A model generated the notes under the pieces. It worked only from the letters and a program-made list of their open reading frames with translations, was not told the DNA's origin and ran no database searches. Shown here piece after piece: positions 1 to 64,000 of a DNA stretch of 64,000 nucleotides. Position 1 is the stretch's first letter. The number at the start of each line of letters is the position of its first letter. Position numbers and translations under genes: made by a program. This stretch comes from Erysipelotrichaceae bacterium (GTDB taxonomy: Bacteria; Bacillota_I; Bacilli_A; Erysipelotrichales; Erysipelotrichaceae): the NCBI GenBank assembly GCA_017404205.1, contig JAFRCV010000008.1, forward strand, positions 186,001 through 250,000, read 5' to 3'.

Positions 1-1
1 T

Positions 2-88
2 TTTAATTTCGCTGATATTTGTTTAACGATTGGTGTAGGCATATATATTGTTTCATTATTGAAGGAGTCAAAAAATGAAAGAGCTTAA
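2..88 (+). CDS. lspA: Signal peptidase II (LspA), C-terminal fragment
   Basis: This is the last 28 codons of a gene that begins before the window. The peptide begins FNFADICLTIGVGIYIV, which matches the conserved C-terminal FNxAD block of lipoprotein signal peptidase; its Asp is one of the two catalytic aspartates. The hydrophobic stretch after it would be the last membrane helix. The stop (TAA, 86-88) lies 14 bases inside rluD, so the two are translationally coupled. The lspA-rluD pair is a common Bacillota arrangement. LspA would mature the lipoproteins predicted elsewhere in this window. Only the tail is visible. Confidence 0.75.
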   Translation, partial: FNFADICLTIGVGIYIVSLLKESKNERA

Positions 89-986
89 ATTAATGGTAGA
101 TATTGATAATGTTGATTTAAGACTTGATTATTTTCTGGCATTAAATACGCCTTTAAGTCGCTCTAATATTCAAAAACTTATTAAAGATGGATCAATAACT
201 GTAAATGGAAAACGTTCAAAAAATGCCTATAAAACAGCGATTAATGACGAAATTAAAATTTTATATGAAGAAAATATAATATCAGATTTAAAGCCCAATG
301 ACGTTCCTTTAAATATTATTTATGAAGATGATGATTTATTAATAATCAATAAACAAAAGAATTTAGTTGTCCATCCAGCACCTGGAAATTATGACAACAC
401 AATTGTGAATGGCTTACTATATAGATCCAAACAATTATCAGATATTAATGGTTATTTTAGACCTGGTATTGTGCATAGAATTGATAAAGATACTAGTGGC
501 TTATTAGTTGTAGCTAAAAATAATGATGCACATATTAAACTAGCTGAGCAATTAAAAGACAAAACTATGTATCGCAAATATTATGCTTTAGTAAAAGGCG
601 TTATTAGTAATAATGAAGGTGTGATTAATGCGCCAATTGGAAGAAGTATTAAAGATCGTCAAAAAATGTGTGTAACTGAAAAGAATTCTAAAGAAGCTAT
701 TACTGAATTTAAAGTCTTAGAAAGATATCAAAACTCAACTCTATTGGATATAAAACTATTAACTGGTCGCACACATCAAATAAGAGTTCATATGTCATAT
801 ATTAATCATCCTGTTTTAAATGACAGCAAATATGGTGGTCCAATATTTGATGAAACTGGACAATATTTACATGCATATTATTTAAGTTTTATTCATCCAA
901 GCACTTTAAAAAGAATCGAATTTAAGACTGATATTCCTGAATATATGAAGGAATATATAAAAGAAAATGGAGGCAAATATGAATAG
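75..986 (+). CDS. rluD: RluD/YlyB-type 23S rRNA pseudouridine synthase
   Basis: 303 residues, the usual length for the RluA/RluD family. An S4 RNA-binding domain occupies about residues 15-75. The catalytic domain follows, with the family motif HRIDKDTSGLLV at 134-145; Asp137 is the expected catalytic residue. The later block LTGRTHQIRVHM is also typical. It would isomerise uridines in the large-subunit rRNA in the cytoplasm. A GGAG at 64-67 precedes the ATG by 7 bases, inside the end of lspA. The 3' end overlaps the next gene. The family is secure; the exact target uridines cannot be read from sequence. Confidence 0.93.
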   Translation: MKELKLMVDIDNVDLRLDYFLALNTPLSRSNIQKLIKDGSITVNGKRSKNAYKTAINDEIKILYEENIISDLKPNDVPLNIIYEDDDLLIINKQKNLVVHPAPGNYDNTIVNGLLYRSKQLSDINGYFRPGIVHRIDKDTSGLLVVAKNNDAHIKLAEQLKDKTMYRKYYALVKGVISNNEGVINAPIGRSIKDRQKMCVTEKNSKEAITEFKVLERYQNSTLLDIKLLTGRTHQIRVHMSYINHPVLNDSKYGGPIFDETGQYLHAYYLSFIHPSTLKRIEFKTDIPEYMKEYIKENGGKYE

Positions 987-2214
987 AAGCAATATTTATA
1001 AAATCTATCAACTCTATAATTTCTTTATGCATAATTATAATTATGTTAATTTTTCATTCTATGGAAAAGATTTTAAAGATGAATTATGGCTTTTAAATAA
1101 AGATAATGATGATTATCAAATAATTAGATTATCATCTAAAGAAATCATAACTAATCAAAATGAATTATTACGATTTGAAGCAATTAAACAAGTATTTCAA
1201 AAGCAATATAATCTAGAAAATATTAAATTACTAGATATACATATTTCTAATGATGAATATGGCATTGATAATGAAGAAAACATTGCGATAATAAACAGCA
1301 ATTATCATAGTGGCATTGATTTAAGTAAATATTTTATAGGAATTTATGATGTTGTTCATGATGTAGATAATGAGGAAGAAGAGATTAAATCATTATTAGA
1401 TTCAATAAATGAACAAGTGAATTTTAAAAAAGCTAAACAAAAAAGAAATAGATTCAAAGATCTTTTTTCTAAAAAGACGGTTGTTTTTTCTTTAATTGTC
1501 ATATCAGTTTTGATGTTTATTTTTTCGACAATATTAAGCAACAAATATTCTCAATCTGCTTCTTTAATTTTCCTTGGTGCCGATTATAAGATTTTCACTT
1601 TAGGATTAAAAGAATTTTGGCGTTTATTTACATATTCTTTTTTACATGGAAGTATTATCCATCTAATTTCTAATTGCCTTTCTTTATATGTTATTGGTTC
1701 CTTACTTGAACCCAGAATTGGACATTTAAAGTTTTTAGTAATCTATATTTTAGGTGTAATTGGTGCAGGCTTATCACACGGCATTCTATTAGGTAATTCA
1801 TTATGTATCGGAATGTCTGGTGGTATATATGCTTTATTTGCTTATTTTATATTATATTTTTCTAGAAGACGCATGATTAATTTTGCATCGATTATGCCAA
1901 CAATAATGATTAATTTACTTATCAATTTCATGCCTGGTGTATCTTGGCAAGGTCATTTAGGTGGTGCAATTATTGGCATTATCTTCTTTTATATTTATCT
2001 TGATGACAAAACAAATTATGCTGTTTTACCAGTTGTCTTTATTTTATTAATTGGATTATTTATTAAATATTATAAAGATTATAATATCAGGCCTTTTTAT
2101 GGCACAACTGATGCTGAAGTAGTTAAAATACATAATGATTTAATTAATTTTGATAATGCTCGTTCATTAGAACTTAGAATATATAATATATATGATACTT
2201 ATAAGGGAGAATAA
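979..2214 (+). CDS. Rhomboid family intramembrane serine protease
   Basis: About 411 residues. The first ~155 residues are a soluble N-terminal region I do not recognise. A rhomboid core follows with about seven membrane segments. The active site is visible: Ser in GMSGG (about residue 280) and His in WQGHLGG (about 326). The upstream HxxxHxxxxN-like histidines and Asn in FLHGSIIHLISN also fit the family. A long N-terminal domain ahead of the core resembles Bacillus YqgP. I chose the ATG at 979 because GGAGG at 969-973 precedes it; a longer reading from 967 adds four residues. The gene overlaps rluD by 8 bases. Substrates are unknown. Confidence 0.88.
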   Translation: MNRSNIYKIYQLYNFFMHNYNYVNFSFYGKDFKDELWLLNKDNDDYQIIRLSSKEIITNQNELLRFEAIKQVFQKQYNLENIKLLDIHISNDEYGIDNEENIAIINSNYHSGIDLSKYFIGIYDVVHDVDNEEEEIKSLLDSINEQVNFKKAKQKRNRFKDLFSKKTVVFSLIVISVLMFIFSTILSNKYSQSASLIFLGADYKIFTLGLKEFWRLFTYSFLHGSIIHLISNCLSLYVIGSLLEPRIGHLKFLVIYILGVIGAGLSHGILLGNSLCIGMSGGIYALFAYFILYFSRRRMINFASIMPTIMINLLINFMPGVSWQGHLGGAIIGIIFFYIYLDDKTNYAVLPVVFILLIGLFIKYYKDYNIRPFYGTTDAEVVKIHNDLINFDNARSLELRIYNIYDTYKGE

Positions 2215-2216
2215 TT

Positions 2217-2684
2217 ATGATTATTAGTTGGGATGAATATTTTATGGGTCTAGCTCATTTAAGTGCACTTCGATCAAAAGATCCAAATACTCAAGTTGGC
2301 GCATGTATAGTTGATGAAGATAAGAAAGTCGTTTCAATTGGCTATAATGGAATGCCAAGAGGCTGTAATGATGCTGATATGCCTTGGGCAAGAGAAGGTG
2401 GTTTCAAAGAAACAAAATATGCATATGTTGTTCACGCTGAATTAAATGCTATATTAAACTCACCAAGACAATTAAAAAATACAACACTATATGTATCTTT
2501 ATTTCCATGTAATGAATGTGCAAAAGCAATTATTCAATCTGGTATTAAAAAAATATATTATGAATCAGATAAATACAATGGCACAGATGGCAATGTTGTA
2601 TCTAAAGCTTTATTTGATAAAGCTGGTGTAGCTTACGAACAACTTCCTTTCAGTTTAGAACTTTCTTTAAAAAGAAAAGATTAA
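2217..2684 (+). CDS. comEB: dCMP deaminase (ComEB-type)
   Basis: 155 residues of the cytidine/deoxycytidylate deaminase fold. The zinc site is intact: HAE at 73-75 and PCNEC at 97-101. The early GYNGMPRGCND block is typical of dCMP deaminases rather than cytidine or tRNA deaminases. It converts dCMP to dUMP, the substrate of ThyA, whose gene is near 54 kb. AAGGGAGA at 2203-2210 supplies a Shine-Dalgarno site. The name comes from competence operons, but here the gene is far from comEA/comEC (22-24 kb), consistent with a nucleotide-supply role. Its end overlaps the converging gene by four bases. Confidence 0.9.
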   Translation: MIISWDEYFMGLAHLSALRSKDPNTQVGACIVDEDKKVVSIGYNGMPRGCNDADMPWAREGGFKETKYAYVVHAELNAILNSPRQLKNTTLYVSLFPCNECAKAIIQSGIKKIYYESDKYNGTDGNVVSKALFDKAGVAYEQLPFSLELSLKRKD

Positions 2685-3253
2685 ATATTAAATTTTTTAT
2701 CTTTTTTCCATTTTTTATATAAGCTCTTATAATATTTAAGAGCTTTTTCTTCGCCATTGTCTTTTAAATATTTAAGTAAATGCATATGTCTTCTAGCATT
2801 TTCTTTGCCCATAAATATTTGGTCTTTTCCATTAACAAGAAAATTATATGGTGAGGAATCTGTGTAATTCTTTTTATTGTAGATCTTGCTTGCGGCAATT
2901 TTGTCACATGCAGCTTCTAATAAATAATTTAATGGCATTTCTAATGCTAAATTGTTTAGTTTTTCGTAATCTTTATCTATCCAATATTCATAATGGTGTT
3001 TATTTCTCCCTTTATGATGCAACCAAGCAAGCGAATATCCCTTATCTTCTTTTTCAGCATCAATAGGTGAGCGATATCCTTGAAAATATTTAACACCAGA
3101 AAAAAATTCAATAGGTGAATATTTAGATAAATCATGAAGTATGCCTTGTTTAATTAAACCTGATTTAAAGCATAGTTTTGTAACTTCAAATTTATGTTTT
3201 GTTATTGTCGATAAATGTCCAAAAAAGCGATATAAGTAAGATTCTTTTTTCAT
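2681..3253 (-). CDS. DUF5662 family protein
   Basis: 190 residues from the ATG at 3253. A longer reading would use a TTG at 3268, but that codon overlaps the -10 element. The N-terminal pattern, with the motif HDLSKYSP and the later HHKGRNKHHYEYW, matches DUF5662, a conserved but uncharacterised Bacillota family sometimes mislabelled as catalase. The repeated His and Asp residues suggest an HD-like metal site; that is inference. There is no signal peptide or membrane segment. It is transcribed divergently from nusB and converges on comEB. Its start has no Shine-Dalgarno and lies six bases after a TATAAT. Confidence 0.75.
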   Translation of the reverse strand: MKKESYLYRFFGHLSTITKHKFEVTKLCFKSGLIKQGILHDLSKYSPIEFFSGVKYFQGYRSPIDAEKEDKGYSLAWLHHKGRNKHHYEYWIDKDYEKLNNLALEMPLNYLLEAACDKIAASKIYNKKNYTDSSPYNFLVNGKDQIFMGKENARRHMHLLKYLKDNGEEKALKYYKSLYKKWKKDKKFNI

Positions 3254-3259
3254 TTTTTC

Positions 3260-3282
3260 ATTATACAATATTGTAGTATAAT
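3260..3282. promoter_or_regulatory. Divergent promoter pair, DUF5662 gene (-) and nusB (+)
   Basis: On + a TATAAT at 3277-3282 is followed by six bases and the nusB ATG at 3289. On - a TATAAT (3265-3260) is followed by six bases and the DUF5662 ATG at 3253. The two hexamers face outwards with 11 bases between them in a nearly palindromic block. A weak -35 (TTTTCA, 3255-3260, 16-base spacer) serves nusB. Both transcripts would begin at or next to the A of the ATG, so both are predicted leaderless. Confidence 0.7.
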
Positions 3283-3288
3283 ATTTTT

Positions 3289-3663
3289 ATGAATCGCCAC
3301 GAAGCTAGGTTGCATGTTATATTTGCTCTTTATCAACATTTATTATTAAACAAAGATTTAAATGAATGTTTTTTAGATAACTTTGAAACTGATAACGAAA
3401 TCGTTTTAGCTTTAAAAGAAGATATTAAAAATAATGTTGACATCTATATTGATGAAATAAATAAACATCTTAAAAGATGGAGTTTTGATCGTTTAAGCTT
3501 TATTGATCAAGCGATATTACTTGAAGCTTGTTCGGAAATAAAATTAAATCTAAATAATAAAAATATAGTTATTGATGAGGCCATTATAATAGCGAAAGAA
3601 TACTCAGATGACGATTCTTATAAATATATAAATGGAGTACTAGATAACTTATGGAAACAATAA
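3289..3663 (+). CDS. nusB: Transcription antitermination factor NusB
   Basis: 124 residues, an all-helical NusB-like protein. The C-terminal half, IDQAILLEACSEIKL followed by VIDEAIIIAKEYSDDDSYKYINGVLDNL, is the family signature. NusB binds boxA RNA with S10 (NusE) and promotes antitermination on rRNA operons. It opens the run nusB-xseA-xseB-ispA-dxs-recN, a conserved Bacillota order. There is no Shine-Dalgarno; the ATG is six bases after TATAAT, so the transcript is probably leaderless. It overlaps xseA by 13 bases. Confidence 0.9.
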   Translation: MNRHEARLHVIFALYQHLLLNKDLNECFLDNFETDNEIVLALKEDIKNNVDIYIDEINKHLKRWSFDRLSFIDQAILLEACSEIKLNLNNKNIVIDEAIIIAKEYSDDDSYKYINGVLDNLWKQ

Positions 3664-4910
3664 ATGTTTTCACGTTAGTTACTTATATAAAAAGATATTT
3701 AGAAAACGATGCACATTTAAATAAAGTTTTAGTAAGTGGCGAAATATCTAATTTTAAAAATCATAATTCAGGACATCTTTATTTCACGCTTAAAGATGAT
3801 AGGGCTGCGATTAATTGTGTAATGTTTTCTTCAAAAGCGAGATTAATTAATTTTGATCCTAAAAATGGTGATAAAGTAATTGTTTCAGGAAATATATCTG
3901 TTTTTGAATCAACTGGTCAAATGCAATTATATGTTAATAATATGAAGATTGATGGACTAGGTGATTTATACCAAAGATATGAGGAACTCAAGAACAAACT
4001 ATATGCTGAAGGATATTTTAATCAAGAGCATAAAAATGTTTTAAAAAATAAATATCCTGAAAAAGTAGCTGTTTTAGTTGGCGATAATTCAGCAGCAATG
4101 TCTGATATAAAAACTACATTTTATAGAAGATGGCCAATCTGCAAAGTCGATTATTATCCTGTGTTAGTTCAAGGAAAAGATGCATCTAAAAATATAATTG
4201 AGAATTTATTATTAGTTGATGAACTTGATTATGATGCCATTATTTTGGCAAGAGGAGGAGGTTCATTTGAAGATCTTTTCCAATTCAATGATGAATCATT
4301 AGTCAAAACAATTTATTCATTAAAAACATTTTTAATTAGTGGTGTCGGACATGAACAAGATTACACATTAGTTGATTTTGTATCTGATTTAAGAGCACCA
4401 ACGCCCACTGCTTCTGTTGAATTATTAACTCCTAATATTAATGATATATTATTAAAATTAGATGATTATAATTCAACAATGGAATATGTAATCAATAATC
4501 GTATTGCTTTTTTAGAAAACAAATATGATCATTTATCTAAAAATAAATATCTCTTAAATCCTAAATTAATAATAGAAAAAATGGAATTAAAAATTGATTC
4601 TTTATATAAATCACTAAACAAATATTCCTTAATATTAAAAAATAAAGAATTGATGATTGATAATTTTGTTGATTTAATAAAAAATAATTTGAAATCATTA
4701 TTTCTTAATAAAGAACATAAAATTATGTCTTTGGAAAAATTACTAAGCGCATATTCTTATAAAAACATTCTAAAAAGGGGATATAGTGTCATTTACAAAG
4801 ATAATAAGATCATAAAAGACTGTGATGATTTAAAAAACAACGACAATATTGATATTCAATTATATAATGGACGCTTAAAGGCTGAAATTAAGGAGGCTAA
4901 AAATGGCTAA
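3651..4910 (+). CDS. xseA: Exodeoxyribonuclease VII large subunit
   Basis: 419 residues, normal for XseA. An N-terminal OB-fold covers about residues 1-100 (SGEISNFKNHNSGHLYFTLK). The catalytic domain contains ARGGGSFEDLFQFNDE and GHEQDYTLVDFVSDLRAPTPTAS, both family hallmarks. A long helical region and a short C-terminal domain (GYSVIYKD) follow. With XseB it degrades single-stranded DNA in both directions in the cytoplasm. It overlaps nusB upstream and xseB downstream by 8 bases, so all three are translationally coupled. Confidence 0.95.
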   Translation: METINVFTLVTYIKRYLENDAHLNKVLVSGEISNFKNHNSGHLYFTLKDDRAAINCVMFSSKARLINFDPKNGDKVIVSGNISVFESTGQMQLYVNNMKIDGLGDLYQRYEELKNKLYAEGYFNQEHKNVLKNKYPEKVAVLVGDNSAAMSDIKTTFYRRWPICKVDYYPVLVQGKDASKNIIENLLLVDELDYDAIILARGGGSFEDLFQFNDESLVKTIYSLKTFLISGVGHEQDYTLVDFVSDLRAPTPTASVELLTPNINDILLKLDDYNSTMEYVINNRIAFLENKYDHLSKNKYLLNPKLIIEKMELKIDSLYKSLNKYSLILKNKELMIDNFVDLIKNNLKSLFLNKEHKIMSLEKLLSAYSYKNILKRGYSVIYKDNKIIKDCDDLKNNDNIDIQLYNGRLKAEIKEAKNG

Positions 4911-5097
4911 ACAAAGTTTTGAATCAAAGATTAAAAAATTAGAAGAAATAGTAAGCAAATTAGATGATGAAGATACTGATTTAGATAGTAGTATCGCTCT
5001 TTATGAAGAAGGTTTAAAGCTTTCTGATGAATTAAAAAAACAATTAGAAACTTATAAAGAAAGAATTGCCAATATTGAGGCTAATAATAATGAATAA
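4903..5097 (+). CDS. xseB: Exodeoxyribonuclease VII small subunit
   Basis: 64 residues, a small two-helix protein typical of XseB: FESKIKKLEEIVSKLDDEDTDLDSSIALYEEGLKLSDELKKQL. It packs around the XseA helices to form the active exonuclease. GGAGG at 4891-4895 gives a strong Shine-Dalgarno. It overlaps xseA by 8 bases and ispA by 8 bases. Confidence 0.93.
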   Translation: MAKQSFESKIKKLEEIVSKLDDEDTDLDSSIALYEEGLKLSDELKKQLETYKERIANIEANNNE

Positions 5098-5911
5098 TTT
5101 TGATGAATATCTATTAAAATCCTTTGATAAATTCAAAGACTCAATTATTAAAGATGCAATGATATATTCTATTAAAGGTGGTAAGCATTTTCGTCCAAAT
5201 ATACTCTTTGCGATAATTAAAGGCTTTGGTTTAAAGGAAGAGATCGCTTATGATGCAGCATTAGCGATTGAATATGTCCATACTTATTCTTTAATACATG
5301 ATGATTTGCCAGGAATGGATAATGATGAATACCGAAGAGGTAAGCTATCTTGTCATGCTAAATTTGGTGAAGATATCGCTATATTAACTGGCGATAGTTT
5401 ATTAACACATGCCTTTTCTTGTATAACAAATAGCAATTATAATAATGATTTAAAAGTTAATCTTATTAATATTTTAAGTAAATATGCTGGTCTAGATGGC
5501 ATGATATATGGACAATTATTAGATGTTACTTCAAATCACAATGTAAATAGCGATGAATTATTTTTAATTCAAGACAATAAAACTGGCGCATTATTCAAAT
5601 ATGTTTGTCTTGCAGCTATGTATTTATCTAATAGTAATAATTATGATTATTTTGAAAAATTAGGTTCTAAAATTGGCATCGTTTTTCAAAACCAAGATGA
5701 TTTATTTGATGTTATAAAAACTGAAGAACAAACAGGAAAATCAAATTCTGATTTAAGGAATGATAAAATTACTGCTTTATCATTTAAATCCGTTGATGAA
5801 TTAAAAAAGCATATCAGTTCTTTATTTGATGATTTAAGAACATATCTAAATGATGCACCATTTAATAATAAATATTTACTAGATATAATTAATATAATGG
5901 AAAAACGATGA
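5090..5911 (+). CDS. ispA: Polyprenyl synthase (farnesyl/geranylgeranyl diphosphate synthase)
   Basis: 273 residues from the ATG at 5090, which has GAGG at 5076-5079; an upstream in-frame start at 5066 lies within xseB and is less likely. Both aspartate-rich motifs are present: first HDDLPGMDND (Asp71, Asp72) and second QNQDDLFD (Asp203, Asp204). GGKHFRP is the isopentenyl diphosphate-binding block. It condenses C5 units made by the MEP pathway, whose first enzyme, Dxs, is encoded next. The stop is TGA, evidence for the standard code. Product chain length cannot be fixed from sequence. Confidence 0.9.
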   Translation: MNNFDEYLLKSFDKFKDSIIKDAMIYSIKGGKHFRPNILFAIIKGFGLKEEIAYDAALAIEYVHTYSLIHDDLPGMDNDEYRRGKLSCHAKFGEDIAILTGDSLLTHAFSCITNSNYNNDLKVNLINILSKYAGLDGMIYGQLLDVTSNHNVNSDELFLIQDNKTGALFKYVCLAAMYLSNSNNYDYFEKLGSKIGIVFQNQDDLFDVIKTEEQTGKSNSDLRNDKITALSFKSVDELKKHISSLFDDLRTYLNDAPFNNKYLLDIINIMEKR

Positions 5912-7767
5912 TGAATTTATTAGATATAAAAGACCCTACATTTTTGAAGAATTTAAATGAAAACGAATTAAAAGAATTAGCGGATGAAATTCGTTTATTT
6001 TTAGTTAATTCGATTTCTAAAACTGGTGGTCATCTATCGAGTAATTTAGGTGTAGTTGAATTAACGATTGCACTACATTATTGTTTTAATTCGCCAAATG
6101 ATAAATTATTATTTGATGTTGGGCATCAATCATATACACATAAGATTTTAACTGGTAGAGCTCGCGATTTTGATAAATTAAGAAAAATTGATGGTATTTC
6201 GGGCTTTCAAAGAAGAAGCGAAAGTATCTATGATTGTTTTGAAGCAGGACATTCTTCTACCGCTTTGTCAATTGGCCTAGGTATGGCTATTGCAAGAGAT
6301 TTAAATCATGATGATTATGAAATAATTCCTATCGTTGGCGACGCATCAATGTCGTCTGGTCTTTCTCTTGAAGCTTTAAATCAAATAGGCGATTTAAAAT
6401 CAAAATTAATTATTATTTTTAATGACAACAATATGTCGATATCAAAAAACAAAGGTTCATTAACTAAAGCTTTTGCTTATTTACGCTCATCATCAAAATA
6501 TGTAAATTTAAAAGAAGATTTAAAAGATTATTTAAGTAAGATAAAAGAAGGTAAAAAGTATCTCAATTTCTTAAAAGGTGTTAGAGATTCAATTAAATCT
6601 AAATTAATTAATGATGGAATTTTTAAGGAATTTGATATTGATTATTTAGGACCGGTTGATGGCCATGATATTGGCGCTTTAATTAAAGCTTTTAATGCTG
6701 CTAAACAAAAAGACGGCCCAATAGTGATTCATGTTGTAACAAAAAAAGGAAAAGGATATGAATACGCAGAAAATGATACTAATGGAAAATGGCATGGCGT
6801 TTCTCCTTTTGATATTTCTACCGGTTTGCCTTTAAAAACATTACCTGAAAATCATTTATCTTATTCAAAAATAGTTTCAAACCATATCAATGATTTAATG
6901 GAAATTAATCAAGATATTGTCGCAATTACTCCAGCTATGATTTCCGGAAGTCAATTAGAAGATTTATTTAAAAAACATCCTGAACGTTGTTTTGATTGTG
7001 GCATAGCTGAGGATCATGCTGTTGATTTTGCTGTTGGTCTTGCTCTAGAAAATAAAAGACCATTTGTATCAATTTATTCATCTTTTTTACAACGTGCATA
7101 TGACCAAATTAATCATGATGTGTGTAGGATGAATTTGCCAGTGGTTTTCGGCATTGATAGGGCTGGCATAGTAGGCGAAGATGGCAGTTCACATCAAGGT
7201 GTTTTTGATATTAGTCTTTTAAATGCGTTACCTAATATGGTTATTGCGCAAGGAAAAGATGCGAATGAAATCAAAAATCTATTTGATTTAGCTTTTAATT
7301 CAAATTATCCATTTGCAATTAGATATCCAAGGGGACATATTTTAGATACTAAATATAAAAAAGAAGAAATTTTATTAGGAAAATGGGAAATTATTGTTAA
7401 TAATGATAATGAGGATGCCATTATTATTTCCTATGGTAATGATGTCTGCCAAATTGAAAAACATATAAAAAGTGAAAAGCTAAATTATACATTAGTAAAT
7501 GCCCGCTTTATCAAGCCAATCGATGAAGATTTATTATTAAAATTAGCTTCTAAAAACAAGCCTATCTTTATTTATACAAACGAAATAATAAAGGGTGGAA
7601 TTGGCGATTCAATACTTGAATTGTTTAATATTTCAAATATTAAAGTACCTCTTCATATTCTTGGAATCGATGATATATATGTTAAACACGGTGAGATGTC
7701 TAAAGTTAAAGAAAGTCTCCATTTAGACTTAGAAAATTTATATAATTATATTAAAGAAAATGCTTAA
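5908..7767 (+). CDS. dxs: 1-deoxy-D-xylulose-5-phosphate synthase
   Basis: 619 residues with the full Dxs architecture. The thiamine diphosphate site runs from GDASMSSG (144-151) to NDNNMSIS (172-179). The transketolase pyrimidine-binding domain contains GIAEDHAVDFAVG, and the C-terminal domain begins near residue 490. It condenses pyruvate and glyceraldehyde 3-phosphate, the entry step to isoprenoids. GDASMSSG differs from the common GDGAxTGG but keeps the essential Gly and Asp. It overlaps ispA by 4 bases; two ATGs sit side by side at 5908 and 5911. Confidence 0.94.
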   Translation: MMNLLDIKDPTFLKNLNENELKELADEIRLFLVNSISKTGGHLSSNLGVVELTIALHYCFNSPNDKLLFDVGHQSYTHKILTGRARDFDKLRKIDGISGFQRRSESIYDCFEAGHSSTALSIGLGMAIARDLNHDDYEIIPIVGDASMSSGLSLEALNQIGDLKSKLIIIFNDNNMSISKNKGSLTKAFAYLRSSSKYVNLKEDLKDYLSKIKEGKKYLNFLKGVRDSIKSKLINDGIFKEFDIDYLGPVDGHDIGALIKAFNAAKQKDGPIVIHVVTKKGKGYEYAENDTNGKWHGVSPFDISTGLPLKTLPENHLSYSKIVSNHINDLMEINQDIVAITPAMISGSQLEDLFKKHPERCFDCGIAEDHAVDFAVGLALENKRPFVSIYSSFLQRAYDQINHDVCRMNLPVVFGIDRAGIVGEDGSSHQGVFDISLLNALPNMVIAQGKDANEIKNLFDLAFNSNYPFAIRYPRGHILDTKYKKEEILLGKWEIIVNNDNEDAIIISYGNDVCQIEKHIKSEKLNYTLVNARFIKPIDEDLLLKLASKNKPIFIYTNEIIKGGIGDSILELFNISNIKVPLHILGIDDIYVKHGEMSKVKESLHLDLENLYNYIKENA

Positions 7768-9427
7768 AAGTTTAAGAATTAAAAATTATGCGATTATAGA
7801 TGATTTATCAATTGATTTTGAAGATGGTTTTAATGTTTTTACGGGTGAAACAGGCGCAGGTAAATCTATTATTTTTGGTGCTTTAAGCCTTTTATTTAAA
7901 GGCAGAAGTGATACCTCTTTAATTAAACACGGAAAAGATAAAGCAATCATTGAAGGTGTATTTTCAATAAAAGATGACTATATTAAAAAGCTTTTAGATG
8001 AACAAGATATTGAGTACGATGATGAACTTATTATCAAAAGAGTATTTTCTGTAGATAATCACAATTCTATTAAGGTTAATCAATCTAATGTAACATTAAA
8101 TTTTCTTAATGAATTATTAAATCCTTTTATTGATATTCATTCTCAAAAAGACAATCAATTGTTATATGTTAAATCTTATCAATTATTATTACTAGATAAA
8201 TTTTCTAATAATTCTGATTTATTAAATAAATATCATATAGCATACAATAATTATCTTTCTTTAAAGAAACAGTATGAGGATTTAAAGAATAATACTTATA
8301 GTGAAAGAGAAATTGAATTTTATAAATATGATTTAAATGAATTAGAAGAAGCAAATATTGATATTAATGAAGAAGAAGAATTAGAAACAAACGAGAAATT
8401 ATTTAAAGAAAACGAAAAATATGCCCAGATTTATAATGAAGCATACGATTTATATAATAAAGATAATGGAATAAAAGAACAACTTTACTCATTATTACAA
8501 TCAATCAATAGTATTGATGATAATTTGAATGATAAGGTCTTATCTTATAAGAACAAGTTTGAAGAAGATTATTATTCTTTAGATGAAAATATAAGTCAGA
8601 TTCTTTTATACTTAAAGTCATTGAATGATAATGATTTAAATATAGAAGCTATTGAAGAAAGACTTTACATCTATAACAAGTTAAAAAGAAAACACAAATG
8701 TGATACTAATGGATTAATTACTTTAAAAGAAGAATTAAAAGCCAAAATTGAAGCATTTGAAGATCGAGATAAAGTTCTTAATGAAAAATTAAATGAAGTA
8801 AATAAGTCGTTGGAAACCATAAATAAAATAGGTGAAGAATTAAGTGTATCTAGAAAGAATAACGCTAAAGAACTTGAAAGATTAATCTTAATTGAAACAA
8901 ATGAATTATTATTAAAAAATTGTAAATTTGAAATATTAGTAAATAATGTAGAACCTAATAGCAACGGTTTAGATGATGTAGATTTTTTAGTTTGCATGAA
9001 TAAAGGTGAAGAATTAAAACCATTAAGAAATATCGCAAGTGGTGGAGAAGTTTCAAGATTAATGCTTGCTTTAAAATCAGTATTCTCTAAAATATCGAGC
9101 ACTGATTTATTAATACTTGATGAGATCGATACTGGTGTTAGTGGCAATGTTGCAAATGTTGTTGGTGAAAAAATTGCTAAGATATCAAAAAATACTCAAG
9201 TTTTATGTATTAGTCATTTAGCGCTTGTGGCTGCTTATGCAGATTCGCATTATTTAATTTATAAAGAAGATGATAATGTAGAAACTACTACCAAAGTTAA
9301 GAAATTAAGTACCGATGATATTATTAAAGAACTTGCTTCAATGTCGTCTTCAGATAACAACACAAAAGCTTTGGCAGCTGCATCAGAAATATATAATAAA
9401 GCTCAAAAAACAAAGTCTGAAATATGA
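7760..9427 (+). CDS. recN: DNA repair protein RecN
   Basis: 555 residues, an SMC-like ATPase. Walker A is GETGAGKS at 29-36, the signature is ASGGEVSRLMLALK and Walker B is LLILDEIDTGVSG. Between them lie two coiled-coil arms (about 150-370). RecN acts early at double-strand breaks in the cytoplasm. In many Bacillota tlyA and argR sit between dxs and recN; both are absent here and recN overlaps dxs by 8 bases. The stop is TGA, overlapping the ATG of the next gene. Confidence 0.94.
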   Translation: MLKSLRIKNYAIIDDLSIDFEDGFNVFTGETGAGKSIIFGALSLLFKGRSDTSLIKHGKDKAIIEGVFSIKDDYIKKLLDEQDIEYDDELIIKRVFSVDNHNSIKVNQSNVTLNFLNELLNPFIDIHSQKDNQLLYVKSYQLLLLDKFSNNSDLLNKYHIAYNNYLSLKKQYEDLKNNTYSEREIEFYKYDLNELEEANIDINEEEELETNEKLFKENEKYAQIYNEAYDLYNKDNGIKEQLYSLLQSINSIDDNLNDKVLSYKNKFEEDYYSLDENISQILLYLKSLNDNDLNIEAIEERLYIYNKLKRKHKCDTNGLITLKEELKAKIEAFEDRDKVLNEKLNEVNKSLETINKIGEELSVSRKNNAKELERLILIETNELLLKNCKFEILVNNVEPNSNGLDDVDFLVCMNKGEELKPLRNIASGGEVSRLMLALKSVFSKISSTDLLILDEIDTGVSGNVANVVGEKIAKISKNTQVLCISHLALVAAYADSHYLIYKEDDNVETTTKVKKLSTDDIIKELASMSSSDNNTKALAAASEIYNKAQKTKSEI

Positions 9428-10338
9428 GAATAAAAGATGCCATAAAAGAATACTTATATCAAATAGAAACTTTTGAAGCGAAAGCTCTTTTAACAGTTAA
9501 AGCTTATAAGAGAGATTTAAATATTTATCAAAGATATTTAGAAGATCAAAATATAATTGATTTAAATAAGATTGACGAAAATGTTGTTAATGACTTTGTA
9601 GCTTATCTAAAAGATAATTATGCTAACGCAACTTGCAATCGAATTAAAACATCCTTAAGAAATCTGCATTCATATTTAAGTAATAAATATGATATTAAGA
9701 ATCCTTCTGAAAATATTGAAGTAAATAAGAATCAAAAACGTTTGCCAATATATTGTACAAAAGAAGAAATTGAAAGGATTATGAATCAATTTGATGATAA
9801 TAATCCGATTGATCTATTTAATCACACATTACTTGAAACATTATATGGGCTTGGTCTAAGAGTATCTGAATGTTGCAATTTAAATATAAGTCAAGTTAAT
9901 CTTGAACAAGGATTTGTAACTATCCTTGGTAAAGGAAAAAAAGAAAGATTAATTCCCATCCCTAAAGTAACTCTAGAATATATGAATGAATATTTTAATG
10001 TTGTAAGACCTTTATGGCAAAAAAGAATAATAGATAAGTTTTTCATTAATCGTTATTCAAGAAAAGTTACTCCTAAATATGTTGAAATAATAATTAAAAA
10101 TGCCATTAATAACGCAGGAATAAAGAAAAATATAACTCCTCATAAACTTCGTCATTCATATGCTACACATTTGTTAGAAGGTGGGGCAGATTTAAGATCA
10201 ATTCAAGAACTTTTAGGACATTCTGATATTTCTACAACTGAAATATATACACATGTTGAAAATAAAAGAATTAAAAATCTTTATTTAAATAATCATCCAC
10301 TAGCAAGAACAGGAGGCTTAAAAGATGAAAAAAGGTAG
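9424..10338 (+). CDS. xerD: Tyrosine recombinase, XerD-like
   Basis: 304 residues. The N-terminal SAM-like DNA-binding domain covers about 1-95. The catalytic domain has the full set: Arg146 (GLRVSE), Lys near 170-172 (GKGKKERL), His240 and Arg243 (HKLRHSYATH), His266 (LLGHSDI) and Tyr275 (TTEIYTHV). It probably resolves chromosome dimers at dif. The position between recN and deoB matches that of XerD/RipX in other Bacillota; I cannot exclude XerC. It is coupled to recN by an ATGA overlap and to deoB by a 14-base overlap. Confidence 0.88.
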   Translation: MRIKDAIKEYLYQIETFEAKALLTVKAYKRDLNIYQRYLEDQNIIDLNKIDENVVNDFVAYLKDNYANATCNRIKTSLRNLHSYLSNKYDIKNPSENIEVNKNQKRLPIYCTKEEIERIMNQFDDNNPIDLFNHTLLETLYGLGLRVSECCNLNISQVNLEQGFVTILGKGKKERLIPIPKVTLEYMNEYFNVVRPLWQKRIIDKFFINRYSRKVTPKYVEIIIKNAINNAGIKKNITPHKLRHSYATHLLEGGADLRSIQELLGHSDISTTEIYTHVENKRIKNLYLNNHPLARTGGLKDEKR

Positions 10339-11512
10339 AGTATTTGTTGTTGTTATAGACTCATTAGGAGTTGGCTATGAAGAGCATTCAAAAGAATATG
10401 GAGACGAGGGAGCTAATACTCTTGGTCATATGTTTGAAGCAACAAACGGAATTTATAAAATTCCCAATCTTCAAAAAATGGGTTTGTGTAATTTGACTGA
10501 AGTTAAAGGAAATCCAAGAATTGAGAACACTAATGCATATTATTTGAAATTAAAAGAATCTTCAGTAGGCAAAGACACCATGACAGGACATTGGGAAATA
10601 ATGGGCGTTTTAACAACTCAACCAGCAGTAACTTTTACTGATACAGGATTCCCAAAAGAACTAATTGATGAATTAGAAAGACAAACTGGTTATAAAACTA
10701 TTGGTAATTATTCAGCTTCAGGTACTGAAATAATTAAGGAATTAGGTGAAAGACAATTAAAAACAAAAGAATTAATTATCTATACTTCTGCAGATTCTGT
10801 ATTACAAATCGCTGCACATGAAGAGTTGTTTGGCCTTGATGAAATATATCGAATTTGTCATATCGCAAGAGAAATATGTTCTTCTAAGCCAGAATGGAAA
10901 GTTGGTAGAGTAATCGCTAGACCTTATATTGGAACTTGTGCTGATGATTTTACAAGAACTTCAAATCGTCATGATTATGCACTAGACCCAACAGATAAAA
11001 CTGTTTTAGATGATTTAAAGGCTCATGGATATGAAGTTATTTCAATTGGCAAAATTAATGATATATTTAACACTAAAGGGATTACTAGAGCTATTAAGTC
11101 ACCATCGTCAGTTGAAGGTATGAAACAAACTATAGATGTTGCTAAAGAAGAATTTGATGGTATATGTTTTACAAATCTTGTTGATTTTGATGCAAAATGG
11201 GGTCATAGGCGTAATCCAGAAGGATATGCTAAAGAATTAGTTGCATTTGATGAATTATTGCCTCAATTATTAGATAATTTAAACGAAGATGATTTGTTAT
11301 TTATCACAGCAGATCATGGCAACGATCCTACATGGAAGGGCACAGATCACACAAGAGAAATGATACCTGTTTTAATCTATAGTAAATCATTTAAAGAACC
11401 AAAAGATTTAGGAGTTCAAAATTCATTTGCTTGTATCGGCTCAACGATAGCAGAAATGTTTGAAGTTGAAAAACCTAAGATAGGTAAATCTTTATTAAAC
11501 GAGTTAAAGTAA
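10325..11512 (+). CDS. deoB: Phosphopentomutase
   Basis: 395 residues of the alkaline phosphatase superfamily. Metal-binding blocks are visible: VVVIDSLGVGYE near the start, GKDTMTGHWE with the phosphorylated Thr, and near the end ITADHGNDPTWKGTDHTRE. It interconverts ribose/deoxyribose 1- and 5-phosphates in nucleoside salvage. AGGAGG at 10311-10316 gives a strong Shine-Dalgarno inside the recombinase gene. It is the last gene of the nusB run; a terminator-like hairpin follows at 11576. Confidence 0.95.
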   Translation: MKKGRVFVVVIDSLGVGYEEHSKEYGDEGANTLGHMFEATNGIYKIPNLQKMGLCNLTEVKGNPRIENTNAYYLKLKESSVGKDTMTGHWEIMGVLTTQPAVTFTDTGFPKELIDELERQTGYKTIGNYSASGTEIIKELGERQLKTKELIIYTSADSVLQIAAHEELFGLDEIYRICHIAREICSSKPEWKVGRVIARPYIGTCADDFTRTSNRHDYALDPTDKTVLDDLKAHGYEVISIGKINDIFNTKGITRAIKSPSSVEGMKQTIDVAKEEFDGICFTNLVDFDAKWGHRRNPEGYAKELVAFDELLPQLLDNLNEDDLLFITADHGNDPTWKGTDHTREMIPVLIYSKSFKEPKDLGVQNSFACIGSTIAEMFEVEKPKIGKSLLNELK

Positions 11513-11526
11513 GTAATATAAATAAA

Positions 11527-11548
11527 TCGCATAACATACATTATGCGA
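11527..11548. repeat. Inverted repeat downstream of deoB
   Basis: Perfect 8-bp arms TCGCATAA and TTATGCGA around a 6-base loop, 14 bases after the deoB stop. There is no T-run directly after it. It may be an RNA-stabilising 3' hairpin ahead of the true terminator at 11576. Confidence 0.4.
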
Positions 11549-11575
11549 AATTGTATATATAATAGAATATAAAAT

Positions 11576-11602
11576 AAAAATACGACTAATAATCGTATTT
11601 TT
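11576..11602. terminator. Terminator hairpin after deoB
   Basis: A perfect 10-bp stem (AAAAATACGA / TCGTATTTTT) with a 7-base loop, ending in a T-run on + and preceded by an A-run, so it can act in both directions. It would end the nusB-deoB transcript and could also end the converging acetyltransferase transcript. Confidence 0.7.
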
Positions 11603-11661
11603 ATATAATTATTTATTTATATAGATATATAGATCTTGTCTTAAAATGTAATATACAATAT

Positions 11662-12234
11662 TCACTTTAATAATTCAAAATTCTCAGATTCAAAATTATA
11701 ATAAAACATTTTTCCATCTACATTTTTAATAAAACGATTATCTAATGTATTGTCTTTTTGAATGATTCTAGTTTTTGACATTACAATAACTGAATTGTCA
11801 GGAACATCTTCATATACAACTGCATTAGCTCCAATTCGACAATTATTTCCAATTCTAATATTTCCTATAATTTTTGCGCCAGCTCCAATATAACAATTAT
11901 CACCAATTATTGGGCTACCTTGATTTTGTGAATTTATTATCATATTTGATCCTATAGTAACTTGTTGAAAAATTACACAGTTTTTACCAATTTGAGCATG
12001 ATCAGAAATAAATATTCCATTTAGTCCATGTGGCAAATATGGCGTTCCATTAAACTTTGCGCCTATTCCAATATATGATGAATGACTGTCACAATAATGA
12101 GTAAATACAGATGCACAAATACCTGTTTTTTTATTATTATTAAAAAGATAATAATAAAGATTCCAAATATTTTTAAATCTTAAAAAAACAAATAAACTTA
12201 AAAATTCTCTAATCCACTTTTTAAATATTCTCAT
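11662..12234 (-). CDS. Hexapeptide acetyltransferase, serine acetyltransferase-like
   Basis: 190 residues. From about residue 55 the protein shows left-handed beta-helix hexapeptide repeats (IGAGAKIIGNIRIGNNCRIGANAVV), with the CysE-like pattern GIFISDHAQIGKNCVIFQQVTIG. The N-terminal helical domain of full CysE is much shorter here. It could be a serine O-acetyltransferase or a sugar O-acetyltransferase; with no cysteine synthase beside it I leave the symbol empty. It is a single-gene unit. No Shine-Dalgarno is visible; TG-g-TAATTT ends six bases before the ATG, a weak version of the leaderless promoter seen elsewhere in the window. Confidence 0.7.
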   Translation of the reverse strand: MRIFKKWIREFLSLFVFLRFKNIWNLYYYLFNNNKKTGICASVFTHYCDSHSSYIGIGAKFNGTPYLPHGLNGIFISDHAQIGKNCVIFQQVTIGSNMIINSQNQGSPIIGDNCYIGAGAKIIGNIRIGNNCRIGANAVVYEDVPDNSVIVMSKTRIIQKDNTLDNRFIKNVDGKMFYYNFESENFELLK

Positions 12235-12240
12235 ATTTAT

Positions 12241-12249
12241 AAATTACCA
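12241..12249 (-). promoter_or_regulatory. Possible extended -10 of the acetyltransferase gene
   Basis: Read on -, TG-g-TAATTT is followed by six bases and the ATG at 12234. The hexamer is a poor match (3 of 6) but the TG extension and the six-base spacing match the other predicted leaderless promoters. It overlaps the 3' side of the HU terminator region. Confidence 0.35.
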
Positions 12250-12257
12250 TAAATTAA

Positions 12258-12283
12258 GAAAAGTGGATAGATATCCACTTTTC
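12258..12283 (-). terminator. Terminator of the HU gene
   Basis: A perfect 11-bp stem (GAAAAGTGGAT / ATCCACTTTTC) with a 4-base loop, 9 bases past the HU stop. On - the stem is followed by TTAATTT, a modest U-tract. Confidence 0.7.
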
Positions 12284-12292
12284 TATAAATAG

Positions 12293-12577
12293 TTATTTTT
12301 TAATTGCTTCTTTTAAAGCTTTTGCAGGTTTAAATCCAGGAACTTTTGATGCAGGAATCTTAATCTTTTCACCAGAAGATGGATTAATACCAGTACGAGC
12401 TTTTCTCTTCTTAACTACAAACTTACCGAATGATGGAACGTCAACAGTACCACCTTTTTTAAGAGTCTTAGTCATTTCAGCAACAACTAGATCATAAATT
12501 TCAGTAGCAGCTTTTTTAGTTAAGCCTTGTTTTTCAGCAACTAGTTCAACTAGTGCTTTTTTGTTTAAATCAGCCAT
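12293..12577 (-). CDS. hup: DNA-binding protein HU
   Basis: 94 residues, close to the family's usual 90. It begins MADLNKKALVELVAEKQGLTKKAATEIYD. The DNA-binding arm is GINPSSGEKIKIPASKVPGFKPAKALKEAIKK, with the conserved Pro-containing tip slightly modified (GINPSSG for the usual GRNPQTG). It is a nucleoid-structuring homodimer. GGAGG at 12587-12591 read on - is a strong Shine-Dalgarno. It has its own promoter and terminator, so it is monocistronic. Confidence 0.95.
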   Translation of the reverse strand: MADLNKKALVELVAEKQGLTKKAATEIYDLVVAEMTKTLKKGGTVDVPSFGKFVVKKRKARTGINPSSGEKIKIPASKVPGFKPAKALKEAIKK

Positions 12578-12604
12578 TAAATAAAACCTCCTATTTATAA
12601 TTTA

Positions 12605-12632
12605 ATTATATAACTTTAATTATTTAATTCAA
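12605..12632 (-). promoter_or_regulatory. Promoter of the HU gene
   Basis: Read on -: -35 TTGAAT (12632-12627), a 16-base spacer and -10 TATAAT (12610-12605). The predicted start is near 12598, giving a leader of about 20 bases with GGAGG. This is a conventional leadered promoter, a useful contrast to the leaderless starts in this window. Confidence 0.65.
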
Positions 12633-12636
12633 TAAT

Positions 12637-12660
12637 AAAAGCCCTATTTTTAGGGCTTTT
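12637..12660 (-). terminator. Terminator after nrnA
   Basis: A perfect 10-bp stem (AAAAGCCCTA / TAGGGCTTTT) with a 4-base loop, directly after the nrnA stop. It is the only clear hairpin terminator I found closing the long minus-strand run that starts at alaS. Confidence 0.75.
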
Positions 12661-12661
12661 T

Positions 12662-13621
12662 TTAAGTTTTTTGATTACTAACTTTTTTAATTTTTTCAAG
12701 ATCACTCAATAGATTTTTTATCATTTTTGGTGATAATCTTTTTACCCCTACTGCGGTTTTGTGCCCCCCACCATTATATTTATTAGCAAGTTCATTTATC
12801 ACAAAACCTCTTCTTGAACGAATTGAGCCATCATAAAGTTTGCTTTCTTCGTTATATGCAAATACTGCCCATATATCAACATCTTTTATAACAGAAAAAT
12901 CATCAACTGTATTCTTGGCTTGTGATGTTGTTATGCCGATTTTATTAATATCTTTTTTATTTAAAATCACATATGCAATTCTATCTTTAATAATTAATTT
13001 ATTTTTAATTTTATTGTTTTTAATAAAAATATTTTTGTTTTTAGAAAAAACAAAATAATTAATATCTGATATATTTAAATTAGCTTTTTTAATTAATAAA
13101 CTTGCATATTTTAAGGTATTTGCAGAAGTAGAAGCGGTTTTAAATGAATTTGAATCAGTTATAATGCCACTTAATAAATACTCACAACATTTATCAGATA
13201 TAGTGTAATCTTTAAATGTTTTTGAAAATAAGATTCTTGTGATAAATTCACAACAAGCAGCGGCATCAGTATCAAAATAAAATGTAGTAACCTTATTAGG
13301 TAATGTTAAATGTGGATGATGATCAATTATGATGCATTCTTTCGCATCATTAAAACGTTTATCATCAATTCTATCTTCATTAGAAACATCAACGATTATA
13401 GCTAAAGAATTCTTAATAAAATTATTACTTGCGATATCATTAATAGGAAATACATCATAGATATCTTTTCCAACACATTTAACTTTTTTATCTTTAAAAT
13501 TTGTTAATATAAATTCTTTTAAAGCAAACGCAGAAAAAACGCAATCGCCATCTGGTCGCATGTGTCTAAAAATTGTAATATTTTTATATTCTTTGATTTT
13601 ATCTAAAAGGTTTTTGTACAT
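12662..13621 (-). CDS. nrnA: DHH phosphoesterase, NrnA-like oligoribonuclease/pAp phosphatase
   Basis: 319 residues. DHH-family metal motifs are visible: RHMRPDGDCVFSAFALKEF near the start and IIDHHPHLT, the DHH signature, around residue 97. The C-terminal DHHA1 domain ends with NKYNGGGHKTAVGV. Members degrade short oligonucleotides and dephosphorylate pAp. It overlaps ackA by one base (TAATG), so it is the distal gene of that operon. Confidence 0.85.
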   Translation of the reverse strand: MYKNLLDKIKEYKNITIFRHMRPDGDCVFSAFALKEFILTNFKDKKVKCVGKDIYDVFPINDIASNNFIKNSLAIIVDVSNEDRIDDKRFNDAKECIIIDHHPHLTLPNKVTTFYFDTDAAACCEFITRILFSKTFKDYTISDKCCEYLLSGIITDSNSFKTASTSANTLKYASLLIKKANLNISDINYFVFSKNKNIFIKNNKIKNKLIIKDRIAYVILNKKDINKIGITTSQAKNTVDDFSVIKDVDIWAVFAYNEESKLYDGSIRSRRGFVINELANKYNGGGHKTAVGVKRLSPKMIKNLLSDLEKIKKVSNQKT

Positions 13622-14817
13622 TATTTAAGTCCTAAAATTCTGACTGTATCTCTTGCGATAACTAGCTCTTCATTAGTAGGCACAACAAATACTTCAACTT
13701 TAGAATCAGGAGTAGAAATCTTAGCTTCGTTATGTGTTTTTGAATTCAATTCATAATCGATTCTAATTCCCATACCTTCTTCAAGCCCTTTACAAATATC
13801 TCTTCTTATTTCTACGGCATGTTCACCAAGACCAGCAGTAAAAGACATTGCATCAACATGGCCAAGTTGCATATAATAACCACCAACTATGTTTATTACT
13901 CTATTTACATATAGTTTATGTGTCAATATAGCACGAGGATTGCCTTCTTCAACAGCAGCTTGAATATCTCTTGCATCACTCGATACACCAGAAATTCCTA
14001 ACATTCCTGATTTTTTATTTAAATATGTATCCATTTCTTCAGGAGTACATTTAAGTTTTTCTTCCATATAATATACAACGGTTGGATCAATATCACCACT
14101 TCTTGTTCCCATCATTACTCCACCTAATGGAGATAAGCCCATTGAAGTATTAATACATTTTCCGTTTTTAATTGCTGTTATAGATGCACCATTTCCTAAA
14201 TGACAAGTAATTATATTTAGGTCTTCTGGTTTTTTGCCCATTAATTCAGCAGTTCTTTTCATTACAAATTCATGAGATGTTCCATGTGCACCATATTTTC
14301 TAACTTTATAATCTTTATACCATTCATATGGAACTGGGAATAAGTATGATTCAGGTTCCATTGTTTGATGGAAAGCTGTATCAAAAACAAAAACATGTTC
14401 AATGTTTGGTAACGCATGTTTAAATGCTTCATAACATACTAAGTGAGCATGATTATGAAGTGGCGCAATTGAACAAAGTTCATCAACTTTTTTAACAACA
14501 TCATCATCAACTTTTACTGAAGATGAAAAATAAGGACCACCTTGCACAATTCTATGCCCTGCACCTTGAATTTCTGTTAAATCTTTAACAATACCGTATT
14601 TAACTAAAGCCTCAAGCAATAAATTTACTGCTACTTGATGATCTGGAATTGGAATTTCTTTTCTAATCTTTTCTCCATTTACATTAATTGTAAAAATTCC
14701 CATATCAAGGCCAATTCTTTCGGCAGCTCCTGATGTTAAAACTTTTTCTTCAGGCATTTGGAATAATTGAAACTTTAAAGATGAACTACCTGAATTTACT
14801 GCAATAACTTTAGACAT
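13621..14817 (-). CDS. ackA: Acetate kinase
   Basis: 398 residues, the standard length. Family blocks are present: KVIAVNSGSSSLKFQLF at the N terminus, HGTSHEFV in the middle and GLGEHAVEIRRDICKGLE near the C terminus. It converts acetyl phosphate and ADP to acetate and ATP, pointing to fermentative metabolism. No phosphotransacetylase gene is adjacent. A purine-rich AGGGGGTAAA precedes the ATG. It lies 4 bases downstream of ylxM, an unusual neighbour. Confidence 0.96.
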   Translation of the reverse strand: MSKVIAVNSGSSSLKFQLFQMPEEKVLTSGAAERIGLDMGIFTINVNGEKIRKEIPIPDHQVAVNLLLEALVKYGIVKDLTEIQGAGHRIVQGGPYFSSSVKVDDDVVKKVDELCSIAPLHNHAHLVCYEAFKHALPNIEHVFVFDTAFHQTMEPESYLFPVPYEWYKDYKVRKYGAHGTSHEFVMKRTAELMGKKPEDLNIITCHLGNGASITAIKNGKCINTSMGLSPLGGVMMGTRSGDIDPTVVYYMEEKLKCTPEEMDTYLNKKSGMLGISGVSSDARDIQAAVEEGNPRAILTHKLYVNRVINIVGGYYMQLGHVDAMSFTAGLGEHAVEIRRDICKGLEEGMGIRIDYELNSKTHNEAKISTPDSKVEVFVVPTNEELVIARDTVRILGLK

Positions 14818-14821
14818 AAAT

Positions 14822-15136
14822 TTACCCCCTATTAATCTTTTTTAATTCGTTTATTAAATTAATATCTATTTTTTCATTGGTCATTTTTTCAATAATTCTA
14901 TCAATATCATTAGCTTTTTTTATTAGACTCAATTTGTTTTCATATTCTTTTAATTGTTCATATGATCTTTTAATAACATCTGATACAGCAGCTTTTGATA
15001 TGCCATAATTATCAGCAATTTCGCCCATTGATAAATCTTCAACAAAGAAATCTTCAAGAATATTTAACTGATGCTTTGTTAATAAAGAACCATAAAAATC
15101 TAATAGTTCATTTCCTTCAATTTTATTATGAGACAT
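14822..15136 (-). CDS. ylxM: YlxM family helix-turn-helix protein
   Basis: 104 residues. The pattern ELLDFYGSLLTKHQLNILEDFFVEDLSMGEIADNYGISKAAVSDVIKRSYEQL is the sigma-70 region 4-like helix-turn-helix of YlxM (UPF0122). YlxM is linked to the SRP pathway and normally lies between ftsY and ffh. Here ffh does not follow; ackA does. It overlaps ftsY by 11 bases. Confidence 0.9.
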   Translation of the reverse strand: MSHNKIEGNELLDFYGSLLTKHQLNILEDFFVEDLSMGEIADNYGISKAAVSDVIKRSYEQLKEYENKLSLIKKANDIDRIIEKMTNEKIDINLINELKKINRG

Positions 15137-16097
15137 TTTCTAAATCCTCAATAATGCTATACAAATATAAATCAAAATCAAAAGGTTTAATATCATCAAT
15201 TGTTTCACCTAATGTAATAAATCTAACTGGTATACCTAAAACGTTTTTGATAGCAATTATTATTCCGCCTTTAGAAGTTCCATCCATTTTTGTAAGGATG
15301 ATTCCTGTTAAATCAGTTACTTCATTAAATAAAGTTGCTTGCGACATTCCATTTTGTCCAGTATTTGCGTCAAGAACTAGCCATACATTATGAGGAGCAC
15401 CTTCAATTTCTTTTCCAATAACTCTTCTCATCTTTGATAGTTCAGCCATTAAATTAATTTTGTTTTGTAGTCTGCCAGCAGTGTCGCACAACAAAATATC
15501 AATATTATTATCTTTTGCATAACGACATCCTTGTAATAAAACCGAGCTTGGATCTTCGTTGTCTTTTCCACTAACAAAATCACAATTTAGTTTCTTGGCA
15601 AATACTTCAAGTTGTTCTCTAGCACCAGCCCTAAATGTATCGCCAGCTACAAGACATACTTTTTTACCCTGATTAATATACATATTAGCCAATTTAGCAC
15701 AAGTACTAGTTTTACCAGATCCATTTACACCAACCATTAAGATAACTGTAGGACCATTATCGTTATAAATGATTTCAGTTTCTTCTTTTTCTTTATAGAT
15801 ATCATTGAATGTTTCTAGCAAGATATCCATAACATCTTCTTTTCTCAAATATAAATAATCTTGAGTTTCTTTAAAAAAACGATCGCAAATAGCATCAGCG
15901 GTTTTATATCCAACATCGCTTTCAATTAATGTAATCATTAATTGTTCTACAAAGTCATCTTTATTCTTGATATTCTTTTCAGTGATAAAGCGTAACTTTT
16001 TCCCTAAAGCATTATTAGTCTTAGCAAAACCACTCAGATACTTGCTTTGATCTTTTTTACCAATTATTTTTTCTTTTAATGAAGAAAAGAAAGGCAT
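15126..16097 (-). CDS. ftsY: Signal recognition particle receptor FtsY
   Basis: 323 residues from the ATG at 16097 (MPFFSSLKEKIIGK). I prefer it to the upstream reading frame because AAGGAAG precedes it and the family starts here. An N domain of helices is followed by the GTPase G domain: GVNGSGKTST, DTAGRLQNK, TKMDGTSKGG. The acidic A domain of enterobacterial FtsY is absent, as in Bacillota. It docks SRP-ribosome complexes at the membrane. It is one base downstream of smc, a conserved pair. Confidence 0.95.
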   Translation of the reverse strand: MPFFSSLKEKIIGKKDQSKYLSGFAKTNNALGKKLRFITEKNIKNKDDFVEQLMITLIESDVGYKTADAICDRFFKETQDYLYLRKEDVMDILLETFNDIYKEKEETEIIYNDNGPTVILMVGVNGSGKTSTCAKLANMYINQGKKVCLVAGDTFRAGAREQLEVFAKKLNCDFVSGKDNEDPSSVLLQGCRYAKDNNIDILLCDTAGRLQNKINLMAELSKMRRVIGKEIEGAPHNVWLVLDANTGQNGMSQATLFNEVTDLTGIILTKMDGTSKGGIIIAIKNVLGIPVRFITLGETIDDIKPFDFDLYLYSIIEDLENVS

Positions 16098-16098
16098 T

Positions 16099-19050
16099 TT
16101 ATTCTTCCTTTCCTTCTGTATTATTCTCTTTATCAGCCATTTCAACAGCATCAACGAGTTTAACTTTTAATAATTGTGAAACACCTCTTTGTTGCATTGT
16201 AACGCCATATAAAGTATCACATTGTTCCATTGTGCCTGGTCTATGAGTAATAATCAAAAATTGAGATGTATTAGAATATTGTTTTACATATTTCGCAAAT
16301 CTTTCAACATTTGCTTGGTCAAGTGCAGCTTCAACTTCATCAAAAATAATTAATGGTGAAGGTTTTACTTTTAAAATTGTAAATAAGACACACATAGCGA
16401 TTAATGTCTTTTCACCACCAGAGAATAATCTTATAGATTTAACTTGTTTACCAGGAGGTTGAACATTAATATTGATACCAGTATTTAAAACATCATTTTC
16501 GTCTTCTAATATCAATTTAGCTTTACCGCCACCAAATAAAGATTTAAATGTATCGTTCAAATTAGCATTTATATCATTAAATGTTTGTAAGAATTGTGTC
16601 TTCATGATTTCATCCATCTCTTCAATGGCAGATAAAATCTTGTCTCTTGAAGCAATCAAATCATCATAATTGCGTTTTAAGAATTCATATCTTTCATTTA
16701 CTTCATTATATTCTTCAGGAGCAGACATATTGACATTGCCAAGTGAAGCTATATCGTTTCTTAGCTGTAAGACTTCTTCTCTTTCTGTTCCAGTGATTTC
16801 ATATGTTAAATTATTCAATGCATATTCATATGTCATTTGATATTCACTTGCTAATCTTTGAAGATTATTTTCAAGTTTTGTTTCAATTACGGCTTTCTCT
16901 TGAGATGCTTTCAACAGATTATTATTAGTTTCATCTAATTGTCTTCTAAGTTGACGAAGTTGTTGGTCGCGTCGATCAATTTCTGCTGATAATTTCATTC
17001 TTTCATCACGCTTCAATTTTAATGAAGTTGTTAAAGAATCTTTATCTGAATATGTTTTTGATAATTTAACTACTAATTCATCAGTTATTGCTTCCTCGTT
17101 ATTAATATTATCAGGATTAATTAATTCATAATCATTCTTAGCTTTTTCATATTTAGCACGTTTAACATCAACCAACGGTTCAATTTTAGCTATTTCAATT
17201 CTTTTTTCTGTTAAAGAATTCTCTGTTATTTGTTTTTTATTTAAAATATTTGCATATTCATTGTTCGCTAATTCAGCATTTGCTTTTAGAGAAATTAAAT
17301 CATTTTTAGCTTTTTCAAGTTCTGCTGAAGCAGTAACAATTGATGTTTCGTTTTTAACTTTACCACCAGTTATAGAACCACCTTTGTGTACTATTTCACC
17401 ATCAAGAGTAACAATTTTATAATTAAATTTTAAAAGTTCAGCAAGATTGTTTGCATTTTCTAATTCATCACAAACAATTACATTCGCTAATAAAGAATCC
17501 TTAACAATATCATATTCTTTTTCACAAGAAACAAATTCATTCATTGTGCCAAGATAACCTGTAGTATTCTTACAAACAATTAAATCTTCATATTTAACAT
17601 CTTTAATCTTTAATACATTAATTGGCAAAAATGTAGCTCTTCCCGATGCATTTTTCTTTAAGAAATTAATTGCATTTCTAGCAGCTTCATCATCTTTTGA
17701 AATGATGTTATAAGTAGCACTAGCTAGTGCAGCTTGAAGTGCATATTCATAGTCACTATCGGGAATTAGCACTTGACCTACAACACCTAAGATGCCATAG
17801 AAAGATTTAATATTAGAAACAATCGCCTTTACACCACTTTGTGAATGCGCCGAAAAAGGATCTTTTAATAAATTATCGAGAACAGAAATACGATTCTCTA
17901 ATTTAAAAACCTTATTATTATATTCTTCTTTTTTTAAAGAAGCATCAGCAAGCTTTATTGCATATTGAGTTAGTTCTTCATTCAACAAATCTAAATCTTT
18001 ATTTAATGTATTAAGTCGATTTAAACGATCTTCGTATTCAAATTTGGCTTCATCCAAAAGACTTTTCATTTCTTTAATCTTTTCTTCTGAACTGCCCATT
18101 TCAATCGCATATTTACGTTTCTCATCTAATTCTACTTTTCTTGTTTCAAGAATTTGAATCTCATTCATAATATTTACAAGTTTTTCTTGTAATGTATTAA
18201 TCTGTTTATCAAAATCTCTTAATGTCGCTTTAGAAGTAAAGTTATTATTTTCATTAACTTGAATAGTAGTATTATTTAAGGCAATTTGTGATTCCAAATT
18301 GAATAATGTTTTTTCTATTTCTTCTTTCGCTAAGTTATATTGTTTAATTTCTTCAACTAGAACTGCGGTTTCAATTTCCTCTAATCTTTTTTTCTTTTCA
18401 CGATATATTTCAGCTCTTTTTGCTTGTCTTCTCAAAGGATTTACTTGTTTTTCTAATTCTTGAAGAATATCAAAAGTACGATCTAAATTTGCTTTAGTTC
18501 TTTCAAGTTTGGCTAAAGATTCAACTTTTCTTTTTTTATACTTTGATACACCTGCTGCTTCTTCAAAAATACCACGTCTATCATATGGCTTAGCTTCAGC
18601 AAAATCAGAAATATTGCCTTGTGAAATAATTGATAGAGAATCTTTTCCAAGCCCTGAATCCATTATTAAATCAACAACATCCTTTAAACGAACATTATTA
18701 TGATTAATTAAATATTCAGCGTCTTGCTCATTATTATAAATTCTTCTTGTTACTTCAAGTTCATCACTATCAGAATTTAATACATGATTAGAATTATCAA
18801 AAACTAAAGTTACTTCAGCCATATTAACAGCTTTTCTAGTCTCTGTTCCTGCAAAGATAAGATCTGACATTTTTTCACCACGTAAAGATTTTACGCTTTG
18901 TTCGCCTAAAACCCATCTAATCGCATCAGAAACATTCGACTTTCCGCAGCCGTTTGGTCCGACAATTCCTGTCACTGGATCATCAAAATTTATAACAACT
19001 CGATCTACAAAGGATTTAAATCCTTGCATTTCAATACGCTTTAAAAACAT
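16099..19050 (-). CDS. smc: Chromosome segregation protein SMC, short form
   Basis: 983 residues. Walker A is GPNGCGKSN at 31-39; the C-terminal half has the signature LFSGGEKTLIAMCVLFT and Walker B PLIIFDEVEAALD. The hinge lies at roughly 385-530 and ends near the glycine-rich HKGGSITGGK. Bacterial SMCs are usually about 1,150-1,200 residues; the shortfall falls in the coiled-coil arms, while head and hinge motifs are complete. It organises and segregates chromosomes with ScpA/ScpB, not in this window. TAGGAGT precedes the ATG and a promoter sits just upstream. Confidence 0.93.
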   Translation of the reverse strand: MFLKRIEMQGFKSFVDRVVINFDDPVTGIVGPNGCGKSNVSDAIRWVLGEQSVKSLRGEKMSDLIFAGTETRKAVNMAEVTLVFDNSNHVLNSDSDELEVTRRIYNNEQDAEYLINHNNVRLKDVVDLIMDSGLGKDSLSIISQGNISDFAEAKPYDRRGIFEEAAGVSKYKKRKVESLAKLERTKANLDRTFDILQELEKQVNPLRRQAKRAEIYREKKKRLEEIETAVLVEEIKQYNLAKEEIEKTLFNLESQIALNNTTIQVNENNNFTSKATLRDFDKQINTLQEKLVNIMNEIQILETRKVELDEKRKYAIEMGSSEEKIKEMKSLLDEAKFEYEDRLNRLNTLNKDLDLLNEELTQYAIKLADASLKKEEYNNKVFKLENRISVLDNLLKDPFSAHSQSGVKAIVSNIKSFYGILGVVGQVLIPDSDYEYALQAALASATYNIISKDDEAARNAINFLKKNASGRATFLPINVLKIKDVKYEDLIVCKNTTGYLGTMNEFVSCEKEYDIVKDSLLANVIVCDELENANNLAELLKFNYKIVTLDGEIVHKGGSITGGKVKNETSIVTASAELEKAKNDLISLKANAELANNEYANILNKKQITENSLTEKRIEIAKIEPLVDVKRAKYEKAKNDYELINPDNINNEEAITDELVVKLSKTYSDKDSLTTSLKLKRDERMKLSAEIDRRDQQLRQLRRQLDETNNNLLKASQEKAVIETKLENNLQRLASEYQMTYEYALNNLTYEITGTEREEVLQLRNDIASLGNVNMSAPEEYNEVNERYEFLKRNYDDLIASRDKILSAIEEMDEIMKTQFLQTFNDINANLNDTFKSLFGGGKAKLILEDENDVLNTGININVQPPGKQVKSIRLFSGGEKTLIAMCVLFTILKVKPSPLIIFDEVEAALDQANVERFAKYVKQYSNTSQFLIITHRPGTMEQCDTLYGVTMQQRGVSQLLKVKLVDAVEMADKENNTEGKEE

Positions 19051-19070
19051 CTTTTTACTCCTAATTAAGT

Positions 19071-19079
19071 ATTATAGCA
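19071..19079 (-). promoter_or_regulatory. Extended -10 promoter for smc
   Basis: On - the sequence TGcTATAAT, a perfect extended -10, overlaps the stop codon of the U32 gene. Transcription would start near 19064, giving a leader of about 14 bases with TAGGAGT before the smc ATG. It would make smc-ftsY-ylxM-ackA-nrnA partly independent of the alaS run. Confidence 0.6.
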
Positions 19080-21192
19080 CAATATTTAGCTCTTTTTTTA
19101 CTGTCTCAATGTCATTATTTTCAATTATAATAAAGGGTTTTATTTGCCTAAAATCCATATTTCTATTTACTAAAGGGATTGTTTCAACAATTTCAGTGTA
19201 TTCATCATTAAATATGATGTTAAAATCATTTTTTCCATCATTTAAAATATATTTATGGTTCTTTTTAACATAATCTTTAAAAGGATTTACTTTTATATAC
19301 ATTAATGTTCTTCTACCAAAAACAAGAACATATGGCTTAATATCAATATTGTTCCTTTCCTTGTAAGCCTTAATCAAATTATTAATTTGATCATTAGACA
19401 ATTCAGTAGATAAAATAATTTTTTTAAATCCTAATCTTTTAAGAAATTCATAAGCAAATGAATTTGTAACATTTAATGAATAATAGCCGATTTTATCAAT
19501 ATTATTACTTAAAATATTGCCAAATTCACAAACTACATTACTTTTATAAATACCATTTTGGTTAATAACAGGATCTTTTTTAATTTGCATTTCATAATGC
19601 ATTTGGCTATTGTTTTCAATCAATAAATCCCCATTATCTTCAGCCAACAAATCGCCTAGATGCAGTTTATCTATTGGCGTTCTTTTAAAAGAACTTAAAA
19701 TATAATCTTCAAAATCACAATAAAATTTTCTTCTCAATTCATTTAACTTAGATTTAGGAACAAAAATGTTGTCTAATTTTGAATTTAATGTATTTAAAAT
19801 AAAAGGACTATTATCACTCTTAGAAAAAATATTAATTAAATCATCATTTTTAATAGGTATTTTCTTAGCTTCATAAACCTCTAAATCGTATTCTTTAGAA
19901 AAACTTATATCATCAATTTTAGCCCCAATAAAAGCTTTTCCATTTAATAAGATTTCAATATCAATATTTATTGGCCTTCTTTTAACTTGATAATTATTGA
20001 TTCTATTTTCAAGCTCATAATCATATGTTTTAACAACATCATCGCCAACATTTACTTTTTGTTCAACATTAATCTCTATTATGTCATCTTTTTTGGCATT
20101 AGAAACATATTTGCCATTAAGCGTAATTGTATTCAATATTTTGCCAAAATCTTCTTTATTATTTATGATTCTAATTCCATCAAACTGATTAACATCGTCA
20201 GATAGTTTAATATGGCATTTATTATTTTTAAATAAAATAACCTCACCTATTTTCTTTCCTAGATGATTAGGCCTAATATTACCAAATATATTGTCGTTTT
20301 TGTCTAATAAATATGAATTTGTAAAACCTCTATTAAAAACTTTTAAAAGGTTGTTAAATTGAATATCATCAAGTTCAAAACTTTCGTTATTATAATAAGC
20401 ATCAATTGCTTTTCGATATATACTTGTGACAAGTCCAACATAAGCGGGAGATTTTAAACGGCCTTCTATTTTTAATGATGATACTCCAGCTTTGATTAAT
20501 GAAGGAATATCATTTAATAAGAACATATCTTTAGGACTTAAAAGATATTTTGTTTTAGTTTCAACAAACTTTTCTTCTGTACAATCAAATAAACGATATC
20601 TAAGACGGCAACTTTGAGCACACATTCCTTTGTTTGCGCTTCTATTTTTATTAACAGACGACATTAAACATTGTCCCGAATATGAGACACATATTGCACC
20701 ATGAATAAAACATTCTATTTCAATATTTTCTTTACATGCTTCTTCAATTAAAGACAAGTTTGATTCTCTCGCCAAAACAACTTTTTTAAATCCTAATTTT
20801 TTTGCATTTTTAACTCCACTAATATTGTGTATATGCATTTGAGTCGATGCGTGTAATGGGAAGTCAGGTAATTCATTTTTAAGTCTATAAAATAGACCCA
20901 AATCTTGAATTATCAAGGCATCAACATTGATATCATAATAAAAATGAGCTTCTTTAATTGCGTTTTCCAATTCGTATTCATTTAATAAAGTATTTAAAGT
21001 AACGTATACTTTAACCCCTCTTAAATGGCAATATTTAACAGCTTCAATCATTTCCTCGTGATTAAAATTGTTTGCAAAAGCACGTGCAGAAAAACTCGTT
21101 CCACCCAAATAAACAGCATCAGCTCCATAATTTACAGCTGCTTTTAAGGCATCAAAACTGCCAGCTGGCGAAAGTAGTTCAATTTTAGGCAT
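19072..21192 (-). CDS. Peptidase U32 family protein (RlhA-like, two-domain)
   Basis: 706 residues. The N-terminal U32 domain starts KIELLSPAGSFDALKAAVNYGADAVYLG, with the cysteine-bearing stretch CIHGAICVSYSGQCLMSS...GMCAQSCRLRY at about 162-202, a probable iron-sulfur ligand set. The block LKIEGRLKSPAYVG is typical. A long C-terminal extension fits the DUF3656-type architecture of RlhA, which hydroxylates 23S rRNA, but other members act on other RNAs or are annotated as collagenases. The function here is therefore open. It overlaps holA by 8 bases. Confidence 0.83.
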   Translation of the reverse strand: MPKIELLSPAGSFDALKAAVNYGADAVYLGGTSFSARAFANNFNHEEMIEAVKYCHLRGVKVYVTLNTLLNEYELENAIKEAHFYYDINVDALIIQDLGLFYRLKNELPDFPLHASTQMHIHNISGVKNAKKLGFKKVVLARESNLSLIEEACKENIEIECFIHGAICVSYSGQCLMSSVNKNRSANKGMCAQSCRLRYRLFDCTEEKFVETKTKYLLSPKDMFLLNDIPSLIKAGVSSLKIEGRLKSPAYVGLVTSIYRKAIDAYYNNESFELDDIQFNNLLKVFNRGFTNSYLLDKNDNIFGNIRPNHLGKKIGEVILFKNNKCHIKLSDDVNQFDGIRIINNKEDFGKILNTITLNGKYVSNAKKDDIIEINVEQKVNVGDDVVKTYDYELENRINNYQVKRRPINIDIEILLNGKAFIGAKIDDISFSKEYDLEVYEAKKIPIKNDDLINIFSKSDNSPFILNTLNSKLDNIFVPKSKLNELRRKFYCDFEDYILSSFKRTPIDKLHLGDLLAEDNGDLLIENNSQMHYEMQIKKDPVINQNGIYKSNVVCEFGNILSNNIDKIGYYSLNVTNSFAYEFLKRLGFKKIILSTELSNDQINNLIKAYKERNNIDIKPYVLVFGRRTLMYIKVNPFKDYVKKNHKYILNDGKNDFNIIFNDEYTEIVETIPLVNRNMDFRQIKPFIIIENNDIETVKKELNIVL

Positions 21193-22141
21193 TCTTAACT
21201 CCTAATAATCCAACAACAAATAATTCAAATTGAAGTTCAGAATCTAAATCATAATTATTCTTTAACGTATAATCTAAGTCTGATAATTTATTTAATAATA
21301 TTAATATTTCTTTTGATTTTAAAAAGCGAAGAGTTTCAAAAGCCTTTTCAATACGATATCTGCTACTTGTATTTACTTTATCCATAATTTCATTAATAGA
21401 TAACGAATTAGATAAATAATAGGAAACTTCATATAAAAATCTAAGCTGACTGCCTAGCAAAGAAATTAATCCATTAATATTATTGTCGTAAGCTAAATAT
21501 TTTTTTATTAATCTAAAAGATAAAGATATATTTTTGCCTGTTAAAGCATTAATTAATAGATAAACATTATCGTTATTATCACTAATTAAAAGATTTTCTA
21601 ATACTTCTAAGGTCAGTTCATCGGGATACAATTCAATTAAATCAACATTTAATGAAAATATTTTTAATGAACTATTGCACGAATCAATAAGCATATTCAA
21701 AAGTTCTCTTTTAAGTTTTATATTCTTTTTATTCAAAATTGAACAGCACTCATTATAAAAATTACTTTTCTTTAATTTTGAATATTTAATATGTTGAGCA
21801 TTCTTTACAATATCCTTAAATAGTTTAAGCTTCTCATTAAATGTATTTTCTAAAGTATAAAAAACAAGATCATTTTCAAAAAAAGGATTAGTACAATATT
21901 TAATTAATTCATCAAAATTATCATCACTTTTTTTAATAAAAAAATATGGATCTTTAATTAAAATTAATTTTCTATTAGCGAATAGCCCAACGTTATTTAA
22001 TATCTCTAATAACGTTTTAACTTCAAATGTTTTATCTAGTCCATTAAAGCGTAAAATTTCACTATCTTTATTTTCATTTAAAATATCATTGATTTTCTTT
22101 TCAATTAAATATTCTTCATCACCATTTAATATATAAATCAT
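21185..22141 (-). CDS. holA: DNA polymerase III delta subunit
   Basis: 318 residues. The pattern MIYILNGDEEYLIEKKI at the start and LIKDPYFFIKK are typical of HolA; the rest diverges as usual for this family. The delta subunit opens the beta clamp within the clamp loader. Synteny is strong support: comEA-comEC-holA is a common Bacillota order. It overlaps comEC by 4 bases. Confidence 0.85.
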   Translation of the reverse strand: MIYILNGDEEYLIEKKINDILNENKDSEILRFNGLDKTFEVKTLLEILNNVGLFANRKLILIKDPYFFIKKSDDNFDELIKYCTNPFFENDLVFYTLENTFNEKLKLFKDIVKNAQHIKYSKLKKSNFYNECCSILNKKNIKLKRELLNMLIDSCNSSLKIFSLNVDLIELYPDELTLEVLENLLISDNNDNVYLLINALTGKNISLSFRLIKKYLAYDNNINGLISLLGSQLRFLYEVSYYLSNSLSINEIMDKVNTSSRYRIEKAFETLRFLKSKEILILLNKLSDLDYTLKNNYDLDSELQFELFVVGLLGVKNA

Positions 22142-23937
22142 GTAATAATTATATCAAAATCATTATGGCTTGTTTTAATGAAGTCAATAAGCTTGGTGAA
22201 ATAAAATGTAATATTTCCAGAGTCTTTAGTTATATAAATATCTGCCTTATAATCACTTAATGTTTGTATAACAGATAATGATGGATGATTATACTGTCCA
22301 CTAGTAGAAATAATCGCAAATCTAGGTAATATGTTTCTTATAAATAATTCACTAGAACTGGTCTTAGAACCGTGATGAGCTACTTTTAATACATCTATAT
22401 TGTTTAAATCGGTATTTTTAACTAATAATTGCTCTACATGTTTATCTATATCTCCTGTAAAAAGAAATTTATATCCATCAATTTCACAATAATGAATTAG
22501 ACTATTTTGGTTATCGTTTTCAAATTTGCCCAAATATAAATTCTGTATATATAATGATTTTAATTTTATATCACATGGATAATCGATTATATTATCAATT
22601 ATAAAATCCTTCTTTAGATTATTAATATTTCCATTATGATCTGAATCGTTATGACTAATAATTAAATAATCAATTTTATAAATTCCTTCTGAAAACAAAT
22701 ATTTTTTTAGTTTAGAATAATTATATTTTGAACCCGTGTCTATTAAAACATTATAAGACAAAAAAGGACCTTTCAATAATGTAGAATCGCCTTGTCCAAC
22801 ATCAATAAAGGTAACATGACCTATTGGGTTATTTAAAGGACTTAATAAGCAGGTAATCAAAAGCACTGATTGTATTTTTCTATTTAATTTTAATTTTGAA
22901 AAAATAAAAATAATGAGAATAGAAAAAATAGATATTTTTCCTCTTATGGATAGGTTAAAAATAAATCTAAATATAGATAAGAATTTAAAGAACGATAAGA
23001 AAAAAGAAAAAGATGGAAATATAAACAATAATGAAGCAATACAAAATATTAATATCTGAAGTATAGAAAACCAATTATAAAAGAAAGATATAAATATATT
23101 AATGTTAGAAAATAATAAGGATTGAACTATTAAGATAATACTTTTTGATCTAAAATCAAATATATTTATAACGTCAAACAACAAAGACATTAAAATTGAA
23201 AAGTTTAATAAGAGATTTATATTGAGCATAGAAATCACAATAATTTTTATAGATAAAATTTCGCTTTTTCTAATATTGCTAAAGGAACAGAGAAAATTAA
23301 TTAATATTAAAAAGAACTTTATTTGAAAAGAGAAAAAAAGAGAATAAATGAACATTAATATAATTGAAATATACTTATTCTTTTTATATATCATTATCAA
23401 TAAATAATAGAAGCAAAATCCTATGCCTAAATAATAATCAATTTCATTATCTTCTAGATAATTATTAAAAAGAACTTTACTTGTAATTATATAAGAATCA
23501 TGATCTAAGTTTTTTAATCTATTATACGAATAAAACAATGGACTTTTCTTGTTGAGATCTAATAATTCAATATTTGAAACATATTTGACATTATATATTA
23601 GATTTGAGCTGTTATCGTTTAATACTTTTTCATTAATCTTAACTATAGTACCAACATCTTTACTAATATCGTAAACTTTAGTCTTGAATAATACTGAATC
23701 AACTATACAATAATTGCTCCTATTTTCTACTACAACACCAATGTTTATTACATTTAAATTAAAATAAAACAATAAACATGTGATAAGGATCAAACCAACA
23801 GTTAAAACTAAGTCTTTTTTGTTTAATAAAAAGATATATAAAAAAGATAAAGCTAATAAAACATAATTCTTTAAAAATAAATTTATTGCTAATATTGTAG
23901 CTATTCTAAATAGCGATAAGTTCTTTGATCTTTTCAT
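22138..23937 (-). CDS. comEC: ComEC/Rec2 DNA internalisation protein
   Basis: 599 residues, shorter than the usual 700-800. An N-terminal hydrophobic and OB-like region is followed by many membrane segments (about 165-360). The C terminus is a metallo-beta-lactamase-like domain: FIDVGQGDSTLLKG, SHNDSDHNGNI and VAHHGSKTSS are intact metal-binding blocks. It forms the channel for single-stranded DNA uptake. It overlaps comEA by 32 bases. Only part of the uptake machinery is visible (comEA, comEC); pilus genes are not in the window, so active competence is not shown. Confidence 0.9.
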   Translation of the reverse strand: MKRSKNLSLFRIATILAINLFLKNYVLLALSFLYIFLLNKKDLVLTVGLILITCLLFYFNLNVINIGVVVENRSNYCIVDSVLFKTKVYDISKDVGTIVKINEKVLNDNSSNLIYNVKYVSNIELLDLNKKSPLFYSYNRLKNLDHDSYIITSKVLFNNYLEDNEIDYYLGIGFCFYYLLIMIYKKNKYISIILMFIYSLFFSFQIKFFLILINFLCSFSNIRKSEILSIKIIVISMLNINLLLNFSILMSLLFDVINIFDFRSKSIILIVQSLLFSNINIFISFFYNWFSILQILIFCIASLLFIFPSFSFFLSFFKFLSIFRFIFNLSIRGKISIFSILIIFIFSKLKLNRKIQSVLLITCLLSPLNNPIGHVTFIDVGQGDSTLLKGPFLSYNVLIDTGSKYNYSKLKKYLFSEGIYKIDYLIISHNDSDHNGNINNLKKDFIIDNIIDYPCDIKLKSLYIQNLYLGKFENDNQNSLIHYCEIDGYKFLFTGDIDKHVEQLLVKNTDLNNIDVLKVAHHGSKTSSSELFIRNILPRFAIISTSGQYNHPSLSVIQTLSDYKADIYITKDSGNITFYFTKLIDFIKTSHNDFDIIIT

Positions 23938-24352
23938 ATTTCTTATCGCCTATTCCTGCTACATTTTTTATATCTTCTATAGACTTAAATCCATTATTTA
24001 TATCTCGATATTCAATTATCTTTTGCGCAATATTAATTCCAATACCTGGCAAAGTAATTAATTCTTCAATATTAGCACTATTTAATGATATTCTTTTAAT
24101 GTTATTGGCTTCATTTAACACTAGACCTTCTTTTAAAATGAAATCTTCACTATATCTTTGATCATTGATGTTTGCATTTTTAATTGATGTGCCAAGAGGA
24201 TATTTTAAATCTTTATTTCCGTTTTCAGTTTCTAAAGTAACATTTATGTATTTAGCTTTTTCTTTTATACCAACATTAATATTAAAACAAAGAAAAAATA
24301 AATTTGTAAGAATAAATAAAAAAGTAAGGATTTTTATAATCTTTAATTTCAT
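23906..24352 (-). CDS. comEA: ComEA-type helix-hairpin-helix DNA receptor
   Basis: 148 residues from the ATG at 24352. An N-terminal membrane anchor (ILTFLFILTNLFFLCFNI) is followed by a linker region and a C-terminal double helix-hairpin-helix domain (LNSANIEELITLPGIGINIAQKIIEYR and VAGIGDKKYEKIKEL). ComEA binds DNA outside the membrane and hands it to ComEC. No Shine-Dalgarno is visible. AATAAT, five of six matches to TATAAT, ends six bases before the ATG, so a leaderless start is possible, but the gene also lies only 43 bases after greA. Confidence 0.88.
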   Translation of the reverse strand: MKLKIIKILTFLFILTNLFFLCFNINVGIKEKAKYINVTLETENGNKDLKYPLGTSIKNANINDQRYSEDFILKEGLVLNEANNIKRISLNSANIEELITLPGIGINIAQKIIEYRDINNGFKSIEDIKNVAGIGDKKYEKIKELIAI

Positions 24353-24395
24353 CAATATATTATTATGAAATATTTGATTAAATCCTTACTTTTTA

Positions 24396-24860
24396 TTATA
24401 AGATTCTTAAAATTTTAACTTCATATGGTACTTTTGCTTCAACTGTAACAACTGTACCTACTTTTTGGTCAAGAATGGCTTCAGCAAGAGGAGTAACATT
24501 AGATAATTTTCCAGCAAGAGGATCAGCCTCAACGCTACCTACAATTGTATAAGTAAGCTTATTCTTGGTATCCATTTCTTGGATTTCAACTGTAGAACCA
24601 AGTCTTACATATTTAGTACTCTTTGATTCAACAATAATTTCAGCGTTTTTAATTTGATATTCAAGTTGTGTGATACGAGATTCAACTTGAGCTTGGCGAT
24701 CTCTAGCAGCATCATAATCAGCATTTTCAGATAAGTCACCTTGAGCTCTGGCTTCTTTCAATTCTTGTTTAACTTCATCTCTTACTTTATGGACAAGGTT
24801 ATCATATTCTTCTTTTAATTTCTGAAGTCCTTCTTCAGTAACATAATATTTATCTTCCAT
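24396..24860 (-). CDS. greA: Transcription elongation factor GreA
   Basis: 154 residues. The N-terminal coiled coil ends with LSENADYDAARDRQ, the conserved tip that reaches the RNA polymerase active site. The C-terminal FKBP-like domain includes VGSVEADPLAGKLSNVTPLAEAIL. GreA stimulates cleavage of backtracked RNA. GAGG precedes the ATG. It has its own extended -10 promoter 24 bases upstream in the udk-greA gap. Confidence 0.95.
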   Translation of the reverse strand: MEDKYYVTEEGLQKLKEEYDNLVHKVRDEVKQELKEARAQGDLSENADYDAARDRQAQVESRITQLEYQIKNAEIIVESKSTKYVRLGSTVEIQEMDTKNKLTYTIVGSVEADPLAGKLSNVTPLAEAILDQKVGTVVTVEAKVPYEVKILRIL

Positions 24861-24884
24861 TTTTTTACCTCTACTAACCTAAAA

Positions 24885-24893
24885 ATTATAACA
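24885..24893 (-). promoter_or_regulatory. Extended -10 promoter for greA
   Basis: On - TGtTATAAT is a perfect extended -10, placed just after the udk stop. The predicted start is near 24878, giving an ~18-base leader containing AGAGG. Confidence 0.55.
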
Positions 24894-24895
24894 TA

Positions 24896-25525
24896 TTATT
24901 GATTTAGAATACTATCAATCTTCGTGATTAATAGGTCAATTGCGACCTTATTGTTTGCGCCTTCTGGTATGATGATATTTGCATATTTTTTTGAAGGTTC
25001 GACAAATTCTTCATGCATAACCCTAACAGTATTTAACCATTGATTAATAATGTTGTCTAATTGTCTAGCTCTTTCTTTAATATCACGAGTCATTCTACGA
25101 ATAAAGCGCACATCATAAGGAGTATCAACATAAATCTTAATATCTAGTAAATCTCTTATACATTTTTCTTCTAGGACAAATAAACCTTCAATGATAATTA
25201 CATCTCTAGGCTCTATAACTTCAATTTTTTCAGATCGATTATGAACAGTAAAATCATAAACTGGTTTATTAATAGTGATTCCATTCAATAAATCTTTGAT
25301 TTGAGATTCCATTAAGTCATGATCAAAGGCAAATGGATGGTCATAATTTGTTTTAACACGATCTTCAAAAGCCATGTGTGATTGATCTTTATAATAATCA
25401 TCTTCACGAATGATTGTTACAGATTTTGTTTTTTCAAATGAATCATATAACATTTGAGCAATTGTTGTCTTGCCGCTAGCACTACCGCCAGCAATTCCGA
25501 TAATGATTGGTTTTTTTAGTAACAT
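24896..25525 (-). CDS. udk: Uridine kinase
   Basis: 209 residues. The P-loop is GIAGGSASGKTTIAQ near the start. The blocks YDHPFAFDHDLM and DVIIIEGLFVLEE are typical of uridine/cytidine kinases, and RDIKERARQLDNIINQWLNTVR is the lid and substrate region. It phosphorylates uridine and cytidine in salvage. mltG-udk-greA is a conserved Bacillota order. It overlaps mltG by 10 bases. Confidence 0.95.
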   Translation of the reverse strand: MLLKKPIIIGIAGGSASGKTTIAQMLYDSFEKTKSVTIIREDDYYKDQSHMAFEDRVKTNYDHPFAFDHDLMESQIKDLLNGITINKPVYDFTVHNRSEKIEVIEPRDVIIIEGLFVLEEKCIRDLLDIKIYVDTPYDVRFIRRMTRDIKERARQLDNIINQWLNTVRVMHEEFVEPSKKYANIIIPEGANNKVAIDLLITKIDSILNQ

Positions 25526-26580
25526 GTTAAATACCTCGATTGATTCTCTAATTGTTCAGCATAAGTTTTAGCAAAAATTGTCTCTCCACTATCACATACA
25601 TCACCAATAAAGAAATAATAATCAGTAATGTTAGGATTTAAAGCTGCCTCTAAAGCATATTCGTTAAAAGCACATATTGGTCCTGGTGGAAAACCAATAA
25701 TTTGATAAGTATTATATGGATCATAATGGTCTTGTGTAATTTCACATTTTGCCCAATCACCATTTATGCCAATATCTAATGAATAACATACAGTTACTGA
25801 ACTTTGAAGTTGCATTCCAATATTTAAACGATTATAAAATACCGAAGCAATGTCTTTCATGTCATCAACATTGCTTGATTCTCTTTGAATAATTGATGCT
25901 AAAGTAAATATTTGATTAACACTATATTCACTAGAACTGAAATCTTCAAGATATTTATTGTAGATATCTAAAGTATTGTCTAATAACTTACGAGTAACTT
26001 CTTCATTACTTGTCTCATAAAAGAATTCATATGTATCAGGGAATAAATATCCTTCTAAATCAAATTTAACATCTTCGTTTAGCAAGTCATTAGTTAAGAA
26101 AGGATAATCTTCAAAAAACACATCTTTTATTATTTCATCATTATTCCAATAATTTAATAAATCTTCATAATTAAGATTTGTATTATCAGCAATTATTGAT
26201 GCATAATCCTTTAATCTATAGCCTTCAATAAGTCTTACAGTAACCGTATCTTGAATGGCATTTTTTCCATCAGATAAATATTGAATTATCTCTTCCAAAT
26301 TTTTAGAGCGATCAACTACATATCTTCCAGCTTTAAAATCAGTTTTGATATTTTTAAAACGCACATAATAATATGCAATATCTCCATTTTTAATTATCTT
26401 TTCATCTTCAAGATAATTTAAGACCTTTTTGCCATACCAGTTATCTTCAATAATTACTTCTTTAAAATCATCTTTAATATTACTAATAGGTTTTAGATTT
26501 TCATGTATAAAAAAGAATACACCAAAAAATAGTATACAAATTAGTATAAGCAATATCAGAATTCTCTTAATTATCTTCAT
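25516..26580 (-). CDS. mltG: Endolytic murein transglycosylase MltG (YceG-like)
   Basis: 354 residues. One N-terminal membrane helix (IIKRILILLILICILFFGVFF) anchors an extracellular YceG domain. The catalytic region LASIIQRESSNVDDMKDIASVFYNRL carries the essential Glu in QRES. The later YNTYQIIGFPPGPICAFNEYALEAAL block is a strong family match. It cleaves nascent glycan strands, showing that the organism makes peptidoglycan. It overlaps the DUF1292 gene by 14 bases. Confidence 0.94.
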   Translation of the reverse strand: MKIIKRILILLILICILFFGVFFFIHENLKPISNIKDDFKEVIIEDNWYGKKVLNYLEDEKIIKNGDIAYYYVRFKNIKTDFKAGRYVVDRSKNLEEIIQYLSDGKNAIQDTVTVRLIEGYRLKDYASIIADNTNLNYEDLLNYWNNDEIIKDVFFEDYPFLTNDLLNEDVKFDLEGYLFPDTYEFFYETSNEEVTRKLLDNTLDIYNKYLEDFSSSEYSVNQIFTLASIIQRESSNVDDMKDIASVFYNRLNIGMQLQSSVTVCYSLDIGINGDWAKCEITQDHYDPYNTYQIIGFPPGPICAFNEYALEAALNPNITDYYFFIGDVCDSGETIFAKTYAEQLENQSRYLTCY

Positions 26581-26809
26581 CTTCTACGCCATCAAAAGCA
26601 TCGATAACTTCTTGAACACTTTTAAGAGTCTTTTCATCTTCAATACTCATAAGATTGCCATCTTCATCATATTCAAAGGCAAATAACTCTTCATCGTTAT
26701 TTCCTTCATAAACAACAACATAATTTTTGTCATCCATATCGAAAGTGAAAAGAATATTCATTTCTATTTCTTTGCCATTATCATCAGTTATAAAAATCTT
26801 ATTATCCAT
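26567..26809 (-). CDS. DUF1292 family protein (YrzB-like)
   Basis: 80 residues, strongly acidic. The pattern ITDDNGKEIEMNILFTFDMDDKNYVVVYE, with a beta-rich core and an acidic tail, matches DUF1292/YrzB. The function is unknown. In Bacillota it normally follows alaS-yrzL-yrrK; here the yrrK (ruvX) gene is missing and only 2 bases separate it from ireB. Confidence 0.88.
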   Translation of the reverse strand: MDNKIFITDDNGKEIEMNILFTFDMDDKNYVVVYEGNNDEELFAFEYDEDGNLMSIEDEKTLKSVQEVIDAFDGVEDEDN

Positions 26810-26811
26810 TT

Positions 26812-27069
26812 TTATTTTTTATCCTCTAAATAGAATCTTACAAGTTCTTCAATAATTTCATATCTTTCTACTTGTTGAATAATAGAACGAGCATTTTTAT
26901 GGCTTGAAATATAAGCTGGATCATTAGAAACTAAATATCCAGCAATTTGATTGACAGAATTATATCCTCTTTCTTCTAGTGCTTTTGATACTTCTTGAAG
27001 AATTTGTTTCATATTAGCTCTTTTAAATTCTTCCGAATTAAATAACATTGTATTAGAATTATCCACCAT
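26812..27069 (-). CDS. ireB: IreB family regulatory phosphoprotein (UPF0297/YrzL)
   Basis: 85 residues. The core YNSVNQIAGYLVSNDPAYISSHKNARSIIQ is the UPF0297 signature, and the N-terminal TMLF motif holds a Thr equivalent to the one phosphorylated by the PASTA kinase IreK in Enterococcus. It is a small cytoplasmic dimer linked to cell-wall stress control. GGAGGG precedes the ATG. It is cotranscribed with alaS. Confidence 0.9.
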   Translation of the reverse strand: MVDNSNTMLFNSEEFKRANMKQILQEVSKALEERGYNSVNQIAGYLVSNDPAYISSHKNARSIIQQVERYEIIEELVRFYLEDKK

Positions 27070-27099
27070 AATAACCCTCCTTATATTAATTATTATATC

Positions 27100-29715
27100 T
27101 TACTTTAATAAGTCGTTAATAGAACTTATAATTTCAGTCATATTATTTGAATTGCTACCGCCAGATTGAGCTAAATCCTTCTTTCCGCCACCTTTTCCAT
27201 TACATAGTGCAGCTGCTTTTTTAACTAAATCACCAGCATCCAAGCCACAATTTAATGCTTTCTCACCTATGGCACATACAAACGAATATTTATCATCGCA
27301 TTCATTGCCAATAAATGCTAAACCACCATTAAGCTTATCTTTAATCATTGTCGCAAAATTCTTTAAATTATATGAGATATCTTTAGCATTATATAGAACA
27401 TACTTAAACTTGCCATTATCTAATGCTTTAGAAACAAGCATTTCACTATCTAAATTCATAACCCGATTAATTAAATTAGCATTTTGATTTTCTAATTTGT
27501 TAATATCATCTTTTAAGCCAACGACACGGTCATAAACCATATCAATATTTTTAAGTTTTAAAAATTCTTTAATATTGTCTAGTTTATTTTCAAAAGCTTT
27601 AAATTCATCATATGCCTTCATCTTAGTGCAACATTCAATTCTTCTAATACCAGAGCCAATTGATTCTTCAGATTTAATCTTAAATGAACCTAAATCTGCT
27701 GTGTTTCTAGCATGTGTTCCGCCACAAAATTCTTTTGAAACATCTCCCATTGAAACAACTCTTACTTTATCTTCATATTTTTCGTCAAAAAGTGCTATTG
27801 CGCCAGTCTTTTTCGCTTCATCAATTTCAAGAACTTGAGTAGTTATAGGATAATTTGCACAAATATATTCATTTACCAATGATTCAATTTTATTCAAATC
27901 TTCATTCGATATCTTTTCATAATGAGTAAAATCAAATCTTGCATAATCTTTACAAACATAAGAACCAGCTTGTGCAACATGATCGCCAAGAATATTTTTT
28001 AAAGCACTTTGAAGTAAATGCAATGAAGTATGATTTGATCTGATCTTTTCTCTATCATCTATATTGATTTCAAGATCAAATTCATCACCAATAGAAATAG
28101 TTCCATTTTCAATTTCTATTCGATGTAAAAATGCACCATTTGGAGCTTTTTTAACATCTTTTACAAAAGCTTTTGTATTGGCATTGTATATGTAACCAGT
28201 ATCGGCACATTGGCCACCGCTTTCAGCATAGAAGCAAGAATTGGCAAAAACAACATCACCACCATCTCTTAATTGATCAACGGCTTTGCCATCTTTAAAT
28301 AAAGCAATTACTTTTGAATGATCAGCATTTTTATCATAACCAGTGAATGTAAAATCAACTTTTAAATTCAATAAATCTTCAGATTGATTATGCATCGATT
28401 CATCATTGTCTCGGGCATTTCTTGCCATTTCCTTCTGTTTTTCCATGCATTTTTCAAATCCTTTGATATCGCATTTGATTCCTTTTTCTTCAGCAGACTC
28501 AATTGTCATTTCCTTAGGGAATCCATAAGTATCATATAGTTTAAAGATCACTTCACCACTTAAAATTCCATCTTTAACATTATTAAGCTCATTATTTAAA
28601 AGTCTTTCACCATTAGCCAAAGTTTGAATGAAAGATTCTTCTTCTTTCAAAATTAATTTTTTTACAAAATCTTTCTTTTCCATTAAATAAGGATAGAAAT
28701 CGTGCATATTTTCACATACAACATCAACGATTTTATATAAGAAAGGTTTTTCAATGCCTATATTTCTAGCATATCTCATAGCCCTTCTAAGAACTCTTCT
28801 TAAGACATAGCCACGTCCTTCATTAGAGAATGTTGCGCCATCTGATAATGCGAATACACATGTTCTGATGTGATCAGCAATAACTCTAAAAGCCATTTTG
28901 TTGTCTTCATATTTAACGTTTGTATATTTTTCAGTTTCACGAATATATGGTAAGAATAAATCAGTATCAAAATTTGTTTCACCATCTTGAATCATAGCAA
29001 CAAGTCTTTCTAAGCCCATTCCCGTATCAATATTCTTTTGAGGAAGTTCTTCAAAGTCTTTACGATCAACACCTTCTTTAGCATCATATTGTGAGAATAC
29101 ATTATTCCATAATTCAACATAACGATCATTTTCCATTTCCTCAAAAAATAATCTCTCGCCTATACCTTGAGGATCATATTTAGGACCACGATCATAATAA
29201 ATTTCTGAATCAGGTCCACATGGTCCTTCTCCTATTTGCCAGAAATTGTCATATGATTTTAATATATGTTTTGGATTCAAACCAATTTCTTTTGTCCAAA
29301 TATCATATGATTCTGTATCATCAGGATATACAGTTACATATATTCTTTCAGGATCAAAACCTATATATTCAGGTGAAGTCAAAAACTCCCATGACATTTT
29401 TAAAGACTCTCTTTTAAAATAGTCGCCAATTGACCAGTTCCCAAGCATTTCAAAAAAAGTATGGTGTCTTGATGTCTTACCAACATTTTCAATATCATTT
29501 GTACGAATACACTTTTGAGCATTTGTGATACGATTACATTTTGGCTTTTCACGTCCATCCAAATATTTCTTTAAAGCAGCAACACCAGAGTTTATCCAAA
29601 GTAGTGTTGGGTCATTTATTGGAACAAGCGAAGCTCCAGGTTCAACCATATGGCCTTTAGATTTAAAATAATCAAGAAACATTTGTCTAACTTGATTTCC
29701 ACTTAATTTTTTCAT
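27100..29715 (-). CDS. alaS: Alanine--tRNA ligase
   Basis: 871 residues with the full domain set. The class II aminoacylation core begins NQVRQMFLDYFKSKGH and includes SLVPINDPTLLWINSGV. The editing domain carries SNHTSLHLLQSAL and the zinc-binding CGGTHARNT. The C-terminal C-Ala/DHHA1 domain ends GGGKKDLAQSGGS. A GGGGG-rich Shine-Dalgarno lies just upstream. It is controlled by the alanine-specific T-box leader ahead of it and heads a run of conserved genes. Confidence 0.97.
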   Translation of the reverse strand: MKKLSGNQVRQMFLDYFKSKGHMVEPGASLVPINDPTLLWINSGVAALKKYLDGREKPKCNRITNAQKCIRTNDIENVGKTSRHHTFFEMLGNWSIGDYFKRESLKMSWEFLTSPEYIGFDPERIYVTVYPDDTESYDIWTKEIGLNPKHILKSYDNFWQIGEGPCGPDSEIYYDRGPKYDPQGIGERLFFEEMENDRYVELWNNVFSQYDAKEGVDRKDFEELPQKNIDTGMGLERLVAMIQDGETNFDTDLFLPYIRETEKYTNVKYEDNKMAFRVIADHIRTCVFALSDGATFSNEGRGYVLRRVLRRAMRYARNIGIEKPFLYKIVDVVCENMHDFYPYLMEKKDFVKKLILKEEESFIQTLANGERLLNNELNNVKDGILSGEVIFKLYDTYGFPKEMTIESAEEKGIKCDIKGFEKCMEKQKEMARNARDNDESMHNQSEDLLNLKVDFTFTGYDKNADHSKVIALFKDGKAVDQLRDGGDVVFANSCFYAESGGQCADTGYIYNANTKAFVKDVKKAPNGAFLHRIEIENGTISIGDEFDLEINIDDREKIRSNHTSLHLLQSALKNILGDHVAQAGSYVCKDYARFDFTHYEKISNEDLNKIESLVNEYICANYPITTQVLEIDEAKKTGAIALFDEKYEDKVRVVSMGDVSKEFCGGTHARNTADLGSFKIKSEESIGSGIRRIECCTKMKAYDEFKAFENKLDNIKEFLKLKNIDMVYDRVVGLKDDINKLENQNANLINRVMNLDSEMLVSKALDNGKFKYVLYNAKDISYNLKNFATMIKDKLNGGLAFIGNECDDKYSFVCAIGEKALNCGLDAGDLVKKAAALCNGKGGGKKDLAQSGGSNSNNMTEIISSINDLLK

Positions 29716-29725
29716 AATATCCCCC

Positions 29726-29754
29726 TAAAAATAAAAGCGTCTCTAAGGACGCTT
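29726..29754 (-). terminator. T-box attenuator terminator of alaS
   Basis: Read on -, the stem AAGCGTC / GACGCTT with a 6-base loop is followed by TTTATTTTTAG. It lies between the T-box sequence and the alaS Shine-Dalgarno, the standard attenuator position. Confidence 0.8.
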
Positions 29755-29919
29755 AATACGTGGTACCACCTTAGTTCTTACAAATGTAAGCACTTAGTTC
29801 TTTAACGCAGAATTACGCTGAGTATTAATCAGTAACAAGAAGTAGCTTCATTAAATATAGTTATAGGCTTTCACCAAACGCCTACTCTCTTAATAACATC
29901 TATTTAACTACTTATCTTC
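29735..29919 (-). ncRNA. T-box riboswitch, alanine specific (alaS leader)
   Basis: The T-box sequence AAGGTGGTACCACG lies at 29772-29759 on -. AAGAGAG and a hairpin with the apical GGTGAAA precede the specifier. The specifier region reads GAA-GCT-A, the GCT (Ala codon) at 29846-29844. A terminator hairpin follows. Uncharged tRNA-Ala would pair with the specifier and T-box to allow read-through into alaS. The 5' boundary is inferred from the promoter. Confidence 0.88.
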
Positions 29920-29925
29920 TTAAAT

Positions 29926-29934
29926 ATTTTAACA
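29926..29934 (-). promoter_or_regulatory. Extended -10 promoter of the alaS T-box transcript
   Basis: On - TGtTAAAAT lies 6-7 bases before the inferred leader start near 29919. It is placed just beyond the recD2 stop at 29940. Confidence 0.55.
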
Positions 29935-29939
29935 TATAA

Positions 29940-32060
29940 TTAATCAACTAAACGAGATAATAATGATGTTTTGCGTTGATTTAATTCTTTTTGAATTGCT
30001 GTCTTAAATAGCTCTTCGTCACCTATGATAATTAATTTAGATTTTGCTCGTGAAATTCCTGTATAAATTAGTTGTTTATACAACATATTGATGTGATTTT
30101 TTGAGCAAATAAAATAAACAGTATTATATTCACTTCCTTGGGCTTTATGAACAGATAGGCAATATGCAAGTGATATTTCAGTTAATTCATCTGTTTCGTA
30201 AAACACATTGATACCATCAAAATTAACCATTAAAGATTTTAAATAATCATCTATATCATTTAAAACACCAATATCGCCATTATAAACATCATCGGTAGGC
30301 CTATTTTTAAGTTGTAATATTTTATCGCCTACTCTGAATATCTGTTTACCAACTTTTCTTTCACTTTTAGATTTACTAGGGGGATTAAATGTTGCCTGTA
30401 AATAACTATTTAAATTGTCAATCCCAAAATCGCCCCTATACATCGGTGAAAGAACTTGAATATCATCTAACGAAGTGCCACTATTTATTTCATTAGAAAT
30501 CATCTCAATAAAAGAGTTAAGAGATGTGTGCTTGATGTCAATAAACTGAACATCATTTTGATATTTATTAAAATCGATAGTTCCATTTACAATATCATCG
30601 GCTAATTCAATTATTTCATTTCCTTCTTTTTGACGATGATTAAAAGATAAATAAGTTGTTTCAAACAATTTAGATTCAACCAAATCTTTTAATAGATTGC
30701 CTTGTCTAATTGATGGAAGCTGATTAATATCACCTATTATGCATATTTTTTTAACATAAGTAGATGCATTTAATAGCGAAGCAAACAAGTTATTATCAAC
30801 CATTGAAAATTCATCAATAATTAAACAATCATAATTTATAGGATTTTCTTTATTTTGAATAAATTTATTTGTTTCCTTATTCCATTTTAATAATGAATGA
30901 ATGGTTTTAGAGTCAACACTACATATCTCGTTAATACGCTTTGCTGCTCTGCCAGTTGGGGCAACAACAATAATATTTTGGTAAGGATATAACACTTTAT
31001 AAATTGATGATAACGCATTAATTAATGTTGTCTTGCCTGTTCCTGGTCCACCAATAATAATTGAAAATCTTTCACTAAAAAAATTAAATATAGCTTGTGT
31101 TTGATTAGTATCGTATTTAAAGTCACTAGATAATTCAAGCTCGTTTTGTTTAATTAAATCTTTAAGATATTCTCTTTCAATCAACAAAGTTTCATTATTA
31201 TTTTTTAAATAATTGGCAATATCTATTTCATCATAATACTCTTGTTTATAATAATAGTGATCATTGTCAAATATAATTTCGTTATCATCTATGCATTTTT
31301 TTAAAGCTATATCAATGTCGGAATAATTCTTTAAATATTCATCCGCAAAGTCTTCATAATCTAAATATATATTTCCACTGTTGAAACTGACTTCTTTAAA
31401 AATATATATTAAATATGCTTCTTTAAATTTATATTCTTTATCTTCAAAATCAAGATTTTTTGCACATGTCAAAACCTTATTAAAAGGAATATTTGGCACA
31501 TCTAAATAAAAACGATAAGGATTATCATTGAATATAAATGCTGTATCATCTTTATAATGGTAATAAATACGATGTGCTTCACTATTAGAAAAACCTGCAC
31601 TTATCAGTAGTAAAATAGTTTCATTATTATCTTCATTAAAATATTCTATGCCTTCTTTTAAGCCATTAATTTGTTTTGTATTCAATCCGATATTTTCAAC
31701 TAAGTAAAACTTTTCTTTGATAACATTAATACTGTCATCTCCAAAAGCTTCATATATTTTTGTAGCAGCCTTTTTACCAATACCTTTAAAAGAATTGCTA
31801 GATAAAAATTTTATAATATCGTCTTTCTTATTTGGAATATATCTTTTAATTGTAATTATATTAAATTGAAAACCATATTTTGGATGATCAACATAATTTC
31901 CAGTAAGCAAATAGTGATCTCCTTTTATAAAATCAAAAGCCGGACCAGTCACAGTAATTGTGTCATCGCTGGTTTCAAATTTACAAACCATATATGTATC
32001 GCTTTTATAAATTGTATGGACAAAATAACCATTGATGGTATCAAATTGTTCTTCATTCAT
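29940..32060 (-). CDS. recD2: ATP-dependent DNA helicase RecD2 (YrrC-like)
   Basis: 706 residues. An N-terminal OB-like domain and helix-hairpin-helix repeats (about 1-200) precede the SF1B helicase core. Walker A is GGPGTGKTT, Walker B is LIIDEFSMVD, and the C-terminal motif LAYCLSVHKAQGSEYNTVYF is typical. RecD2 acts in repair without RecBC. The mnmA-recD2-alaS order is conserved in Bacillota. It overlaps mnmA by 8 bases. Confidence 0.93.
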   Translation of the reverse strand: MNEEQFDTINGYFVHTIYKSDTYMVCKFETSDDTITVTGPAFDFIKGDHYLLTGNYVDHPKYGFQFNIITIKRYIPNKKDDIIKFLSSNSFKGIGKKAATKIYEAFGDDSINVIKEKFYLVENIGLNTKQINGLKEGIEYFNEDNNETILLLISAGFSNSEAHRIYYHYKDDTAFIFNDNPYRFYLDVPNIPFNKVLTCAKNLDFEDKEYKFKEAYLIYIFKEVSFNSGNIYLDYEDFADEYLKNYSDIDIALKKCIDDNEIIFDNDHYYYKQEYYDEIDIANYLKNNNETLLIEREYLKDLIKQNELELSSDFKYDTNQTQAIFNFFSERFSIIIGGPGTGKTTLINALSSIYKVLYPYQNIIVVAPTGRAAKRINEICSVDSKTIHSLLKWNKETNKFIQNKENPINYDCLIIDEFSMVDNNLFASLLNASTYVKKICIIGDINQLPSIRQGNLLKDLVESKLFETTYLSFNHRQKEGNEIIELADDIVNGTIDFNKYQNDVQFIDIKHTSLNSFIEMISNEINSGTSLDDIQVLSPMYRGDFGIDNLNSYLQATFNPPSKSKSERKVGKQIFRVGDKILQLKNRPTDDVYNGDIGVLNDIDDYLKSLMVNFDGINVFYETDELTEISLAYCLSVHKAQGSEYNTVYFICSKNHINMLYKQLIYTGISRAKSKLIIIGDEELFKTAIQKELNQRKTSLLSRLVD

Positions 32061-33195
32061 GATAATTATTTAATACCTTATTATCAAAATATTCACATAA
32101 ATCAACGCCATTTAAATAAGTCTTATCAATTATACCGCCGCCTATCATTTCGTCATTATAATAGAACACAGCTTGCTGTCCCGGAGTTACAGCCTTAATC
32201 TTATTCGGATATGTTAATATAGCTTCGCTTTCAGAAACAATTTTAATAAAAACATCATTGTCTTTTTGACGATATCTAAATTTACATTGAATTAATTTGC
32301 CATCTATATCAAGTTTATTAAGCCAATTTATGCCTGAAATAAATGCACAATCAGAATATAAATATTGTTCATTTGTAATAGAAGTTAAATACAATAAATT
32401 TTCTTTAACATTTTTTCCAACACAATAATATGGTCCTTTATTTCCGCCTACTCCAAAACCTTTTCTTTGGCCAATTGTGTAATAATAAACGCCATTATGA
32501 TTGCCTATCACCTCTAAAGTATCAACATCAATAATTTTTCCTTTTTTCATTGGAATATAATTGCTTAAAAATTTCCTAAAATCTCTTTCACCAATAAAAC
32601 AAATTCCAGTTGAATCTTTTTTATTAGCAACATTTAAATTTAAAGTTTCAGCAATTTTTCTTACTTCTTCTTTTACAATATCACCTAAAGGAAATAGGCA
32701 TAAATCCAACGCTTTTTTATCAACTTGTGCTAAAAAATATGATTGATCTTTATTTGAATCTAAAGCTTTATAATAATGTCCATTTTCTGATTTAATATAA
32801 TGACCAGTCGCAATCATATCAAAACCATTTTCTTTTGCATAATCTAAAAAACAGTCAAATTTAATGTATTTATTACATAATATATCAGGATTTGGGGTAC
32901 GACCCTTCTGATATTCTTCAATAAAATTTTTAAATACATAATCCCAATATTCTTTAATATAATCTTTTCTTAATAATTTTAAACCTAAAATTTCAGCTAC
33001 TTTTTTTGCATCATTATAGTCTTCTTCTTGAGGACAAATATCGTTATTTAATGTATTATTTCCAAGTGTATCGTTATTCAATGCGGAATCCCAATTACGC
33101 ATAAAACAGCAAGTTACATCATATCCTTGCTGTTTTAAAAGATAAGCAGCTACCGCTGAATCAACACCGCCTGACAAGCCTACCAATACTTTCAT
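32053..33195 (-). CDS. mnmA: tRNA-uridine 2-sulfurtransferase MnmA
   Basis: 380 residues. The PP-loop is GLSGGVDSAVAAYLL at the N terminus. The two catalytic cysteines lie in NPDILCNKYIKF and TGICFIGERDF. The C-terminal beta-barrel begins near residue 280. It thiolates U34 of tRNA for Lys, Glu and Gln, taking sulfur from a cysteine desulfurase not seen here. It lies 2 bases after spx, suggesting one transcript spx-mnmA-recD2. Confidence 0.95.
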   Translation of the reverse strand: MKVLVGLSGGVDSAVAAYLLKQQGYDVTCCFMRNWDSALNNDTLGNNTLNNDICPQEEDYNDAKKVAEILGLKLLRKDYIKEYWDYVFKNFIEEYQKGRTPNPDILCNKYIKFDCFLDYAKENGFDMIATGHYIKSENGHYYKALDSNKDQSYFLAQVDKKALDLCLFPLGDIVKEEVRKIAETLNLNVANKKDSTGICFIGERDFRKFLSNYIPMKKGKIIDVDTLEVIGNHNGVYYYTIGQRKGFGVGGNKGPYYCVGKNVKENLLYLTSITNEQYLYSDCAFISGINWLNKLDIDGKLIQCKFRYRQKDNDVFIKIVSESEAILTYPNKIKAVTPGQQAVFYYNDEMIGGGIIDKTYLNGVDLCEYFDNKVLNNYHE

Positions 33196-33197
33196 TA

Positions 33198-33614
33198 TTA
33201 TGCCTCAAGATTTGATCCACATATTTCGTAATGCGGGCAATTATTATCACATTTCACAGCATTACGAATTGCTTTAAATAAACTTATTTCTTCTTCATCA
33301 TATCCAATTTGAAGATTATTTTCAGATATTATAATTGGTCTTTTTAAAACAGATGGATTCTTTACTATAAAATCACATAATTCATTAATTGGAAGTTCAT
33401 CAACATTAACACCACTTTCTTGAACTATCTTACTTCTTTTAGAAATAATATCTTCGGTTCCATTTTCTGAACGTTTTAATAAATACTTAATTTCATCAGG
33501 ATTCAATAGCGTATTAAAAATATTCTTTTCTATAAAGTTGATGTCGTTATCTTTTAAAAATTTCTTTGCCTTCCTACATGAAGCACAACCATTTGATGTA
33601 TATATAACAACCAT
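33198..33614 (-). CDS. spx: Spx-family redox-responsive transcription regulator
   Basis: 138 residues of the ArsC/Spx fold. The redox CxxC is Cys10-Ala-Ser-Cys13. The Spx-like block VLKRPIIISENNLQIGYDEEEI separates it from arsenate reductases. Spx binds the RNA polymerase alpha C-terminal domain under thiol stress. The C terminus is unusual: a short tail with Cys122, Cys126, His128 and Cys132, not typical of Bacillus Spx, which could bind metal or sense redox (inference). The ATG has no Shine-Dalgarno and lies six bases after TATAAT, so the mRNA is probably leaderless. Confidence 0.85.
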   Translation of the reverse strand: MVVIYTSNGCASCRKAKKFLKDNDINFIEKNIFNTLLNPDEIKYLLKRSENGTEDIISKRSKIVQESGVNVDELPINELCDFIVKNPSVLKRPIIISENNLQIGYDEEEISLFKAIRNAVKCDNNCPHYEICGSNLEA

Positions 33615-33620
33615 ACCTAT

Positions 33621-33626
33621 ATTATA
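33621..33626 (-). promoter_or_regulatory. -10 element of spx, leaderless geometry
   Basis: TATAAT on -, then ATAGGT (six bases), then the spx ATG at 33614. The same 15-base block (TATAAT-ATAGGT-ATG) occurs at cvpA. No convincing -35 is seen. Confidence 0.7.
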
Positions 33627-33647
33627 CTTTAAAAAAGCGTCTAAAAA

Positions 33648-33656
33648 TGATATATT
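33648..33656 (+). promoter_or_regulatory. Extended -10 promoter of the trpS T-box transcript
   Basis: TGaTATATT on +, with a predicted start near 33663. It stands back to back with the spx -10 at 33621-33626. Confidence 0.45.
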
Positions 33657-33662
33657 TAAAAT

Positions 33663-33816
33663 AGTAATTTATAAGATACTTTTCAAAGAGAGATTGAGAT
33701 GGTGAAAACAATCAAAGCCTTATAAATGAATTGGATTATCGTATTGCGGCGTTAACGCATTAAGAATAAAATTGGGTGGCACCACGGATATATTCGTCCC
33801 ATATGGTGCTTTTTTA
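33663..33816 (+). ncRNA. T-box riboswitch, tryptophan specific (trpS leader)
   Basis: The T-box GGGTGGCACCACGG lies at 33774-33787. AAAGAGAG and a hairpin (GATTG/CAATC) with the apical GGTGAAA precede the specifier, as in the alaS leader. The specifier context GAATTGGA offers TGG (Trp) at 33732-33734, followed by A. The register differs by one base from alaS, where the codon directly follows GAA; TTG (Leu) would be the alternative, but the downstream gene supports Trp. The terminator stem is GCACCA...TGGTGC with a T-run at 33810-33816. Confidence 0.85.
33779..33816 (+). terminator. T-box attenuator terminator of trpS
   Basis: The outer stem GCACCA (33779-33784) pairs with TGGTGC (33804-33809), with an inner stem around ACGGA/TTCGT, and is followed by seven T. 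Its 5' arm is part of the T-box, as expected for mutually exclusive terminator and antiterminator. Confidence 0.8.
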
Positions 33817-33834
33817 TTTTCAGGGGGAAAATTT

Positions 33835-34824
33835 ATGAAAAGAATGCTATCGGGAATTAAGCCTACAGGACAATTAACTCTAGGAAATTATATTGGTGCC
33901 TTAAGGAATTTTGTTAAATATCAAGATGAATATGAAATGTATGTTTTTATAGCTAATTTACATTGCATAACTGAATATCAAGAACCTTTACAATTATCTA
34001 AGAATCTAACTGATGCGATTGCCTTATACCTTGCGTGTGGTCTAGATCCTAAAAAATCAACTATCTTTCTACAAACTGATGTTAAAGCTCATGCAGAACT
34101 TGGTTATATTATGGCTTGTAATACCTATTTAGGTGAATTAAATCGTATGACTCAGTTTAAGGATAAAACAGCAAAAAATGAAAAAAATCTAACTGCTGGT
34201 CTATATACTTACCCTTGTTTAATGGCAGCTGATATTCTTCTTTATAATGCTGATTATGTACCTGTTGGCGATGATCAAAAACAACATGTTGAGCTAACAA
34301 GAGATATAGCTCAAAGATTTAATAATAAATATGGTAAAACATTCAAAGTTCCTGAACCTCTTATCGCAAAAGTTGGTGCAAGGATTATGTCTTTATCAGA
34401 CCCAAGTAAAAAAATGTCTAAATCAGATGAAACTAATAAAGGATGCATCTATTTATTAGATGATTTAAAAGTTGCAAGAAAGAAAATAATGTCTGCAGTT
34501 ACTGATTCAGTTGGCATAATCCAATTAGACAAAGAAAACCAACCTGGCTTATATAATCTTATAGAAATCGCTTCTTCTTTAACTGATAGATCAATGAATG
34601 ATATTGTTGATGAATTTGCTGGTCAAGGTTATGGTAAGCTCAAGACATATGTAGCTGATGTCGTTTGTGCAGAGCTTGAAAAAATTCAAAATAAATATCA
34701 TGATATTATAAATACTCATTTATTGGATGAAATAATGAGTGAAGGCGCAAAAAAAGCCAATTTAATTGCTGAACAAACATTAAAGAATGTAGAAAATAAA
34801 ATTGGCTTAAAGATCAAATACTAA
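33835..34824 (+). CDS. trpS: Tryptophan--tRNA ligase
   Basis: 329 residues from the ATG at 33835, preceded by AGGGGGAAAA; upstream in-frame codons belong to the T-box leader. The class I motifs are GIKPTGQLTLGNYIGAL (HIGH-like) and KKMSKSDE (KMSKS). The block ADILLYNADYVPVGDDQKQH is typical of TrpRS. It is a single-gene unit under the tryptophan T-box. Its end overlaps the converging yitT-like gene by 4 bases. Confidence 0.96.
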   Translation: MKRMLSGIKPTGQLTLGNYIGALRNFVKYQDEYEMYVFIANLHCITEYQEPLQLSKNLTDAIALYLACGLDPKKSTIFLQTDVKAHAELGYIMACNTYLGELNRMTQFKDKTAKNEKNLTAGLYTYPCLMAADILLYNADYVPVGDDQKQHVELTRDIAQRFNNKYGKTFKVPEPLIAKVGARIMSLSDPSKKMSKSDETNKGCIYLLDDLKVARKKIMSAVTDSVGIIQLDKENQPGLYNLIEIASSLTDRSMNDIVDEFAGQGYGKLKTYVADVVCAELEKIQNKYHDIINTHLLDEIMSEGAKKANLIAEQTLKNVENKIGLKIKY

Positions 34825-35678
34825 TCTAATGGTTTTTGATAATAATTTCCGTAAATTGCACTTGTATTTTGAACATTAATGAACGCATGTGGATCTATGT
34901 TCATAACAATTTTAATTACTTCACGATATTGAAATGAATTAACAACAGTAAATAACATTGTCTTATTATCATGGCTATAATGTCCTTTAACTTGTATTTC
35001 CGTTATTCCATGGCGAATGTTTCTTAGAATCTCATTGGCTACTTCATCAGGCATCGAAGTTATAATCGTTAATGTTTTGTGAGTATATCTTTGATGCATC
35101 ATCTTAATTATTGATGTTGAAGAATATTGAAAAATGATTGAATATAAAGCTCTTTCAACTCCATAAAATATTGAAGATATAAATAGAATTGTACAATTAG
35201 CTATAAAGATGTAATTCCATACATCTTTTTTAAATTTATTCGCAAAATAAACATTAATGAAATCAAAACCACCCGTTGAAAAATTAAATGATAATGCAAG
35301 CCCGATTCCAATACCATTTAATATACCACCAAATATACATTGTAATAGCCTATCATCAACTATATGCATAGGTTTAAAGACTGTTGTGAATATTGAAAAT
35401 AATGTAAATTGAATTATTGAAAATATAGCAAATCTTTTCCCTATTTTATTAAATACAAAAACAGTTGCGATAATGTTTAAAGCAAAGTATAAAATTGCAT
35501 ATGGAACATAAATATTGGCGAAATCTAAAAGTAAGTCAGTTGTCAGTTTTGTGATTCCTGAGAAACCTGATGGATATAGATTTGCTGGTATTGAAAAATT
35601 AGTGATGGCAAAAGCATGAATAATTGCCGATATCAACGCTATAAAAGTTAATTTCAAATCTTCTTTAAATCTCTTCAT
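34821..35678 (-). CDS. YitT family membrane protein
   Basis: 285 residues. About five membrane helices occupy the first ~200 residues, including the glycine-rich LSFNFSTGGFDFINVYFANKF. A C-terminal cytoplasmic DUF2179 domain (about 205-280) includes HGITEIQVKGHYSHDNKTMLFTVVN. The transported substrate is unknown for this family. It overlaps rmuC by 14 bases and is the last gene of the cvpA operon. Confidence 0.88.
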   Translation of the reverse strand: MKRFKEDLKLTFIALISAIIHAFAITNFSIPANLYPSGFSGITKLTTDLLLDFANIYVPYAILYFALNIIATVFVFNKIGKRFAIFSIIQFTLFSIFTTVFKPMHIVDDRLLQCIFGGILNGIGIGLALSFNFSTGGFDFINVYFANKFKKDVWNYIFIANCTILFISSIFYGVERALYSIIFQYSSTSIIKMMHQRYTHKTLTIITSMPDEVANEILRNIRHGITEIQVKGHYSHDNKTMLFTVVNSFQYREVIKIVMNIDPHAFINVQNTSAIYGNYYQKPLD

Positions 35679-36717
35679 TATCTAAATCTCCACTATTTAT
35701 TGCCGCAAAACGCTTAATAATTTTATTAGATGTGATTGCTATTTTTTCAAAATCAGGAATAATTTTTTCAAAATCTCTTTGTAAAGTTTCTTGTCTTTCT
35801 TTTAAGCGAAGAAAATCTACTGATAACTCATCTAATAATTTAATAATTTCTTTTGCTTTTTCATCTTTCTTTTGTCCTAAAAAGATATTTTTGATTGCTG
35901 TTAAATAAGCCATAAGTGTGGTTGGGGAAACAATATATACTTTTGCTTCATATGACTTATTAACAATATCATTATAGTTTGCATATATTTCTGAAAAAAT
36001 AGCTTCAGCTGGAACAAACATATATGCCATAGGTGCAGTCTCACCAGGTATGATATATTTATCTTTTATATCATTGATGTGTTTTAATACATCATTTTTA
36101 AATTTTATACGAGCATCGTTTTTTTCATTTTGATTTAAAGAATCATCATACATTCTTTGATAATTTTCTAATGGGAATTTTGAATCTACCACAATATTTC
36201 CTAAGCTCTCTGGGCCAACAATAACGGCATCAGCCACTTTTCCATTTGATAATTTAAATTGCTTTTTATAAAAAGCATCATTTTGTCCATAAGCAATTTC
36301 TAATAAATTATATAATTCAATTTCACCAAAACTTCCCCTATTCTTTTTATCTTGTAAGATATTTTGTAAACTCAAAATATTACTAGATAATTCATTTAAA
36401 GCTTTCTGTGATTCATCTATTTTGATTATTCTTTCACTGATTTTATTAAAAGTATCATTTGTTGTCTTATTTGTTTCAATAATATTTGAATTTAAGCTTT
36501 TTTCAATTTGGATTAACTTGTCTGTGGTTGCATTAGTAAGATTATTAAAATCTATAGAAACTTTATTACTAAATTCAGTTAAATCTTTATTTATCTTTAA
36601 TCTAAGTTCTTTATAGTCGCTATCTTTTTTATTTTTAAATATTAAATAAGAAAACAACGCAATAAGCGCAATTAATAAAATGATAATAATTATAAATAAG
36701 ATAATATTAATATCCAT
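35665..36717 (-). CDS. rmuC: RmuC family DNA recombination protein
   Basis: 350 residues. An N-terminal membrane helix (IILFIIIIILLIALIALFSYLIF) is followed by a coiled coil (about 30-125). The RmuC nuclease-like core includes RGSFGEIELYNLLE, VDSKFPLENYQRM and TAPMAYMFVPAEAIF. It limits inversions at repeats in E. coli; the biochemical activity is uncertain. The ATG overlaps the stop of the small upstream gene (TAATG), showing coupling. Confidence 0.9.
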   Translation of the reverse strand: MDINIILFIIIIILLIALIALFSYLIFKNKKDSDYKELRLKINKDLTEFSNKVSIDFNNLTNATTDKLIQIEKSLNSNIIETNKTTNDTFNKISERIIKIDESQKALNELSSNILSLQNILQDKKNRGSFGEIELYNLLEIAYGQNDAFYKKQFKLSNGKVADAVIVGPESLGNIVVDSKFPLENYQRMYDDSLNQNEKNDARIKFKNDVLKHINDIKDKYIIPGETAPMAYMFVPAEAIFSEIYANYNDIVNKSYEAKVYIVSPTTLMAYLTAIKNIFLGQKKDEKAKEIIKLLDELSVDFLRLKERQETLQRDFEKIIPDFEKIAITSNKIIKRFAAINSGDLDNEEI

Positions 36718-36881
36718 TATTCTTCTTCGTTTTCTGTATAGTTTTTAAATAATTTAATATTCCCTCTAAGAGTATCATTGCGATGTAACGAAAACATCCA
36801 TCCAATTCCAATTTTTAAAGTAAGAATTAAGATGATGAATAAGCTCAACAAAGAAATCGTATCACTAAAATTCTTAATCAT
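36717..36881 (-). CDS. Small membrane protein of 54 residues, between uvrC and rmuC
   Basis: The frame starts MIKNFSDTISLLSLFII and has one hydrophobic segment (about residues 9-31) and a charged C-terminal tail ending NEEE. I do not recognise a family. Support for a real gene: a Shine-Dalgarno (GAGGG, 6-7 bases before the ATG), an 8-base overlap with the end of uvrC, and a TAATG junction with rmuC. Both junctions are the coupling type used throughout this operon. It is too short for many gene finders. Confidence 0.65.
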   Translation of the reverse strand: MIKNFSDTISLLSLFIILILTLKIGIGWMFSLHRNDTLRGNIKLFKNYTENEEE

Positions 36882-38628
36882 TTTCCCTCAGTTTATTATA
36901 TAACCTATCAGCTACTTTTTCTTGTAATACTTCTTTTAATTCATCTAAACTCAGATTTTTGATGTTGCTTATTGTCTTATATTTTTTTAATAATTTGGTC
37001 CTAGTTTTAGGTCCTAAACCATCAATATTATCCAATATAGATTTATAAGTGCTTTTTGATCGAAGCTTTTTATGATATGTTATCGCAAAACGATGAACCT
37101 CATCTTGTGCATTAGACAAGAAAAAGAAAAGTTTTGAACTAGGATCAATTTCTATTTTTTCATATTCGTTATTCATTAAATATGATGTATTATGTTTGTC
37201 GTCTTTCCCAAGACCACACAAAGATATTTTTAAATCTAAAGCTTTGAGAACTTTGTTGGCAACTTCTATTTGAATACGGCCACCATCAACAATTATTAAA
37301 TCTGGTCTTTCTAAATCATCTTTAATCATTCTAAAATATCTTCGATATAACATTTCTTCCATAGATTTTAAATCATTGGCACTATCTTCTAATTTATATA
37401 AACGATAATCTTTTTTTGAGGGCTTGAGATTTTTATAAACTACCATTGCCCCTACTGTATTTACACCTGAAGTATGTGAATTATCAAATAATTCAATACG
37501 TTTAATATTTTTATTGAAAATTCTTTTTAATTCATCATTAACATTATTAAAATATTCATTCTTATTTGTGACAATATCTTTATTTTGTCTTAATGATTCA
37601 AATGAATTGTCTTTAGCTCTTTTTAATAACTGATATTTACTACCTTTACTAACAGTTTTAATCTCAATATCTTCCAAGCCTTGTAAAAAAGGCAATAGTT
37701 CATTTGGTATATATAAAGACTTTGGTTTTGGATTGATCTGATAATATTGATAGATATATGAAGAAACAAAATTCTCGTTATCTCCAACTAGATAGTCAAT
37801 AAACTTATCTTTTCCTAAAAGATTACCATTTCTTATAAATAAACCAGTGATCGCAATCATTCCATCAAGGACATCGTAGTTGAAAACATCAAAGGTTTCT
37901 TTTTTCCTTATTTCAACAGCTTGTTTAAGTGTTGTAACTTTAATATCATTCATTAAATCGCGATATTGAGCAGCTTTTTCAAATTCAAGATCTTCAGTTG
38001 CTTTTGACATCTTTTCTTTTAGTTCTTTAAGAATAATATTTGTATCGCCATTAAGAAAAGAGATAATTTTCTTTTTATCTTCATTAGCCACATCTTCACT
38101 AATCTTATATTTGCAATAGCCTCTACATAAGCCAATATGATAATAAAGGCATAGGTTTTGTTTTAAATTACTGCACTTTCTTGTTGGATATTGTTTATTA
38201 ATAATATCTAACATATTTCGTGCTGCACCAACATCAGGGTATGGACCAAACAATCTGCCTTTAACTCTTTTTGACCGATTTTTTAATCTAACAACTTCTA
38301 AATAAGGTTCATATGTATCTTTTAGTAATATATAAGGATAAGATTTATCATCTTTAAATACGATATTGTAATAAGGATCATGCAATTTAATTAAATTGTA
38401 TTCAAGAATTAGTGCTTCTTTTTCATTTTTAGTTACAATATAATCAAAATCTTTGATATTAGAAACTAATTTGGTTGTTTTATAGTCATGACTACCAACA
38501 AAATAAGAATTTACTCGATTCTTTAAAACAATTGCTTTGCCAACATAGATTATTTTCCCGTCTTTATCTTTCATAAGATAACAGCCAGGTTTTTTCGGTA
38601 ATGTTTTTAATTTGTCTTTTATATTCAT
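36874..38628 (-). CDS. uvrC: UvrABC system protein C
   Basis: 584 residues. The N-terminal GIY-YIG nuclease domain begins LPKKPGCYLMKDKDGKIIYVGKA. A UvrB-interacting UVR motif is near residue 200 (EKAAQYRDLMNDI). The RNase H-like C-terminal nuclease contains IELFDNSHTSGVNTVGAMVV and LIIVDGGRIQIEVA. The last residues form helix-hairpin-helix (LDNIDGLGPKTRTKLLKKYKTI). It makes both incisions in nucleotide excision repair. It overlaps mutS2 by one base. Confidence 0.96.
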   Translation of the reverse strand: MNIKDKLKTLPKKPGCYLMKDKDGKIIYVGKAIVLKNRVNSYFVGSHDYKTTKLVSNIKDFDYIVTKNEKEALILEYNLIKLHDPYYNIVFKDDKSYPYILLKDTYEPYLEVVRLKNRSKRVKGRLFGPYPDVGAARNMLDIINKQYPTRKCSNLKQNLCLYYHIGLCRGYCKYKISEDVANEDKKKIISFLNGDTNIILKELKEKMSKATEDLEFEKAAQYRDLMNDIKVTTLKQAVEIRKKETFDVFNYDVLDGMIAITGLFIRNGNLLGKDKFIDYLVGDNENFVSSYIYQYYQINPKPKSLYIPNELLPFLQGLEDIEIKTVSKGSKYQLLKRAKDNSFESLRQNKDIVTNKNEYFNNVNDELKRIFNKNIKRIELFDNSHTSGVNTVGAMVVYKNLKPSKKDYRLYKLEDSANDLKSMEEMLYRRYFRMIKDDLERPDLIIVDGGRIQIEVANKVLKALDLKISLCGLGKDDKHNTSYLMNNEYEKIEIDPSSKLFFFLSNAQDEVHRFAITYHKKLRSKSTYKSILDNIDGLGPKTRTKLLKKYKTISNIKNLSLDELKEVLQEKVADRLYNKLREND

Positions 38629-40889
38629 TATTTAAATTTTACAATGGTTACATTTGATCCACCATCATAAATATCTCCATTTTCAAATTCTTTAACTATC
38701 TTATTTGTTTTTAGATGCTCACGAATTGCTTTTCTAAGTTGGCCAGTTCCAAAACCATGGATTATTTTAACTGTTTTTAAATTGTATCCATAAGCATGAT
38801 CTAGATAATCATCTAAAATGACTAAAGCTTCTTCAACACGTTTTCCTACAAGATTTAATTCCATCGAAACACTTTCCATACGTTGACGTGGTTTATATTC
38901 CTTTTTAACTTGTTGATTAACTTTAATAAGTTTATTTAAATTAGTCTTTATATTTAATCCATTAATTGACACATTTGCATATTCACCATTGATGTCTAAT
39001 ATTTTGCCAATTTGATTTCCAGATTCTAATCTAACATTGTCGCCAACATTAAGGGTAATTTCTTCTTTAATATCTTCTACTTCTTTTAATTGTTCAATTC
39101 TTGAAAACAGTTTAGAAGCTTTCTTTTCATCATTTAACGCTTCTACTTTATCATTAATTTCTTTTTTAATATTTATAAGATAATTGTTCAATTGTTTTTT
39201 ATATTCAATATATATATTATTTTTATTATCATCAATTTCTTTTAGTCTTTGATTTAATTCAAGATTTAAATTTTTATTTATTAATAATTCATTATTAAGC
39301 TTTTCTTTTAATGATTCATTTTCTTTTATTTCAATAGAAAGTTTTTCTAATAATTCATCTTCTTTAGATTTATTAATATTTAAAAATTTTCTTGCATTAT
39401 CAATTATTTCTTTAGAATCAAAATATCGATCAGCAATATCAATCGCATTAGACATGCCAATAGAGTTTTCAATATATTTATATGTTGGCTTTAATTCATC
39501 TAAATCAAAGCCTACAGAACTTAATAGAATTCTTTCATTATTAAATGAAAATTGTTTAATTTCATCATAATGAGTAGTAATAACAAACTTTGATTTAAGT
39601 TCTAAAATCTTTTCTAAAATAGCCAAAGATATAGCTTGAGCTTCTTTAGGATCTGTGCCTGATATAAGTTCATCAATTAAGATTAATGAATCTTCAGTTG
39701 CGTTATTTAGAATCTTATTAATATTAGATATGTGAGCGCTAAAAGTACTTAAGGCATTATTTATTGATTGGTTATCATCAATATCAATATAAATATTGTC
39801 ATATAAAGGAATTTGAGCTTCTTCAGCTATTAAAGGAATTCCTAAATAAGACATTAAAACACTAAGACCTATTAACTTTAAGCCGACTGTTTTACCACCA
39901 GTATTAGTTCCTGATATTACAATTCCTTGATATTCATTATTTAATTCATATGTATTTGATACCACTAAATTAGAAGCTATCAATGGGTGTGCAATATTCT
40001 TTAAGAATAAATAATTATCAGAATTAATTTTTGCTACAATACCACCTTTATTGTAGCCATATTCACCTTTTGCGAATATTACATCAAGCATCATGATTGA
40101 ATCAAAATTTGCGATATATAATTGGCTATACAAAGATACATAATAAGTTAATTCTTTTAATAAACGATTTACTTCTTCTTGTTTATCATTTTCAAGAGAC
40201 AACTTCTTATTATTTAATTCAATAAATTGTTCAGGTTCAACATAACTCGCAAGCCCACTGGCACTAGTTCCATATTGATAACCATTAAATTTATTTTTAG
40301 CAGAGTTTTTTAAAAGGAAAGTTACACGATCATTACGATAAAAGACATTGTTTTCTTGCAAATACGCATTGTTCTTAGATATAAATGATGCACTTAAAGA
40401 ATGAATGGAATCAAGATTGCGATTTATTTCATAAAAAATGGATGATAGTTTTTCAGAAGCATCTTCTTTTATACCACCATTAATATCGACTACCTTACCA
40501 ATTCTTCTAGCTAAATCTTCATTTATGTTTATTGAATCGCTGTAATCTTTAATTAAGTAATCATCTTCAATCTCATCAATTTTATTTTTTATTCTTCGAC
40601 AATGATTATGAAAAGATAAAATTTTAGATAATTCAATTGTTGAAAGTACGATATTTTTGTTGGCATTTTCAAAAATATCACTAATATTTTCTATGCCATC
40701 AAAAGAAATATTAAAACCTTTATTTAGAAGTTTAATTACTTCATCACTTTGTCTAAGGTTTTTCTTTATTTGTAAAGGATTAAAAGAAACTTCTTCATTC
40801 AAAATAAAAGTTTTAGAATCATCAATTGCACAAAATTCTAAAACTTGTTCTTTAACTTTATTTAAATCAATAGAATTATAATTATTCAT
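38628..40889 (-). CDS. mutS2: Endonuclease MutS2
   Basis: 753 residues. The MutS core and lever region leads to Walker A (SGTNTGGKTVGLK) and Walker B (LILIDELISGTDP). A coiled region follows, then the KOW-like linker and the C-terminal Smr domain (ELNLVGKRVEEALVILDDYL and IIHGFGTGQLRKAIREHL). The mismatch-binding N-terminal domain of MutS is absent, as expected. MutS2 suppresses recombination and acts on collided ribosomes in Bacillus. It overlaps cvpA by 8 bases. Confidence 0.95.
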   Translation of the reverse strand: MNNYNSIDLNKVKEQVLEFCAIDDSKTFILNEEVSFNPLQIKKNLRQSDEVIKLLNKGFNISFDGIENISDIFENANKNIVLSTIELSKILSFHNHCRRIKNKIDEIEDDYLIKDYSDSININEDLARRIGKVVDINGGIKEDASEKLSSIFYEINRNLDSIHSLSASFISKNNAYLQENNVFYRNDRVTFLLKNSAKNKFNGYQYGTSASGLASYVEPEQFIELNNKKLSLENDKQEEVNRLLKELTYYVSLYSQLYIANFDSIMMLDVIFAKGEYGYNKGGIVAKINSDNYLFLKNIAHPLIASNLVVSNTYELNNEYQGIVISGTNTGGKTVGLKLIGLSVLMSYLGIPLIAEEAQIPLYDNIYIDIDDNQSINNALSTFSAHISNINKILNNATEDSLILIDELISGTDPKEAQAISLAILEKILELKSKFVITTHYDEIKQFSFNNERILLSSVGFDLDELKPTYKYIENSIGMSNAIDIADRYFDSKEIIDNARKFLNINKSKEDELLEKLSIEIKENESLKEKLNNELLINKNLNLELNQRLKEIDDNKNNIYIEYKKQLNNYLINIKKEINDKVEALNDEKKASKLFSRIEQLKEVEDIKEEITLNVGDNVRLESGNQIGKILDINGEYANVSINGLNIKTNLNKLIKVNQQVKKEYKPRQRMESVSMELNLVGKRVEEALVILDDYLDHAYGYNLKTVKIIHGFGTGQLRKAIREHLKTNKIVKEFENGDIYDGGSNVTIVKFK

Positions 40890-41499
40890 TTAATATTCCT
40901 TGATCTATTAACCACTTAGTAAATGTTTCTCTAGATTCGTCAACATCAAAATCATCTATATATTTTTTTAATGAATTGAGATTTAAATTATCAATACTAA
41001 CTTTCATTACTGTTTGTGAAAGCTTATCAGTATATTTCAATAAAGTATTTTCTTTAACTTCATTAAAATTTTTAATAAATCCTAAATTCATAATTAATGT
41101 CAATACAACTATTACAAGCGTTGCATTAATTATTCCAAATATAAATCCACCAATTTTATTTAAACCGCCAATAATCGGGATTTTTGAAATTGATTTAAAT
41201 AATGGCTTAATAATTAAATATAAGATGCGCAAAACAATAAAAATAATAGCCATAAATAATATACTGTTTGCCATAGAACTTATGCCACTAGAATTATATA
41301 TTGAATCAATTTTGACAAGTGTAATTCTGCTGGCAAGAATTGGGGCCAAATACCAGGCAACAACAATCGACAATATATTATATATCAATGATAATAGTTG
41401 AGATAAAAGTCCGTTACGATATGCACTTAACGCAAAAACAACATAAATTAAAATTATGCCAATATTAATAAAAATAAAGTATTCTTCTTGGATATTCAT
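40882..41499 (-). CDS. cvpA: CvpA family membrane protein
   Basis: 205 residues with about four membrane helices in the first 130 residues and a soluble tail. The pattern AYRNGLLSQLLSLIYNILSIVVAWYLAP and IGGLNKIGGFIFGIINATLVI matches CvpA/colicin V production proteins. cvpA-mutS2 is a conserved Bacillota pair. The start has no Shine-Dalgarno; TATAAT-ATAGGT-ATG predicts a leaderless mRNA. It heads cvpA-mutS2-uvrC-small gene-rmuC-yitT. Confidence 0.85.
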   Translation of the reverse strand: MNIQEEYFIFINIGIILIYVVFALSAYRNGLLSQLLSLIYNILSIVVAWYLAPILASRITLVKIDSIYNSSGISSMANSILFMAIIFIVLRILYLIIKPLFKSISKIPIIGGLNKIGGFIFGIINATLVIVVLTLIMNLGFIKNFNEVKENTLLKYTDKLSQTVMKVSIDNLNLNSLKKYIDDFDVDESRETFTKWLIDQGILNE

Positions 41500-41505
41500 A
41501 CCTAT

Positions 41506-41511
41506 ATTATA
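41506..41511 (-). promoter_or_regulatory. -10 element of cvpA, leaderless geometry
   Basis: TATAAT on -, six bases (ATAGGT), then the cvpA ATG at 41499. The block is identical to that at spx. Confidence 0.7.
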
Positions 41512-41538
41512 TTTAATTAAAAGTAATTTTTCTATATA

Positions 41539-41547
41539 TGATAAAAT
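41539..41547 (+). promoter_or_regulatory. Extended -10 of rnhC, leaderless geometry
   Basis: TGaTAAAAT on +, then six bases and the rnhC ATG at 41554. There is no purine-rich Shine-Dalgarno between them. Confidence 0.65.
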
Positions 41548-41553
41548 TACGGT

Positions 41554-42405
41554 ATGGCTACAATTTCTCTAAAACTAAATAAAGAAAAGATACAAACAAT
41601 AAAAAATACATTTAAAAATGATATAAAGAAAAGTCCAAATGAATATATTGATACATTTATTCAAAATGATCATTTAACCATAAGTATTTACACAAGTGAT
41701 AAGGTGGTTTTTCAAGGTGATGATGCGTTTTTTTATGCTTCTTCATTTATAGATAAAAAAATTAATCGACAAGCTGGATCTGATGAAGTTGGAACGGGAG
41801 ATTATTTTGGACCAGTATGTGTCTGTGCTTGTATAGTTGAAGAAGATGAGTTTACAATTTTAGATGAATTGGGCGTTACCGATTCAAAGAAAATTGATGA
41901 TGAAAAAATTAAGAAGATTGCGCCTATTCTAATTGAGAAGATTAAACACTCTTTATTAATACTAGACAATATAAAATATAACGTTGTCCACCAGAATAAT
42001 AATTTAAATGAGATTAAAGCTAAACTGCACAATCAAGCCTACATTAACCTTTTGCACAAGAACTATGTAATTCCAAAAGCTGCATACGTGGATGAATTTG
42101 CGCCAAAAGAAAAATATTTTTCATACATTAAAGATGAAAAAGAAATTTTTCATGATTTGGTTTTTGAAACAAAAGCTGAATCAATGTATCCAGCAGTTGC
42201 GTGTGCAAGTGTGATAGCTAGATATGCCTTTATTAAAAAGATGGAAGAATTAGATAATAAATACAAAATGCATTTTCATTTTGGAGCTGGACAAGATGTT
42301 GATTCTGATATATTGCAATTTGTAAAAAAATACGGAATTAATCGTTTAAATGAAGTTGCCAAGTTGCACTTTAAAAATACGGAAATAATAAAAAGAAATT
42401 CATGA
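41554..42405 (+). CDS. rnhC: Ribonuclease HIII
   Basis: 283 residues. An N-terminal TBP-like substrate-binding domain (about 1-75) precedes the type 2 RNase H core. Catalytic acidic residues are visible in GSDEVGTGDYFGPV and near VTDSKKI, with a further Asp in AYVDEF. The Gly-Ser-Asp-Glu start and the N-terminal domain indicate HIII rather than HII. It removes RNA from RNA-DNA hybrids. It is adjacent and divergent to cvpA-mutS2, as in Bacillus. It is predicted leaderless. The stop is TGA within the loop of its own terminator. Confidence 0.94.
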   Translation: MATISLKLNKEKIQTIKNTFKNDIKKSPNEYIDTFIQNDHLTISIYTSDKVVFQGDDAFFYASSFIDKKINRQAGSDEVGTGDYFGPVCVCACIVEEDEFTILDELGVTDSKKIDDEKIKKIAPILIEKIKHSLLILDNIKYNVVHQNNNLNEIKAKLHNQAYINLLHKNYVIPKAAYVDEFAPKEKYFSYIKDEKEIFHDLVFETKAESMYPAVACASVIARYAFIKKMEELDNKYKMHFHFGAGQDVDSDILQFVKKYGINRLNEVAKLHFKNTEIIKRNS

Positions 42406-42420
42406 TCGAATTTCTTTTTT
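42392..42420 (+). terminator. Terminator of rnhC overlapping its stop codon
   Basis: The stem AAAGAAATTC / GAATTTCTTT has a 6-base loop that contains the TGA stop, followed by a T-run. The last codons of rnhC form the 5' arm. Confidence 0.75.
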
Positions 42421-42431
42421 TGTATAATAAA

Positions 42432-42448
42432 AATCGCTTAATGCGATT
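42432..42448 (-). terminator. Terminator of rpmF
   Basis: On - the 6-bp stem AATCGC / GCGATT with a 5-base loop is followed by TTTATTATA, starting 2 bases after the rpmF stop. It is short but well placed. Confidence 0.6.
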
Positions 42449-42449
42449 C

Positions 42450-42599
42450 TTATTTACTACCACAATTAGGGCAAACTCTATGAGATAATTTATATTCTCC
42501 ACAAGATGGGCATTTAACCATTGTTGGAGCAGTTAATTTATAATGAGTTCTTCTTTTTGCCTTACGTGTTTTAGAAGTTCTTCTTTGTTGAACAGCCAT
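42450..42599 (-). CDS. rpmF: 50S ribosomal protein L32
   Basis: 49 residues. [22 protein letters not shown] is a clear L32 N terminus. A zinc ribbon follows with four cysteines: [19 protein letters not shown]32 exists in Zn-binding and Zn-free forms; this is the Zn-binding form. GGAGGAAGAT precedes the ATG and overlaps the end of yceD. The yceD-rpmF order is widely conserved. Confidence 0.95.
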
Positions 42600-43088
42600 T
42601 TAATCTTCCTCCTTGTATTCCAATAATTTCGCTAATCTTGGATCAATTCTATCTTTAGTGGCATCTTTATATGACTGCTCACTATATATAGACCAACCAT
42701 CTCCACTATGATACATTGTTTCGTTATTTTTTTCAACACTTATTGGTGCTTCTGGTGAAATAATATATGCTACAAAATCATTAAAATCCATTCCATCTAT
42801 CAAATAAAAACCATCTTCGTTTTGTTTAAAAACAACAAAAAGGTCATCATATATTTCAAATGGAACTTCAACATCTTTCAAAGTCAAACTATTTGGACAG
42901 ATCATTATTCCAGTTAATTCATATTCAATTTTTAATTTTTCATCATAATCATAATAAAAGACAATTTCGCCTTTTATATTCTTTATACCATTTAAGAATA
43001 TATTATCCTTAATATCAATATTAAGAATATCGACATTATAGACCTTTTGGTCGCTAATATTCATCAAATCTCTAATAAATACTTTCAT
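42600..43088 (-). CDS. yceD: YceD family protein (DUF177)
   Basis: 162 residues. The central block GEIVFYYDYDEKLKIEYELTGIMICPNSLTLKDVEVPFEI fits DUF177, although only one cysteine of the family's usual CxxC-type pair is present. The C terminus ends DPRLAKLLEYKEE, as expected. It is linked to 23S rRNA/ribosome metabolism in plants and bacteria; the exact role is unknown. The position upstream of rpmF is strong support. It is predicted leaderless from the shared promoter at 43095. Confidence 0.85.
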   Translation of the reverse strand: MKVFIRDLMNISDQKVYNVDILNIDIKDNIFLNGIKNIKGEIVFYYDYDEKLKIEYELTGIMICPNSLTLKDVEVPFEIYDDLFVVFKQNEDGFYLIDGMDFNDFVAYIISPEAPISVEKNNETMYHSGDGWSIYSEQSYKDATKDRIDPRLAKLLEYKEED

Positions 43089-43094
43089 AAAATC

Positions 43095-43104
43095 ATTATA
43101 TAAT
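43095..43104. promoter_or_regulatory. Palindromic shared -10 for yceD (-) and tmcAL (+)
   Basis: The 10-bp palindrome ATTATATAAT contains TATAAT on + (43099-43104) and TATAAT on - (43100-43095), overlapping by two bases. Each hexamer is followed by exactly six bases and then an ATG (43111 on +, 43088 on -). The whole intergenic region is 22 bp. Neither gene has room for a Shine-Dalgarno, so both are predicted leaderless and cannot easily be opened at once. Confidence 0.7.
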
Positions 43105-43110
43105 GAAATA

Positions 43111-44202
43111 ATGAAAGCTTGTGGAATTATTGTAGAATATAACCCGTTTCATAATGGCCATCTTCTACATATTAATAAGACAAAAGAATTAACAAATCCT
43201 GATGTTTTAATTGCGTGTTGTTCAGGAAATTATGTACAGCGTGGAGAACCGAGTATTATTAATAAATTTGAAAAAACAAAAGCCGCTTTAAATGCCGGAA
43301 TTGATTTAATAGTAGAAATACCATATATCTATACAATTCAAAACGCTACTGTCTTTGGAAAAACAGCAGTTAAGATACTTAATGATTTAAAAGTTGAAAG
43401 CTTAGTTTTTGGTTCAGAAACAAATAATCTTGATGAATTATCTAAAATAGCTGACTTAAATATCAACATTGATCATTTAAAAGAAAAATTAGATAAAGGA
43501 TTGTCATATCCTAAAGCTTATGGTTTGTTGACATCGTTTTTATATCCGAATGATATGTTAGCTGTTTCATATTTAAAAGCTTTAAAAGATTCAAATATCA
43601 AGCCCTATTCCATCCAAAGAACTAATGATTATAATAGTTTGGATTTAGATAAGATCGCAAGTGCTATGGCCATAAGAAAAGCGCTTAAAGAGAAAAAAGA
43701 TATAAAAGATTATTGTCCAATTAATATTGAAAATCCAATATTTATAGAAGATTTTTATCCATATTTAAGAAAATGTCTTATCACAAAGCATAAAGATGAA
43801 TTAAAAAATATTTTTTTGGTTAATGAAGGCATTGAAAATTTATTAATTAAAAATGCTTATAATTATAATAATTATGAAGATTTTATTAATAATTCAATAT
43901 CTAAAAGATATACAAAGGCTAGAATAAACCGCATATCATTAAACATAATGAATAATATCAAAAAAGAAGATGTAATTAATTTACCTAATCTAAATTACAT
44001 TAGAGTTCTTGGCTTTAATTCTAAAGGACAAGAATATTTGAAAACACTTAAAAATAGTGATTTAAATATTATTACTCAATTTAAAAATATGCCTATAGAA
44101 TACAAAAATATTGAGTGGAAAATCAATAATTTATATTCGACCTATTTAAATGATGGAAGCGAATATATTAAAAACGAATTAAAAGGTCCTATTATCATAT
44201 AG
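43111..44202 (+). CDS. tmcAL: tRNA(Met) cytidine acetate ligase TmcAL
   Basis: 363 residues, a little shorter than Bacillus YlbM (about 415). The nucleotidyltransferase motif EYNPFHNGHLLHI (HxGH type) is at residues 9-21, followed by CCSGNYVQRGEPSIINKF. Later blocks such as AMAIRKAL and the C-terminal IRVLGFNSKGQEYL also match. It uses acetate and ATP to make N4-acetylcytidine at position 34 of elongator tRNA-Met. It is a single-gene unit divergent from yceD-rpmF, as in Bacillus. Confidence 0.9.
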   Translation: MKACGIIVEYNPFHNGHLLHINKTKELTNPDVLIACCSGNYVQRGEPSIINKFEKTKAALNAGIDLIVEIPYIYTIQNATVFGKTAVKILNDLKVESLVFGSETNNLDELSKIADLNINIDHLKEKLDKGLSYPKAYGLLTSFLYPNDMLAVSYLKALKDSNIKPYSIQRTNDYNSLDLDKIASAMAIRKALKEKKDIKDYCPINIENPIFIEDFYPYLRKCLITKHKDELKNIFLVNEGIENLLIKNAYNYNNYEDFINNSISKRYTKARINRISLNIMNNIKKEDVINLPNLNYIRVLGFNSKGQEYLKTLKNSDLNIITQFKNMPIEYKNIEWKINNLYSTYLNDGSEYIKNELKGPIII

Positions 44203-44210
44203 GACCTTTT
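44181..44210. terminator. Bidirectional terminator between tmcAL and glgP
   Basis: A perfect 12-bp stem (AAAAGGTCCTAT / ATAGGACCTTTT) with a 6-base loop. The 5' arm encodes the last codons of tmcAL and the stop lies within the 3' arm. It can also end the glgP transcript arriving from the other side. Confidence 0.8.
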
Positions 44211-44212
44211 GA

Positions 44213-46633
44213 TTAAAATAGCTTATCTAAATGCCAAATATCTTCAACATAATCGTTTATTGTTCTATCGCTTGAGAAGAATGATGATTTAGCAATATTT
44301 GTTAGACATATCTTAGCGAAACGCTTTTTGTCGCTATAAATCTTATATATTTCATCATGAGCTTTTTTATAAGATTCAAAATCTGCCAACAACATATATT
44401 CATCATTTCTGAGTAAGAATTCATTTGAAATATCTTCAAATTCTTTTTTATCTTCACTAAATGTGCCATCAGTTAATGAATCAATGATTTCTTTAATTTC
44501 AGGATTATTTAAATAATAATCATATGGGCGATAGATTGGTTTTAATGAACTTACTTCTTGTTCATTTAAGCCAAATATAACAATATTGTCATCACCTACT
44601 AACCCTTTTATTTCAACATTTGCACCATCAAGTGTTCCTAAAGTTATTGCACCATTCATCATAAATTTCATGTTTCCAGTTCCTGATGCTTCTTTTCCGG
44701 CAGTAGAAATTTGTTCCGAAACATCAGCTGCAGGCATAAGTTTTTCAGCAATTGTTACACGATAATTAGGAATGAAGAACACATTAATAAATTTGCTAAC
44801 TTCTGGATCACTATTTACTACTTTGCCAACAGCATTAATTAGCTTAATTACATCTTTAGCAAAAGTATAATTTCCAGCAGCTTTTGCCCCAAAGATAAAC
44901 GTTGTCTTAGGCATTTTGAAACTTGTATCTTTTTTAATTCGATGATATAAGCTAATAACATATAAAATATTTAATAATTGTCTTTTATACGCATGAAGTC
45001 TTTTAGCTTGAACATCAAATATACTATTAACATCCAAATCGATATCGTATAGTTTCTTTAAATAATCAGCTAGTTGTTGTTTCTTAATTTGTTTAATGTT
45101 AAGGAAAGCGTTTTGAACATTTTCATCATCAACATAATTAATCAAATCATCAATTTTAAAGAAATCGTTTCTTAAATCAGCAGATATAGTCCTTTGAATC
45201 AAATCAGTTAATTCAGGATTTGAATATAGTAACCATCTACGATGAGTAATGCCATTAGTCTTATTGTTAAATTTTGTTGGGAAAATTTCATAGAAATTTT
45301 TAAATGTGCTTTCAGTAATAATCTTTGAATGTAATTTAGCAACACCATTAACAGAAAAAGAACCAACAATTGATAAGTTAGCCATACGAACATTATAACC
45401 ATCAATAATTCTTACAGAATCAATAAATTCTTTACTCTTGCCTAGGCTATTCAAATATGAAACAAATTGATTATCAATTTCTTCAATAATTAGATATATA
45501 CGAGGAACTATTTGTTTAATAAAATCTACTGGCCATTTTTCAAGAGCTTCAGAAAGAATAGTGTGATTAGTATAAGCAAATACTCGACAAGTTATACGAT
45601 ATGCATCTTGCCACGAATAACCATGATCATCCATTAATAGACGCATTAATTCAGGAATAGCTAATGCAGGATGAGTGTCATTTAATTGAATAACAACTTT
45701 ATCAGCAAGATTATCAAGGTTAGGATTATTTCTTAAATGATCTCTAATTATTGTTTGTAAGCCAGCAGAAACAAAGAAATATTCTTGTTTAATTCTTGTG
45801 AATTTACCTTTTTGAGAATAATCTTCAGGATAAAGATTTAAACAAATGCTTTCAACTTCTCTTAGATAATCAGAATAGGCAACACTACTAGGAAGTATAT
45901 CACTAGGTTCAGCTGACCAAAGTCTTAAAGCCGTTGTACAATCTGTATTTGCTCCAGCAACAGGAACATCATATGGAATAGCTAAGATTGGTTCATAATC
46001 CTTTAGTTCAAAACATAGATTGCCATCATTTTTTCTACTTATTTCAACTTCACCACCAAATTTAACAGTTACAGCTTTTGAAGGCTTTCTAATTTCCCAA
46101 GGATAACCATATCTCAACCATTGATCAGGCACTTCTACTTGTTCACCATTTATAATAAGTTGTTTAAATAAACCATTTTTATATCTGATTGTATTACCAT
46201 ATCCGGCATAATTTAGACTTGATAAAGAATCAAGAAAACATGCAGCAAGTCTTCCAAGTCCACCATTGCCAAGTCCTGCATCGGCTTCACATTCCTCTAA
46301 ATCATTTAAATCGATATTTAAATCACTTAAAGATTCTTTAACTAAATCATAAATGCCTAAAGACATCAAATTATTTGTAAGCATTCTTCCCATAAGGAAT
46401 TCTAAAGAGAAATAATATAATGACTTTTTATTGCCATATTTAATTGTTTCTCTCGTTTTTTTCCATTTAGGAACCATATAAGACATGACCAATTCACCTA
46501 AAATAGTATATCTTTCATATGAATTAGAATTGCTAACAGATTTTCCATAACGCATTTCTAATAATGATTCAAAAATAGATTTAAATGATTCTTTCGAAGA
46601 AAACATTTCTTTAAAATTAAAACTGTCTGACAT
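44213..46633 (-). CDS. glgP: Glycogen/starch alpha-glucan phosphorylase
   Basis: 806 residues, normal for GT35 phosphorylases. The N-terminal block YFSLEFLMGRMLTNNL and the pyridoxal phosphate site EASGTGNMKFMMNGAITLGTLDGANVE are diagnostic; the Lys in GNMKF holds the cofactor. It releases glucose 1-phosphate from glycogen or maltodextrin. No other glycogen gene is beside it; it follows trmK by 8 bases and may be read from the glyS operon. AGGAGG lies before the ATG. Confidence 0.97.
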   Translation of the reverse strand: MSDSFNFKEMFSSKESFKSIFESLLEMRYGKSVSNSNSYERYTILGELVMSYMVPKWKKTRETIKYGNKKSLYYFSLEFLMGRMLTNNLMSLGIYDLVKESLSDLNIDLNDLEECEADAGLGNGGLGRLAACFLDSLSSLNYAGYGNTIRYKNGLFKQLIINGEQVEVPDQWLRYGYPWEIRKPSKAVTVKFGGEVEISRKNDGNLCFELKDYEPILAIPYDVPVAGANTDCTTALRLWSAEPSDILPSSVAYSDYLREVESICLNLYPEDYSQKGKFTRIKQEYFFVSAGLQTIIRDHLRNNPNLDNLADKVVIQLNDTHPALAIPELMRLLMDDHGYSWQDAYRITCRVFAYTNHTILSEALEKWPVDFIKQIVPRIYLIIEEIDNQFVSYLNSLGKSKEFIDSVRIIDGYNVRMANLSIVGSFSVNGVAKLHSKIITESTFKNFYEIFPTKFNNKTNGITHRRWLLYSNPELTDLIQRTISADLRNDFFKIDDLINYVDDENVQNAFLNIKQIKKQQLADYLKKLYDIDLDVNSIFDVQAKRLHAYKRQLLNILYVISLYHRIKKDTSFKMPKTTFIFGAKAAGNYTFAKDVIKLINAVGKVVNSDPEVSKFINVFFIPNYRVTIAEKLMPAADVSEQISTAGKEASGTGNMKFMMNGAITLGTLDGANVEIKGLVGDDNIVIFGLNEQEVSSLKPIYRPYDYYLNNPEIKEIIDSLTDGTFSEDKKEFEDISNEFLLRNDEYMLLADFESYKKAHDEIYKIYSDKKRFAKICLTNIAKSSFFSSDRTINDYVEDIWHLDKLF

Positions 46634-46641
46634 AAATCCTC

Positions 46642-47283
46642 CTAATTATCAAGAATCTTGTTAATTTCATCAATCTCTTTAAGCAAGCTTTCTTGACAAG
46701 ATCTTTTATAGATTTGTATTAATTTATCTTTTTTATATTTAAGATAATTAATAAAGTTTTCATCTTTTCTTTTCAATAAAATTGGACCATATTTTAATTC
46801 TAAATCACTATACTCAGTTTTACTTTTAGGATTAATAACTATGGCTTCATAATAAAAACCATCAAAGATAACAACCTCATTAATAATACTATAATTCTGC
46901 GAATTAATAAAACTTCTTAATAAATCATTATCTTTATTAGATTGAACAATTATTTTGTCATATCTATTCAAATCTTTGCCTTCTAGAATATGTTTGATTG
47001 TATAAAAGCCCATTCCACATATTGTGATAATATCTACATCATCACTGATATTTTCTAAGCCATCACCAAGAACAGGAATAACTTTTCCGGTTAAACCTAA
47101 TTTGTTGATATTTTCAACGGCTTTTTTTAATGGTCCTTCTTTATTGTCACTTGCATAAGCTTTTGGGCTAATGCCATTTTGTACCAAAAAACAAGGTAGT
47201 AAGGCATGGTCTGAGCCCACGTCAAATACTACCTTATTTTTATCTACTAATTTACTAATCTCAGTTAATCTTTTAGATAACAT
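46642..47283 (-). CDS. trmK: tRNA (adenine(22)-N(1))-methyltransferase TrmK
   Basis: 213 residues. The SAM-binding motif VVFDVGSDHALLPCFLVQNG is near the N terminus, and DVDIITICGMGFYTIKHIL is the equivalent of the catalytic-loop region in the TrmK (DUF633) family. The C-terminal coiled coil is typical. The dnaG-rpoD-trmK order supports the call. It overlaps rpoD by one base (TAATG). Confidence 0.9.
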   Translation of the reverse strand: MLSKRLTEISKLVDKNKVVFDVGSDHALLPCFLVQNGISPKAYASDNKEGPLKKAVENINKLGLTGKVIPVLGDGLENISDDVDIITICGMGFYTIKHILEGKDLNRYDKIIVQSNKDNDLLRSFINSQNYSIINEVVIFDGFYYEAIVINPKSKTEYSDLELKYGPILLKRKDENFINYLKYKKDKLIQIYKRSCQESLLKEIDEINKILDN

Positions 47284-49037
47284 TAGCGTACATCATCAAT
47301 AAATTCTTTAAGTCTCTTACATTTTGTAGGATTTTTAAGCTTTCTTAAGGCTTTAGCTTCAATCTGTCTGATTCTTTCTCTTGTAACATCGAACTCTTTA
47401 CCAACTTCTTCCAAAGTTCTAGTTCTACCATCCTCAAGTCCAAAACGAAGTCTTAAAACTTTTTCTTCTCTTTCGGTTAAAGTTTTTAATACAGAGTTGA
47501 TTTCGTCTTTTAATAAACCAATATTGGCATATTTATCTGGTGACATAGCATCCTTGTCTTCAATAAAATCACCTAAATGAGAATCATCTTCTTCACCTAT
47601 TGGTGTCTCTAAAGATACAGGATCCATACTTATCTTTTGAATATCACGAACTTTTTCTGCCGTAATTCCGCCACCCATTCTTTCAGCTATCTCTTCAGCA
47701 GTTGCTTCACGGCCTAATTCTTGAACTAATTGCCTTTGAATTCGTGTCATCTTATTGATTGTTTCAACCATATGAACAGGGATTCTTATTGTTCTTGCTT
47801 GGTCAGCGATAGCTCTAGTGATGGCTTGTCTAATCCACCAAGTAGCATATGTAGAAAATTTGAAACCTTTATGATAGTCAAATTTATCAACAGCTTTAAT
47901 TAATCCCATATTTCCTTCTTGAATAAGATCTAATAAAAGCATGCCTCTTCCTGTATATTTCTTAGCGATGGCAACAACAAGCCTAAGATTTGAACTAATT
48001 AATTCATTTTTAGCTTCATCATAACCTTCGCCACCTTTTTCAATGATTTTGGCTAGTCTTACTTCTTCATCTGCTTTTAGTAGAGGAACTTTACCAATTT
48101 CTTTTAAATACATTTTTACCGGGTCAGTTACTTTTGGATAATTAGCTGCATCATCATACGATATTACAATATTCCTTTCAGGATTATCTTCATCATCTAA
48201 ATCATCAGTTAAATAATCATCATCAAGAACATTCTCATTTTCAGTTTCATCAATTAAATCAATATTCTTATCTGCTGCCCATTCATAGAATTCTTCTACA
48301 TCATCATCGTTCATATCAAAACGATCTAATGCTTGAATTAAATCTTTTTGATTGATATCTATTCTTTTTTTATTTAAAAAGATTAAATGTTCTTTTAATT
48401 CTTCAATTGTTGAGAATTTACGAGTTCCTAAATCATCAAGTTGTTTGTTTATTACTTTAGGTTCATATTTAGTAGGACGAGAAATAGATATTTGTTTCTT
48501 TGGTTTTTTTATTTTTTCTTCCTTTACTTCAACCTTCTTATTGTTTTTCTTTTTAACATCTTCATCTTTTATTTTTGAAACTTTTTTTAATTCAGGTTTT
48601 TTAGTTTCAACTTTTTTTGAAGATGCCTTCTTAGGAAGAACCTTTTTATTTTCGTTTTTGTTTAAAACCTTTTTTGCCTTGATATTATTCTTTTTATTTA
48701 CTTCTTTTTTGGATGCTTTCTTAGTTTCAACTTTTGTTTCTTTTTTTGCCTTTTTTGCTACTTCATTTTTAGCTTTAGTATTCTTTTTATCTAATGGCTT
48801 TTTTGAGGCTATATTTTTATTTTTCTTAGAAGCTTCCTTTTTAACTGTCGTTTTTTTAGATGCTTCCTTTTTGGCAGTAGCAGCTTTTTTAGAAAGCGTA
48901 GCCTTCTTAACTGGAGCTTTTTTAGTAGTTGTCTTTTTAGTTGCAGCTACTTTTTTTGAACTTGCAGGCTTTTTAGTAGCAGGCTTTTTTATATCTTTCT
49001 TTGATTTCTTGGTTTCTTTTTTAGTAATTTTTGGCAT
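47283..49037 (-). CDS. rpoD: Primary sigma factor RpoD/SigA with lysine-rich N-terminal extension
   Basis: 584 residues; Bacillus SigA has about 370. Residues 1-180 form a tail of KKA/KKT/SKK-type repeats with 73 lysines and almost no arginine. An acidic region (about 240-295, region 1.1-like) follows. From about 303 the sigma core is normal: region 1.2 ([11 protein letters not shown]), region 2 ([24 protein letters not shown] split across 2.3-2.4 and 3.0) and region 4.2 ([27 protein letters not shown]). It directs RNA polymerase to housekeeping promoters. The tail looks histone H1-like and may bind DNA or RNA; that is inference. GGGAGG precedes the ATG. Confidence 0.95.
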
Positions 49038-50774
49038 TTAATTACCTCCCAACTCTTGTAGTAGTTTTGTATATTCTTTTAAATATTCAGAAGTCTTTTC
49101 TTGGTCAATATCTTTATATTTGGCAATATCCTTTTTTAAATCATCTAACTTACGTTTTTTGATCTCTCTTTTTATTCTTTCTATCGCACCAAGTAAAACT
49201 TCTTCATTATAATCCTCAGGTAAAGTTTCAATTGTTCCCAATGATGCAATAACATTTTGAACACCTGCATCATTGCATTCATCATATAACCTAGCCAATT
49301 GACACACACCGTTTTTTCGATATTCATCAATTATTAGATTTGCTAAATTCATATTGTTTTCATCTAACAAATAGCCTAATTCTTTTTGATAAATATTCTT
49401 AGCATTTTCATTTAATGCCATCATCGATAAAATAGTGTATTCTGCCATTGTTAAGCCATTTAATGAGAAAAATACCTTTATTTTATCGGCATTATCATAC
49501 ACTTTTTTATCTTTCTTTTCAACTATTCTACTGCGAATTTTAGTAATATCATATAATTCGTTTAAATAATTCTCTTTTTCATCAATATCGCTTAAATATG
49601 AAATCAATTCAATGACCTTTTGGCTCATTTTCTTGCGATCTTCAAAATTATTAAGATTATATTTATTCTTATAATATTTTAAGGAATATTCAATGAAGCT
49701 AAGTTTTTTATTTGATAAATCTCTTAATGCGTTTTTACCATATTTAGATATGATTTCATCAGGATCAAGCTCCGTATTATTATCAATAACTTCAACTTTT
49801 AGGCCGTTTTTTAATAAAAACTCACCAACTTTTAAATTTGCAGCTTGCCCTGCCTCATCGCCATCATATGAAAGAATAACTGTTTTTCCGAGTTCTTTAA
49901 ATAGATTTAATTGTTGTTTTGTGCATGCTGTTCCAAGGGTAGCAACTACATTTTCTATTCCTGCTCTTGAATAAGCAATAACATCCATTACGCCTTCACA
50001 AACAATCACCGAATCGTTTCTAGAAATATAATCTTTTGCTCTATTTAAATTAAATAGGATATTTCCTTTTGTATAAATAACAGTCTCAGAACTATTTATA
50101 TATTTAGAATCAGAAAAGCCTGTGAAATCTCTAGCAGTAAAAGCAACTGGATTTCCATATTTATCATGAATAGGAAAAACTATTCTTTTATAAAAAACAT
50201 CGTTAATTCCATTATTCCCTAAACGTGCAATATTAAGATTAATGATTGCTTCATCAGAATAGCTTTTTGCTTTTAATGATTTATATGCTTCATTTTTTTC
50301 TGGACAATAGCCTATAGAAAATTTATTAATTGTTTCAAGATCAATGCCTCTATTTTCTAGATAAGCCTTTGCATCTAATCCAAGTTTAGTAGAAGTTAAA
50401 ATATAATTTGTATATTCTATATAATCATTTAATAAATCATAATATCCTTGATTTTTGTTTACCTTTTTAGGTTGACTTAAATCAACATCTATTGGCTTAC
50501 CAATAATTTTAGCAACTTCACCAACCGCTTCAAGATATCGACAATTTTTAAATTTTTGGACAAAAGTAAAACTATTGCCACCAACACCACAAACAAAACA
50601 TTTAAACATGTTTCTTTCTTCACTAATTGACATCGAAGGATCGTGGTCATCATGAAAAGGACAAATAGCTACATAATTTTTGCCTTTTTTACTAATTGGG
50701 ATATAGTGACTAATAACATTTACGATATTAGCACTTTCTCTAATGTCATTAATGGTTTCTTCAGGAATTCTCAT
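49038..50774 (-). CDS. dnaG: DNA primase DnaG
   Basis: 578 residues. The N-terminal CHC2 zinc finger is CPFHDDHDPSMS followed by FKCFVCGVGG, with all ligands. The TOPRIM core has VIVCEGVMDVIAYSRAG and LSYDGDEAG. The C-terminal helicase-interaction domain starts near residue 440. It synthesises replication primers. It lies 6 bases after glyS without a visible Shine-Dalgarno, so expression may rely on coupling. It lies directly upstream of rpoD. Confidence 0.96.
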   Translation of the reverse strand: MRIPEETINDIRESANIVNVISHYIPISKKGKNYVAICPFHDDHDPSMSISEERNMFKCFVCGVGGNSFTFVQKFKNCRYLEAVGEVAKIIGKPIDVDLSQPKKVNKNQGYYDLLNDYIEYTNYILTSTKLGLDAKAYLENRGIDLETINKFSIGYCPEKNEAYKSLKAKSYSDEAIINLNIARLGNNGINDVFYKRIVFPIHDKYGNPVAFTARDFTGFSDSKYINSSETVIYTKGNILFNLNRAKDYISRNDSVIVCEGVMDVIAYSRAGIENVVATLGTACTKQQLNLFKELGKTVILSYDGDEAGQAANLKVGEFLLKNGLKVEVIDNNTELDPDEIISKYGKNALRDLSNKKLSFIEYSLKYYKNKYNLNNFEDRKKMSQKVIELISYLSDIDEKENYLNELYDITKIRSRIVEKKDKKVYDNADKIKVFFSLNGLTMAEYTILSMMALNENAKNIYQKELGYLLDENNMNLANLIIDEYRKNGVCQLARLYDECNDAGVQNVIASLGTIETLPEDYNEEVLLGAIERIKREIKKRKLDDLKKDIAKYKDIDQEKTSEYLKEYTKLLQELGGN

Positions 50775-50780
50775 TAATTA

Positions 50781-52154
50781 TTAAAATTTAATTCTTTCTT
50801 TTATATAAGCTGATAATTCATCAATCTTAATTCTTTTTTGTTCCATAGTGTCACGATCTCTAATAGTAACACAATTATCTTCTAAAGAATCAAAATCATA
50901 TGTTATACAGAATGGTGTGCCAATTGCATCATTGCGACGATATCTTTTTCCTATTGATCCCGCTTCATCATATTCACAAGCAAATTCATTAACAAGTTTT
51001 GCGTGTAATTCACTAGCTTCTTTTGACAATTTCTTAGATAAAGGACAAACACAAGCTTTAATTGGTGCAATCGAAGGATGAATATGCATTACAACTCTTT
51101 CTTCGCCATTTTCTAGATTTTCTTTTTCGTATGCATCACAGCAAATCATCAAGAATAATCTTTCAACACCAACAGATGGTTCAACACAATATGGAATATA
51201 TTTTTCATTTGTATCAGGATCTAAATAGCTCAATTCTTTTCCACTATATTCTGAATGTTTCTTTAAATCATAATCAGTACGATCAGCAATGCCCCATACC
51301 TCACCCCAATCAGTAAATGGGAAGGCATATTCAATATCACTTGTTCCGTTAGAATAGAAAGCTAATTCTTCAGGATCATGTGGTCTTATTCTTAAGTTCT
51401 CTTCTTTGATGCCTAGCTTTTTTACAAAATTGAAACATGTATCTATCCAATATTGATACCATTTCATATCTTCACCAGGTTTACAAAAGAATTCTAATTC
51501 CATTTGTTCAAATTCTCTTACTCTAAAGATAAAGTTTCCTGGAGTAATTTCGTTTCTAAAAGATTTTCCAATTTGTCCAATTCCAAAAGGTATCTTTTTT
51601 CTTGATGTACGGGCAACATTATTAAAGTTTACAAAGATTCCTTGAGCTGTTTCTGGTCGAAGATAAACGGTTGATTTAGCATCTTCTAATGTTCCAATAT
51701 AGGTTTTAAACATAAGATTGAATGCTCTGGCGTTTGTCCAATTGAATTTGCCACAATCAGGACAAACGATATGATGTTCATTAATAACGGCATCCATTTC
51801 CTCAAAAGTTTTACCTTCAACACTTAAATCTATCGCATCTTGAATCAATTTATCAGCTCTAAATCTACTTTTACATTCTTTACAATCAACCATAGCATCA
51901 GCAAATCCTTTTAAATGTCCTGATGCTTCCCAAGTTTTGGTATTCATTAAAATAGCGCTATCAATACCAACATTATATGGATTAGTTTCAATAAAAACTT
52001 TCCACCATAAATCTTTAATATTCTTCTTTAAAGCAGCACCTAAAATCCCAAAATCCCATGAATTTGATAAACCACCATAGATTTCAGAACCTTGATAAAC
52101 AAAACCACTACTTTTTAAATGGGAAACTATTTCATCAAAACTATATTTAGACAT
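50781..52154 (-). CDS. glyS: Glycine--tRNA ligase (single-chain alpha2 type)
   Basis: 457 residues, a class II synthetase of the single-chain (archaeal/eukaryotic-like) type rather than the bacterial GlyQ/GlyS heterotetramer. The opening [22 protein letters not shown], the motif 2 region [18 protein letters not shown] and the anticodon-binding C terminus are typical. Paired cysteines (CKEC near 99, CPDC near 136) suggest a zinc knot. Unlike alaS and trpS it has no T-box. Its Shine-Dalgarno (AAGGAG) lies in the terminator of the preceding gene. Confidence 0.95.
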
Positions 52155-52156
52155 AC

Positions 52157-52200
52157 AAAAAACTCCTTTATACTGCTTATTTTAGCACATTTTAAGGAGC
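52157..52200 (-). terminator. Terminator of the lipoprotein gene, overlapping the glyS promoter and Shine-Dalgarno
   Basis: On -, CTCCTT (52199-52194) pairs with AAGGAG (52168-52163), with an inner TGCT/AGCA stem, and a run of six T follows. AAGGAG is also the glyS Shine-Dalgarno. The loop region holds TGcTAAAAT (52187-52179), a good extended -10 for glyS. Read-through RNA from upstream would sequester the Shine-Dalgarno, whereas RNA started inside the hairpin would leave it free. Confidence 0.6.
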
Positions 52201-52210
52201 TTATTTTATA

Positions 52211-52936
52211 TTAATTGCAGGTAACAGGAATTGGATCAGCTATATTCGCTATTTCTTTAAAATCAAGATAATTAATTGTATTAATTGAATAGTTATCATT
52301 TAAATCTTTATAAATAGAAATAATAACCATTTGTTCATTTGCGTTAGTTAAAACGTTTCCTTCATAAGCTAAGTAACAATAATTTGTTCCCGAAACCATT
52401 TGGCTTGCCAATAAAGCAATTGGCTTATAATAAACATCAAAATTATCTTCAACAACTTTTGGATTAAAGATATCAATATCATCAACTTTTAAAACATTTT
52501 CGTCATTAAAATATGCATACCAGCCACCCATTAACTGCTCACTGTTACTAGGCTCATTATTAACTAAATATTTTTCTAAATTAAATGGCATTATTTTAGT
52601 TATGCTTAAATTGTCATCTAAATCAGCATAGATAATTAAAATTTCATAATCGTATGCATTTTTTACTAAAAACATATAATTAATGCCTGCCACTACTTGT
52701 GTAGCTAGTAATGCAACTGGTTTATAATCATCATATCCATTTAAATCACTTGATGTAATAAAAGAAATAAGCTCTTCTTTATCAATTATTAAATCATTAA
52801 AATTATCATTGAGATTCCAAGAACCTAGAACAATATTGTTTTCTTTATTATCTTTTATATTATCTTGAACTTCTTTCTTATTTGCGCATGAGCATAGAAT
52901 TAAAAGAATAAACAGTATTATAAAAATCTTCTTCAT
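52211..52936 (-). CDS. Lipoprotein with two cystatin-like repeats
   Basis: 241 residues from the ATG at 52936; longer upstream readings overlap folA. A lipoprotein signal (MKKIFIILFILLILCSC) has the lipobox ending at Cys15 or Cys17. The mature part contains two repeats (about 36-120 and 137-225). Each has the cystatin motif QxVxG: ATQVVAGINY at 78-87 and ASQMVSGTNY at 177-186, each followed by a beta-strand pair ending in a DLxDNxSIxxI block. Cystatin family loops with this motif insert into papain-like proteases. Protease inhibition is inference. It is downstream of thyA-folA in the same transcript. Confidence 0.75.
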   Translation of the reverse strand: MKKIFIILFILLILCSCANKKEVQDNIKDNKENNIVLGSWNLNDNFNDLIIDKEELISFITSSDLNGYDDYKPVALLATQVVAGINYMFLVKNAYDYEILIIYADLDDNLSITKIMPFNLEKYLVNNEPSNSEQLMGGWYAYFNDENVLKVDDIDIFNPKVVEDNFDVYYKPIALLASQMVSGTNYCYLAYEGNVLTNANEQMVIISIYKDLNDNYSINTINYLDFKEIANIADPIPVTCN

Positions 52937-52937
52937 T

Positions 52938-53414
52938 TTAGTTTTCTCTTTTTTGATATTCAATTAAAGTAAAACCATCATAATTGGTAGTTTTTAAAAT
53001 ATCATAATCATTGACATCATAGTATGGGAAAAAGGCATCAGCTTCATGCTTTCCATCTACAAGTGATATATAAAGTTTCTTACAATATGGCAAAGCGATT
53101 TTATAAATACCCATACCACCGCATACCATTATTTCTTCATCACTATCTTTGTTATCCTCAAGAAACTTATACAAATCAGTAATATAAGTAACGTTTTCTG
53201 TATTTTCGCCTTCTTCACCTTTAAAACAAGCTACAACAGTATGTCTATCAGGCAATGGTTTGCCTATTCCATCAAAGGTAACTTTTCCCATCAGTATTCT
53301 TTTACCAACAGTTTTTTCTTTGAATTGTTTAAAATCTTCTTTTAAATGCCAAGGAATTTGACCTTTATTACCAATAGCAAAGTCTTTATCATGAGCTACA
53401 ATAAGCGAAAACAT
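52938..53414 (-). CDS. folA: Dihydrofolate reductase
   Basis: 158 residues. The start [37 protein letters not shown] contains the substrate-binding and Met20-loop region, and MVCGGMGIYKIALPYCKKLYISLVD is the NADPH-binding region. It regenerates tetrahydrofolate after ThyA. It overlaps thyA by 3 bases, a classic thyA-folA pair. Confidence 0.96.
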   Translation of the reverse strand: MFSLIVAHDKDFAIGNKGQIPWHLKEDFKQFKEKTVGKRILMGKVTFDGIGKPLPDRHTVVACFKGEEGENTENVTYITDLYKFLEDNKDSDEEIMVCGGMGIYKIALPYCKKLYISLVDGKHEADAFFPYYDVNDYDILKTTNYDGFTLIEYQKREN

Positions 53415-54286
53415 TAAACAGAAACCTCCCCTTTAATTGCAGGCCATGGATCATAGTCCTCTATTTTGATATCTTCATATTTAAAATCAAATATGTTCTT
53501 AACATCTTTATTTAATACAAGTCTAGGCAATTTACGTGGTGTTCTTTCAAGTTGTGTCTTAATTTGATCAACATGATTCAAATAAATATGGGCATCACCA
53601 AATGTATGTACAAATTCATATGGTTCCATATCACATACTTGAGCAACCATCGCTAACAACAATGAATATGAAGCGATATTAAATGGAACGCCCAAGAATA
53701 TATCACCACTTCTTTGATATAGTTGACAAGATAATTTCTTACCATCAGCACTAACATAAAATTGGAATAAAGAATGACATGGAGGTAAAGCCATGTCCTT
53801 TATTTCAGCTGGATTAAATGCCACAACCAAATGTCTTCTTGAGAAAGGATTATGTTTTAAATTGTAGATTAAATCACTAATTTGATCTACACCGCCAAAG
53901 TTGCGCCATTGTTTACCATATACAGGACCTAAATTACCATATTTCTTAGCAAATTTTTCATCATTTCTAATTTTTTCAATGAATTCTTCTAAGCTTTCGC
54001 CTTGATATTCAGGTCTTTTTATATAATCAGCATATGGCCATTCATTCCAAATGCCAACTTTCTTATCAACAAGAGGCTTGATGTTTGTATCACCACTTAA
54101 AAACCATAACAATTCTTCAAAAATACCACGATAGAAAACTTTTTTTGTAGTTAATAAAGGGAAGCCTTCTTGTAAATTAAAACGCATTTGATAGCCAAAA
54201 ACAGAAATAGTACCAGTTCCGGTTCTATCTTCTCTTTTTTCGCCATTTTCTAAAACATGTTTACATAAATCTAGATATTGTTTCAT
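53414..54286 (-). CDS. thyA: Thymidylate synthase
   Basis: 290 residues from the ATG at 54286 ([18 protein letters not shown]), chosen for the preceding AGAGGTAGTAAC and the family's usual start; the longer frame runs over the promoter. The catalytic Cys is in [29 protein letters not shown] and [11 protein letters not shown] are conserved. It methylates dUMP to dTMP using methylene-tetrahydrofolate. dUMP can come from the ComEB-type deaminase at 2.2 kb. It is first in thyA-folA-cystatin-like lipoprotein. Confidence 0.97.
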
Positions 54287-54307
54287 TGTTACTACCTCTT
54301 TTTTATG

Positions 54308-54313
54308 ATTATA
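54308..54313 (-). promoter_or_regulatory. -10 element of thyA
   Basis: TATAAT on -; the ATG is 21 bases further on with AGAGG between, so this is a conventional leadered start. Confidence 0.55.
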
Positions 54314-54337
54314 CAACAAAAACACAAGACCATATAA

Positions 54338-54679
54338 TTATTGCTTTTCAAAATATCTCTTACCAGAATCTGGCCTAAAATATGTTCTTATATAACCATC
54401 AAATGATACAACAACAAAATCATTTGTTGCTTCCAAATAATAGATATCATCATTATCTTCTTTTTCTTTTTTATGTAGCGCTTCCTTATTGTTGACGATA
54501 TCGCAAGCAGCTTTTTCATATTCTTCTTTAGAGTTAAAGCCCATCTCTATCCCGTGTTTTTCAAAATGTTGAACTAAAAGTTCTTCATTGCGAAAATGGT
54601 AATTAATATATTCTTCTCTTTTTGTACAAGAGCTAAACAATAATAAAAGAATAATAGGAAGTATTAAGCGTTTAAACAT
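54338..54679 (-). CDS. Small lipoprotein of unknown function
   Basis: 113 residues from the ATG at 54679. A lipoprotein signal MFKRLILPIILLLLFSSC has the lipobox FSSC. The mature part is charged, with EYEKAACDIVNNKEALHKKE and a C-terminal FVVVSFDGYIRTYFRPDSGKRYFE. I do not recognise a family. GAGG lies 9 bases before the chosen ATG; an ATG 15 bases earlier is possible. It overlaps the CPCC gene by 8 bases, so they are probably cotranslated. Confidence 0.7.
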   Translation of the reverse strand: MFKRLILPIILLLLFSSCTKREEYINYHFRNEELLVQHFEKHGIEMGFNSKEEYEKAACDIVNNKEALHKKEKEDNDDIYYLEATNDFVVVSFDGYIRTYFRPDSGKRYFEKQ

Positions 54680-54899
54680 CTTTTTTATCCTCATATTCCT
54701 TTATAGCTTCATTTAAGCTTAATGAATTAGGACCACCTTTATAGTCAGGATCATCTGATTGAACCCTGTTGTCTTCCCATCCACAAATTGGACATATTTC
54801 ATAAGAATTTGTATTAGAAAAATAATGTTTTTTGCAAACAGGACATAAATGTGATTTATTTTTTTTAAATAATTTCTTTATAAAACTAATGAATTTCAT
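54672..54899 (-). CDS. CPCC family cysteine-rich protein
   Basis: 75 residues. After a basic N terminus, CPVCKKHYF and YEICPICGWEDNRVQSDDPDYKGGPNSLSLNEAI match the Cys_rich_CPCC family: two CPxC knuckles that probably bind zinc, then the GWEDxxVQ...DPDYxGG block. The function is unknown; such genes are common next to toxin-immunity or polymorphic cassettes, but no toxin is seen here. GGAGG precedes the ATG. Confidence 0.85.
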   Translation of the reverse strand: MKFISFIKKLFKKNKSHLCPVCKKHYFSNTNSYEICPICGWEDNRVQSDDPDYKGGPNSLSLNEAIKEYEDKKDV

Positions 54900-54913
54900 A
54901 GTTCCTCCTGGTT

Positions 54914-55480
54914 TTATTCTTTAGAATCAATAGATATTTTCTGAACATAATATATATAAGGAAAAACATTATATACAATATTAATAACACCAATAATAAA
55001 GAAAATGCTGTATTCATAATCATTATTTTTTAATATTAAATTAATAACAACAATAACAATTGAAGAAATAAGACTACTTATTATTAATCTTTTTGTAATT
55101 ATTTCTTTTAATCTTAAGTTAGGACAAATAAGCTTAATACATAAAATGCTTATTAATGATAAAAGAATAAAAACGATTAAGAATAATAATAAATACTTTA
55201 AAATAGGAAGGCTTATTAGCTTCAATAATTTATTTAGGGTTTTAATAATTAAAGAAACAACGGCCCATAAAGGAACGCCAATAATCACTTTAAATAAATT
55301 TAATATTTTACTTAATATAGTTTTTCGATTATTGATGATTGTTGTATTAGCATGAATGTCATCTTTAAGTTCATCATTTATAATCTCTTCAGGATTTGAA
55401 AAAGCTCCACCCAACAATACACTAATACTTGTTAGACCAGCTATTAAAGTTGCTAATATTTTTTTATTATGTTTACTCAT
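54914..55480 (-). CDS. Hypothetical integral membrane protein
   Basis: 188 residues from the ATG at 55480 (MSKHNKK). The N-terminal hydrophobic segment ILATLIAGLTSISVLLGGAF may be a signal peptide. At least four further hydrophobic helices lie at about 68-180. I recognise no family or catalytic motif. A TTG two codons upstream is less likely. No Shine-Dalgarno is visible: a -10 (AATAAT) ends eight bases before the ATG. It precedes the CPCC and lipoprotein genes by 14 bases and probably heads that group. Confidence 0.6.
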   Translation of the reverse strand: MSKHNKKILATLIAGLTSISVLLGGAFSNPEEIINDELKDDIHANTTIINNRKTILSKILNLFKVIIGVPLWAVVSLIIKTLNKLLKLISLPILKYLLLFLIVFILLSLISILCIKLICPNLRLKEIITKRLIISSLISSIVIVVINLILKNNDYEYSIFFIIGVINIVYNVFPYIYYVQKISIDSKE

Positions 55481-55488
55481 TTTCAATA

Positions 55489-55517
55489 ATTATTCAAATT
55501 CGTACATTTACAGTCAA
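55489..55517 (-). promoter_or_regulatory. Promoter of the 188-residue membrane protein gene
   Basis: On -: -35 TTGACT (55517-55512), a 17-base spacer and -10 AATAAT (55494-55489). The ATG at 55480 is eight bases after the -10, so the leader would be one or two bases at most. Confidence 0.55.
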
Positions 55518-55666
55518 TAATTTAATTAGACATTATTTTACAATTTGGCAAGGCCAACACAAAGTGCCATTTTACATAGATAATAAAACTAAAGGTTTAT
55601 TATAAAAACCCATAGTTAAATTATAACGATTATTGAAATCTTTTACTAATAATATAGCTAAAAAAT

Positions 55667-55689
55667 AAAAGCAGGACGATCCTGCTTTT
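55667..55689 (-). terminator. Terminator of the feo operon
   Basis: A perfect 10-bp stem (AAAAGCAGGA / TCCTGCTTTT) with a 3-base loop, 3 bases after the last feo gene. It is symmetrical enough to act in both directions. Confidence 0.8.
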
Positions 55690-55692
55690 ATT

Positions 55693-55857
55693 CTATTTAT
55701 GGTTACATGCGACATGACAATGTGCACAATCGCCTCCACAACTAAGAGAAATGCCTTTTTTCTTTTTATTAATCATATTTTTAATTATTATAATAACAAC
55801 GATTATTAGAATTAATGAAACAATAATTGTTCCTAAATTTTCTTTAATAAAATCCAT
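55693..55857 (-). CDS. FeoB-associated Cys-rich membrane protein
   Basis: 54 residues. A single membrane helix (LGTIIVSLILIIVVIIIIKNMI) is followed by a short basic stretch and the cysteine/histidine-rich tail SCGGDCAHCHVACNHK. This is the pattern of the FeoB-associated Cys-rich family, usually encoded after feoB. It may act in iron delivery or sensing; no function is established. AGGAGGAATTGCT precedes the ATG. It lies 32 bases after feoB. Confidence 0.88.
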   Translation of the reverse strand: MDFIKENLGTIIVSLILIIVVIIIIKNMINKKKKGISLSCGGDCAHCHVACNHK

Positions 55858-55889
55858 AGCAATTCCTCCTTTTTTTAATAATACTTTAG

Positions 55890-58313
55890 TTATGCGTTTT
55901 CGTTAAGAGTTTCTGCTTCTTTATATGGTCTAAACAATAGATATAATGCACATATAATAATAGCAACAGAAACTATTAATCCTAAAACATTTAAACTTCC
56001 AGTAAAGGCACCACCTAATTGGTTAATTACAAGGGCAACTAAATAAGCAAATCCACATTGATAACCGATAGCAAACCAAGTCCACTTACGGTTATTCATT
56101 TCTCTTTTAATAGCACCAATTGCTGCAAAGCATGGAGCACACAATAGGTTAAATGCCAAGAAACTATAACCAGATACTTTAGTAAATACTTGTGCCATAG
56201 CTTGATAAGCTGTCATATTTTCTGCTGAATATAAAGTACCCATTGTACCAACAATATTTTCTTTTGCAACTAGTCCTGTAATTGATGCAACTGCTGCTTG
56301 CCAATTACCCCAGCCAAGAGGAGTAAATATCCAAGCAATTCCTCTACCTAATGTAGCAAGTATTGATAAATCAATCTCATCTTCTTCAAGCATTGCAAAA
56401 CCGTCAGCAGTAAATCCAAATCTAGATAAGAACCAAATAATAATAGTTGATAATAAGATGATGGTTCCAGCTTTCTTAATAAATGACCAACCTCTTTCCC
56501 ACATTGATCTTAATAGATTAGATAATGTAGGCCAATGGTATGCAGGAAGTTCCATAACAAATGGAGAAGGCTGACCAGCAAAGGCTTTTGTCTTCTTAAG
56601 AATAATACCAGAGATAATAATTGAAGCCATTCCTAAGAAATAAGCACTTGTAGAAATTAGAGGTGAATTATTGAATATTGCACCAGCAATCATTGCGATA
56701 AATGGAATCTTAGCTCCGCAAGGAATAAATGTTGTAGTCATGATCGTCATACGTCTATCGCGTTGATTTTCAATAGTTCTAGAAGCCATGATTCCAGGAA
56801 TACCACAACCTGTTGCAATTAGAATTGGAATAAATGATTTTCCAGATAATCCAAACCTTCTAAATATTCTGTCAAGCACAAAGGCAATTCTTGCCATATA
56901 TCCACAAGACTCAAGGAAAGCTAATAAGAAGAACAATACAAGCATTTGTGGCACAAATCCAAGAACAGCACCAACACCCGCTACTATTCCATCTAAGATT
57001 AAACCTTTTAGCCAGTCAGCAGTATTTAATTTATCTAACAATGATTCAACTAAAACCGGAATGCCAGGAACCCATACACCATAATCCGCTGGATCTGGTT
57101 CTTCTAAATCATATTTTTCCATTACTTCCATAGCTTGAGTCAAATCTTCATAATTATATGTAACTTCTTCAGTAGCTAATGTTTCTTCATCTTCTAATAC
57201 ATAATCTGCAGTTGTATTTGAATCAGTATTAGCATATGCTTCTTTGATATCTTCAAATGATGTATCTTCTTCTATTCCATAATAAGCATCAACAACATTA
57301 TAAGCATCGCCATATTCTTCGCTTACTTCTACATATTGAGCTGAGCCTATTCCAAATAAGTGGAATCCATCGCCAAATAGGCCATCATTTGCCCAATCAG
57401 TAGCAGCTTGTCCAACTGTTACCATAGAAATGTAATAAATCAAGAACATAACAACAGCAAAGATTGGTAAGCCTAGCCACCTATTAGTGACAACTTTATC
57501 AATCTTATCAGAAATACTTAATTCAGAACTTTCTTTCTTCTTGTATAAGCCTTTGACAATGTTTTCGATAAATAAATATCTTTCATTAGTAACTATACTT
57601 TCTGCATCATCATCATCTTCTTTTTCTAAATTTGTGATAATAGCTTCAAGTTCAGCTTTTCTACTATCATTAATATTTAATGATTCAAGTACATTTGCAT
57701 CTCTTTCAAAGGTCTTAATTGCATACCATCTTTTTGCATCACTAGGAAGTTCTGGCATTAAATCTTCTATTTTATTGATGGCATTTTCAAGTTTATCTGA
57801 AAAAATCTTTTTAAGTTCAGGCTTATTAGAAGCCTCTTTTATTGCCAATTCTGCAGCTTTTTCAATATTAGTTCCTTTAAGTGCTGATATAGATACAACT
57901 TTAGCGCCTAATTCTTTTTCTAATTTTTTTGTATCAATATTGTTATTTTCTTTTTCAAGAATATCAAGCATATTGATAGCTATAACAACAGGAATACCTA
58001 ATTCTTGAAGTTGAGTTGTTAAATATAGATTTCTTTCAATATTTGTACCGTCAACAATGTTTAATATTGCATCAGGTTTTTCATTAATTAAATAATTTCT
58101 CGCCACAACTTCTTCAAGTGTATATGGAGATAAGGAATAAATACCAGGCAAGTCAGTAATGATAACATCATCATGTTTCTTTAAATGGCCTTCCTTCTTT
58201 TCTACAGTAACACCTGGCCAGTTACCAACAAACTGGTTAGATCCAGTCAACGAATTAAATAATGTTGTTTTACCACTATTGGGATTACCAGCAAGAGCGA
58301 TTCTTAAACTCAT
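55890..58313 (-). CDS. feoB: Ferrous iron transporter FeoB
   Basis: 807 residues. The N-terminal GTPase has GNPNSGKTTLFNSLTG (9-24), DLPGIYSL (54-61) and NMLD (114-117). A helical spacer follows, then the membrane domain from about 282 with two Gate-type repeats; Cys470 (LESCGYMAR) and GCGIPGIMASR (502-512) are conserved. An acidic, Tyr/Asp/Glu-rich segment of about 90 residues (318-410) sits between the first and second membrane helices on the outside. It imports Fe2+. It lies one base after feoA. Confidence 0.96.
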   Translation of the reverse strand: MSLRIALAGNPNSGKTTLFNSLTGSNQFVGNWPGVTVEKKEGHLKKHDDVIITDLPGIYSLSPYTLEEVVARNYLINEKPDAILNIVDGTNIERNLYLTTQLQELGIPVVIAINMLDILEKENNNIDTKKLEKELGAKVVSISALKGTNIEKAAELAIKEASNKPELKKIFSDKLENAINKIEDLMPELPSDAKRWYAIKTFERDANVLESLNINDSRKAELEAIITNLEKEDDDDAESIVTNERYLFIENIVKGLYKKKESSELSISDKIDKVVTNRWLGLPIFAVVMFLIYYISMVTVGQAATDWANDGLFGDGFHLFGIGSAQYVEVSEEYGDAYNVVDAYYGIEEDTSFEDIKEAYANTDSNTTADYVLEDEETLATEEVTYNYEDLTQAMEVMEKYDLEEPDPADYGVWVPGIPVLVESLLDKLNTADWLKGLILDGIVAGVGAVLGFVPQMLVLFFLLAFLESCGYMARIAFVLDRIFRRFGLSGKSFIPILIATGCGIPGIMASRTIENQRDRRMTIMTTTFIPCGAKIPFIAMIAGAIFNNSPLISTSAYFLGMASIIISGIILKKTKAFAGQPSPFVMELPAYHWPTLSNLLRSMWERGWSFIKKAGTIILLSTIIIWFLSRFGFTADGFAMLEEDEIDLSILATLGRGIAWIFTPLGWGNWQAAVASITGLVAKENIVGTMGTLYSAENMTAYQAMAQVFTKVSGYSFLAFNLLCAPCFAAIGAIKREMNNRKWTWFAIGYQCGFAYLVALVINQLGGAFTGSLNVLGLIVSVAIIICALYLLFRPYKEAETLNENA

Positions 58314-58314
58314 C

Positions 58315-58539
58315 TTAGTTTTCCTCCACTTCTATTTTTTCTGCATCTTCTTTTCTAATAGAAAGTTCATAACCTCTAATAGTTACTTCAATTGGATCAC
58401 CAAGCGGTGCAACTTTGCGAACATAAATGCTTACGTTCTTTGTAACACCCATATCCATGATTCTTCTTTTAATAGCTCCTTCACCATTAATTTTTTTAAC
58501 AGTAACTGTTGAGCCAATACCTACATCTTTTAGTGTCAT
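58315..58539 (-). CDS. feoA: FeoA domain protein (second copy)
   Basis: 74 residues, SH3-like FeoA fold: GSTVTVKKINGEGAIKRRIMDMGVTKNVSIYVRKVAPLGDPIEVTIRGYELSIRKEDAEKI. FeoA is a cytoplasmic partner of FeoB. It is the second of two tandem feoA genes and differs clearly from the first. AAGGAGA precedes the ATG. Confidence 0.93.
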   Translation of the reverse strand: MTLKDVGIGSTVTVKKINGEGAIKRRIMDMGVTKNVSIYVRKVAPLGDPIEVTIRGYELSIRKEDAEKIEVEEN

Positions 58540-58552
58540 ATCTTCTCCTTTT

Positions 58553-58765
58553 TTAAATGTTGATTTTGTTTGCTAAGCTTCTATCAAGAGCAATTCTTGA
58601 ATCTTTAACATTAACGATAATGTTTCCGTTAATTGAATTTACTATTGTGACTTTTCCACCCACAATGAAGCCTAGATTTGCAAGATGTTGTTTAACTTCA
58701 GGGCTGCCGCCTATACTCTTAATAGTATTTTCTTCTCCTATTATTGCTAATGATAACGGCATCAT
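58553..58765 (-). CDS. feoA: FeoA domain protein (first copy)
   Basis: 70 residues: MPLSLAIIGEENTIKSIGGSPEVKQHLANLGFIVGGKVTIVNSINGNIIVNVKDSRIALDRSLANKI. It has the FeoA fold but a different surface from the second copy; the HLANLGF block is the conserved turn. Two ATGs are adjacent at 58765 and 58762. AAAGGAG precedes them. It is the first gene of the operon and lies just downstream of paired inverted repeats in the promoter. Confidence 0.92.
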   Translation of the reverse strand: MMPLSLAIIGEENTIKSIGGSPEVKQHLANLGFIVGGKVTIVNSINGNIIVNVKDSRIALDRSLANKINI

Positions 58766-58778
58766 ATAAACTCCTTTC

Positions 58779-58826
58779 GTTAGTTATTCCTAACATAATA
58801 TTAGTTATAACTAACATTTTTGTCAA
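58779..58826 (-). promoter_or_regulatory. feo operon promoter with paired operator-like repeats
   Basis: On -: -35 TTGACA (58826-58821), a 17-base spacer and -10 TAATAT (58803-58798). Two dyads overlap it: TTAGTTATAACTAA (58801-58814), in the spacer/-10, and GTTAG-nnnnnn-CTAAC-like (58779-58794), across the predicted start near 58791. The TTAG/CTAA arms resemble DtxR/IdeR/MntR-type sites, so Fe-dependent repression is a reasonable inference. No regulator gene is in the window. Confidence 0.65.
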
Positions 58827-58853
58827 GAAAAAAATATAAAATTTTGATTATTT

Positions 58854-59009
58854 TTATTCAAAAAACGTAGATAAAAAATTTAGAAACCAATATGCAGTAG
58901 CAAAAGACCAATAAGTGCGTGATCTTACGTTATCTCTGTTAAAATAAACTAAATAACCAGAAATACCTGCTAATATCAATTTAATAATACTAATCACTAA
59001 ATGTAACAT
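58854..59009 (-). CDS. Small membrane protein of 51 residues
   Basis: The frame begins MLHLVISIIKLILAGISGYL and continues with FNRDNVRSRTYWSFATAYWFLNFLSTFF, giving two hydrophobic segments around a short charged loop. I recognise no family. Support for translation: an extended -10 (TG-t-TAGAAT) ends exactly six bases before the ATG, the geometry of the leaderless starts in this window. A GTTA/TAAC dyad like those of the feo operator overlaps that promoter. It lies between the feo operon and the hydrolase gene. No Shine-Dalgarno is present. Confidence 0.5.
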   Translation of the reverse strand: MLHLVISIIKLILAGISGYLVYFNRDNVRSRTYWSFATAYWFLNFLSTFFE

Positions 59010-59025
59010 ATGTTAATTCTAACAT
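59010..59025 (-). promoter_or_regulatory. Promoter and dyad of the 51-residue gene
   Basis: The extended -10 TG-t-TAGAAT (59024-59016 on -) is followed by TAACAT and the ATG. The palindrome ATGTTA-attc-TAACAT covers 59010-59025, overlapping the -10 and the predicted start. Confidence 0.5.
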
Positions 59026-59034
59026 ATTAAAATG

Positions 59035-59058
59035 CTTATTTGTTCAAATAAGTTTTTT
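59035..59058 (+). terminator. Hairpin with T-run, function unclear
   Basis: A perfect 8-bp stem CTTATTTG / CAAATAAG with a 2-base loop, followed by six T on +. No + gene ends here, so it may be a remnant terminator, or it may act on - for the hydrolase gene, where the U-tract is weaker. Confidence 0.35.
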
Positions 59059-59126
59059 AAATTATTCAATTATACTAACTATGAATAATAAAAAATACTT
59101 AAAAAAGAAACATAAACAAGAAAACA

Positions 59127-59936
59127 TTAATTATTCTTTTTTATAAACTCTACAATTCTTCTTTTATAATCTGGTGCTAAATCATATGCGGCATGTCCAT
59201 AATCATCATATAAATATCTTACATATTTATTATTAATTAACGCTTTTGCCAGATTATTCGAAGCATCAATTCCAAATATTAAATCATCTTTAGAACTGAG
59301 GTCTAATATTGGACATTTAATCTTGTATAAGTCTTTTAAAATATTAAAATCCAGCATTGATCTAGTCATAATAACAAAGTTATCCAATTCTTTGTCATCA
59401 ATGATTTTACTCATTTCAATAAAGAAATCGTGATATTTATCAAAAACTTCTTTAGGATAAATATATCTTCCAAATGATAAACATAGCTCAGTACATTTTC
59501 TTTCATTGGCTAATAAAATCCATTCTTTAAATATTTTTGATGCTTGTGTTGTGCAAAATGCGCTTGATGAACCAACAATAAGATTTTCAACCAATTCTGG
59601 ATAATTAATCGCCATCACCATACTTATCATTCCGCCTTGCGATGCACCAAATAAAGATAGCTTATTAATCCCTAATTCTTTAATTACATAAGCTGTATCG
59701 TTAGCCATATCAAAAATAGAATAATTATCTGGCATAGCCTTTTTTCTATCAAATACATAGATAGTAAAATCACTTGATAAAAGATTATAAGCTTCTACAA
59801 TATCGTTCGCAGAATTCATAACTCTTTTAATACTTAATCCAGGAATAATAGCTAAAATTCTTTTTCCTTTGCCAAAAGAAAAATAATCCATTTTTATTGT
59901 TTCATCACAATACTCTTTAACAATTATTTCCGTCAT
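59127..59936 (-). CDS. Alpha/beta hydrolase
   Basis: 269 residues from the ATG at 59936; an ATG at 59969 would add 11 residues within the upstream gene. The nucleophile elbow is GASQGG with Ser99. The acid Asp is probably in LSSKDDLIFG (about 210) and the catalytic His in DDYGHAAYD (about 242), so the triad looks complete. No lid or signal peptide is seen, so it is cytoplasmic. The substrate is unknown; family members include esterases and peptidases. It is encoded right after a monooxygenase-like gene. Confidence 0.8.
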   Translation of the reverse strand: MTEIIVKEYCDETIKMDYFSFGKGKRILAIIPGLSIKRVMNSANDIVEAYNLLSSDFTIYVFDRKKAMPDNYSIFDMANDTAYVIKELGINKLSLFGASQGGMISMVMAINYPELVENLIVGSSSAFCTTQASKIFKEWILLANERKCTELCLSFGRYIYPKEVFDKYHDFFIEMSKIIDDKELDNFVIMTRSMLDFNILKDLYKIKCPILDLSSKDDLIFGIDASNNLAKALINNKYVRYLYDDYGHAAYDLAPDYKRRIVEFIKKNN

Positions 59937-59937
59937 T

Positions 59938-60261
59938 TTATTTGCGTATATATTTAGAATCTTTATCATCAATTATAGATGTAAATTTTTCAACAGTCAT
60001 ATGCAAATCATACTTATTTCTTAAATTGGCGATTTTTTCCATTAATTCTGAATTGTGGTGCCTATCTAATGCTTCTTGATTAACCCAAGAATCAATTAAT
60101 AAAACAGTATTCTTATCTTCAAATGGATAAAAATAAGCATATTGTAGATTTCCATCTTCTTTTCTGATCTCTTCCACAATACCAGAATCAATCATTTCTT
60201 TAACAAATTTATATGCATTATCATCTTTACCTTTATAAAAAATATGAAATGTTAAACTCAT
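59938..60261 (-). CDS. Antibiotic biosynthesis monooxygenase (ABM) domain protein
   Basis: 107 residues, a ferredoxin-like ABM domain: MSLTFHIFYKGKDDNAYKFVKEMIDSGIVEEIRKEDGNLQYAYFYP, then VLLIDSWVNQEALDRHHNSELM. The WxNQEALDxHHxS block is typical of YgiN-like quinol monooxygenases. Despite the family name, no antibiotic pathway is implied. AGGGGTGG precedes the ATG and TATAAT (60286-60281) lies upstream. It is cotranscribed with the hydrolase. Confidence 0.8.
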   Translation of the reverse strand: MSLTFHIFYKGKDDNAYKFVKEMIDSGIVEEIRKEDGNLQYAYFYPFEDKNTVLLIDSWVNQEALDRHHNSELMEKIANLRNKYDLHMTVEKFTSIIDDKDSKYIRK

Positions 60262-60300
60262 TGTCCACCCCTTTTTTACAATTATAATTCTTTCATCATT

Positions 60301-60490
60301 TATTTAGCATTATCTTTTGGCTTTGTCTTTCTTAAAGCTTTTATTGCATGCTTGATTAGTACAACCATGACTCATATTAGCAGAGTAAAATATAAGATAA
60401 CCTTATTGCATTTATATTCTTTAAGATTATGGAACTTCCCATTATAATCGGAAAGAGTAAGCTTAGATGTTTGATGCCAGTTTTCACCAT
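60301..60490 (-). pseudogene. Unrecognised, frame-disrupted coding remnant
   Basis: On - one frame reads YGENWHQTSKLTLSDYNG and continues to a stop; a shift of one base continues as YSANMSHGCTNQACNKSF to a second stop. The fit across the shift suggests a former coding region with a frameshift. I cannot assign a family. It lies beside an IS3-family remnant and may be part of the same decayed element. Confidence 0.3.
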
Positions 60491-60554
60491 ATTAAACTCT
60501 CATTTTCTATATTCATTTCATTATATGGATTTTAATTTTTTAAATCTTATATAT

Positions 60555-60900
60555 TTCTTATTCATAGGAATTCTACCTCTTTTTAACGATTTTAACCCAT
60601 CATAACCTTTCGTTTTATATGTTTTTGTCCATTGATAAATCGTTCCAACTCCAACACATGCTTCAAATGCCACAGTTCGTAATGATTCTCCTGCTTATAT
60701 ACATGCTACATATTCGAATTTTTCATCAGCACTTAGAAGAGTATTTTTATAATTGTTTTTTAATCCATCAACTCCATATAAATCAAAAACCTTTACCCAA
60801 TCACGCACCATATGAATAAAATTATGTGGTAGTTCTATATATTTGCCTGCTTTATATTCTTCTACATATTTTAATTTCAACTTCCATTTATATTTAATTT
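60555..60900 (-). pseudogene. IS3-family (IS150-like) transposase OrfA remnant
   Basis: On - the frame reads EEYKAGKYIELPHNFIHMVRDWVKVFDLYGVDGLKNNYKN, then LSADEKFEYVACI, then a stop at about 60695. The same frame continues AGESLRTVAFEACVGVGTIYQWTKTYKTKGYDGLKSLKRGR. These are two helix-turn-helix repeats of an IS150-group OrfA, broken by an in-frame stop. The start codon is lost (a TTG is the only candidate) and OrfB is not recognisable. The element is inactive. Confidence 0.7.
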
Positions 60901-60955
60901 AAAAACCCCCTTTACTAGATTGTCCAGTTTAGGGGGCACACCTCACTTTAGAGGT
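60901..60955 (-). mobile_element. IS end, now acting as terminator-like hairpin
   Basis: On - the sequence TGCCCCCTAAACTGGACAA resembles the terminal inverted repeat of IS150-group elements. CCCCCT here (60936-60931) pairs with AGGGGG (60911-60906), and TTTTTAAA follows, forming a rho-independent terminator at the end of the PTS operon. The matching left end was not found. Confidence 0.55.
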
Positions 60956-60984
60956 TCACTTCAGATTAAATAAGTTTTTATGTT

Positions 60985-61488
60985 TTATTCAATAGTTCCA
61001 ACAATGCTCTCTCTTTTTACTTCGCCTATTCTTTTAAAATTGATTTTTAAATCATTAGAATTAGTAATAATTAACATTGTTGACATATCGTATGTTTTAG
61101 ATAATTTATCAAAATCTACACTAACTATTGGATCGCCTGCTTTAACTTTATCGCCTTGTTTCTTATCTAATAATTTAAAGCCAACACCTTTATTATTAAC
61201 AGTATTAACACCAATATGAACTAAAATTTCAACACCATCTTCGCTAGTTATTCCAAAAGCATGTCCTGTTGGAAATAAGACACTTAATTCGCCATTACAT
61301 GGTGAAAAAATATCAACATTATTACCTTTAAATTCAAAAGCAATACTGTCACCCAACATTTTTTGAGCAAACATTTCATCTTTTACATTTTCTATTGGAA
61401 TTAGTTGACCATTACCTAGTGAAGTAATTTTATTATTTTCGATGTTTAATGATTCATATTGTATTTTTTTCTTTAAAAAATCAAACAT
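60985..61488 (-). CDS. crr: PTS glucose/beta-glucoside-type EIIA domain protein
   Basis: 167 residues of the EIIA-Glc fold. The two active-site histidines are His76 (PTGHAFGI) and His91 (ILVHIGVNT); His91 is the expected phospho-acceptor. It passes phosphate from HPr to an EIIB domain. In most bgl systems this domain is fused to EIIBC; here it is a separate gene after EIIBC. It may also serve other sugars. AAAAGGAAAA precedes the ATG. Confidence 0.93.
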   Translation of the reverse strand: MFDFLKKKIQYESLNIENNKITSLGNGQLIPIENVKDEMFAQKMLGDSIAFEFKGNNVDIFSPCNGELSVLFPTGHAFGITSEDGVEILVHIGVNTVNNKGVGFKLLDKKQGDKVKAGDPIVSVDFDKLSKTYDMSTMLIITNSNDLKINFKRIGEVKRESIVGTIE

Positions 61489-61511
61489 TTTGTTTTCCTT
61501 TTCTAATATAA

Positions 61512-61535
61512 GAAAGGGAGCATGTGCCCCCTTTC
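61512..61535 (-). terminator. Hairpin between EIIBC and EIIA genes
   Basis: A stem GAAAGGG / CCCTTTC extended by GC/GC pairs with one mismatch, in the 63-base gap. On - it is followed by TTATATT, a weak U-tract, so it may be partial attenuation or mRNA processing, setting different EIIBC and EIIA levels. Confidence 0.5.
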
Positions 61536-61551
61536 AAACTAAAGTTTTACA

Positions 61552-62934
61552 TTAAGCCTTTTTAGAAAGAGCTTTTTTACCTAATAAATAAGTTACTATA
61601 AATGAGACTACAACAGCTAAGCACATAACACCCATCATGCCCCAGAAGTTGCCCCAAGTGCCATCAGGATTAATATATGCAGCAAATGATATAAAGCCTG
61701 GATTAGCTACCACGTATTGTGTTAAGCCAAATAGACCAGCGATAAAACCACCGATACCGCCACCAACCATAGCACCAATTAATGGATAACGATTAGGGAA
61801 TAATACACCATAAACACCAGGCTCAGTAATGCCAGATAAAGCTGTAATACCAGAAGAAATTCCTACGCCTCTCTTATCAGCATCTTTAGCAAGTAATGCA
61901 TATGCTAGACAAGCACCACCAACTGCAACATTTGCAGGAGCCATGCCTGTACAAATTAATGGATCAGAGCCAACTTCAGCTAACAATAAGAACAATACTG
62001 GATATGTAGCATTATTCATACCAAAGAATACAAGCCATACAGTTGTTGCACCAATAATAGCAACAGCAATTGCAGGAGCAAAACGATAGACTGCAAGTAC
62101 AGCATTAGCTAATCCTGTACCTACCCAATAGCCTAAAGGACCAAGAGCAACAAGAGTAACAGGAACAACAATAATCATTGTTAAAACTGGAAGCAATACT
62201 GTTCTTAAAACAACTGGTAAATGTTTTTGTAAGAATCGGTATACAACACTCATGAATAATGTTCCAAGAATTACAGGGAATATTTGGCCATTATATCCAA
62301 TGTTGGCAACAGGAATTCCCAAGAAATCTAATGTCTCAGGACGATTCATTGTTACATAAACTAGAACAGCACCTAAGAATGCGCCAAGATATGGATTTGT
62401 TTTTAATCTTGTTGCACTAGAATAACCAATATATATCGGTAAGAAGTATAACATTGCCTGTTGGATAGCAGTCAATACAAATATCGTACCACTGTTTGCG
62501 TCTAAGTGTGCAAATGTTGTCAATAAAGAAATAATTGCACCAATAAGACCTCCGGCAATAAATACTGGAATGATTGGTGAGAATGTACCACCAACATAAG
62601 ATAAGATTGTTTCTACTACACTGCCTTTTGTTTGTGAATCAGCTTTTAAAGCTTCTTCATCATCTACAGAACCAGCAGCTTTGATGTCGTTTTTAATTAC
62701 TTCTTCATAAAGGCTAGCAACATCTTGTCCGATAACAAATTGTTGTTCGCCATTTTGAACAATAATATTAATGACACCAGGAATTTTCTTTGCTTCTTCA
62801 ACATTTAGTTTTGATGCGTCTTTTAAATTAACTCTAAGACGAGTCATACAGTGAGAAGCAGATAGGATATTATCGACACCACCACAGGCTTCAATAATAT
62901 CATCAGATAACTTTTTATAATCTTTTTGAGCCAT
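61552..62934 (-). CDS. PTS beta-glucoside-type EIIBC permease
   Basis: 460 residues. The EIIB domain (about 1-90) has the phospho-cysteine Cys29 in SASHCMTRLRV. The EIIC domain (about 110-455) has about ten membrane segments, with GITEPGVYGV in the conserved loop. It matches the bgl/BglP-type glucose superfamily but lacks the C-terminal EIIA, which is encoded separately downstream. It imports and phosphorylates an aryl- or oligo-beta-glucoside; the exact sugar is unknown. AGGAGGAAAA precedes the ATG. It lies 25 bases after the glucosidase gene. Confidence 0.93.
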   Translation of the reverse strand: MAQKDYKKLSDDIIEACGGVDNILSASHCMTRLRVNLKDASKLNVEEAKKIPGVINIIVQNGEQQFVIGQDVASLYEEVIKNDIKAAGSVDDEEALKADSQTKGSVVETILSYVGGTFSPIIPVFIAGGLIGAIISLLTTFAHLDANSGTIFVLTAIQQAMLYFLPIYIGYSSATRLKTNPYLGAFLGAVLVYVTMNRPETLDFLGIPVANIGYNGQIFPVILGTLFMSVVYRFLQKHLPVVLRTVLLPVLTMIIVVPVTLVALGPLGYWVGTGLANAVLAVYRFAPAIAVAIIGATTVWLVFFGMNNATYPVLFLLLAEVGSDPLICTGMAPANVAVGGACLAYALLAKDADKRGVGISSGITALSGITEPGVYGVLFPNRYPLIGAMVGGGIGGFIAGLFGLTQYVVANPGFISFAAYINPDGTWGNFWGMMGVMCLAVVVSFIVTYLLGKKALSKKA

Positions 62935-62959
62935 ATTTTTCCTCCTTGTTTAATTTGGC

Positions 62960-64000
62960 TTATTTTGCTTCCATTTTTGCTTTAATGTCTGAAGCTATTT
63001 CACTAGTCTTTTTAAATTCTCTCCAATCAGACATATCATAGCCCCATTCTTGACCATTAGATTTAATTAGATCAGAATACCAATAAAATGAATCTTTCTT
63101 ATATCTCTTTAAATCTCTCACATCATCATCTGTAGTATTAACAAATACTAAGCCATAGCGCTTAGCCATGCCATTACCAGTAGATAATAAGTCGGTGAAT
63201 GACCAAGGATTAAATCCAAATATTTCTACACCATCTTCGATAGCTAATCCAACGTTATAGATATAATCTCTTAGATAGTCAATACGATATTGATCATGAA
63301 TCTTGCCATCTTCGCCCATATCTTCATGTGCACCAAAGCCAGCTTCAGTGATAACCATAGGCAAACGATAATGGTCCCACAAATATCTAAGCGCATATCT
63401 CATAGAAACGCCGTCAATATGCCAATCCCAATCTGTTGTTTCTACATATGGGTTTCTATCTAGTGCATATTCACCAGGAAGATTAGTATAAATAAATTCA
63501 CCTTTTCTTCCATATTTATTCAAACCGATTTCTTGAACATAACTTGGATCTGGCCACATGCCAACATCTGATCTATAACAGTTAACAGCTATGAAATCAA
63601 TTTTGGCTTCTTTAATTAATTCCATATCGCCAGGCCTAATATCAGGATGAATATCATTCTCTTTCCAATAATTTTTGATAAAGCCTGAGTAATCACGAAA
63701 TGCATAAGTATCGCACCAAATCTTTTCTGTAAATTCTTCAGCATTCATAGCAGCAATTTGATCTTCTGGTTTACAAGATTTAGGATAAATTGGTACATAT
63801 CCTGGAACTGGACCAATCTTACCACCTTCTACTAATTCATGACATGCAATAACAGCTTTAGCATGGCACAAATTCATGATATGGTTAATATCCCATTTTT
63901 CTTTAAACCAATCGTTACAACCTTTAGATACTCCTAACCAATGGCCATAACAAATTTGCATATTTTGTTCATTAATTGAAAGCCAATACTTAACTCTATC
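62960..64000 (-). CDS. 6-phospho-beta-glucosidase, GH1 (5' end outside window)
   Basis: The last 346 codons are visible; the start is beyond base 64000. The frame is open to the edge, where it reads VKYWLSINEQN, the GH1 acid/base motif (Glu 11 residues from the edge). The nucleophile Glu is in PMVITEAGFG. Blocks such as GFNPWSFTDLLS and KRYGLVFVNTTDD are typical of phospho-glucosidases paired with PTS transporters. It hydrolyses the 6-phospho-beta-glucoside delivered by EIIBC. Promoter and any antiterminator site are out of view. Confidence 0.93.
   Translation of the reverse strand, partial: DRVKYWLSINEQNMQICYGHWLGVSKGCNDWFKEKWDINHIMNLCHAKAVIACHELVEGGKIGPVPGYVPIYPKSCKPEDQIAAMNAEEFTEKIWCDTYAFRDYSGFIKNYWKENDIHPDIRPGDMELIKEAKIDFIAVNCYRSDVGMWPDPSYVQEIGLNKYGRKGEFIYTNLPGEYALDRNPYVETTDWDWHIDGVSMRYALRYLWDHYRLPMVITEAGFGAHEDMGEDGKIHDQYRIDYLRDYIYNVGLAIEDGVEIFGFNPWSFTDLLSTGNGMAKRYGLVFVNTTDDDVRDLKRYKKDSFYWYSDLIKSNGQEWGYDMSDWREFKKTSEIASDIKAKMEAK

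Follow-up and report, generated by a model that had tools for sequence, protein, structure and literature searches.

The cystatin superfamily (MEROPS I25), known from animals and plants as inhibitors of papain-type proteases, comprises the stefins, the type-2 cystatins and the phytocystatins. Its members block papain with a wedge that enters the cleft and consists of the N-terminal segment, a QxVxG hairpin and a second hairpin (PMC2784779). In bacteria, stefins and cystatins have been recorded from few lineages, Clostridia and Eggerthella among them and none in the classes Bacilli or Mollicutes, and this very limited distribution came with the suggestion that bacterial cystatins serve as a defence against host proteases (Kordis and Turk 2009, PMC2784779). 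Chagasins (I42) are likewise papain-family inhibitors of bacteria, but are unrelated to cystatins and possess an Ig-like fold. A functional analogy is provided by the siropins, serpins of gut commensals that act on human proteases: they too are made by gut bacteria against proteases of the host, but differ in their serpin fold and in having serine proteases as targets (PMC5127057).

The stretch of DNA analysed here, 64,000 nucleotides of an Erysipelotrichaceae genome (the window), contains a gene whose product we read as a lipid-anchored double cystatin, each domain of which would block papain-like (C1) proteases of exogenous origin; judging from sequence and structural models, we give this reading a probability of roughly 65%. 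The locus has the following features (AF2, AlphaFold2):

52211..52936, minus strand: lipoprotein ORF of 241 aa with two cystatin-like domains (ORF reading, conservation, AF2)
52886..52936, minus strand: signal peptide and probable lipidated Cys17, MKKIFIILFILLILCSC (sequence; lipoboxes of homologues)
52535..52834, minus strand: cystatin-like domain 1, residues 35-134 (domain profile, AF2, fold comparison)
52817..52825, minus strand: N-terminal GSW of domain 1, G38-W40, at the position of the cystatin N-terminal glycine (conservation, hhalign)
52685..52699, minus strand: first hairpin loop of domain 1, QVVAG, Q80-G84 (conservation, AF2)
52610..52624, minus strand: second hairpin of domain 1, DLDDN, residues 105-109, between strands 97-104 and 110-118 (AF2)
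52238..52537, minus strand: cystatin-like domain 2, residues 134-233 (domain profile, AF2, fold comparison)
52520..52528, minus strand: N-terminal GGW of domain 2, G137-W139 (conservation)
52388..52402, minus strand: first hairpin loop of domain 2, QMVSG, Q179-G183 (AF2)
52292..52306, minus strand: second hairpin of domain 2, DLNDN, residues 211-215 (AF2)
52938..53414, minus strand: folA (dihydrofolate reductase), directly upstream, context only
53414-54325: thyA, upstream of folA

The ORF runs on the minus strand from an ATG at 52936 to a stop codon at 52211-52213. Residues 14-17 form the lipobox LCSC (by inspection), with an unusual C at -2; homologues carry canonical lipoboxes, e.g. LFGC and LVGC. 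Lipoprotein signal and homologue lipoboxes together support the surface anchoring proposed in a first-pass annotation of the locus, and the protein is probably lipid-anchored at Cys17, beyond which the mature sequence contains only two cysteines. Choline-binding or Big_2 domains attached in some homologues fit a location at the cell surface.

The same annotation had recognised two repeats with TQVVAGINY (residues 79-87) and SQMVSGTNY (residues 178-186). These are confirmed: each repeat is approximately 95 residues long, the two are about 30% identical, and a single domain profile matches the ORF along both. Both domains combine an N-terminal G(G/S)W with a QxVxG loop and a second hairpin DLxxN. 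In 41 homologous domains gathered without use of the QxVxG motif, QxxxGxN never varies at Q, G or N, and V reaches 95%, which places the conservation of the motif beyond chance. The N-terminal G (93%) and W (95%) are similarly retained in this set, and YxDLxG of the second hairpin comes next among its top-conserved positions. The N-terminal glycine is present as G38 and G137-G138 and occurs in 93-97% of domains. Loci from a profile scan of genome contigs were selected on the motif and count toward its conservation only via partner domains unselected by the search pattern, 43 of 44 of which keep Q...G; overall, QxVxG is conserved across sets of 41 and 118 domains. Conservation thus maps largely to the three cystatin contact elements, i.e. 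N-terminal G/W, QxVxG and second hairpin.

A sequence relation to known cystatins is detectable by profile methods. Of the 19 PDB sequences matched by the 41-domain profile (best E 0.0018), 18 are cystatins. Alignment with five cystatins in hhalign (reference sequences from general knowledge) yields a probability of 92.4% (E 5e-7) and pairs GG with GG and QVVAG with QVVAG; a reversed-alignment control drops to 0.1%. Single-sequence searches with the window protein recover no Pfam family above cut-off and no cystatin match, and hits in Pfam and NCBIfam are limited to the signal peptide or to chance. The best score of any relative against Pfam Cystatin (PF00031) is 19.0 bits, short of the gathering cut-off of 22.2 bits.

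AlphaFold2 on 25 two-domain sequences predicts two b-a-b-b-b-b domains, the helix of domain 2 only weakly, and the same topology is obtained for domain 2 with 118 sequences; mean pLDDT is 79-80, i.e. of moderate confidence. In both domains QxVxG occupies the turn that links strand 2 (72-82 and 168-181) to strand 3 (84-92 and 183-194) and does not lie in buried strands. Foldseek gives no match with E below 1e-3; its list and that of VIA are headed by cystatins. Among solved structures, the nearest folds are those of stefins, phytocystatins and the inhibitor chain of the tarocystatin-papain complex, with VIA-align Z scores of up to 8.9 (CsStefin-1 8.9, potato multicystatin 8.2, papain-bound tarocystatin 8.2; domain 1 model against CsStefin-1 7.5). 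A middling Z is weak by itself, yet sequence and fold evidence agree on cystatins, and both domains are predicted to adopt the cystatin fold, a five-stranded sheet with one helix; the fold prediction, set beforehand as a test, came out cystatin-like.

Monellin, latexin, fetuin and SQAPI are cystatin-fold proteins, not cysteine-protease inhibitors, and several of them appear in the fold lists; the window domains could likewise be a reused cystatin fold, inhibiting another protease class (as in latexin, fetuin-B or SQAPI) or serving as a binding or adhesion module unconnected to proteases. Latexin and fetuin-B, which possess two cystatin-fold domains in tandem like the window protein, head or enter the two-domain Foldseek list, and SQAPI gives sub-threshold Pfam matches in family members. 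The targets of latexin and fetuin-B are metallopeptidases according to PDB titles (carboxypeptidase A4; meprin, astacin), not papain-like enzymes. To our knowledge, strict conservation of the QxVxG loop is not expected in re-purposed cystatin-fold proteins, whereas in this family the loop is the most conserved element, and we regard such reuse as rather unlikely.

Under the double-cystatin reading, each domain would be a reversible inhibitor plugging the substrate cleft of papain-like (C1) cysteine proteases. The coincidence of the three most conserved regions with the three wedge elements of cystatins suggests how: N-terminal glycine segment, QxVxG hairpin and second hairpin may form a wedge that enters the active-site cleft in the way stefin B does with papain. 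The lipid-anchored pair of wedges would then block papain-like proteases close to the cell surface and protect it. Such proteases could be of host or dietary origin, or come from protists or competing bacteria.

An endogenous target is the next alternative, with the protein inhibiting the organism's own cysteine peptidases as a guard against self-damage. Some members of the genus do encode large C1A peptidases, but the window's genome yields no C1 peptidase in a search that detects C1 peptidases in 22 of the 36 genomes of the genus, nor any match to clostripain (C11) or to C10, the latter in a search without a responding positive control. C1A and the domain occur together in 6 genomes, C1A only in 4, the domain only in 21 (including one, G010, with a signal-peptide match alone) and neither in 5 (p = 0.23), and the 25 families listed for genes beside homologues on the same strand include no peptidase. 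With no C1 peptidase in the genome and co-occurrence not above expectation, an exogenous target is likelier, and self-protection appears improbable. Chagasin (I42) has no match in the window's genome, is present in 2 of the 36 genomes of the genus and is absent from the same 25 neighbour families. That QxVxG arose by coincidence in an unrelated fold or family, as the failure of the window protein to reach the cut-off of any Pfam family might suggest, is largely refuted and highly implausible, because profile, profile-profile and predicted-fold results all point to cystatins and the motif is kept across 41 and 118 domains.

The ORF begins one base past the stop of folA (which ends at 52938), a junction that makes co-transcription with thyA-folA, as previously proposed, plausible; glyS, dnaG and rpoD follow. 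As a functional clue, this linkage does not hold. Among 30 folA loci read, the domain lies nearby only in the window's genome and in G001, the sole other genome of the genus with this gene order, and is missing at the others; G014 possesses thyA-folA-glyS without it. The cystatin gene is thus most simply a local, lineage-specific insertion in two species, without evident functional meaning. The genes next to homologues on the same strand are of mixed kinds (sigma factors, VWA, metabolic genes) and were also rejected as a clue. Between the window's genome and G001, wedge positions are identical in 30 of 41 cases and the remainder in 86 of 154 (p = 0.05, borderline). Identity is 74-92% for the neighbouring proteins, dnaG through thyA, and the lower identity of the cystatin protein indicates that it evolves faster as a whole than they do. 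Directly upstream of thyA (54338-54694) lies a second small lipoprotein of 118 aa and no known family, conserved in G001 with 76% identity over 80%. RpoD (47283-49037) possesses a lysine/alanine-rich, low-complexity N-terminal extension of approximately 200 residues.

A whole-protein search of 61 related genomes gives matches in 27, all from the window's own genus (G010 via the signal peptide only), and in a class-wide draw of 395 genomes only 3 match, including one weak match. Scanning genome contigs with the single sequence finds no relative, but the profile scan detects at least 415 related stretches. Those listed derive mostly from gut or rumen Lachnospiraceae, Oscillospiraceae, Erysipelotrichaceae and other Bacillota, with some Eggerthellaceae/Atopobiaceae (Coriobacteriia) and single cultured strains, e.g. 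Lactobacillus kalixensis; Lachnoanaerobaculum is another cultured carrier. Most relatives possess two domains, some one, three or four, and among the parts joined to the domains are a DUF4430-like domain, choline-binding repeats and Big_2. Clostridia, Erysipelotrichia and Coriobacteriia are intermixed in the tree (which includes MAG bins and paralogues), a pattern compatible with horizontal transfer, short of proof.

Several relatives deviate in architecture. In L075 (Christensenella bin, 4840-5800), the stretch after a cystatin-like domain has a masked gap flanked by the chagasin motifs TTGYAW and GVGG, in this order; the gap blocks reading one continuous frame, so the link is only suggestive and a double-type papain inhibitor is possible. 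L020 (1432-3246) encodes 605 residues with one cystatin-like domain, a Listeria-Bacteroides repeat and a Hint-like domain. In L032 (G087:C2:231664-232250), two single domains form separate adjacent ORFs, with TGA and TAG stops in a frame read across both, possibly a decayed or split tandem. L100 (4271-6585) comprises two adjacent genes of two domains apiece; the one scanned has choline-binding repeats, which suggests wall-bound forms of the family.

With the I25 cystatins the window protein shares the predicted fold, QxVxG at the hairpin of strands 2-3, the N-terminal glycine and the second hairpin, but it is apparently lipid-anchored and tandem, has DLxG instead of PW in the second hairpin and a conserved GGW, and stays below the PF00031 cut-off. 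Like stefins (type 1) it has no disulfide pattern; unlike these single intracellular domains without signal peptide, it possesses a lipoprotein signal and two domains. PW and the two disulfides of the secreted type-2 cystatins are absent, the hairpin reading DLDDN or DLNDN. Since the superfamily features tested are present, those of stefins and type-2 cystatins are not, and Pfam is blind to the protein, it is best called a divergent, putatively lipid-anchored, tandem bacterial cystatin variant missed by Pfam. The bacterial genes of Kordis and Turk also carry QxVxG, and the Clostridia and Eggerthella groups also hold relatives of the window protein, whereas the family described here has many members among gut Bacillota, a tandem build and a probable lipid anchor; the clostridial stefins reported in 2009 may be part of it. 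In the open-access literature searched, no experimental work on a gut lipoprotein of this kind turned up.

More tentatively, these relatives could constitute a large and so far unrecognised family of tandem cystatins with a lipid anchor, horizontally spread and apart from stefins and type-2 cystatins, that blunts papain-like proteases of host, rumen protists or rivals at the surface of gut anaerobes. The family exposes a coverage gap in Pfam and NCBIfam. Bacterial cystatins had been described as rare. If the domains inhibit, cysteine-protease inhibitors anchored at the surface would be a common feature of gut Bacillota; commensals would have in this family a defined counterpart to siropins of the serpin type, and a small, expressible domain would allow a direct test of which proteases are resisted.
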